DNA of 32,521 nt from NCBI GenBank assembly GCA_018700895.1, contig JABIUV010000059.1:1-32521 (forward strand), written 5' to 3'. The notes below the pieces were generated by a model. The model was not told the DNA's origin, ran no database searches, and saw only the letters and a program-made list of their open reading frames with translations. A program made the position numbers and the translations under genes. The first letter of the stretch is position 1; every line of letters begins with the position of its first letter. Below are positions 1 to 32,521 of the stretch, in pieces. This DNA is from Bacteroidota bacterium. Its GTDB lineage: Bacteria; Bacteroidota; Bacteroidia; NS11-12g; UBA9320.

Positions 1-2961
1 ATCTAGTTCCATTGTTCCACGCAGTTGTGGGCTACGTAGTGGTCCCGTTATTTTAATATCGGTGGTAGATAAACCATCAATTTGAGAAGCAAGCCCCGTA
101 AGGTACTTCTCAAAAGGTTTGATGCTACTCCGCTCGGTAATGAGGTGGAGGTCTAGCGGAGAATCTTTGTGGGTAAAGTCGATATCTCCCACTATTTTCA
201 TATCGTTAAATAGTCCTTCATTGACTTCCCCATTAATAGCAACAGCAAGCAAATTTTTGTTTTCACTCACAAGACTTAGGTTTCCTAGTGTGTCATTATC
301 AAGCTGCAGGTCGTAAATGGTTAAATCCGCCTCGATTATCGGGAAGCCCTCTCGGTCAGATATGTCTATAAATCCATTCGTAAGTCCTTGCAGTTTCATA
401 TCAAAACCAGCAATAAACGGAGTAAGATTGTCTAATTTAAACTCCGTAAGTATCATGTTTATCTTATCTGCCTGAAAACCAGAAGAGGCTTCTAAATAGA
501 GTATCTGCTCATCTTTTCTGAAATCAAGTGAGCGGAGTTCTACAATGCCATTTTGATAAATAACGTTGGGTGTGTTTGCCTTTCTAAATTGCCATTCATC
601 GCCATATATACGAACATCACTCTCGTCTACATATACGAGTGCACTATCATTGGTATATAAAAATCGACCACCTAAGGCTAAGCTCACTATTTTGTCTCTC
701 GCGGCAGTGGTTTCAAAATGGATAGCTCCATCAGACATAAAACCGTGCGCGTGCAAAACGTCAAAAAGCGTACTGTCATTTTGATAAACTCCAGATGTAT
801 TGATTGCGAAATTTATAGGGCTCAGTTCTCCACCATTTTTTATGTTCAAAGTGATTTGAGGAATGGTCAGGACATCATACATCAGTCCATGAAGCTTACT
901 GTTAGCGTTAAGTTTCCCTCGCTCATGATTATAGTCCAGAGCAAATCGTAGACTATCAAAATAGGTTCTCCCTAGAAACTCTTTCAGAATCGGTTTGTAG
1001 GCAGGAATCTCTAGATTTACTGTAAGATTACTAGAAGTTAGTTCTTGAGCGGGTCTGTCAAATTGGGTAGGGTGAATAATATGTATAATGTAGCCGAGGA
1101 TATGCTCTAGCTCAGTAGATTGAAAATTACCCTTTACGGCAGCAGATAGCAGGTCTGAGTGCATATTCCACAGTTTCTGCTCTCCGTCGCGGGCGGCGGT
1201 TACCTCTAGGTCTTTTACCGTGTATGAACTTCCCCTTCGTGTGAGTTCAAAGCTATCTAGCTTCACACTACCCGTAACATCGTCTAGGTTATTTCCTTCT
1301 AGAGCTATGTCACCATTGAAACGCACGTAATTATCTAAACTGTCTAGGCCTAAGAGTCTGAGGTTCACACGTTTTATATTACTAGCTACGTCTATTTTAG
1401 GTTGGTCGCTTGTGAGGTCCAGAGTTCCATTAAAACGGAGGTCAAAGTTGGGGTCTGCGATACTGCCCATTCCGTCAAATAGGTTTTCGTGAAACTCCCC
1501 ATCTATGGCTATATTCTGGTATCCGTAGTTAGCGTATTCTAGTAATTTTATCTTACCACTTAGCTGGGTTGATAGGGTATGTAAGGTTAACCCTTTCCCG
1601 TTTATCACTACATCGAAAGCTGTGTTTCCAAGTTTATCATTATCAAGGAGTTGACCCAAATTGATTTGATCACTTTGCAATGTTCCTGCGTAAGTAGTCT
1701 CAGTGTTGGTGGGCATACTATAGTGTAGATTCACCTTAGCAGAACCTACAGCCGTAGTCAAATCACCGTTCACATCAAAATTCTGAATATATCCCTTGAA
1801 TGTGCCCGTATATTTTAGTTGTTCCAGAGCCAGAAACTCTTTTGGGGCTGGGTCAAGATTAGCTAATTCCGCAATGTCTGAGGCGGTACTTTTGGCTGTT
1901 TTTGCTTTTAGGTCAAAGTACGTTTTGTTGATGTTTGGAAGTCCCTTCACCACAGCACTACCAGTAAATTGTGTGTGAGTTCCGAGTTCAAGATGTAACT
2001 TATTGCTTGCCAAATTATCTACTGTTCCCGTTATGGTTCCAGTCCCTTTTATCATTTCATTATAACGTCTTAGATCCGTATAAAAATAGGCCAAGTCGTC
2101 AGTGTGAATGCTGTTCTTCGTTAGGTTCGTTTTGAGATTTACTTTGCTATAAAAATCAGAAAAATCGGCATAGCTAGAGTACGAAAAACGGAGATAATCT
2201 CGTAAGGTACTTTGAGGTGTTTGTAGATATAAGTCGGTGAACTCCATCGTAGTGGAGCTAATGATAGTTTGGGCATGTAAGTCCTCTATGGTGAGGCCTG
2301 ATTTTTCTGCTCCGCGTATATTGTCCAAGGCAAAGGAGATAGAGTCCTTTATGATTGTAAAATCGTGTAAATGGCCATTGAGCTGACTAAAAACCATGTT
2401 GTTTTCATCAAAACTTCGGCTCGTAGGGGAAATGTAGTTACTATTGAAATAGCGAAAACGGGTGTCTGTAATTTCTACTTGGTCGAATACTAAGGTAGGC
2501 GATGAGGATGGCTTGCCGCTCGGCGGTGGCGAAAAGTAATCAATTAAGAACTGTATATTAAGCGAGCTACTATCCTGCGGCACACCTATCTGAATATTGC
2601 CCTCTGCTATGAATACATGGTTTAGTTTAACCTCTTCATTCGTGAAAGAAAATACGTCATAGTCTGCCTTTAGGGTCTTGATGTATATAAGTGTGTCGTG
2701 ATGCTGGTCTTCTATGTACACATCCTCAGCCTTTAGCTCATCAAAATAAGACAGTGATACTTCACCTATGCTTACTGGTACACCCAACTCTTTGCTTAGG
2801 TAGTTGGTGGCTTTATCGCTTGCATAATTTTTGAACCACGCCGTTTGAGCCACTAGCAAAAGCAGCAACGCAAGCCCGAGTAGACTTCCGAGTAGTATGA
2901 GCGGTATTTTAAGTGCTTTGGGCAAGGTGTATTGTACAATATCGTATAAGTTTGCAAACAT
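1..2961 (-). CDS. TamB/AsmA-like translocation and assembly module protein (C-terminus beyond window)
   Basis: The reading frame is open for 987 codons from the ATG at 2961 and runs off the left edge, so the C-terminal DUF490/TamB domain that would settle the family is not visible. There is one N-terminal membrane anchor at about residues 18-40 (IPLILLGSLLGLALLLLLVA). Beyond it is a very long beta-rich, low-cysteine region made of repeating units such as LDFDQVEI-like strands, with recurrent 'G.ltL.s.gl' patterns typical of AsmA/TamB proteins that bridge inner and outer membranes. In E. coli TamB works with TamA in outer-membrane biogenesis and lipid transport; Bacteroidota have long homologues without a nearby TamA. 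It is divergent from tsaD, with 3 bp between the two start codons; in my experience the tsaD-tamB pairing is common in this phylum. An upstream in-frame stop (2971-2973) fixes the start. Confidence 0.85.
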   Translation of the reverse strand, partial: MFANLYDIVQYTLPKALKIPLILLGSLLGLALLLLLVAQTAWFKNYASDKATNYLSKELGVPVSIGEVSLSYFDELKAEDVYIEDQHHDTLIYIKTLKADYDVFSFTNEEVKLNHVFIAEGNIQIGVPQDSSSLNIQFLIDYFSPPPSGKPSSSPTLVFDQVEITDTRFRYFNSNYISPTSRSFDENNMVFSQLNGHLHDFTIIKDSISFALDNIRGAEKSGLTIEDLHAQTIISSTTMEFTDLYLQTPQSTLRDYLRFSYSSYADFSDFYSKVNLKTNLTKNSIHTDDLAYFYTDLRRYNEMIKGTGTITGTVDNLASNKLHLELGTHTQFTGSAVVKGLPNINKTYFDLKAKTAKSTASDIAELANLDPAPKEFLALEQLKYTGTFKGYIQNFDVNGDLTTAVGSAKVNLHYSMPTNTETTYAGTLQSDQINLGQLLDNDKLGNTAFDVVINGKGLTLHTLSTQLSGKIKLLEYANYGYQNIAIDGEFHENLFDGMGSIADPNFDLRFNGTLDLTSDQPKIDVASNIKRVNLRLLGLDSLDNYVRFNGDIALEGNNLDDVTGSVKLDSFELTRRGSSYTVKDLEVTAARDGEQKLWNMHSDLLSAAVKGNFQSTELEHILGYIIHIIHPTQFDRPAQELTSSNLTVNLEIPAYKPILKEFLGRTYFDSLRFALDYNHERGKLNANSKLHGLMYDVLTIPQITLNIKNGGELSPINFAINTSGVYQNDSTLFDVLHAHGFMSDGAIHFETTAARDKIVSLALGGRFLYTNDSALVYVDESDVRIYGDEWQFRKANTPNVIYQNGIVELRSLDFRKDEQILYLEASSGFQADKINMILTEFKLDNLTPFIAGFDMKLQGLTNGFIDISDREGFPIIEADLTIYDLQLDNDTLGNLSLVSENKNLLAVAINGEVNEGLFNDMKIVGDIDFTHKDSPLDLHLITERSSIKPFEKYLTGLASQIDGLSTTDIKITGPLRSPQLRGTMELD
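2947..2954 (+). promoter_or_regulatory. candidate -7 promoter box of the tsaD operon
   Basis: TAAGTTTG matches the Bacteroidota -7 consensus TAnnTTTG exactly. It ends 10 nt before the GTG of tsaD and lies inside the first codons of the divergent tamB-like gene. No well-spaced TTG -33 element is obvious (the nearest TTTG is at 2917-2920), so this is a candidate only. Confidence 0.4.
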
Positions 2962-2964
2962 ACC

Positions 2965-3984
2965 GTGGAACTAGCAAAGAACAATTCACAACTCGCCATA
3001 TTGGGCATAGAATCGTCCTGTGATGATACATCTGCATCGGTGTATATGAATGGCAAGATTTATTCCAATGTAGTCGCTTCGCAAAAAATACACGAAGAAT
3101 TTGGCGGAATAGTGCCTGAGTGGGCTAGTCGCAAGCATCAGCAGAACATCGTTCCTACCGTATCGGCAGCCTTGCAGCAAGCCGGTTTGGGCATAGACCA
3201 AATAGACGGTATCTCCTGTACTCAGGGGCCAGGACTTATGGGTTCGCTACTCGTGGGGCATTCATTTGCCAAGGGCTTGTCACTATCTTCGGGTATTCCG
3301 TATGTGAATGTAGACCACATAGACGCTCACGTGCTGTCTCACTTTATAGATGGCGATATTCCTCCTTTGCCGTTTTTGTGCTTACTTGTGTCGGGTGGCC
3401 ATACCCAGATAGTGGTCGTTCGTCACGATTTTGAAATAGAGATACTGGGCAAAACCATAGACGATGCCGCTGGTGAGGCTTTTGATAAAGCAGGTAAAAT
3501 GCTCAATCTGCCCTACCCAGCTGGGCCTATCATAGACCAAAAAGCAAAAATGGGCGACCCTGAAGCATTTCAGTTTAACACTCCCAATGTGGCGGCGTTA
3601 GATTTTAGTTTTTCAGGCTTGAAAACATCGATTCTATACTTCTTGCAAAAGGAAGTACGAAAGGATAAAGACTTTGTTGCTAAAAATATAAACGATCTCT
3701 GTGCATCTATTCAGCATACTATTGTGTCTTATTTAGTAAGCAAGTTGGAAAAGGCTATGAAGCAGACAGGAATAAATCACATAGGTATAGCGGGCGGTGT
3801 GGCCGCCAATAGTGAGCTACGCTCAGCACTGCATAGCTTGGCAGCTAAACATAAGGGTGTAGCCTATGAGCCTAAGTTTGAGTATTGTACAGACAATGCC
3901 GCGATGATAGCCTATGCAGGAAAAGTAAAGTTAGAACGAAAAGAATATGGCACACTTACTGATGTGTGTTTTACACGCAAATGA
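2965..3984 (+). CDS. tsaD: tRNA N6-adenosine threonylcarbamoyltransferase, TsaD
   Basis: TsaD transfers the threonylcarbamoyl group from threonylcarbamoyl-AMP to A37 of ANN-decoding tRNAs, acting with TsaB, TsaE and TsaC. The 339-residue length is normal. Visible signatures are the N-terminal ILGIESSCDDT, the metal-binding pair H118 and H122 in VDHIDAH, the VSGGHTQIV nucleotide loop, IAGGVAANSELR, and the C-terminal CTDNAAMIAYAG metal and nucleotide motif. The start is GTG: an in-frame stop lies at 2947-2949 and no ATG occurs before the conserved N-terminus. The gene is divergent from the tamB-like gene, with only 3 bp between start codons. Its TGA overlaps the ATG of the next gene (ATGA), so it leads a translationally coupled operon. 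Identification is secure. Confidence 0.97.
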   Translation: MELAKNNSQLAILGIESSCDDTSASVYMNGKIYSNVVASQKIHEEFGGIVPEWASRKHQQNIVPTVSAALQQAGLGIDQIDGISCTQGPGLMGSLLVGHSFAKGLSLSSGIPYVNVDHIDAHVLSHFIDGDIPPLPFLCLLVSGGHTQIVVVRHDFEIEILGKTIDDAAGEAFDKAGKMLNLPYPAGPIIDQKAKMGDPEAFQFNTPNVAALDFSFSGLKTSILYFLQKEVRKDKDFVAKNINDLCASIQHTIVSYLVSKLEKAMKQTGINHIGIAGGVAANSELRSALHSLAAKHKGVAYEPKFEYCTDNAAMIAYAGKVKLERKEYGTLTDVCFTRK

Positions 3985-4793
3985 GAAAAATATTAGTACT
4001 ACTATGCATAGGTGTGAGTTGGGTTGCAATGGCTCAACAAAATGATACCGCTCTTCTTCGTAGCTTAAAAGTACAAGAGGTAAAAAAATATCAGTATGTA
4101 CATGCTTTTGATGCGAAGCAAGATACCTGCTTACTGGAGCATATCAAACTGAACACCAAGGCCCAAGAAACCTATAAGTTTACAAATCACGCGTGTATGG
4201 GTTATCCGCATTCCAACAAAGTACTATCTACCTACGAGAATGATCGTTTAGTCTCTCAATCGATGTTAAGTAATGATAAGGAGGTGTTCAAAAATCGCTT
4301 TGAGTATGGCAATGGGCCAACACCCGTGAAACAAACCACTCTTTTGCTAGAAACTAACGATACCATCGTGACTGCGTTTGAGCATTTTTATCACAAACGG
4401 TCCACCCGGGAAGACAGTACAATTACGACCAGAATTGGGCCTAATGGTACGGAGACCTATGTGACCTATTTCGCGTATGACAAGAAGAAAAAACTCTTAG
4501 CTATACGATCGGTAGATAGCTTAGGCAAGCGAGTAGATGAAGTAACCAATACGTATAACGCCCAAGGAAAATTAGAATCTACGGCACACGCTACGTTTGG
4601 GCAGAAACCAACGTTTATCAATACCTTTTTCATGTATGATCAGGCCGATAGAGTAGTGCAAACATCTAATACCAAAAACAGACAGTACGTTTATCTATAC
4701 AAAGACAATGGCTTACTGAATAATGTGTTGGGGTACAACGCAAAAGGAGATTTAGAAGTGGAGACCATCTATAATTATTCGTATCGCAAATGA
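3981..4793 (+). CDS. secreted protein with YD/RHS-like repeats, function unknown
   Basis: This is a 270-residue protein. The start at 3981 is preferred over an upstream one because it gives a clean signal peptide (KILVLLCIGVSWVAMAQQ, cleavage after AMA) and an ATGA overlap with tsaD. The mature part has several tyrosine-rich units, such as YENDRLVSQS, FAYDKKKKLLAIRSVDS, YNAQGKLESTA, MYDQADRVVQT and YNAKGDLEVETIYNYSY. These resemble single YD repeats of RHS-type proteins, which form beta-hairpins. There is no lipobox, so it is probably periplasmic or outer-surface. Its ATGA overlaps with both neighbours place it within the tsaD-crcB operon. I cannot assign a specific function. Confidence 0.8.
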   Translation: MRKILVLLCIGVSWVAMAQQNDTALLRSLKVQEVKKYQYVHAFDAKQDTCLLEHIKLNTKAQETYKFTNHACMGYPHSNKVLSTYENDRLVSQSMLSNDKEVFKNRFEYGNGPTPVKQTTLLLETNDTIVTAFEHFYHKRSTREDSTITTRIGPNGTETYVTYFAYDKKKKLLAIRSVDSLGKRVDEVTNTYNAQGKLESTAHATFGQKPTFINTFFMYDQADRVVQTSNTKNRQYVYLYKDNGLLNNVLGYNAKGDLEVETIYNYSYRK

Positions 4794-5149
4794 ATGTAGC
4801 CTTAGTTTTTTTAGGAGGAGGTCTTGGGGCGGCTTGCAGATGGTTAATCAGCAGTCAGCTTTCGGCAAGTAGCGGATTCCCCACAGGTACACTGTCTGTG
4901 AATCTAATGGGCTGCTTTCTTATAGGAATAGCGAGTGTTTATCTACTCCAACAACCCAAACTTAGTCTTCTTATCCTCGTCGGTTTTTTGGGAGGATTTA
5001 CCACCTTCAGTAGCTTCGGGCTAGATGCATGGCGAATGCTCACAGCGGCAGATTACAAAAATTTTGCAGCGTATATCACCTTGAGCAATGTAGGCGGCAT
5101 ACTTCTCGTTATATTTGGGCATAAACTAGCAACACTATTTTCAGCATAA
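4790..5149 (+). CDS. crcB: fluoride ion channel CrcB/Fluc
   Basis: This is a small dual-topology membrane protein (119 residues, four hydrophobic segments) that expels fluoride from the cytoplasm as a dimer. Hallmarks are GGGLGAACRW near the N-terminus, GTLSVNLMGCFLIG with the conserved Asn (N38), and GFLGGFTTFSSFG, which carries the phenylalanine box lining the pore and the central Na+ site region. The start overlaps the upstream stop (ATGA at 4790), so it is translated as part of the tsaD operon. No fluoride riboswitch sits in front of it, and there is no room for one, so expression is probably not fluoride-controlled here. Length and motifs are complete. Confidence 0.96.
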   Translation: MNVALVFLGGGLGAACRWLISSQLSASSGFPTGTLSVNLMGCFLIGIASVYLLQQPKLSLLILVGFLGGFTTFSSFGLDAWRMLTAADYKNFAAYITLSNVGGILLVIFGHKLATLFSA

Positions 5150-5153
5150 CCCT

Positions 5154-6413
5154 ATGAGAGAATTATTATTCATACTCTTTTCGCTATTTATAGCACGCAT
5201 ATCACTGGCAGATAAGCTGATTATACCTATGGATGCTACGCAAAAAAATCACCTCAAAGCTTATGGTATAGCCTACTGGGTACTAGGCCAAGAGGCTGAG
5301 GTAGAGTGGCTGCTGAATTACAAAGGCGGTAGTTTTATGATGGACGCCTATGAAAACATTGAAAAAGAATGCCTGCTGCGTGGTGTAAGCTACAGCACAA
5401 TGAGCGAGAATAAGGCTAGTAAGATAAAAGACGAAATAGCAAGCCCTGCCGTAAATGCCGACGTAGTAAAGCTACTCAAAGTGCCAAAAATAGCAGTGTA
5501 CTCTCCCAAAACTGCTCAACCTTGGGATGATGCCGTTACCATGGTGCTCACCTACGCAGAGATACCGTATGATGTGGTTTTTGATGATGAGGTGCTGGAT
5601 GGTAAGTTGCCGACCTATGATTGGCTGCACTTGCATCATGAGGACTTCACGGGGCAGTACGGTAAATTTTATGCGAGTTTTCGCAATGCAGCTTGGTATA
5701 AGCAGCAAGTAGCCGAAGCAGAGGCTATGGCCGAGAAACACGGATTTGAAAAAGTAAGTGAACTCAAACTGGCAGTTACTAAGAAGATACGGGATTTCAC
5801 AGCGGGTGGAGGTTTCCTCTTTGCGATGTGTAGTGCTACCGATAGCTATGATATTGCCATGGCTGCCGATGGGGTAGATATATGTGAGCGAATGTTTGAT
5901 GGAGATGCCATAGACCCCGGAGCACAAGCCAAACTGGATTACACCAAATCATTTGCCTTCACGGACTTTAAGATTGAAAAAAATCCCATGCGGTATGAGG
6001 TGAGTAGTATAGATGTAAATCCACGTACACGGGGCGTGAGAGAGGCAAATGACTTATTTGCCCTCAATGAGTTTAGTGCCAAGTGGGATGTGATACCTAC
6101 CATATTGACTCAAAATCACCAACGCATCATCAAAGGATTTATGGGGCAAACCACTGCTTTTAACAAAGACCAAGTGAAAAGCACCGTAATCATAATGGGC
6201 GAAAACAAAAGCCTAAACGAAGCTCGCTACATACACGGCACATTTGGTAAGGGGCAGTTTACCTTTTATGGAGGTCACGACCCGGAGGACTATCAGCATA
6301 TGGTAGGCGAACCACCTACCGACCTAGCTCTGCACCCCAACTCACCGGGTTACCGCCTTATCCTGAATAATATTCTTTTCCCTAGTGTGAAAAAGAAGAA
6401 GCAGAAGACGTGA
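5154..6413 (+). CDS. periplasmic conserved protein, commonly mislabelled asparagine synthetase B
   Basis: This is a 419-residue protein with a signal peptide (LLFILFSLFIARISLA). It starts 4 bp after crcB ends and finishes the tsaD operon. From memory, near-identical Bacteroidota proteins are annotated asparagine synthetase B, on motifs such as KNHLKAYGIAYWVL, QPWDDAVTMVLTYAEIPY, LHLHHEDFTGQYGKFY, GGGFLFAMCSATDSYDIA, ENKSLNEARYIHG and FYGGHDPEDYQH. Nothing supports that name: there is no N-terminal nucleophile Cys2 of a class II amidotransferase, no ATP-pyrophosphatase loop, and the protein is exported. The FAMCSATDSYD turn and the overall alpha/beta pattern suggest a class I glutamine-amidotransferase-like fold, as in the DUF4159-type superfamily. 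The role is unknown; the strong conservation suggests an important envelope function. Confidence 0.8.
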   Translation: MRELLFILFSLFIARISLADKLIIPMDATQKNHLKAYGIAYWVLGQEAEVEWLLNYKGGSFMMDAYENIEKECLLRGVSYSTMSENKASKIKDEIASPAVNADVVKLLKVPKIAVYSPKTAQPWDDAVTMVLTYAEIPYDVVFDDEVLDGKLPTYDWLHLHHEDFTGQYGKFYASFRNAAWYKQQVAEAEAMAEKHGFEKVSELKLAVTKKIRDFTAGGGFLFAMCSATDSYDIAMAADGVDICERMFDGDAIDPGAQAKLDYTKSFAFTDFKIEKNPMRYEVSSIDVNPRTRGVREANDLFALNEFSAKWDVIPTILTQNHQRIIKGFMGQTTAFNKDQVKSTVIIMGENKSLNEARYIHGTFGKGQFTFYGGHDPEDYQHMVGEPPTDLALHPNSPGYRLILNNILFPSVKKKKQKT

Positions 6414-6515
6414 TACTTGGAGGCAAACGACTCTGATAAATTTTCGTTGCTGTAAGCTACGAAACAGGGACGAAATTCAGGTTTTGTTAGGAGTCATTAA
6501 AGTTGATACAAATTT

Positions 6516-7007
6516 TTAGAATGTGAATCCGACACCAAGATTTAAAGCCTCTGGAAATGAAGCATTAGCTCTAAAAATTAATTGCCCTTCTGGCTTCTTA
6601 TACCTGTATCCAATGACTCCTGAAGGTAAAAGCCCTTTTAAATCGCCAGAGAAAACATATGTCATGCCTGTACTTACTTCAAAATGATGGGCACGTTTTC
6701 CAATTAACCAACCGTAATTAGAGAATACCCACCGCCCGCCATAATTTGGTTCACAATCCCACATGAGATAATAACCTGTACCTAGTTTTGCAAAAGACGA
6801 GATGTTTTTATTGAATAATTTTTCTTTGTGCGTTCTTTCATATGTAATTGAAGCTCCATGCCATAATATTGATGTACCTGCACTAATGTATATGGCATTT
6901 TTATCCAGTTTGGATTCAGATGGATTGTTGTTTTGAGAATACCCACTGTTCCAACTTAGGCTAAGCAAGCTAATCAGAAGAATAAAAGAAGAATAATCAC
7001 GTTTCAT
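6516..7007 (-). CDS. small outer-membrane beta-barrel protein, function unknown
   Basis: This is 163 residues from the ATG at 7007. The longer reading frame to 7040 would place extra residues before the signal peptide (FILLISLLSLSWNSGYSQ), so the internal start is preferred. The mature chain alternates hydrophobic and polar residues in short strands (ISAGTSILWHGASITYE, HHFEVSTGMTYVF, GVIGYRYKK, LNLGVGFTF). It ends in an aromatic residue preceded by an alternating strand, which is the usual signal for BAM-dependent insertion of an outer-membrane barrel. The gene stands alone, with a terminator-like palindrome on its upstream side. I do not recognise a specific family. Confidence 0.72.
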   Translation of the reverse strand: MKRDYSSFILLISLLSLSWNSGYSQNNNPSESKLDKNAIYISAGTSILWHGASITYERTHKEKLFNKNISSFAKLGTGYYLMWDCEPNYGGRWVFSNYGWLIGKRAHHFEVSTGMTYVFSGDLKGLLPSGVIGYRYKKPEGQLIFRANASFPEALNLGVGFTF

Positions 7008-7098
7008 AATTCTGGTTGTTACCTTATAACTCATATACAAATTCTAATTTTAGGGGACAATCGCACTATAGGCTTCCCATCTTTAGTACCCTTTATTA

Positions 7099-7153
7099 TT
7101 TGAATAACAAAGTTATTCAAAAATCATCTAAGGGTACCCTTAGATGATTTTTG
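7099..7153. terminator. 36-bp perfect palindrome plus overlapping 10-bp hairpin
   Basis: Positions 7118-7153 are an uninterrupted perfect palindrome centred on GGTACC, with A-rich left and T-rich right flanks. Each arm is 18 nt, so the RNA of either strand can form a long stem ending in a T-run, like a bidirectional intrinsic terminator. It lies 66 bp downstream of the 45-residue lipoprotein gene. A second hairpin, TTTGAATAAC-AAA-GTTATTCAAA (7099-7121), shares its last four bases with the palindrome, so the two structures partly exclude each other. Confidence 0.6.
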
Positions 7154-7218
7154 GCGTATAAAACTGGGGGTAAATTTTCCTGAAAAGTCTTGTTGAAATC
7201 AGGAACTCTTTTTTTTAT

Positions 7219-7356
7219 CTAAAGACTCTTGTCCTCGCTTAGGTCTAGAGCCTGTATGCTAAGCAGTTGATTGGGCTGGTAGAGTGGTTTGGGTTTAAGT
7301 AGCCCGCAAGAGGCGAATAAAATGGCAAAACTCGCTAGTGCTATATATTTCTTCAT
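7219..7356 (-). CDS. small 45-residue lipoprotein
   Basis: An ATG at 7356 opens a 45-codon frame ending in TAG (7219-7221). It begins MKKYIALASFAILFASCG, a textbook lipoprotein signal with the lipobox FASC and lipidated Cys17. The mature part is only 29 residues (PKPLYQPNQLLSIQALDL and a short acidic end), so it would be a small membrane-anchored peptide. It follows the copper-type operon on the same strand but beyond that operon's terminator, with only about 28 bp between terminator and start. It is therefore either reached by read-through or has a promoter overlapping the terminator. The function is unknown. Confidence 0.6.
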   Translation of the reverse strand: MKKYIALASFAILFASCGLLKPKPLYQPNQLLSIQALDLSEDKSL

Positions 7357-7384
7357 TCTGCTCCTTCTCTATTACTCCAACGCA

Positions 7385-7416
7385 AAAAAGGCTCCAACAA
7401 TTGTTAGAGCCTTTTT
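7385..7416 (-). terminator. intrinsic terminator of the copper-type operon
   Basis: AAAAAGGCTC and GAGCCTTTTT pair perfectly around an inner AACAATTGTT palindrome with one mismatch between. This gives an A-flanked, T-tailed hairpin starting 20 bp after the stop of the HMA protein gene. The symmetric A and T runs would also let it work on the other strand. Confidence 0.8.
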
Positions 7417-7435
7417 GGTAGTGGGTTCGTCTATC

Positions 7436-7798
7436 CTATGATTTCTTTTTACAGCATCCAGCCTTGGCACCGCACGCCTTTGCTTCCTTGGGCTTACAGC
7501 AGTTGTCTAACGCCGCTTGTGCTTCAGGATTTGCGGCCATAGTAGAGGTAGCGTATCCCAAATTGCTGATAGTGGTATGAATCTGCGATTCGCTTATTTT
7601 TTTATCGTTGTAACGGATAGTAAGCATTTTGGTCTCTTTGTCCCACTCCGCAAACGAAATGCCTGGGATATCGAGGGCTGCTTCTATCTTGTCTTTACAT
7701 TTACCACATTCTCCTTTTACAAGTATTTTTTGGGTAACTGTCTTGGCAAATACACCTAGTGTTCCTACCATTAATAGTGCTAAAAATATGTTCTTCAT
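7436..7798 (-). CDS. exported heavy-metal-associated (HMA) protein with Cys-rich tail
   Basis: This 120-residue protein has a signal peptide (IFLALLMVGTLGVFA) followed by one HMA domain. Its metal-binding loop is GECGKCKDKIE (C31 and C34), on the usual beta-alpha-beta-beta-alpha-beta pattern to about residue 80. Unusually, the C-terminus carries a second thiol cluster (C100, C101, C109, C115, C116) mixed with lysines, which could hold one or more soft metal ions. HMA domains of this size carry Cu(I) between partners. Being exported and last in an operon with a TonB receptor, MbnP and MbnH, it is plausibly a periplasmic copper chaperone or buffer. Mercury or another soft metal cannot be excluded. 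Confidence 0.9.
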   Translation of the reverse strand: MKNIFLALLMVGTLGVFAKTVTQKILVKGECGKCKDKIEAALDIPGISFAEWDKETKMLTIRYNDKKISESQIHTTISNLGYATSTMAANPEAQAALDNCCKPKEAKACGAKAGCCKKKS

Positions 7799-7844
7799 TG
7801 TGTTGTTGTTTTTATATGTATTGGTTTAAAAAATTATTATTCGT

Positions 7845-8951
7845 TTAAAATGGGTTGTCATAAGCCGGGTTGTCCAAAAACTCATCGTCGGTCAAGGTTT
7901 TGAGGAACGCTACTAAAGCAGCTTTGTGCTCCTCGCTCAAGTACACCGAGTCGCGAAGTGCGTGCATATTAGGCTCCTCACTTAGGTCGGCAGTAGCATC
8001 GCTCATATCACTCAGGTAATGCTGCACTACTTCTTCTAACGTATTAAATCGTCCATCGTGCATATAGGGAGCTGTTTTTTCGACATTGCGTAGCGATGGG
8101 GTCTTGAATTTGTAGTTATCTCGAGCATTGCCATTTACCCCGCCGCGTCCTATATCTGTGACATTGGGCAGTCCGTTGGTCATATACTCACGAGTCATAA
8201 ATAAGCTATTGCCGTGACAATGGAAGCAATCTCCGCCTATGTTCTCGGGATTATTGGGGTCACGTTCTTCATTTATTGTAATCGCCTCCTCGTTATAAAT
8301 TACTTGTCCTGTTCGCTCTTGTATGGTAAATTCTTCGAGCTGCAGCTGCACACGGTCAAATTTAGAATTGGCACTAACCACGCTAAGCATAAATTGCTCC
8401 AACGCCTTGCCTATCAGTTCTTTATCTATACTTTCCGTGTCAAATGCCTTGCTAAAAGCGAGGCTGTATCGGGATGAGTTGCTCAGCTTGGCCATCACAT
8501 TGCCTATAGTCTCGTTCATCTCTGTTTGGTCTATGATGGGTTCTATGGCTTGGTGACGGAGTATATCTGACCGGCCATCCCAAAAGAAGCCGTCTAAATG
8601 CCACATTAGGTTAAAAATAGGCATAGAGTTTCGTTGGCCTATGGTCCCGTTTATTCCGGTGCTGCGAGCTAATCCATTGTCAGTGAATGCATTTTTCTGA
8701 TTATGGCACGACGCACAACTCTGTGAGCTATCTGCACTCAGTATGGGGTCGTAAAATAGCATTCGTCCTAGCTGTACGCCTTCTACTGTAAGTGCATTAT
8801 CTACTGGAATATTTACGGGAGGTAATACAGATTTATTAAAATTGAAGGTATACGGTGTCGTGCTGAATGGAGTGTCGGGCACCTCATTCACCACATCACT
8901 ACAGGCAACTGCCAATGTAGCTAATACGATATATACCAACGTTTTTTTCAT
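7845..8951 (-). CDS. di-haem cytochrome c peroxidase/MauG family lipoprotein, MbnH-like
   Basis: This 368-residue lipoprotein has its lipobox ending at Cys17 (LAVACS). It has two c-type haem sites, CASCH (C79, C82, H83) and CFHCH (C242, C245, H246). Between them is FFWDGR, whose W124 corresponds to the inter-haem tryptophan of MauG and bacterial peroxidases, and near the end is APYMHDGR, carrying a distal-ligand candidate (M297 or Y296). Classical family members reduce peroxide, while MauG and MbnH use high-valent haem to oxidise tryptophan in a partner protein. The gene starts 1 bp after the stop of an MbnP-like gene, the diagnostic partner, so MbnH is the better call than a plain peroxidase. 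The substrate would be a Trp in that neighbour. Confidence 0.88.
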   Translation of the reverse strand: MKKTLVYIVLATLAVACSDVVNEVPDTPFSTTPYTFNFNKSVLPPVNIPVDNALTVEGVQLGRMLFYDPILSADSSQSCASCHNQKNAFTDNGLARSTGINGTIGQRNSMPIFNLMWHLDGFFWDGRSDILRHQAIEPIIDQTEMNETIGNVMAKLSNSSRYSLAFSKAFDTESIDKELIGKALEQFMLSVVSANSKFDRVQLQLEEFTIQERTGQVIYNEEAITINEERDPNNPENIGGDCFHCHGNSLFMTREYMTNGLPNVTDIGRGGVNGNARDNYKFKTPSLRNVEKTAPYMHDGRFNTLEEVVQHYLSDMSDATADLSEEPNMHALRDSVYLSEEHKAALVAFLKTLTDDEFLDNPAYDNPF

Positions 8952-8952
8952 C

Positions 8953-9714
8953 TTAATTGACCTCTATTCCTGTGAATACTGAACTCATATTGCCTATCAG
9001 TTTTCGGGTAACTGGGCTTGTTGTGCTATGTGAGCTGGCTCCATCATTTGCGATATTGTAAATGTCAGGATTGCTAAATATCTCATTAAAGTCGTAGGTA
9101 ATAGTAGCTCCATTGGTATCGTCAGAGCTTATGATTTCTGCGTCCAACTCAAAATCAAGTTTGTTTTGAACTCCTGCGAGGTGAAAAACAAAGGACTCGT
9201 CAGTATTGGTCACTTTACCCTCTAAAGCTGTGAAAATATAACCATTGGTCCAGCCCCAATGCAGTGAGTTACTAAAAGGAGCTAAAGGATGACCAGCACC
9301 GTATGCATTGGGGTCACCGTGATTGATAGTAGAATCTAATCCTAGTGAAAATCCGATAGCTTTATACGTCCCATAAGGGATGTCCGTTAGCATAAAAGAA
9401 TTTGCATCTTTATGCCCCTCTATGAGAGCATATTGGTCATCGAGCATAAGTTTGGTTCCATCTTCTTTTACAAGGTAAAAATGCCCAAGAATATAAGCTA
9501 GACGACTTACCTGCACTGTTTCCAAGCTAGGCAGCACTATGTCGCTATAGTATACCAAGTCATTGGCACCTTGCTTATGGTCTATGGTGAGGCTTAGACT
9601 ACTCGTTTGGCCGGTAGTATCTATTGGTTCTGGTAATGGTTGTGTGTCATCAGGATTGCATCCTGCGAATCCGAGTCCAAGTACAACAAAAAGTGTCGCG
9701 AGTGTTTTTTTCAT
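8953..9714 (-). CDS. MbnP-like copper-binding lipoprotein
   Basis: This 253-residue lipoprotein has its lipobox ending at Cys19 (LGFAGC). The start at 9714 is chosen over an upstream one because the signal peptide begins there. The family signature is clear in the middle: NHGDPNAYGAGHPLAP, then LHWGWTNGYIFTALEG, with H132, H142, H152, W153, W155 and E165. In characterised MbnP, one tryptophan is converted by MbnH to kynurenine and the protein then binds copper tightly using His ligands and the modified residue. The gene sits directly before mbnH-like (1 bp) and after the HMA-MauE gene (5 bp). The role is inferred as capture of periplasmic or surface copper. Which Trp is modified cannot be told from sequence alone. 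Confidence 0.88.
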   Translation of the reverse strand: MKKTLATLFVVLGLGFAGCNPDDTQPLPEPIDTTGQTSSLSLTIDHKQGANDLVYYSDIVLPSLETVQVSRLAYILGHFYLVKEDGTKLMLDDQYALIEGHKDANSFMLTDIPYGTYKAIGFSLGLDSTINHGDPNAYGAGHPLAPFSNSLHWGWTNGYIFTALEGKVTNTDESFVFHLAGVQNKLDFELDAEIISSDDTNGATITYDFNEIFSNPDIYNIANDGASSHSTTSPVTRKLIGNMSSVFTGIEVN

Positions 9715-9719
9715 TTTTT

Positions 9720-10433
9720 CTAATTTAAAAGGTACATACAAACAGCCATGGCAAGCATTAGGCTATCTTCTATTATAGTGACATAGCTCATGGGTAAGTT
9801 AAATACCGTACCCAAGCAGGCACATTGTATATCTGCCTTGTGTATGACCGAACGTACGACTCCTATAAGACTTACAAACATAACGATTGCAGTGACTAAA
9901 TGTGTTATCGCGTTGTCAGAATATAAGAGATAGGCAACTCCTAGTGCTAATTCTATAAACGGAAAAACATATCCGTACCACGGAGCTTTGGCAGCTACGA
10001 TATCGTAAGACTGATAAGCTCTCGCAAAAGCGGGAATGTCTAACATTTTGAAGAACGAAAAGACTAGAAAAAATCCAGCCATAAAATTAGCCATCCATGT
10101 TTGCCATAGAAACATACCTGAGTTTGCCTCTATGAGTAGTGTACCGCCTACTAGGTAAGCTACTATAATAAGCAGCGGCTTGTAGCTTCGGGTACTCTTG
10201 GTAGACACCTGAGTGGTGTAAGATGTTGCATTGACATAGTAATTTCCTGAACCTTCTATCAGGTTTTCGATAATATCCAAGTGCGGTAGCGGTGTGCCTT
10301 TGAGTGTAGCAGTGCCTGTAGTTTGGTCTATGGTTACTTGTTTTATGGCGGTGTTGCTGTATAGTGCTTTTTCTATGCGGCTCACGCAGCTCATACAAGT
10401 AATGCCTGATATGTGTATTGTTGTTTCTTTCAT
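9720..10433 (-). CDS. HMA domain fused to MauE/DoxX-like membrane protein
   Basis: This is 237 residues from the ATG at 10433. Residues 1-70 form an HMA domain with the cytoplasmic metal loop GITCMSC (C13, C16). A short linker leads to four hydrophobic helices (about 86-103, 112-131, 155-172, 178-196) resembling the MauE/DoxX redox membrane family, followed by a C204-A-C206 pair in CACLGTVFNLPMSY and a last helix. MauE proteins are needed for disulfide handling during maturation of methylamine dehydrogenase, whose tryptophan cofactor is finished by MauG. Here the neighbour is the MauG relative MbnH, a striking parallel. It may pass reducing equivalents or copper across the inner membrane to mature MbnP. 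The spacing is 5 bp to mbnP and 7 bp from the receptor gene. Confidence 0.85.
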   Translation of the reverse strand: MKETTIHISGITCMSCVSRIEKALYSNTAIKQVTIDQTTGTATLKGTPLPHLDIIENLIEGSGNYYVNATSYTTQVSTKSTRSYKPLLIIVAYLVGGTLLIEANSGMFLWQTWMANFMAGFFLVFSFFKMLDIPAFARAYQSYDIVAAKAPWYGYVFPFIELALGVAYLLYSDNAITHLVTAIVMFVSLIGVVRSVIHKADIQCACLGTVFNLPMSYVTIIEDSLMLAMAVCMYLLN

Positions 10434-10440
10434 CCTATTG

Positions 10441-12714
10441 TTAAATTCTAAGTCTAAATCCACCATAAACCATTCGCCCGAAGATAGGTCCCCAGACTAG
10501 TCCAGCATCAAAATTTTGGTCAAAAGGATTGGCTGCTTCTTGTATCGGGTTCTCCTGTCTAAAGTTTAAGAGATTCTCTCCACCTATATACACTTCAAAT
10601 TTCTTTTTGAAAGTTTTACTTACTTGAGCGTTCCAGTTATAGAAGTTAGGAGAGAACTTATCCGTTATATCATAGAGAAAAACTCCGGAACTATAAGTTG
10701 TATCCTTGGCACCAGCTATCCGCTGTGGTCCGTACCATGTGGCGGTAGTGCTAAACTGCCAATCGGTTCGTGTACGTTGGGTGATATTGATAAACGCTCG
10801 ATGTCTGGATATGAATGGTTTTGCCATTTCATCTTGTGGGCCATTAATATTGGCGTATTTATACTTACTCACTACGTCAAACATACGATAGGCAAGGCGT
10901 ATCTCCGTTCGACGAGCAGGTGTAAGGTCGAGCTGTGTTTGTATACTATTGGCTCGTGTGCCGTTTTCCATATTGTAAAAACGTACTTCACCAGCCGTCT
11001 CACGATCTATGACTACCTCTTGCAAAAATCGGGTGTTGAAATAATCTATCCCAATAGTCGCCGGCATATACGCGAGCCTAAATTCGTGCTCAAAACTGAT
11101 ACCAGAGTTGATGGCTACCTCCTGTTCTAGTCTATAAGCCAAGGTGGGATCTGCCATTTCAAAGTTTAGGGTTCTGCCGCTGGCAAAAATATACTGATGT
11201 TGTGCTAGTGGGTTGCTGGTTCTACGTCCAGTGCCTGCAGATACACGTATGGCGGTTTTATCCTTGTTAAATCGGTACTTGCCGTGCAATCGTGGAGTTA
11301 CGGATAATCCATATATGCTATTATAATCAGCACGTATACCGCCTACCAGACTAAAGGTTTCTTTGGGTTTGTACGTGTATTCAAAAAATACGCCGGGTAC
11401 TGCTTCTTCACGTTCAAATCTAAAGCCATCGTATTGTTCTCTTACGTTGTCATATAGAAACGAGACTCCCGTTTGGTAATGATGAAAACTATTGCCAATG
11501 TAGCTCTCATACAGCAAGTTTACATACACTTGGTCGGTATGAGCTTCGTATGTTTTGCTGTTGGTTTCACCACCATATACGCTAGTCATCTCAGAGTGGT
11601 TAAAATTATATTGTGAACCAAAGCTGCTGAGCTCTCTGTCTTTTCGTGCACGGCCCAGTTTGGCAAATGCATCTATCACACGTGAGTTTATCCCAATTCC
11701 ATAAGCTGATGGGTCATCATTATAAAAAGCAAGTTGCCCAGCCTTTTGCACATTGTCGTGAAAACTAACATTGGCGGTACCTTCCAGTCCACTCTCACTG
11801 TAAAACTGCCAGCGATTCATTATTTTAAAATCTTGGCCCGTGGGCATATCCAAAAAACCATCCTTGTTTCTATCATTTTCCATTCCGCGAGTACCGTATC
11901 GGGCCAGTATTGAAGTGGCTACGTATTTGTTGATGTCTTTTACATACATCAAGTCTGTTTCGAATCTACCGCCGCTACCGGCAAACTGATCTAGCAAAAA
12001 CTTCTCTTTGCCGAAGGGTTTCTTCATTTCTATATTGATTTGACCGGCAATGCTCTCATAACCGTTTACCACGCTTCCGGCACCCTTGGTTATCTGTATG
12101 CCATTTACCCAAGCAGCTGGGATATGACTTAGCCCGTAGTAACTGTTGAGCGTACGTACACTTGGCATATACTCTCTACCTATAAGTGTGTAAAATCCGT
12201 CGAGTCCGAGCATTTTTATTTGCTTCGTACCTGTCACTGCATCGCTAAAACTTACGTCTATCGCCGGAGCATTTTCGAAGCTCTCGGAGAGGTTACAGCA
12301 CGCAGCTTTTTGAAATTCGCGTTCGCCGAGTAGTGTAGTGGTTCGTGGGTCTAGCTTACTTAGTCCGTAGGTGATGCGTTTGGCAATGACGATGGCTGTG
12401 CCAAGCTCATTAGCTTCACGTAGCTCAAATTTAACCTCTTGATCTAAATTGAGGAGTTCTATAGTATCGCTTGTATAGGATGCAAATGATGCGATTAATA
12501 TAGCGGGACCGTGATGGTGCTCTATATTAAAATCGCCGTTAGCATCCGAATATACGCCATTGTTGTTCTCTGCCCAGTGTACGAATGCACCGGCTAGAGG
12601 TTCTGATTTGTTACCGTTTTTAAAGGTGACGGTGCCTTTTATGGTATTATGCTCGTGTTGTGCGTAGGAATGTAGCACTAACACACACAGGGCAAGCCCT
12701 ATTATTTTTCTCAT
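10441..12714 (-). CDS. TonB-dependent outer-membrane receptor, copper-type
   Basis: This 757-residue protein has a signal peptide (residues 1-19), a carboxypeptidase-regulatory-like beta-sandwich (about 22-105, IKGTVTF...GVYSDANGDFNI), a plug with VNGIQITKGAGSV and YESIAGQINIEMKKP, and a C-terminal 22-strand barrel ending in GGFRLRI. Histidine clusters occur near the N-terminus (HEHN, EHHHG). The plug carries adjacent cysteines C139 and C140 in QKAACCNLSESFE, a motif I associate with Bacteroidota receptors found beside HMA and Cys-rich proteins. There is no SusD partner, so the substrate is likely a metal ion or small metal complex. With MbnP/MbnH and HMA genes downstream, copper is the best guess. 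Confidence 0.92.
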   Translation of the reverse strand: MRKIIGLALCVLVLHSYAQHEHNTIKGTVTFKNGNKSEPLAGAFVHWAENNNGVYSDANGDFNIEHHHGPAILIASFASYTSDTIELLNLDQEVKFELREANELGTAIVIAKRITYGLSKLDPRTTTLLGEREFQKAACCNLSESFENAPAIDVSFSDAVTGTKQIKMLGLDGFYTLIGREYMPSVRTLNSYYGLSHIPAAWVNGIQITKGAGSVVNGYESIAGQINIEMKKPFGKEKFLLDQFAGSGGRFETDLMYVKDINKYVATSILARYGTRGMENDRNKDGFLDMPTGQDFKIMNRWQFYSESGLEGTANVSFHDNVQKAGQLAFYNDDPSAYGIGINSRVIDAFAKLGRARKDRELSSFGSQYNFNHSEMTSVYGGETNSKTYEAHTDQVYVNLLYESYIGNSFHHYQTGVSFLYDNVREQYDGFRFEREEAVPGVFFEYTYKPKETFSLVGGIRADYNSIYGLSVTPRLHGKYRFNKDKTAIRVSAGTGRRTSNPLAQHQYIFASGRTLNFEMADPTLAYRLEQEVAINSGISFEHEFRLAYMPATIGIDYFNTRFLQEVVIDRETAGEVRFYNMENGTRANSIQTQLDLTPARRTEIRLAYRMFDVVSKYKYANINGPQDEMAKPFISRHRAFINITQRTRTDWQFSTTATWYGPQRIAGAKDTTYSSGVFLYDITDKFSPNFYNWNAQVSKTFKKKFEVYIGGENLLNFRQENPIQEAANPFDQNFDAGLVWGPIFGRMVYGGFRLRI

Positions 12715-12792
12715 GTGATTGTTCGGTGATTTTTGAATGAATGTTATAAAATGACTTCGTGGGCATCGTACGATGCTCCAATATCATTTAGT

Positions 12793-13170
12793 CTAACACA
12801 AAAACACCTGAAGCATAGAGCAGGAGGGAGGTTTGTTGCAACGAGGAGTTATGTCGTATGCGTTTTTATTATGATTCGTATTGGGATTATTCCCAATGGT
12901 AATGAAAGCCAATGGAGTATAAGGTGAAGATAATTTTGGCGTGTTTTCTGATGGCGAGGCATCCAAGAGTTTTTGTGGCACAATAAGTTCAATGCTCGTA
13001 TTGCACGATTTGCCTTGAGCCATTACACAGCAATTGGTGGTTTCTGGTTGGGGCGAATGAACAACGCTTACCGTGTCTAAATTGCCACAGCAAAAAGTAA
13101 GATCAAGATGAACGCCCACGCTCGGCATCAGGAACAACAAGGTCAATATGTAAGCTTGTAGCTTCTTCAC
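12793..13170 (-). CDS. small exported Cys-rich protein, HYC_CC_PP-like
   Basis: This is 125 residues if translation begins at the GTG at 13170 (VKKLQAYIL); a TTG at 13179 is possible but overlaps the -7 box. It has an N-terminal hydrophobic segment (ILTLLFLMPSVGV) followed by cysteine pairs FCCGN and NCCVM, single Cys in KSCNTS, and three more near the C-terminus. The pattern matches a small Bacteroidota family, named in databases after HYC, CC and PP motifs, that is often encoded just before a TonB receptor of the copper type. Here the HYC triplet is replaced by FCC. It probably binds metal in the envelope. It leads the operon, with 78 bp to the receptor gene. Confidence 0.65.
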   Translation of the reverse strand: MKKLQAYILTLLFLMPSVGVHLDLTFCCGNLDTVSVVHSPQPETTNCCVMAQGKSCNTSIELIVPQKLLDASPSENTPKLSSPYTPLAFITIGNNPNTNHNKNAYDITPRCNKPPSCSMLQVFLC

Positions 13171-13176
13171 TTGATA

Positions 13177-13202
13177 CAAAGGTAGTCATATTTCAAAATA
13201 TG
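13177..13202 (-). promoter_or_regulatory. promoter and palindromic operator candidate of the copper-type operon
   Basis: On the minus strand TACCTTTG (13177-13184) is a perfect TAnnTTTG -7 box ending 6 nt before the GTG start. Directly upstream is CATATTT-ca-AAATATG (13187-13202), a 7-bp perfect inverted repeat placed where a repressor or activator dimer would touch the polymerase. The regulator is not encoded in this window. Confidence 0.5.
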
Positions 13203-13232
13203 AAAACGGAGGTTGAAGTGAGCTAAAAATAG

Positions 13233-13266
13233 AAGGGCCCGTGTTTGGTAAAACACGGGCCCTTTT
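13233..13266 (-). terminator. strong intrinsic terminator after the DUF3078 gene
   Basis: A 14-bp perfect stem AAGGGCCCGTGTTT / AAACACGGGCCCTT has a GGTA loop and T-rich tails on both sides. It lies 28 bp past the stop of the DUF3078 gene and just before the copper operon promoter, so it insulates the two units. Confidence 0.9.
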
Positions 13267-13293
13267 AATTCGTTTAACTTTAAGTTAAATGGT

Positions 13294-14334
13294 TTAGAAT
13301 TTGTAAGAGAATCCTACTCCTAATAACCTTTTGAACTGAGTAAGTGCCACTGAGTGAATGGCATTTCCTGCTTCATCAAATTGTTGGAACTTAATGTCAT
13401 CATCGTGTATTACATTGGTGTATAGACTCATTCCGATATAATCAGTGAGTTTCATGTTTAACATTGTTTCCCAGTTCACATCTATGTTCTTTCTGTTGTC
13501 TTTATTCACATCCGTGTAGTTGTTGAATAAGTTTAAGGTAGATGTAAGGTTGATACGCTCGGTAAGGTCTTTCTTGAAACGTGCATTCAAAGAAGCTCCA
13601 AACTCAGGGCGGAAACTGTTGCTATAAAATGGTTGGTTATTCTCATCTAAAATTACTGGGATGTAAATATTTTGCTGAGCAATATCGTCGTCAGCTACTA
13701 TGGTGAATTTACCTGTTGCCGGAGATAAGTACACTGAGAAGTAGTCTGTAAAATTGTAATCCATACCCAACGATGCTAAAATAGTTGCTGGAGCGAAGAT
13801 GTCAGAAATAGCATTTCGATTTTCGTCAGGAATAGTATCATTGGAAAAATCAAAACCTGGAGCAAACTGTGTTCTTAAGTTGACAATAGCAGCATAGTTC
13901 AGTTTGTTACTTGCTTGGTATCCTACCTTAGAGAAAAGGTCAATCTTATCTTCATTTTTACGTATGCCTTGTCCAGCATTTTGTATCAAACCGTAAGCTA
14001 AGTCTAGGTTGTTTACCCAAGCTACTTTGTCTTTTTTGTAGTTTCTGTAAATGTTACCTAGTGCTGTGATAGAGTTTGACTCTACGCCACCCGCTGCCCA
14101 ATTAGTAAGGCCGAGAGAGTTGAAGTTAAGAGCAGCAAAACCACCTTTGGCCCAGTGTACTTCTGGAGTTAGTTTTTCTATTTCAGCTTTTAGTGCATCT
14201 ATTTTGGCTTGAGTAGCTGCCAAAATTGCTTCTTCTGTGCTTAGTTCAGACTTCTTAGTTTCTAAGGAATTGTTTTGTGCGTTCGCAGTAAATACTAATG
14301 CAACAATACAAAGGAGTAAAACGTATTTTTTCAT
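13294..14334 (-). CDS. DUF3078 outer-membrane protein
   Basis: This 346-residue protein has a signal peptide (LLLCIVALVFTANAQ), a short coiled coil at about residues 25-56 (heptads in LSTEEAILAATQAKIDALKA), and then the DUF3078 barrel. The barrel contains the characteristic HWAKGGFAALNFNSLGLTNW and AAGGVESNSITALGNIY segments. It ends in LLGVGFSYKF, an aromatic outer-membrane C-terminus. The family is restricted to Bacteroidota and has no established function; the coiled coil may trimerise the protein or touch peptidoglycan. It is followed by a strong terminator and preceded by 84 bp without a gene, so it is monocistronic. Confidence 0.88.
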   Translation of the reverse strand: MKKYVLLLCIVALVFTANAQNNSLETKKSELSTEEAILAATQAKIDALKAEIEKLTPEVHWAKGGFAALNFNSLGLTNWAAGGVESNSITALGNIYRNYKKDKVAWVNNLDLAYGLIQNAGQGIRKNEDKIDLFSKVGYQASNKLNYAAIVNLRTQFAPGFDFSNDTIPDENRNAISDIFAPATILASLGMDYNFTDYFSVYLSPATGKFTIVADDDIAQQNIYIPVILDENNQPFYSNSFRPEFGASLNARFKKDLTERINLTSTLNLFNNYTDVNKDNRKNIDVNWETMLNMKLTDYIGMSLYTNVIHDDDIKFQQFDEAGNAIHSVALTQFKRLLGVGFSYKF

Positions 14335-14418
14335 TATGTATTTAATTGATCTTTTTAATTTAATTCATCTTAAGAGACGTATGTAGGCTTATTAAGTCAC
14401 TAGTATATAGTGCTTAAC

Positions 14419-14913
14419 CTACTGAAAAGTTATGAGTAGTTGGTTTTTTTCTACTTTTTCACCTGCTTTTACCACTATTGATTCTATAATGCCGTCTTGT
14501 GGAGACTTAATAGCATTCTCCATTTTCATAGCTTCGAGTACGAGTAGTTCGTCGCCCTCTTTCACCTCTTGTGATGCTTCTACAAGTGTGCTGAGGACTA
14601 GTCCTGGCATTGGAGCTTTGAGGTCTTTTAATTTTTTCTTGCCACTTTCCATTCCCATACTCTTGAGTAGGTTGGATAGTTTGTTTTGCAAGTGAGTGTT
14701 CACCGTTCGCCCATTCATACGAATACTAAGATTGCCGCTAGACGTATCTTTGTCTTGGACAGATATGGTATAGGATTTACCATCTAGGGTCATATGATAA
14801 TCGCCGTTGGGCAGAGATATAATGTCGTAATTGAAGGGTTTATCATCAAGTAATAATTCCGCGTCGTTTTTAGTTACGTTAAAATTGCTACCGTTTGCTT
14901 CTATTCTGGCCAT
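14419..14913 (-). CDS. biotin carboxyl carrier protein (acyl-CoA carboxylase type)
   Basis: This is a 164-residue protein. The C-terminal 70 residues form a biotinyl domain (PMPGLVLSTLVEASQEVKEG...) with the biotinylation motif EAMKM, in which K130 is the acceptor. The N-terminal part (DKPFNYDIISLPNGDYHMTL, YTISVQD) is the small beta domain found in the carrier subunits of propionyl-CoA or methylcrotonyl-CoA carboxylases and in oxaloacetate decarboxylase gamma-like fusions of Bacteroidota. It differs from AccB, which lacks this domain. No carboxylase or carboxyltransferase subunit is adjacent. It begins 9 nt after a TAATTTCG box, suggesting its own promoter. Confidence 0.92.
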   Translation of the reverse strand: MARIEANGSNFNVTKNDAELLLDDKPFNYDIISLPNGDYHMTLDGKSYTISVQDKDTSSGNLSIRMNGRTVNTHLQNKLSNLLKSMGMESGKKKLKDLKAPMPGLVLSTLVEASQEVKEGDELLVLEAMKMENAIKSPQDGIIESIVVKAGEKVEKNQLLITFQ

Positions 14914-14922
14914 AAGGAGCTG

Positions 14923-14930
14923 CGAAATTA
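14923..14930 (-). promoter_or_regulatory. candidate -7 box of the biotin carrier gene
   Basis: The minus strand reads TAATTTCG, one change from TAnnTTTG, ending 9 nt before the ATG at 14913. It lies between the nitroreductase stop (14952) and this gene. Confidence 0.35.
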
Positions 14931-14951
14931 GTAATACTTACCGAAGATGTT

Positions 14952-15623
14952 TCATCCAACTTCAATTACAACTTCACCTAAACTCTTACGTTCTATGTCC
15001 GGTACAACTGCATCATCCGCAGCATAGCCAATGGGTATGAGCAGAAAAGCCTTTTCGTTGGGGGGCCTATCAAGCAAATCGGCTAAAAAATTCATAGGAC
15101 TAGGAGTATGTGTAAGACTGACTAAACCCAGTTGATGTATCGCACTAAGTAAGAAGCCGCAGGCTATACCTACACTTTCATTCACGTAATAATTCTTGGC
15201 TTTTTCACCTGACTCTAATTGGTCGTATGACTTTTTGAAAACCACTACAATATAAGGGGCAGTAGTAATAAAATCTTTTTGCCAATCGGTTCCAAACTGC
15301 TTGAGGTCTTCTATCCAATCATCACTCATACGCCCATTATAATTGATGTATTCCTCCTTTTCGGCGGCTTCTCTTATCTTACTTTTAAATTCTTGAGAGC
15401 TAATTACGGCGAAAGTCCAAGGTTGCTTATGAGCTCCGCTGGGAGCCGATGCTGCAATACGTATGAGGTTATGGATTACTTCCTGAGGTACGGGCCTATC
15501 TGAGAATTTACGGATACTACGTCTCCCTTGCATTGTCGCATTCAGTCGTTCGCTTTGTGCTATCAGATCGGCATCGTGGGCATAGGTAATAGGATGGGTG
15601 TATGGTATGAATTCCTCGGGCAT
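14952..15623 (-). CDS. iodotyrosine deiodinase-like FMN nitroreductase
   Basis: This is 223 residues from the ATG at 15623; the longer open frame to 15794 would overlap the neighbouring gene and lacks family similarity. It has the nitroreductase fold with the FMN-binding GRRSIRKFSDRPVP, AASAPSGAHKQPW and LLIPIGYAADDAVVPD segments. It matches the iodotyrosine deiodinase subfamily closely. The residues that clamp the halotyrosine zwitterion in human IYD (E157, Y161, K182) align, with identical spacing, to E91, Y95 and K116 here (EYINYNGRM...TDWQK). The predicted activity is flavin-dependent reductive dehalogenation of halogenated tyrosine, using a reductant I cannot identify. Bacterial homologues of this subfamily have been shown to be active deiodinases. 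Confidence 0.9.
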   Translation of the reverse strand: MPEEFIPYTHPITYAHDADLIAQSERLNATMQGRRSIRKFSDRPVPQEVIHNLIRIAASAPSGAHKQPWTFAVISSQEFKSKIREAAEKEEYINYNGRMSDDWIEDLKQFGTDWQKDFITTAPYIVVVFKKSYDQLESGEKAKNYYVNESVGIACGFLLSAIHQLGLVSLTHTPSPMNFLADLLDRPPNEKAFLLIPIGYAADDAVVPDIERKSLGEVVIEVG

Positions 15624-15642
15624 TGGTGCAAAATTATACCTT

Positions 15643-16227
15643 TTAAAGCGATAGCGTATCAGGCAGTATGTCGCTAATACTGTCTCGTGAAGTGCCAGTG
15701 GAGTCTTGCGGTGCATTCCACTCGTCATTTGATTGATCATTATGCTCCCAGTTATCATGTATTTGAAATTGCCCATCTTGAACTTGCTCTCCAAATTTTA
15801 CGATTTCCTTATCATTGATATCGCCAACGGCGTAAATGCTTATCCCGATAAAGATGGCTAACGACAGTAACCATGCCAGAAACACTGCTTTTATATTTAC
15901 CATAATATCCGTGTTAAATATGAAGAGAACAATAGCATAGCAAAGCGTGCCAATAGGAATAAGAATCAAGCTCAGTAAGGATATGCTAAATATCCAGTTG
16001 AGTGATGGTGTTTGCAGTAGCGTGGGTGTGGTAAGGTCCACATTCCCTGCGTGAAAGTTGAAACCTCCCGTTGCATTGCTTAGCATAAAAACACTGGCTG
16101 CAATTCCGATAATTACAAGCAGAACTAGTGTTCCAGCACCAAATAGCTTGGCAAAAAATCGGATGATTTGCTCTATGCCATTGGCTACGTTTTTTCCTCC
16201 GTTCTTAAATGTTTCGTTTTTTTTTTT
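15643..16227 (-). pseudogene. C-terminal membrane half of PspC protein, in the -1 frame
   Basis: This frame has no start before an internal ATG at 16086, but it is open from the A11 run at 16217-16227 to the TAA at 15643. It continues the PspC protein exactly as in intact Bacteroidota homologues: an amphipathic lead (NGIEQIIRFFAKLFG), a helix LVLLVIIGIAASVF, two more helices (WIFSISLLSLILIPIGTL; AVFLAWLLSLAIFIGISIYA), and an acidic periplasmic or cytoplasmic tail ending DILPDTLSL. Joined by re-reading one A, the full product would be 402 residues. Either the gene is frameshifted, or the run is decoded by ribosomal or transcriptional slippage, or the base call is wrong. It has no plausible independent start. 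Confidence 0.75.
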
Positions 16228-16850
16228 AATCGTTCGGCTATTTGTGTAGCTTCGGATTTTACACTGTTGGCTACGTCTGTTGCTTCTTTGCGTACATTGT
16301 TTACAATGTCATTTACGGTGGTATTGCCACCAAACATACGTGAACGATCCTCAGGTGTAGTTGCCTCAGGTAAGATAGCCCATAGTACAAAGTAAGCAAT
16401 AAGTGGCACTCCAGTGAAGAGGATAAGTAATACAGCAATAATTCGCATAATGCTTGTGTCAAAATTGAAGTATGCCGCCAACCCAGAGCATACTCCGCCT
16501 AGTACACGGTCGTCGGTATCGCGGTAGAGTTTTTTGTCAGTACTCTTATGAGCACTGCGTTTGGTGCTGCTCTCACTCGGGTCATCTTCTATTCCCATAT
16601 CTTCGGGTGTACCCATTAGGGCTATGGCCTCATATACGTCCGTTTCGTTAATGAATGCATTACCTTTTTTTATTTTACCAAAAAAGAGTTCAGCGATTCG
16701 GGCTTCTATATCGGCGAGTATTTCGGCACCGTCTTGTGTGTTGCTGAAGTGATTTTCCAGAGTTTGGAGATAAGTAGACAAGGATTGATATGCCTTTTCG
16801 TCAATGGATACGGCTTGACCCGCGAGGTTTATTTGTATAATTTTATTCAT
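16185..16850 (-). CDS. PspC domain protein (N-terminal part; frameshifted at an A11 run)
   Basis: This is 221 residues as read. Residues 1-90 are the conserved N-terminal domain of Bacteroidota PspC proteins (MNKIIQINLAG, ADIEARIAELFFGKI, EAIALMGTPEDM). Residues 105-165 are the PspC domain (KKLYRDTDDRVLGGVCSGLA and a membrane segment ending LWAILPEA). Then comes a helical linker of the TDVANSVKSEATQIAERL type. The frame-0 stop follows 14 residues after an 11-base A run, while homologues continue into several more membrane helices, which are present in the -1 frame. The ATG overlaps the padR stop (ATGA). PspC proteins belong to envelope-stress responses, and here control by the upstream PadR is likely. 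Confidence 0.88.
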   Translation of the reverse strand: MNKIIQINLAGQAVSIDEKAYQSLSTYLQTLENHFSNTQDGAEILADIEARIAELFFGKIKKGNAFINETDVYEAIALMGTPEDMGIEDDPSESSTKRSAHKSTDKKLYRDTDDRVLGGVCSGLAAYFNFDTSIMRIIAVLLILFTGVPLIAYFVLWAILPEATTPEDRSRMFGGNTTVNDIVNNVRKEATDVANSVKSEATQIAERLKKKTKHLRTEEKT

Positions 16851-17176
16851 TTTGATTCGGTTATTTGTTTTACAGATTGGGTTAGGTCATTCCATGTGGT
16901 GGCTAGTTCTTTGCAAAAACGCTCTCCCTCTTCGGTAAGGGAATAGTACTTTCGGGGAGGCCCTTGGTCACTTTCTTTCCAAGCATAGCTCAGCAGTCCT
17001 GCGTTTTTTAGTCGGGTGAGGAGCGGATATAATGTACCCTCTACCACAATAAGCTTGGCGTCTTTTAGGTGGGTAATAATATCTGAAGTGTACATCTCAC
17101 CTGCACTAGCTAGCGTAAGAATACAGTACTCCAAAACACCCTTACGCATTTGTGATTGTGTGTTTTCTATTTTCAT
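16847..17176 (-). CDS. PadR family transcriptional regulator
   Basis: This 109-residue winged-helix repressor spans QMRKGVLEYCILTLASAGEM and YTSDIITHLKDAKLIVVEGT, with the diagnostic LYPLLTRLKNAGLL and GPPRKYYSLTEEGE motifs of the PadR fold. The short form (no long C-terminal dimerisation domain beyond about 100 residues) is the PadR-s2 type typical of PspC operons in this phylum. The ATG at 17176 is preferred over one at 17188 because it lies 9 nt after a perfect -7 box that the longer start would overlap. It is translationally coupled to pspC. A palindrome over its promoter suggests autorepression. Confidence 0.93.
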   Translation of the reverse strand: MKIENTQSQMRKGVLEYCILTLASAGEMYTSDIITHLKDAKLIVVEGTLYPLLTRLKNAGLLSYAWKESDQGPPRKYYSLTEEGERFCKELATTWNDLTQSVKQITESK

Positions 17177-17185
17177 TATGTTATG

Positions 17186-17227
17186 CAAATGTATATTTAT
17201 TAAAAGGTACTATGCAAAACAAAGTAC
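17186..17227 (-). promoter_or_regulatory. padR promoter with overlapping inverted-repeat operator
   Basis: The minus strand carries TACATTTG (17186-17193), a perfect -7 box, with a TTG at 17215-17217 as a -33 candidate (21-nt spacer). The -33 region lies within the inverted repeat GTACTATG-N5-CAAAGTAC (17207-17227; 7 of 8 positions match). This size and spacing suit a PadR dimer, so I infer autoregulation. Confidence 0.55.
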
Positions 17228-17348
17228 TATAAGTTTTAAAACTTCGTTGATTGAATAGAATTGGAAGGGATAAAAACATTGCAAGCCAAGGGGCACAGGG
17301 TGTTCCAATATTTGTTTTGAAAGATGGTCAGATTCTTTGAGTTAATCT

Positions 17349-17356
17349 TATTTTTG
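17349..17356 (+). promoter_or_regulatory. candidate -7 box of sucD
   Basis: TATTTTTG fits TAnnTTTG and ends 14 nt before the sucD ATG. No clear -33 element at a standard spacing is visible. Confidence 0.4.
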
Positions 17357-17370
17357 CCACTCGAAAAATT

Positions 17371-18240
17371 ATGTCAGTACTAGTAAACAAAGATTCGAAA
17401 ATAATCGTACAAGGATTTACAGGTAGCGAGGGTACTTTCCACGCTGCTCAAATGATAGAGTATGGCACGCAAGTGGTTGGGGGAGTTACTCCAGGCAAGG
17501 GTGGTCAAACACATTTGGACAAGCCTGTTTTTAACACCGTAGCAGATGCAGTAAGCACTACTGGGGCAGATACAAGTATTATTTTTGTACCACCACCATT
17601 TGCAGCAGATGCTATAATGGAAGCTGCCGAGGCAGGTATTGGTGTAATTGTATGTATTACTGAAGGTATACCCGTAGCTGATATGGTGCAGGTAAAGGCT
17701 TACCTTGCTAATAAAGAAAGCAGACTCATAGGGCCAAACTGTCCAGGTATTATTACTGCCGATGAAGCCAAGGTGGGTATCATGCCGGGCTTCATTTTCA
17801 AGAAAGGAAAAATTGGTATCGTTTCTAAATCCGGAACACTTACCTACGAAGCCGTAGACCAAGTAGTCAAAGCAGGTATGGGATGTAGTACAGCAATAGG
17901 TATAGGTGGAGACCCAATCATAGGTACATCTACCAAAGAGGCTATTGAGTTGCTTATGAATGACGACGAAACTGCTGGTATCGTGATGATAGGTGAAATA
18001 GGTGGAGGTATGGAAGCCGAAGCTGCTCGCTATGTAAAAGAGTACGGTACGAAACCTGTAGTAGGTTTCATAGCAGGTGAAACTGCTCCTGCCGGTCGTA
18101 CAATGGGTCACGCAGGTGCTATAGTAGGTGGCGATGAAGATACTGCTGCTGCTAAAAAAGCAATAATGCGTGAGTGCGGCATACATGTGGTAGATTCTCC
18201 AGCGGGCATTGGTGCAATGATGGCAGAAGTATTAAAGTAA
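17371..18240 (+). CDS. sucD: succinate--CoA ligase (ADP/GDP-forming) alpha subunit
   Basis: The alpha subunit of succinyl-CoA synthetase forms, with SucC, the TCA-cycle enzyme that makes ATP or GTP from succinyl-CoA. Its 289 residues are full length. It has the CoA-binding Rossmann start (IIVQGFTGSEGTFHAAQMIE), GGVTPGKGGQ, CITEGIPV, RLIGPNCPGII, and the catalytic phosphohistidine H247 in GRTMGHAGAIVGG. sucC is not in the window, so the two subunits are encoded apart, as is common in Bacteroidota. The gene is monocistronic, with its own promoter candidate and a terminator 26 bp downstream. A 268-codon open frame on the opposite strand is a composition shadow. Confidence 0.98.
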   Translation: MSVLVNKDSKIIVQGFTGSEGTFHAAQMIEYGTQVVGGVTPGKGGQTHLDKPVFNTVADAVSTTGADTSIIFVPPPFAADAIMEAAEAGIGVIVCITEGIPVADMVQVKAYLANKESRLIGPNCPGIITADEAKVGIMPGFIFKKGKIGIVSKSGTLTYEAVDQVVKAGMGCSTAIGIGGDPIIGTSTKEAIELLMNDDETAGIVMIGEIGGGMEAEAARYVKEYGTKPVVGFIAGETAPAGRTMGHAGAIVGGDEDTAAAKKAIMRECGIHVVDSPAGIGAMMAEVLK

Positions 18241-18265
18241 TACTTACTCCAATTTAGAATATAGT

Positions 18266-18300
18266 AAATGCTCCAGACTGACGTTTGGAGCATTTTTTTT
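18266..18300 (+). terminator. intrinsic terminator of sucD
   Basis: The stem AAATGCTCCA / TGGAGCATTT (10 bp) with a 10-nt loop is followed by a T-run to 18300. It ends just before the stop of the convergent lipoprotein gene, and may serve both strands. Confidence 0.9.
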
Positions 18301-18305
18301 GTGGC

Positions 18306-18707
18306 CTATTCTACCGTATGGCTCAAACTAATTGTTTGATTATATTTTATGTTTTGTGTAGGTGTTTCGGCTACGCGTACTTCGTCTACCGTTAGAAAAA
18401 CCGAGATGTCTACATCGGCACTCGCACTATCGTAAAACATAGGCTCTATCGTATAATTCAAAGATGTCGGGTGTTGAGTGATATCATCGTGCCTGAAGCT
18501 ATATTTCGCGAGGGTGTCTCGTCCGCTGCTGCTTATCTGACCTATAATGTTATCGTCAAGGTATACGTTAAACGAACCAATATCGGCATTGTCTGATACC
18601 AAGAACGTAATGAACGACGTATGATTATCCGCGTGTGTTTCTGTTACCTTGTCTTTGCAGCCTACAACCAAGAGTACTGCGATAAATGGAATGAGTATTT
18701 TTTTCAT
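18306..18707 (-). CDS. lipoprotein, function unknown
   Basis: This 133-residue lipoprotein has the signal MKKILIPFIAVLLVVGC and lipidated Cys17, then a beta-rich domain (SFNVYLDDNIIGQISSSG, SLNYTIEPMFYDS, ISVFLTVDEVRVAET). This resembles a single immunoglobulin-like or PEGA-like sandwich. I do not recognise the family. It lies 16 bp downstream of the outer-membrane protein gene at 18724-19560 and probably shares its promoter, so the two may form a surface pair. It converges on sucD. Confidence 0.72.
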   Translation of the reverse strand: MKKILIPFIAVLLVVGCKDKVTETHADNHTSFITFLVSDNADIGSFNVYLDDNIIGQISSSGRDTLAKYSFRHDDITQHPTSLNYTIEPMFYDSASADVDISVFLTVDEVRVAETPTQNIKYNQTISLSHTVE

Positions 18708-18723
18708 ATGATATATTTTAAGG

Positions 18724-19560
18724 TTACCAAAAAGCGGAATTATTATTTATAGTGGTATCCGTATCTCCGGGTATTCCAAACTTGTATCGTAATCCGAACT
18801 GTACGCCTATGTTGCCGCTATTTGTAATTTGCTTGGTTGCATTGTGTCGCGTATATACGTCAAAGGCGTTGCCTTCTATGTGAAAGTTCCAATTGCAGTC
18901 GATATTCATTTTTATCCCGATACTCAAACCTCCACCATATTTGAAATGATTGGTACTTAGTCTATCGTTATAGTTTCTTTTATTTTTGGTATAGTTTCCC
19001 CCACCATTTAGCAAGAAGGACTCGTCAATCTGATTGTAAACGTATCCGGATACGGGTATAAATGCATAGCCATCGGCGGTTGCATAAAGTTTGAGGTATT
19101 CAGCAATTGTTGGAGAACTTATCAAAAACCGAGGATTATACCCTACTTCAAACATTCGAAAAAGCATTTTGCCTCCACCTCCAAGGTATTTATATTCTGC
19201 ATCGGCGATTGTGTTTATACGCTCCAACTCTATATTATGACACAGCTCAAATTGCTTAATGAGCTTGAGCTTGGAGTGATAGAATGGGCGGAAAACTAAG
19301 CCGGCACTTATCGTATTAAGCTTACTCGGCACAGATGTGTTCTTGTATTGGTATGCCTTACTTACCTCATTGGCATAAGCTTGATCAGGGTAGGTTGATT
19401 GCTTGGCAAGCTGCCGATAAAAATCGTGGCCATATCCTCGTCCCTTTATTCTGAAATCATACCCGTGTAGGTACCAACTTTTTCCAAAGAAATTAACTTC
19501 TTTTACTTGAGCTTGGCACATAAGACTGATGCCGACCAATAAGAGTAAACTAGCTCGCAT
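18724..19560 (-). CDS. outer-membrane beta-barrel protein, function unknown
   Basis: This 278-residue protein has a signal peptide (SLLLLVGISLMCQAQ). The mature chain shows alternating strands (NTISAGLVFRPFYH, KMLFRMFEVGYNPRFL, FKYGGGLSIGIKMNI, NIGVQFGLRYKFGI), consistent with an 8- to 12-strand outer-membrane barrel. A 14-residue polar tail follows the final strand. No specific family is recognised. The start is supported by a perfect TACGTTTG box ending 8 nt upstream. A lipoprotein gene follows 16 bp downstream. Confidence 0.72.
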   Translation of the reverse strand: MRASLLLLVGISLMCQAQVKEVNFFGKSWYLHGYDFRIKGRGYGHDFYRQLAKQSTYPDQAYANEVSKAYQYKNTSVPSKLNTISAGLVFRPFYHSKLKLIKQFELCHNIELERINTIADAEYKYLGGGGKMLFRMFEVGYNPRFLISSPTIAEYLKLYATADGYAFIPVSGYVYNQIDESFLLNGGGNYTKNKRNYNDRLSTNHFKYGGGLSIGIKMNIDCNWNFHIEGNAFDVYTRHNATKQITNSGNIGVQFGLRYKFGIPGDTDTTINNNSAFW

Positions 19561-19568
19561 ACGTAGGT

Positions 19569-19576
19569 CAAACGTA
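19569..19576 (-). promoter_or_regulatory. candidate -7 box of the 18724-19560 operon
   Basis: The minus strand reads TACGTTTG, a perfect TAnnTTTG match ending 8 nt before the ATG at 19560. The box lies in the 29-bp gap after metH. Confidence 0.4.
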
Positions 19577-19589
19577 CAACATAAAATAA

Positions 19590-20597
19590 TTATTGCGATA
19601 CCACCACTGGCACTTCACGTGGCTTTTCTGTCTGCACGCGGTCTATAATGGCTTTCAGATGCTCTGGTGTAGTCCCACAGCAACCTCCTACGATGTTGAG
19701 GAATCCGCTACTTGCAAACTCACCTACTACCGCACTCATACTCTCAGGTGTTTCGTCATACTCGCCAAACTCATTGGGCAACCCTGCATTAGGATGAGCA
19801 GAAATCCGACACCACGCCTTGTCGCTTAGTTCTTTGATAAATGGACGCATTTGGTCAGCACCTAGAGCACAGTTCAGTCCTACACTTAGCGGATTGGCGT
19901 GGCTCACACTGTACCAAAATGCTTCCACCGTTTGTCCGCTTAGCGTTCTTCCACTTGCATCGGTTATCGTCCCGCTTATCATGATAGGGATGTCTAAGTT
20001 CTGCTCGTCCTTTAGTTCTAGTAGTGCAAAAATGGCTGCTTTACAATTGAGGGTATCAAATACGGTTTCTATGAGAAATATATCTACTCCACCTTTGGCA
20101 AGTGCATCTGCTTGTTGCTTGTAGGCTACTACCAGCTCATCAAAATCAATGGCTCTATAACCAGGATTGTTTACATCTGGAGATAGTGAAGTTGTTTTAT
20201 TAGTTGGGCCTAAACTTCCGGATACAAAACGAGGTTTGTCTGGATTCTTAGCTGTATATGCGTCTGCTGCGGCTCTTGCGAGTTGAGCAGAGGCTATATT
20301 GAGTTCTTCTACCAAGTCTTCCATATAATAGTCGGCCATACTCACGGTGGTGCTATTAAAGGTGTTGGTTTCTATAATATCTGCTCCTGCTTCTAGAAAA
20401 TCATGGTGTATATCCGTGATGATTTGTGGCTGGGTAATGCTCAGTAAATCATTGTTCCCCTTAAGTGGGTGGGCATAGTCTTGAAAACGATCTCCGCGAT
20501 ATTGCTCTTCGTTAAGTTTGTGCTTCTGTATCATGGTGCCCATGGCTCCATCCAAAAAGAGTATGCGGTCCTGCAGTAATTCTTCTATTCTATGCAT
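19590..20597 (-). CDS. homocysteine S-methyltransferase (N-terminal MetH half)
   Basis: This 335-residue protein is equivalent to the homocysteine-binding barrel of cobalamin-dependent methionine synthase: [17 protein letters not shown] at the N-terminus, [25 protein letters not shown], and the zinc ligands C243 (GLNCALG), C306 and C307 (VGGCCGTT). The pterin, cobalamin and activation domains that make up the rest of MetH are absent, and the gene ends cleanly. Bacteroidota often carry metH as two genes. Unusually, the second half is not the next gene here, so it must lie elsewhere in the genome. The start is supported by a TACCTTTG box 4 nt upstream. Confidence 0.93.
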
Positions 20598-20601
20598 AGT
20601 T

Positions 20602-20609
20602 CAAAGGTA
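20602..20609 (-). promoter_or_regulatory. candidate -7 box of the metH N-half gene
   Basis: The minus strand reads TACCTTTG, a perfect TAnnTTTG match. It ends only 4 nt before the ATG at 20597, so the transcript would start at or very near the start codon. Confidence 0.45.
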
Positions 20610-20703
20610 AAATGTTTAGCGTATATACGTAGTGATGTTGCAATCCTTATTTGTTTGTTGAGGAACATGCCTTTGACGTGTATTCCTACAATGGCTGGTT
20701 ACA

Positions 20704-21372
20704 TTAGAAATTCACGAATGCCATCATATTAATTTGATCGCGAGAGCTTGTGCCGAAGTATTGATTCATATAACCTAGTTCCATCTTTAGGGTGCTGTTT
20801 AGCTTATAACCTATTCCGCTGTACAGTCTGTTACGGTCAAAATATGTTTCTTGATTATTGATGAAAAGCTCGTTGTATGCCGATAGGTAAATGGTTTTGT
20901 CTTTCAGTTGCGATTTGTTGAGCGGTACGTTGAGTGACAAAAAATAGCGAAATCGCATTTTGAAATCCTCTTGCACCCAGCGTTCCTCTAGTCTATAACG
21001 GTGTTGCAGTGATACCCGTCCTGCTTTTTGTTTGGTAATAAATTGCTGATATACACGGTGTTCTGTTACGCCTATTTTTTCGTCTTGTCCTGAGATGTAG
21101 TTTTCGCTTTGAATAAACCCGTATCCAAGCAGAATATTATTATTACTAGGAGTCAAGTTATATCCTAATCCGGTGCGGAGTAGAAGTTGTTCCATATCGC
21201 CTATAGCGTTATAGTTTCTGTACTGTACTTCGTGATGCCAGTTAAGGTTTTTATTGATTTGCTTATTCCCGAAGTACATGAGCCAATTACCCAAGTCGCT
21301 GCTTTGAGCATTTGCAACAACCGGAGAAATAATCCAGATGAGTGCAACTAAGTGTAAACGTATATTCTTCAC
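20704..21372 (-). CDS. DUF2490 outer-membrane protein
   Basis: This is 222 residues from the GTG at 21372 (VKNIRLHLVALIWIISPVV, signal peptide ending ANA). The longer open frame to 21555 would run across the divergent lhgO start and has no similarity. Family features are GNWLMYFGNKQINKNLNWHH, EVQYRNYN, LLLRTGLGYNLTP, HRYRLEERW, YNELFIN and a C-terminal MMAFVNF. DUF2490 members are predicted 10-12-strand outer-membrane barrels with no assigned substrate. A near-consensus CATCTTTG lies 4 nt before the GTG (21377-21384). The gene is divergent from lhgO. Confidence 0.86.
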   Translation of the reverse strand: MKNIRLHLVALIWIISPVVANAQSSDLGNWLMYFGNKQINKNLNWHHEVQYRNYNAIGDMEQLLLRTGLGYNLTPSNNNILLGYGFIQSENYISGQDEKIGVTEHRVYQQFITKQKAGRVSLQHRYRLEERWVQEDFKMRFRYFLSLNVPLNKSQLKDKTIYLSAYNELFINNQETYFDRNRLYSGIGYKLNSTLKMELGYMNQYFGTSSRDQINMMAFVNF

Positions 21373-21477
21373 CCTACAAAGATGTGCGTTTATTCCTAAT
21401 GTTGAAAAAAACACTTTTACGATCGTGCGTTTAGGAGCACACTTTGGAGTCGTATTCCTACAACCCGTCATTAATTG

Positions 21478-21485
21478 TATTTTCG
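21478..21485 (+). promoter_or_regulatory. candidate -7 box of lhgO
   Basis: TATTTTCG differs from TAnnTTTG at one position and ends 10 nt before the ATG at 21496. It supports that start over a TTG at 21475. Confidence 0.35.
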
Positions 21486-21495
21486 CGACCAATAT

Positions 21496-22689
21496 ATGAA
21501 TGCAGATATTGCTATAGTAGGAGGTGGAATTGTGGGGTTGGCGACAGCCTACCACCTTACGCAGAAATATAAAGGTAAGAAGATTGTTGTTCTAGAAAAA
21601 GAGTCTGAGCTGGCCTATCATCAGACGGGGAACAATAGTGGGGTGATTCACTCTGGACTATATTACAAACCGGGAAGTCTCAAAGCCAAAAACTGTATAG
21701 ATGGCTACCATATGCTGCTTGCTTTTTGTGATGAGAACAGTATTCCATACGATTTATGTGGCAAGGTAGTAGTAGCTACGGATAAGAGCGAGCTAGGAAG
21801 GTTACGTGACTTATATGACAGAGGTAGAGAAAATGGATTGGAAGGCCTTGAGATGCTAGACGCTGCTAAACTTAAAGAAATAGAGCCTCACCTTGCAGCC
21901 ATACAAGGGATACGTGTACCACAAACAGGGATTATCAATTATAAGGCCGTATGCGAAACGCTTGCTCGCAAGATTGAGGAAAAAGGTGGAGAGATATTGC
22001 TGAATACCTTGGTAAAATCGGTAGAGGAAAAAGAGAACGAAGTACAGATTGTTACCAACAAGAACTTCGTAGAATGCCAGATGATGATAAACTGTGCTGG
22101 ACTTTATAGCGACGAGGTGGCTAAAATGCACTTAGGTGATTTAGATACCAAAATTATTCCTTTCAGAGGAGAATACTATGAGCTTACCACTGAGGCGGAG
22201 CATCTGGTGAAACACTTGATATATCCGGTTCCTGACCCTGCATTTCCGTTTTTGGGTGTGCATTTTACCCGTATGGTAGAAGGTGGAATAGAAGCAGGTC
22301 CTAACGCCGTTTTTGCATTTAAGAGAGAAGGCTACAAGCGTACCGATTTCAATTTTAGAGACTTTTTTGGTAGTTTGGCTTGGCCGGGATTTCAGAAGGT
22401 GATGTTTAAATATTGGAAAACTGGCTTTGGAGAGATATATCGCTCATTCAGCAAGCGAGCATTTACCAAAGCATTGCAACGACTTATACCCGAAATACGT
22501 GAAGAGCATCTGGTAGAAGCTCCAGCGGGTGTGCGTGCTCAAGCGTGTGATAGAAGCGGTGGGTTGTTGGATGATTTTAAGCTAATAACCGAAAAAAGAG
22601 CCATTCACGTAATCAATGCACCAAGCCCTGCGGCTACATCTAGTCTAAGTATAGGTAAAACTATCGCGGAGATGGTGGAGTTAAACTAG
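21496..22689 (+). CDS. lhgO: L-2-hydroxyglutarate oxidase/dehydrogenase
   Basis: This 397-residue FAD enzyme oxidises L-2-hydroxyglutarate to 2-oxoglutarate and returns electrons to the respiratory chain; it repairs a by-product of malate dehydrogenase. Visible are the dinucleotide fold ADIAIVGGGIVGLATAYHL, the family hallmark HQTGNNSGVIHSGLYYKPGS, PQTGIINYKAVCETLA, INCAGLYSDEVA, AGPNAVFAFKREGY, and the C-terminal NAPSPAATSSLSIGKTIAE that closes the FAD site. Its length matches the E. coli enzyme. The 3' end overlaps the convergent DUF456 gene by 9 bp. It is a single gene with its own promoter candidate. Confidence 0.94.
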   Translation: MNADIAIVGGGIVGLATAYHLTQKYKGKKIVVLEKESELAYHQTGNNSGVIHSGLYYKPGSLKAKNCIDGYHMLLAFCDENSIPYDLCGKVVVATDKSELGRLRDLYDRGRENGLEGLEMLDAAKLKEIEPHLAAIQGIRVPQTGIINYKAVCETLARKIEEKGGEILLNTLVKSVEEKENEVQIVTNKNFVECQMMINCAGLYSDEVAKMHLGDLDTKIIPFRGEYYELTTEAEHLVKHLIYPVPDPAFPFLGVHFTRMVEGGIEAGPNAVFAFKREGYKRTDFNFRDFFGSLAWPGFQKVMFKYWKTGFGEIYRSFSKRAFTKALQRLIPEIREEHLVEAPAGVRAQACDRSGGLLDDFKLITEKRAIHVINAPSPAATSSLSIGKTIAEMVELN

Positions 22690-23190
22690 CACCGCTGCAA
22701 AATAGATGCCGATAACTATTACGGTAACTACCTTCATGAAAGTTCCTGCTATGAAGCCTAAAAAAGAGCCTTTGGCACTTTGTAACGCTACTTGAGGTGT
22801 TTGTCCTGCTCGCTTTTCACCAATATATGCACCTGCAAAAGGTCCTACGATAATCAGAATTACGGCTAAGCCCGAGGTGAAAAATGTAAGTATCACTGCC
22901 ACGATAAGTCCTATGGTGCTTCCCCTTGAACCTGCTTTTGTTCCGCCAAATTTTTTGGTTCCCAAAATGGGCATGTAGTAGTCAATGACTGTTATAAATA
23001 AAGTCACAATGCCCAGCACTATAAGCCATATGTAGTTATTGCTTTCTAAAACAGCGTGACTACTCTCATTAATTAACAGTAGCAATAATGAAGCGTAGGC
23101 TAGTGGTGGTCCAGGAAGGGCAGGAAGTATGCTCCCCGCAAAACCTATGATAATAAATAAAATACCAAGAATGATAATGGCTATTTCCAT
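22681..23190 (-). CDS. DUF456 membrane protein
   Basis: This 169-residue protein starts at the ATG at 23190, with a perfect TATCTTTG box ending 4 nt upstream, which argues against the longer frame to 23229. The DUF456 pattern is clear: N-terminal helix with GSILPALPGPPLAYASLLLL, a central helix with DYYMPILGTKKFGGTKAGSR, glycine-rich GLIVAVILTFFTSGLAVIL, and GAYIGEKRAG before a last helix. It has about five membrane segments. The family's function is unknown. The 3' end overlaps lhgO by 9 bp, tail to tail. A shorter, related protein is encoded immediately upstream. Confidence 0.92.
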   Translation of the reverse strand: MEIAIIILGILFIIIGFAGSILPALPGPPLAYASLLLLLINESSHAVLESNNYIWLIVLGIVTLFITVIDYYMPILGTKKFGGTKAGSRGSTIGLIVAVILTFFTSGLAVILIIVGPFAGAYIGEKRAGQTPQVALQSAKGSFLGFIAGTFMKVVTVIVIGIYFAAVLV

Positions 23191-23194
23191 ACCG

Positions 23195-23202
23195 CAAAGA
23201 TA
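23195..23202 (-). promoter_or_regulatory. candidate -7 box of the DUF456 gene
   Basis: The minus strand reads TATCTTTG, a perfect match ending 4 nt before the ATG at 23190. A TTG at 23227-23229 is a weak -33 candidate. Confidence 0.45.
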
Positions 23203-23250
23203 GCGGAACGGTTGAATTGCTCTCCCCAACTCATGGAGGAAGCAATGTGT

Positions 23251-23271
23251 TCAGACTAAAAAAAAGTCTGA
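23251..23271 (-). terminator. small hairpin directly after the DUF456-like gene
   Basis: TCAGACT and AGTCTGA pair around a seven-A (minus strand: seven-T) loop, starting 2 bp after the stop at 23273. The T-run is in the loop and not after the stem, so termination would be weak; it may only stabilise the 3' end. Confidence 0.35.
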
Positions 23272-23272
23272 C

Positions 23273-23617
23273 TTAGCTATAGTGTGGGTAGAAAAATGTA
23301 GATACAAAGTATATAGTAACTACAAGGATGAAAATCACTTGGAAGATAGAACCTCCTAATAATCTGTCTCTGCTACTTGCGTTCTCTCCGTTTTTTTTCA
23401 ATCGTTTCTCTGCAAGATAAGACATAACCCCAACGACAACCAATATCACTGGAATTGTAAAAAATATAGACATCATATTCTCGCGAGCGTGTGTATTGAA
23501 AAGTGCGATAAACAATGCACCTAGCGACAATATAGCTCCAGGTAGCTTAGGTAGTTGCGTGCCTCCTATTGCTGATCCTAAAATTAATATGGCGATTACG
23601 ATTAGTATATTTCCCAT
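23273..23617 (-). CDS. short membrane protein related to DUF456
   Basis: This is 114 residues from the ATG at 23617, with three hydrophobic helices. The first (ILIVIAILILGSAIGGTQLP) runs into KLPGAILSLGALFIALF, which resembles the LPALPG segment of the adjacent DUF456 protein. The last (FQVIFILVVTIYFVSTFF) resembles that protein's final helix (KVVTVIVIGIYFAAVLV). The glycine-rich central half is missing and is replaced by a charged loop, EKRLKKNGENASSRDRLLGG. It may be a shortened duplicate of its neighbour or a separate small family. The function is unknown. Confidence 0.68.
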   Translation of the reverse strand: MGNILIVIAILILGSAIGGTQLPKLPGAILSLGALFIALFNTHARENMMSIFFTIPVILVVVGVMSYLAEKRLKKNGENASSRDRLLGGSIFQVIFILVVTIYFVSTFFYPHYS

Positions 23618-23944
23618 GTGGTGTTTCTTGCTTTGTTCTTGCCTGCAAAAATCAAACATTCGATGAATATGGCAAGAATACTGCTAAGTATTTTTTTTAA
23701 GCAAAGGGTATATCCTTATACGAATGGTGATTTTAGGGTGCAATAGATTGACAATCAGCAGATTTTGAGGTATTGTGAAAAAGTCTAAATAGTTTGTTTT
23801 ATCACCAAGTCTTGGTTATGAGCTCGTGTTGTTTCTACTTACTTTATATGCTTTTGTCGTTATGCTAATTATGTGTTGTAACTATGTAAAAATCTGCTTG
23901 CCTATTTTAGATGTACTCTGCAATGACGTACTTTCGAACCATTC
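23618..23944. other. 327-bp intergenic region between divergent genes
   Basis: Apart from the candidate -7 box at 23929-23936, I see no open frame of note, no strong hairpin, repeat or RNA gene. The sequence is AT-rich, with an 8-T run at about 23692-23699. It is the widest divergent spacer between annotated genes here and may hold binding sites I cannot recognise. Confidence 0.5.
23929..23936 (+). promoter_or_regulatory. candidate -7 box of the secreted nuclease operon
   Basis: TACTTTCG, one change from TAnnTTTG, ends 8 nt before the ATG at 23945. Confidence 0.35.
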
Positions 23945-25231
23945 ATGAGAAAAATCACCTTTCTATCTCTTTTTGTAAGTGCTATGACCTTTGGTCAAAC
24001 CATAACAGATACCTTGGTTTATATGCAATACAACTTGCTCAACTACCGTAACATTACGAGTTTTTGCACGGCATCTAACAATGGGCCGGCAGACAAGGAA
24101 GACTATATGCTAACCATTGTTGGCTATGCTCAGCCAGATATACTGGCCGTAAATGAGATAGTAGGAGATGGCGGAACCGCTGCACGACGATTGCTGGATA
24201 ATGCTCTGAATCAAGATGGACGAAATTTCTACAAACAAGCAGCGTATACCGGTAATAGTAATCTTACCAATATGCTGTACTATAACCAGAATAAGCTGGT
24301 GCTTCACGCTCAAGATCAGATAAATAGGGCTACCAATAATACCACATTAGTTAGGCTTATTGATGTATATGAACTTTACTACTTGGACCAAAGTGAATTG
24401 GATGCTGGAGATACCACGTGGTTGGTGTGTTATGTGGCTCACCTCAAAGCAAGTACTGGCTCGGCCAATGTAGCAGATCGTGCAAAAGCTACGGAGGCTG
24501 CTATGGTGTACCACGAGGCTAATTACGATGCCAATCGCAACTACATTTTTTCAGGAGACTTAAATATGTATACCAGTAATGAAGAAGGATTCATAAACCT
24601 TACGGGATATGCAAATAGAGCAGTTCGTTTCAAAGATCCTATCAATAAGCCGGGTTCTTGGAACAATAGCGGCACTTATGCATCTATTCATACACAAAGC
24701 ACGCGTACATCTGGCTCTTGCCATAGCTCTGGTGGATTAGATGATCGATTTGATATTATACTATGCGGGCAAGAATTACTAGACAATAGTCGCGGGGTAA
24801 AATATATTACAGGGTCTTATGAAGCGATGGGAAATGATGGTAATCACTTTAACAGTACGATTATTGCTACTAGCAACACATCTGTACCTGCTGATGTGCT
24901 TACTGCCCTTTACAATATGAGTGACCATTTACCTGTGGTGATGAAAATGGGCGTGGTACGTACCATGGCAAGTGTAACCGAGCGATTGGCTGACAACTAT
25001 ATGGTGATGACCAACCCGGTAGAGAATCAACTTCAGTGGAAAATGCAGATTCCTATGGCAGGCACACTTAGCATTGCTGATGCTCACGGTCGAGAGGTGT
25101 TTGTATATCAAACTGAGGCTTCTAACACTTGGAAAACCGCTGATGTAAGCCATTGGAATAGTGGCGTGTATTATGTGAGCTTTATTACTGATAGCGGCCA
25201 GGTTATTCGTAGAAAAATCATCAAAACCTAA
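23945..25231 (+). CDS. secreted endonuclease/exonuclease/phosphatase with type IX sorting domain
   Basis: This 428-residue protein has a signal peptide to FGQ (about residue 18) and an EEP-fold domain to about residue 335. Catalytic positions are visible: N30 in MQYNLLNYRN, E71 in LAVNEI, H166 in VAHLKAS, D205 and N207 in FSGDLNMY, and D327-H328 in MSDHLPVV. The last ~75 residues form a type A sorting domain of the type IX secretion system (NPVENQLQW, LSIADAHGREVF, NSGVYYVSF, RKIIKT). It should therefore be exported through the outer membrane and attached to the surface or released, where it could cleave DNA or phosphoesters. It is followed directly by a lipoprotein gene that starts on the next base. 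Confidence 0.9.
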   Translation: MRKITFLSLFVSAMTFGQTITDTLVYMQYNLLNYRNITSFCTASNNGPADKEDYMLTIVGYAQPDILAVNEIVGDGGTAARRLLDNALNQDGRNFYKQAAYTGNSNLTNMLYYNQNKLVLHAQDQINRATNNTTLVRLIDVYELYYLDQSELDAGDTTWLVCYVAHLKASTGSANVADRAKATEAAMVYHEANYDANRNYIFSGDLNMYTSNEEGFINLTGYANRAVRFKDPINKPGSWNNSGTYASIHTQSTRTSGSCHSSGGLDDRFDIILCGQELLDNSRGVKYITGSYEAMGNDGNHFNSTIIATSNTSVPADVLTALYNMSDHLPVVMKMGVVRTMASVTERLADNYMVMTNPVENQLQWKMQIPMAGTLSIADAHGREVFVYQTEASNTWKTADVSHWNSGVYYVSFITDSGQVIRRKIIKT

Positions 25232-25726
25232 GTGAAGCAGTTAAGCTTATTTGGGATAATCGTTGTTCTAGGTTTTGTCGTTGCCTCGTGTGATGATGAG
25301 CCATTATGTGATTTTAATTTTCCCGAGGGTCCTTTTATGTCGGTAAAGTCAGACTACACGGAACGCCTAATCATACATTATGCTAATCTAGACGGAGAGG
25401 GTGACAGTATATTACTCATGCCAGACGAGGTGAAGGATGTCCCGATAGATGCTAATAGTAGCCAAATGACATTCGTCATATTGAATAAGGAACAAGTAGG
25501 CGATACTATCACTTTTGATTATACTACAAGTAGTGTGGAGTGTAATGATCGATACTTTTTGTCGCTGGACTTTCCACGCATTAGCCGAGATACGACGAAT
25601 CAGAACTTTAGCTACTTCCCAATGTATTATGAACGTGAAGACCTTGATAGAGATGGCTTACCTCAGGATATAAGCAAAGAGGAAAATTGGCCTATATATT
25701 TTCACCAAGGCATACTCGTCAGATAA
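25232..25726 (+). CDS. lipoprotein, DUF6452-like, function unknown
   Basis: This is 164 residues from a GTG immediately after the nuclease TAA, implying coupled translation. The signal is LFGIIVVLGFVVASC, with lipidated Cys20. A second Cys follows (DEPLC), and a third (SSVECNDRY) could pair with it. The rest is beta-rich (ERLIIHYANLDGEGDSILLM, MTFVILNKEQVGDTITFDY). Layout and length resemble the DUF6452 lipoproteins of Bacteroidota, which usually precede an outer-membrane protein gene, as this one does. I am not certain of the family. The stop overlaps the next ATG by one base (TAATG). Confidence 0.75.
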   Translation: MKQLSLFGIIVVLGFVVASCDDEPLCDFNFPEGPFMSVKSDYTERLIIHYANLDGEGDSILLMPDEVKDVPIDANSSQMTFVILNKEQVGDTITFDYTTSSVECNDRYFLSLDFPRISRDTTNQNFSYFPMYYEREDLDRDGLPQDISKEENWPIYFHQGILVR

Positions 25727-26373
25727 TGAGAGGACTAGCGGTTATAACAATATTATATGCTGTGCTACATTGCAGTGCTCAGGATGTTGAGCCTGTTCGT
25801 AAATTTAAGTATGAACTAGGCATGCAGAACTTAATAGGAGGAGCAGATGGAGCTTCTTTTTCCGGCTATGCGAGGGTGAGATATGATTTTCTGCAACTTG
25901 GAATACTCTCAGGCACCAAATCTCTTTTCGTAGAAAATAAACACGGTTTTGATGAAGTGTATTCTCAAGGATATTGGGTAGAGCCATCGTTTAGCTTAAT
26001 CTTACCTACTTTGTCTGGTCGCAAGAAACAGATTAGCGTAAACCAAAACAGCTATGTGAAATTGAGTGCAAGTGTAGGCTTTGCACGAAGTAATAATGAG
26101 TTTAGGAACGTATTTACATCCTTAGGCCCATATCAAGATTATGTGAATTCCTTTGCTTTTACAAATAGAACATCACGATATGCCCGCTTTTCGGTAGGGC
26201 TTCATCAGGAGTTTTGGAAACGTATTAGCGTTGGATATGGCTTGTCCATACTCAGGACTTGGGATGCCGATGATATTGTTCCGTCATCACCTGCTATGCC
26301 TTTTGTAATTACTCCGTTGAATGGCACTTCGAATGTTGGGTTGCATATAGACTTAGGTATCGTGCTCAACTAG
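25726..26373 (+). CDS. outer-membrane beta-barrel protein, partner of the lipoprotein
   Basis: This 215-residue protein starts at the ATG at 25726, which shares a base with the preceding stop. The signal peptide is LAVITILYAVLHCSAQ. The strands are typical of a barrel: KYELGMQNLIGGADGASFSG, YARVRYDFLQLGIL, VKLSASVGFARSNNE, ARFSVGLHQEFWKRISVGYG, NVGLHIDLGIVLN. Lipoprotein and barrel are probably one envelope module. A DUF6048-type assignment is possible from context but I cannot see decisive motifs. The 3' end overlaps the end of a minus-strand small gene by 8 bp. Confidence 0.75.
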   Translation: MRGLAVITILYAVLHCSAQDVEPVRKFKYELGMQNLIGGADGASFSGYARVRYDFLQLGILSGTKSLFVENKHGFDEVYSQGYWVEPSFSLILPTLSGRKKQISVNQNSYVKLSASVGFARSNNEFRNVFTSLGPYQDYVNSFAFTNRTSRYARFSVGLHQEFWKRISVGYGLSILRTWDADDIVPSSPAMPFVITPLNGTSNVGLHIDLGIVLN

Positions 26374-26458
26374 CTTGTTTTTTCTTGTAGCACCTATAAA
26401 GTACAATGGCTACGGTGAATAGGAGCACCACTATAAGGGGTATAGCACCTATCAACAT
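26366..26458 (-). CDS. 30-residue single-pass membrane peptide
   Basis: An ATG at 26458 opens a 30-codon frame: LIGAIPLIVVLLFTVAIVL as a membrane helix, then YRCYKKKQAS, a positively charged cytoplasmic tail. It is preceded by GGGAGG at 5-nt spacing, an unusually good Shine-Dalgarno sequence for this phylum and this window. An in-frame ATG at 26517 could give 50 residues, but the Shine-Dalgarno supports the shorter form. It follows the GDPD gene by 90 bp on the same strand and overlaps the end of the convergent barrel gene. The function is unknown; such peptides often regulate a membrane complex. Confidence 0.45.
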   Translation of the reverse strand: MLIGAIPLIVVLLFTVAIVLYRCYKKKQAS

Positions 26459-26548
26459 TATGACCTCCCTAAATATTTGGGAATATGTCCTATTGTCACA
26501 AGTGATTAAATTGATCATTGTTGATGCAATTAAAACTTTGTTGTTACC

Positions 26549-27373
26549 TTACTCTATTAGCGTTGTATCGCTAATATCTACAATACAATTCTGGATTCCC
26601 CATTCGTTTGCAGTTGCTACGTTATTGTTGTTTACTCCGTATGTTATTTTCCGATGCATAAGGTCATGTGCACGGAGATAGACCACGTGTTCTTCATCTA
26701 TATCTTGAATAAAACTCGCCAAGTAATCGGGTTTATATCTCTTTGGAATAAAAGCATACTGCCATTCGTGTCCACTTTTAAAACCTTCTAAACACGTGAT
26801 GATGCCTGGATGATGATGCCTTAAATGTGCAATGGTCGTAATATGACTACTCGCTACTATGGTACGTTTTTCGGCTTTATGTTCCCGTATGATAGCGGCT
26901 ATCTGATTAGCTACTTTACTCCCGTGCACTTTCATGTCTAGATAAAAGGCAGTTTTAGGATAAAGGGTGAAAAGGGAGTCTATCAGCAGAAGGTGTTGGC
27001 CGGTTGGTTTGCCTTGCTTATATATGGTTGTGTACTTTAGTTCGTCCCAGTTTTGCTCCGATACTCGCTTGCTGGTAAGGAGCAATTCCTCTTCATTATG
27101 ATCGTGAAAAGCCATGAGTCGTCCATCAGCAGTTTGCGATACGTCTATCTCCAATGCGTTAAGTCCTGCTCTCAGGGCGGCATCATACGCCGCTTGAGTG
27201 TTTTCAGGGTAGTATATTGTTATACCTCTATGAGAGAATGTATACTTAGACTCAGGTAGTAGGTTGTAATTCGATCTTTCTCCCCATCCTTCTCCTACCG
27301 TATAAATAACAATAATGGCCGAAACCAGTAAAATGAGAACACATTTTATGATAAAACGGAAGGCTCGTTTCAT
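26549..27373 (-). CDS. glycerophosphodiester phosphodiesterase family protein
   Basis: This 274-residue protein has an N-terminal membrane anchor (residues 7-26, FIIKCVLILLVSAIIVIYTV), so the catalytic TIM barrel lies in the periplasm. Active-site residues of the GDPD family are in place: H48-R49 (SHRG), E57 (PENT), E75 and D77 (LEIDVS), H90 (FHDH), and a later metal ligand in YLDMKVHG. It hydrolyses glycerophosphodiesters to glycerol-3-phosphate and an alcohol. Its ATG overlaps the stop of the LTA-synthase-like gene (ATGA), so the two are translated together, suggesting a shared substrate such as glycerophosphoryl-decorated glycans or phospholipid head groups. Confidence 0.93.
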   Translation of the reverse strand: MKRAFRFIIKCVLILLVSAIIVIYTVGEGWGERSNYNLLPESKYTFSHRGITIYYPENTQAAYDAALRAGLNALEIDVSQTADGRLMAFHDHNEEELLLTSKRVSEQNWDELKYTTIYKQGKPTGQHLLLIDSLFTLYPKTAFYLDMKVHGSKVANQIAAIIREHKAEKRTIVASSHITTIAHLRHHHPGIITCLEGFKSGHEWQYAFIPKRYKPDYLASFIQDIDEEHVVYLRAHDLMHRKITYGVNNNNVATANEWGIQNCIVDISDTTLIE

Positions 27374-29292
27374 TGCAGATTATGGTCTAAAATATATTGA
27401 AAAGTCTGCATTTGAGATTTGGCATAGGTATCCATGTCCTCGTGTTTTGCGGTGTCTATCTTGGAGTAATCATCCAGTGATAAGGTGCGGTATTTGTATA
27501 GTTTTTGCCACTCTACTTCGCTGCTTATCATATAGTCTACACTATCCTTTACCCCATATTTATACTCACCATAAAAATAAGCATAACGTCTATTTTCCCT
27601 AAATAAATCAACTCCCAAGGTAGTATTGGTATACGGAGCACGCAGTAAACCCATTATAGAAGGGAATATGTCTATCTGACTTGCCATCTTGGATGAAACA
27701 AATGGCGAATCAATAAGAGTAGGGCAGAAGAAAAGCAATGGAACATGAGTAGTAGACAAGGGTAAGGTGTAAGTTCCTGATTTTCGAATACCATGGTCGG
27801 CTACAAATACGAATAAGGTGCTATCGTACCACGCTTGTTTTTGAGCTTTGGTTATGAATTCTTGCATGGAGTAGTCGGCATACTCTATTATTTGGTCGCT
27901 TATATCATTACTTCTAGGTGAGAAGTAATTGGGAACGTGGTATGGCATATGATTACTGCCCGTCATATAGGTTGCCAAAAATGGTTTTTGTTTCTCTGCA
28001 AGTTCATTGAGCACAGGGATGGAGTATTTGAACATATAATCATCTGGTACACCTACGATAGTTTGCTCTACTTCTGGTGGGTAATCTTCTGAGGAGATTA
28101 TATCATCAAAGGAATTGCCCCGCAGAAAACCTTCCATATTATCAAACTGAGCATCGTGCGTGACCAAGAAAACGGAAGAATAGTCGTAGGGTGCTAGGGC
28201 GTCTCGTATACCGCGATATTTTCTTATGGGAATCTCTTTGAGTGGGTGTTGCTCTCTAAGTGTTGGCATACTGTATAGGGTGCTGAATATTCCGTTATAT
28301 GTATGTATACCTGCAGAGTGTGCATTGCTAAAGTATGCTCCTTGTGTTATGAGTGAGTCTAAAAATGGTGTAAGTGTTGGCTTGCCGTTTTGTGGTCCTG
28401 CGTGGTATGAGCTAAGACTCTCCATCAACACTATCATGACATTGTAATTATGCCTTGGTGTTGCATAAGTACGCTTACGTGCTAGGGGCGACGTGCTGTC
28501 TACACTGGTTATTCCTAATTCCTTTCGGGTGATTTCCAAAGCAAGTTCTGGGTTCATGAGGTCAATTTTTTGATTGCCATCTTTGGTGCTTTGTTCATAG
28601 CTTTTTACTAAGGTAAAGTTAGGGTTGAGGCCTAGTTGATTGAGGAAAGCATTGTTGCAGAAGTATGAACTGCCTGATTTTAAGGTACTCTTTGCTGCTA
28701 GTCTGCCACGTGCTCCCACCGCAAGTAAGGCGATGGCAATAAGCGTGAATCCTACTTTGGCTAAAAAATGCTGACGGCCAACGGATGTGTTTTCCGCTTT
28801 AAATATGCTGCGAAGTAAACGAATGAAAAGAGCGATTATTCCGATTAGGATGATAATCAATACCCAGTTAGCAGGGTGATTGATGATCATTTTAAAAATA
28901 AATTCGGGGCTATCCATCCACTTAAAAGCCGCCATCGAAAATCGCGAAAAGAACTGGCCAAAGTAGGGAATGTCTAATGCCGAAACGACGAACGTTATAC
29001 TCATTGTTATACCAAGCCACAAAAACGAAAATCGCCTAGCAAATGTGGTAAGTGGAGCGTATAAATAACCTACCGTGCTCACGATGAGAGGTAGAGCCAA
29101 GAGCATACATATTACTACCATGTCAAATTGAAGTCCAATGGCAAATGCAGTTAGTACTTCAGCTGTTGCTAAGGGGATATCACTGTTTGGGGCTTCTATA
29201 GCAAATAAAATAAAGCGAAAAACGGAAAAGATGACCATCCCGAGCAGGAAGGAATAGAGTAACTTTCGCAAATGTGATGGAATCCGATTCAT
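27370..29292 (-). CDS. LTA synthase family sulfatase-fold phosphotransferase
   Basis: This 640-residue protein has five N-terminal membrane helices (about 12-31, 48-72, 88-106, 142-160, 178-195) and a periplasmic alkaline-phosphatase-superfamily domain. Visible catalytic features are E291 in NVMIVLMESLSS, the nucleophile T331 in AGIHTYNGIFST, and the DHG metal site in LFVFVADHGIR with a later HVPLLFF histidine. Relatives transfer glycerol-phosphate (LtaS, OpgB) or phosphoethanolamine. Gram-negative Bacteroidota have no lipoteichoic acid, so the acceptor is probably an envelope glycan or lipid. It is coupled to the GDPD gene (ATGA) and lies 17 bp after the GNAT gene. The exact substrate is unknown. 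Confidence 0.92.
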   Translation of the reverse strand: MNRIPSHLRKLLYSFLLGMVIFSVFRFILFAIEAPNSDIPLATAEVLTAFAIGLQFDMVVICMLLALPLIVSTVGYLYAPLTTFARRFSFLWLGITMSITFVVSALDIPYFGQFFSRFSMAAFKWMDSPEFIFKMIINHPANWVLIIILIGIIALFIRLLRSIFKAENTSVGRQHFLAKVGFTLIAIALLAVGARGRLAAKSTLKSGSSYFCNNAFLNQLGLNPNFTLVKSYEQSTKDGNQKIDLMNPELALEITRKELGITSVDSTSPLARKRTYATPRHNYNVMIVLMESLSSYHAGPQNGKPTLTPFLDSLITQGAYFSNAHSAGIHTYNGIFSTLYSMPTLREQHPLKEIPIRKYRGIRDALAPYDYSSVFLVTHDAQFDNMEGFLRGNSFDDIISSEDYPPEVEQTIVGVPDDYMFKYSIPVLNELAEKQKPFLATYMTGSNHMPYHVPNYFSPRSNDISDQIIEYADYSMQEFITKAQKQAWYDSTLFVFVADHGIRKSGTYTLPLSTTHVPLLFFCPTLIDSPFVSSKMASQIDIFPSIMGLLRAPYTNTTLGVDLFRENRRYAYFYGEYKYGVKDSVDYMISSEVEWQKLYKYRTLSLDDYSKIDTAKHEDMDTYAKSQMQTFQYILDHNLQ

Positions 29293-29309
29293 TCTCTGAG
29301 CAAATATAT

Positions 29310-29843
29310 CTAGATTGACCGAAGGGGTTTAGAATTATACGATTCGCGTATTAATTTGTAGTAGGCCGCATTTGCTACACCGTCACATGTGTCGTGTTTC
29401 CAAAAAGTCATTCCGAGTTTACGGAGTATATTTATGAAGGCCTTATTTTGCTTCGAAGCTCTGCCTATAATTTCATCTAATCCTACGTGCTCGAAGCCAT
29501 ATTTTAGTGATGCTTGAGCTGCCTCGGTGGCATATCCATGGCCCCATTCTTTTTCAAACAATCGAAAACCTAAATCAACGAATCCTTCCTCGTGTAGCTT
29601 GAGTCCGCACCAGCCCAAAAAGGTATTGGTCTGCGTATCTATCACCGCCCATCTGCCAAATCCGTGTATGGAATAATGCGTGTAGTTAGCCAAAAATGTT
29701 GCGGCTTGTCGTATTGAGGCAAAAGGGCTGTCTCCCGTATATCGCAATACGTTTGGATTGGTATTAAGCTCAAAAAAATCCTCGGCATCCTGTACGGTTA
29801 GCTCGCGGAGTATGAGCCTTGGTGTAGTGGTAATGATGGTCAC
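29310..29843 (-). CDS. GNAT family N-acetyltransferase (RimJ/RimL-like)
   Basis: This 177-residue protein shows TPRLILRELTVQDAEDFFEL at the N-terminus, a central strand (FLGWCGLKL...FVDLGFRLFE), and the acetyl-CoA pyrophosphate loop EKEWGHGYATEAAQASLKYG, followed by RASKQNKAFINILRKLGM. This is the RimJ/RimL-type GNAT fold that acetylates protein N-termini, antibiotics or small amines. The substrate cannot be predicted. It sits 15 bp after the GH2 gene and 17 bp before the LTA-synthase-like gene, so it is inside one transcript, but its role there is unclear. Confidence 0.93.
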   Translation of the reverse strand: MTIITTTPRLILRELTVQDAEDFFELNTNPNVLRYTGDSPFASIRQAATFLANYTHYSIHGFGRWAVIDTQTNTFLGWCGLKLHEEGFVDLGFRLFEKEWGHGYATEAAQASLKYGFEHVGLDEIIGRASKQNKAFINILRKLGMTFWKHDTCDGVANAAYYKLIRESYNSKPLRSI

Positions 29844-29858
29844 CTCTGGGCTCAGGAA

Positions 29859-30572
29859 TTATTTGTTCTGGTAATACTCGCGTAACACGTAAAACGCCTT
29901 CTTTTTTTCGCCTTTTTCGGAAATGAGTCCTTTGCGGTTGTACTCATCTTGTATGACGGGGAGTACCCTGCGTGGAGACCGAAAATCGACGAGTATCCAA
30001 GGAGATATGCCTCGTAGTTGTTCTATTTGGTCGAGCATTTTGAGGGTTTCTTGGTAGAGGTACTCTTGGTATTCTTCGGTCCATCGGTCGTCTCGTTCGC
30101 CATGTAGGCCATATTTTGCTCCTGCACCAAATTCAGATATCATCACAGGTTTGTCGTAATTTATTCCCCATGTGATGGTTTTACATTTTTCTATACCACC
30201 ATCATACCAACCGATGTATTGGTTGAAACTTAGGATATCTACAGCCTCAGCAAAAGGGTCACTAATCGTGCGTACTAGCGGATTGTCGTTGTAGTTACTT
30301 TGCTCTTGGGCGGCACTTATGAGTCGTGTTGGGTCCGTTGCTTTGGTATACTTTGCCAGTTTAGCCAAAAATGCATTTCGCTCAGGGCTGGTAGGTGTCT
30401 CGTTGGCCATAGACCATATAATCACACTAGCTCTGTTCTTATCTCTACTAATCACCTCTGCAAGTTGGTTCTTTGCGTTTTGAAAAGTTTCAGGATTATC
30501 CCAAGCTATGGTCCAGTATACGGGGTTTTCTTCCCATACAAGTATGCCCATTTGATCGGCTAGTCGCACCAT
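29859..30572 (-). pseudogene. GH2 glycosidase, catalytic C-terminal part after an in-frame amber codon
   Basis: This 237-residue segment is in the same frame as the upstream GH2 fragment and separated from it only by TAG and AAT codons. It contains the rest of the TIM barrel: MVRLADQMGILVWEENPVYW, the acid/base E58 in WSMANETP, and the nucleophile E147 in MISEFGAGAKYG, then a C-terminal DFRSPRR motif. Both catalytic glutamates therefore lie behind the stop. The first ATG directly after the stop could allow re-initiation, but the product would lack a signal peptide and half the barrel, so it should be inactive alone. GH2 members of this type are beta-glucuronidases or beta-galactosidases. Confidence 0.85.
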
Positions 30573-30575
30573 ATT

Positions 30576-31709
30576 CTAATTGTGTGGGTAGTGTGCTAGT
30601 CTCACGTAATTGCAACCTAGCTCTTTAGCCCATTCAAGCAATTTTTTGGCATCCTCGGCGGAGTGACCACGGCCATCGTGTATAGGGCTTTCTTCGTGTA
30701 TGGATATTCCTTTTAGAAAAATAGATTCGCCATTGATTAAAATATCTGCCCCGCTTGTCTGTATGGTTCTAAATCCTATTTGATCGGTTACTTTGGAGTT
30801 TCCTGTACTCAGATGCACGGTGTGTAAGTAGGGGTCTGTAGTAGACCAATAGCGTATTTTTTTAGCATTTAGCTTAAATGAAAGTCGTCCATGTGTATCG
30901 CTTATGAATGTTTTGGTGACTCCTAACTCCGGAATATTAACGTCTATCTTGGCGTTTGATCGGTTGCTTCCGTCCAATGTAATCTGACCTCGGATGGTGG
31001 TGGGGTCATTAGGATCAAGCTGAATAAAGTAATCAGTGATAAAGGTCTCTGCTGTCTCGACGAGTGTGACATCACGAGTAATGCCGCCGTAGTTCCACCA
31101 GTCGGTATTTAGTGTGGGTACCGCCTCTTTCTTTCTTTTATTATCTACTTTTACCACTAGGAAATTGTCCTCGTCTTTTAACAAATGGGTAATTTCAAAA
31201 TTAAAAGGAGTGAATCCGCCGAGGTGTTTGCCTAGCTTTTTGCCATTGAGATAAACGTCCGTGTCATAGTTACTCGCCCCGAAGTGTACGAATACACGAT
31301 TGGTATGCTTGGATTTGGAGTAATCAAATGATTTCTTGTACCACACAGTTCCCTCGTAGTAATACAGCTTTTCTTTTTGGGTATTCCAATCGCCAGGTAC
31401 CAGCAGGCTATCCATCTTATCAAAATCATATTCTACCAAATCTGCCTTTCCTTCTCGTTTGGCGTTGGTGAAAAAAGCTCCCTTTGCAGGATGCGTTTGA
31501 TTTTCGAATGGCTCGTATCGGTAGTTGTAAAAACCATTTTCATAAGGATCTACGATGTAGTTCCAATACCCGTTGAGGGTGGTGGTCTCCCTATTGTGAA
31601 TGTTTTGTATTAGTGATTGTTGAGCAAAAAGGTGGGTAAAGAATCCCAAAAATACGAGAAACGTAATCCACGTTCTGTAATGAGGTAGCGTACTGACAAA
31701 ATGCTGCAT
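30576..31709 (-). pseudogene. GH2 glycosidase, N-terminal part ending at an amber codon
   Basis: This 377-residue segment has a signal peptide (ITFLVFLGFFTHLFAQ), a sugar-binding jelly roll (LNGYWNYIVDPYENG, YYYEGTVWYKKSFDY, VHFGASNYDTDVYLNGKKLG), an immunoglobulin-like domain, and the start of the TIM barrel (FLKGISIHEESP, YVRLAHYPHN). The TAG at 30576-30578 replaces what relatives have as Glu in PHNE, so one G-to-T change would explain it. TAG is an ordinary stop codon for other genes here (lhgO, GNAT, the barrel gene at 25726), which argues against a changed code. Without the stop the enzyme would be 616 residues, normal for a secreted Bacteroidota GH2. Confidence 0.85.
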
Positions 31710-32087
31710 ATCACAATATTAAATAGTGCAATCTCTTTTTGAGTGTTATAGTTGAAATTTATTTGTAATACTAAGGCTACTTTAGTTCCTGCAAGCGTGT
31801 GAAAACAAAAATCCCAGCATATGGCTCGGCTTTAAGAGTTAACAGTCTGAGTTTCATAATTGAGAGGCTCATCATTTCTTCTTAGTCAATTATGCAAAGA
31901 TAGTCAGGGCTTTGAGGGTTCTGATGTTGGCTAATCAAGCCAACTGAATTACATTATTTTAAAAAAAATACTGCAGTGGCAAACTGCTTTACTAACTTGG
32001 TTACAAAGCAAAAGCATATTGTATGCAACAATCAAACATTTACAGTATACATTCTTAAAAATGTAAATTTTTTCTTAAAACAAAAAA
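31710..32087. other. 378-bp intergenic region between GH2 and mfd
   Basis: No credible gene is present. There are two short stem-loops, GTTGGCT-N5-AGCCAAC (31926-31944) and GCAGT-N5-ACTGC near 31971-31985. A near-palindromic AT-only stretch, GTAAATTTTTT...AAAAAATTAC (32063-32091), overlaps the mfd stop and may act as its weak terminator. An 8-A run follows TTTT at about 31960-31970. The GH2 promoter should lie near 31710-31760, but I see no good TAnnTTTG box there. Confidence 0.5.
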
Positions 32088-32521
32088 TTACGTAATAATT
32101 TTCACTTCTTCCAGCGTATTTTTAAGCCCTTGAAAGCCTGATATCGTTAGGATTAGGTGGTTTTTCCCTTGCTTGAAACCAAAATGTTGCGGTTGCTGCT
32201 GTACGACTTGCATGATGCGAGTGAATGTGTCTTGCTGATAAAATTCTTCGCCTAAGTCATTGTTGAAATACAGATGCACTTGGTTTTCGACTATACGTAC
32301 TTTTTCAGCATATAGCTGCTGTGCGGCAATTTTGAAGCGTACGCTAAGTATTAAGTTGTTTAGCTCCTTGGGTAGGGTGCCAAATCTATCTACTAGCTCG
32401 TGCATATATGTCTTGAGTACCTCGTCGCTTTTGATTTCGCTGAGACGTGTATAAATATTGATACGCTCGGCCACATTGCTTACAAAGTTTTCGGGGATGC
32501 GAGCCTCAAAATCGGGTTCTA
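32088..32521 (-). CDS. mfd: transcription-repair coupling factor Mfd, C-terminal fragment
   Basis: Only the last 143 residues are inside the window; the gene continues beyond the right edge. They form the TRCF C-terminal domain that auto-inhibits the translocase and binds UvrA: EPDFEARIPENFVSNVAERI, NIYTRLSEIKSDEVLKTYMH, ELVDRFGTLPKELNNLI, and a final beta-alpha fold ending VKIIT. Mfd removes RNA polymerase stalled at lesions and recruits the UvrABC excision machinery. The frame is open to the window edge, and the GTG at 32474 is internal. The stop is TAA at 32088. Confidence 0.93.
   Translation of the reverse strand, partial: EPDFEARIPENFVSNVAERINIYTRLSEIKSDEVLKTYMHELVDRFGTLPKELNNLILSVRFKIAAQQLYAEKVRIVENQVHLYFNNDLGEEFYQQDTFTRIMQVVQQQPQHFGFKQGKNHLILTISGFQGLKNTLEEVKIIT

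Follow-up and report, generated by a model that had tools for sequence, protein, structure and literature searches.

A Bacteroidota operon joining the MbnP-MbnH pair to a TonB-dependent receptor cassette, a candidate copper-acquisition system with an altered putative kynurenine site

Little is known about how copper passes the outer membrane in most Gram-negative bacteria. In methanotrophs, MbnP reportedly binds Cu(I) through one His, one Met and solvent, next to a kynurenine that MbnH forms from the first Trp of the WxW motif. Pairs of MbnP and MbnH reach far beyond the methanobactin (Mbn) producers, and some of them are found beside MbnT-like TonB-dependent receptors (TBDTs) (Kenney and Rosenzweig 2013, PMC3621798). 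MopE and CorA of methanotrophs are kynurenine copper proteins as well, surface-bound or secreted, made under low copper and adjoined by the di-haem peroxidase-like SACCP and CorB (PMC3423442, PMC3912023); their sequences are reported as not markedly similar to MbnP (PMC3621798).

Here we describe an MbnP-MbnH pair in a small uncultured Bacteroidota bacterium, whose draft genome of 2.4 Mb in 59 contigs is rated complete. The window, i.e. the whole stretch of DNA that was analysed, is 32,521 nucleotides long. On its minus strand six ORFs form an operon at 7436-13179: a HYC-like gene, a TBDT, an HMA-MauE fusion, MbnP, MbnH and an exported HMA protein, see Table 1. Two strong terminator-like hairpins enclose the set. 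The smallest gap between the genes is 1 bp (MbnP/MbnH) and the largest 78 bp (Cys-rich gene/TBDT). The six closely spaced same-strand genes of the first-pass annotation are all in place, and the families it had assigned (TBDT, HMA-membrane fusion, MbnP, MbnH and five-Cys HMA protein) are backed by profile matches. Refined starts are ATG 9714 for MbnP and ATG 10433 for HMA-MauE.

Table 1. Features of the six-gene operon and its borders, in coordinates of the window.
Feature	Position	Strand	Basis or remark
Exported Cys-rich protein, HYC_CC_PP-like; opens the operon	12793..13179	-	TTG 13179 or GTG 13170 start
TonB-dependent receptor (TBDT), CarboxypepD_reg N-domain	10441..12714	-	plug motif KAACCNLSESFE (Cys139-Cys140)
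HMA (ITCMSC) fused to MauE-type membrane protein, QCACLG motif	9720..10433	-	profile matches
MbnP lipoprotein, lipobox Cys19, SLHWGWTNGY	8953..9714	-	PF20243 and predicted structure
LHWGW codons 151-155 of MbnP, Trp153 the predicted kynurenine site	9250..9264	-	Leu151 replaces family Met
MbnH-like di-haem enzyme, lipoprotein signal	7845..8951	-	CASCH 79-83, CFHCH 242-246, PYMHDG 295-300
Exported HMA protein (GECGKC), five-Cys tail NCCKPKEAKACGAKAGCC	7436..7798	-	HMA profile
Terminator-like hairpin separating the DUF3078 gene from the operon	13233..13264	-	z -6.7
Terminator-like hairpin past the end of the operon	7385..7416	-	z -5.0

The MbnP assignment, which the first-pass annotation had singled out for a profile check, is firm: the protein scores 113.4 bits against Pfam PF20243 (cut-off 27). 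A single-sequence phmmer search with it found no relative in the PDB, while a profile search did find one. The predicted structure (pLDDT 90.8) aligns with Methylosinus MbnP (PDB 7l6g) over 203 residues with Z 18.3 and rmsd 2.7, far above the second-best row of the structure search at Z 5.2. MbnH matches CCP_MauG with 175 bits, and among solved structures the closest to it is the di-heme enzyme 6e1c, presumably Methylosinus MbnH. Across 112 MbnH homologues the two CxxCH motifs and PYMHDG are retained.

Compared with the pair of Methylosinus trichosporium OB3b (7l6g, 6e1c), the locus shares the Pfam family and fold of MbnP, the WxW motif and an adjacent di-haem enzyme with the haem and PYMHDG motifs. 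However, MbnP reaches only 43.8 bits against the methanotroph-type, four-Cys TIGR04052 (equivalog cut-off 140), and MbnH 206.6 bits, full-length, against TIGR04039 (cut-off 362.85). Because both fall below the NCBI equivalog cut-offs, the two proteins are, by these scores, members of the wider families and not of the methanotroph-type subgroups. Further differences from the OB3b system are that MbnP is a lipoprotein here, that its only cysteine is the lipidated Cys19, so that the four-Cys motif is absent, that a Leu stands for the Met and an extra conserved His is present, and that the pair lies in a TBDT/HMA operon without an MbnB/MNIO homologue.

Trp153, Trp155 (WxW) and His178 of MbnP are invariant among the sequences compared. 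Only one Met is near-invariant in the MbnP family. It lies two positions ahead of the Trp that opens WxW in 37 of 40 sequences from the phylum, and from this conservation we take it as the likely copper ligand. It is replaced by Leu in the family of the source organism (21/21), in the Schleiferiaceae-type proteins (8/8) and in sequences where MbnP is fused to MbnH (32/32); in the sister family 16 of 20 sequences retain the Met. The subfamily with Leu has in addition acquired His142, at a position where 35 of the 40 phylum sequences have a gap, as well as His229, which is invariant. In the tree it forms one clade of 96 rows (support 100/96), with members in Bacteroidota and Verrucomicrobiota and single records from Planctomycetota and Ignavibacteriota.

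We predict that this subfamily has moved towards the arrangement of two His and a kynurenine found in MopE and CorA, which are also accompanied by a di-haem enzyme; the copper of a kynurenine site would then be held by different ligands. The modified-tryptophan metal site put forward in the first-pass annotation is in line with the retained WxW, the MbnP fold and the adjacent MbnH, but the loss of the Met had been overlooked, and the conversion of Trp153 to kynurenine is a prediction. The mature lipoprotein would begin with CNPDDTQ, and in its family the six residues after the lipidated Cys contain on average 2.8 acidic ones, not clearly more than the 2.1 of other local lipoproteins. An acidic stretch at this place is the signal of surface lipoproteins (LES, PMC5080379), and an exposure of MbnP on the surface is possible.

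MbnH adjoins MbnP in nearly all sampled loci. In about 30 loci, mainly from Verrucomicrobiota and one from a Planctomycetota, a single protein with a length near 580 residues comprises both; in the one example scanned both Pfam domains are above cut-off. The near-constant adjacency and the natural fusions support that MbnP and MbnH are substrate and enzyme. In general MbnP is not rare in the phylum: it was found in 97 of 395 Bacteroidota genomes.

The first-pass annotation had suggested counting how often the six genes co-occur. In own-family genomes that carry this MbnP type, 13 loci are uncut: 11 of them contain all six genes in one and the same order, and in the remaining two HMA-MauE alone is missing; six further loci are cut by contig ends and are consistent with the same order. 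Since the order persists in relatives whose MbnP is only 40-60% identical, the arrangement is, on the evidence of these sequences, not a product of chance. The loci of Schleiferiaceae/Owenweeksiaceae are arranged as MbnP-MbnH-HMA-TBDT and carry a receptor of the same subfamily.

This ACCN receptor is near the MbnP-MbnH pair in 15 of 19 own-family loci (the others are mostly contig-cut) and in 7 of 8 from Schleiferiaceae/Owenweeksiaceae. Elsewhere it was seen in none of 20 loci of the sister family, 40 of the phylum and 59 others, by which the idea that TBDTs are general neighbours of MbnP-MbnH is rejected. That the link arose twice is unsupported, as an AU test leaves a single clade unrejected (p 0.41). 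The linkage of MbnP-MbnH, TBDT and HMA is conserved, and another set of families keeps it with the genes rearranged; this conservation argues for one common system.

The receptor itself has a CarboxypepD_reg match and a plug domain just short of the cut-off. Its CCNLSESFE-type plug motif is present in most of the closer homologues. The copper TBDTs OprC and NosA are characterised by CxxxM and HxM motifs (PMC11213822); neither was found in the sequence of the receptor. The first gene of the operon scores 19.4 bits against HYC_CC_PP (NCBIfam NF047658, cut-off 28), but despite this weak score it keeps the place of that family beside a TBDT. The HMA domains of the operon score 43 and 34 bits and also resemble MerP. 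The MauE part (PF07291) reaches 52.9 bits with a cut-off of 27; a structure search with HMA-MauE retrieved the HMA part and barely probed MauE.

We also examined the homologous receptor at 40 loci outside its own family. A HYC-like gene is beside it in 31 of them and an HMA protein in 27, while MbnP or MbnH is found in none of the 40. A cassette of HYC-like protein, TBDT and HMA protein is widespread across Bacteroidota (e.g. L291, 8443-11733), usually without MbnP-MbnH. An annotated example is that of Parabacteroides distasonis, located beside a CopZ-like HMA protein (WP_005855442/444/446): it shares the homologous receptor, the HYC-like protein and the exported HMA protein with the operon, but lacks the pair. 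A literature search on Bacteroidota copper receptors with HMA partners returned nothing on this cassette or its metal, and an iron-stimulon paper mentions heavy-metal proteins, none of which is recognisable as it. Judged from the sequences, the operon is a join of two widespread modules, MbnP-MbnH and the HYC-TBDT-HMA cassette. The first-pass annotation had presented a self-contained single system; the conserved linkage agrees with this, while it had missed that the TBDT/HMA genes form a widespread cassette of their own.

In agreement with the earlier remark that no methanobactin gene is visible, a search of the whole genome (59-contig draft) with the MbnB/MNIO family PF05114 gave no match. 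Independence from methanobactin had also been proposed, and the missing MbnB/MNIO homologue fits; the idea is, however, not new, as such pairs were described in 2013 (PMC3621798). The isolated methanotroph pairs of that study resemble ours in that MbnP-MbnH and a TBDT occur together outside an Mbn operon, but they have MbnI/MbnR regulators, whereas the Bacteroidota operon has another receptor subfamily and HMA, MauE and HYC-like partners. What is novel relative to them is the different receptor cassette, the different phylum and the altered MbnP site. The TBDT link in another gene order in Schleiferiaceae/Owenweeksiaceae and the fused MbnP-MbnH of Verrucomicrobiota are further new points, as is the genome in which a search for P-type ATPases gave no match.

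An aa3-type oxidase that includes a CuA subunit is encoded in the genome, next to genes of haem-A synthesis; there is also a Sco-like gene, and all of these were named by sequence inspection. Of three HMA domains genome-wide, two are inside the operon. A P-type ATPase (PF00122) was not matched anywhere in the 59-contig draft, while a control search with this profile found a match in 14 of 14 reference genomes. Within the limits of a draft assembly, a copper user in which no exporter is detected would suit acquisition better than resistance.

We consider it more likely than not that the operon is an envelope copper-acquisition system. MbnH, as an exported di-haem enzyme, would oxidise Trp153 of MbnP to kynurenine and thereby complete a Cu(I) site, with His178 and His142 and/or His229 as predicted ligands in place of the His/Met pair of methanotrophs. 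At the outer membrane, perhaps on the outside of the cell, MbnP could then capture copper when it is scarce. The ACC-motif TBDT would import the metal, as such or in a complex, to the periplasm, where the exported HMA protein and the HYC-like Cys-rich protein may act as carriers, and HMA-MauE may pass the copper on to the cytosol or to the assembly of the aa3 oxidase. It should be noted that copper as the metal and import as the direction are taken from what is known of the families, and that every hand-over and the surface location are likewise inferred. The copper acquisition of the first-pass annotation is partly supported by the family and fold of MbnP and by the TBDT/HMA linkage, while its copper and import parts come from the same family knowledge. 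That each step of a metal route is covered was overstated, as an inner-membrane transporter is not demonstrated among the genes.

Copper tolerance would make a different use of the same proteins: MbnP and the HMA and Cys-rich proteins would bind surplus copper in the periplasm, and the receptor would only serve to recycle or sense it. Cys-rich and HMA proteins are indeed common in resistance loci, and sequestration could stand in for the usual copper-export ATPase that was not found in the genome; on the other hand, resistance centred on an exporter looks unlikely for the very reason that no P-type ATPase was found. Further, TBDTs import, none of the genes in the operon encodes an efflux pump, a multicopper oxidase or a metal regulator, and the characterised kynurenine copper proteins such as CorA and MopE are produced at low copper. 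We regard tolerance as unlikely. Still less credit is given to the idea that the two modules have no common function, the metal-receptor cassette and the pair just sharing a promoter. Each is common without the other, and as a single ancient association is left unrejected by the AU test, the linkage may simply be inherited; but MbnP-MbnH sits within the cassette, and the association is specific and survives rearrangement in the second group of families.

The choice of metal can be questioned separately. The MbnP subfamily that lost this Met might have switched to another metal, or offer a site for some other thiophilic or His-preferring one, and the complete exchange of Met for Leu in all three groups with conserved His142 and His229, the likeness of the HMA domains to MerP and a receptor without the OprC copper motif can all be read in this way. 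Two His with a kynurenine is, however, the arrangement of MopE and CorA, and copper is the metal of the kynurenine sites described to date; a metal other than copper seems improbable to us.

Copper acquisition by the operon could be taken one step further. Tentatively, and with more doubt than confidence, we suggest that a distinct MbnP subfamily has remodelled its kynurenine copper site, His taking the place of Met, and that in two Bacteroidota groups it hands copper, as a lipoprotein, to a dedicated ACC-motif TBDT; it would be a genetically encoded scavenger needing no methanobactin. With a conserved operon that joins an MbnP-MbnH pair outside methanotrophs with a single receptor subfamily and with HMA proteins of the periplasm, both the role of such pairs and the passage of copper across the outer membrane become directly testable. 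It also suggests a copper substrate for a receptor cassette that is common in Bacteroidota, gut species included.

Other MbnP-MbnH pairs were seen in different surroundings. The same genome has a second pair, of the MxW type (contig C50, 22173-25057). Upstream of it are genes for an ECF sigma factor, a short protein that is probably an anti-sigma factor, and a periplasmic protein resembling Metal_resist (CnrX/Spy type); this is perhaps a metal-sensing locus. Many other Bacteroidota pairs are flanked by a membrane protein of about 125 aa (HCDGKC) and an outer-membrane-like protein of about 320 aa (CDICGC), e.g. at 8666-9061 and 11180-12157 of locus L108, neither of which has a Pfam or NCBIfam name. 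In nearly all loci of the sister family the pair is preceded, on its own strand, by a gene for a protein of some 640 aa (e.g. L089, 7264-9186). In the cases read this is not a receptor but a secreted M1 peptidase, and one that was scanned bears a type IX sorting domain.

Among the closer relatives, two congeners have a further MbnP-MbnH-MbnH trio, which lies immediately upstream of the six genes (L067, 2640-5707; L074, 3452-6538), and one relative (L071) has two tandem MbnP genes where HMA-MauE would stand.
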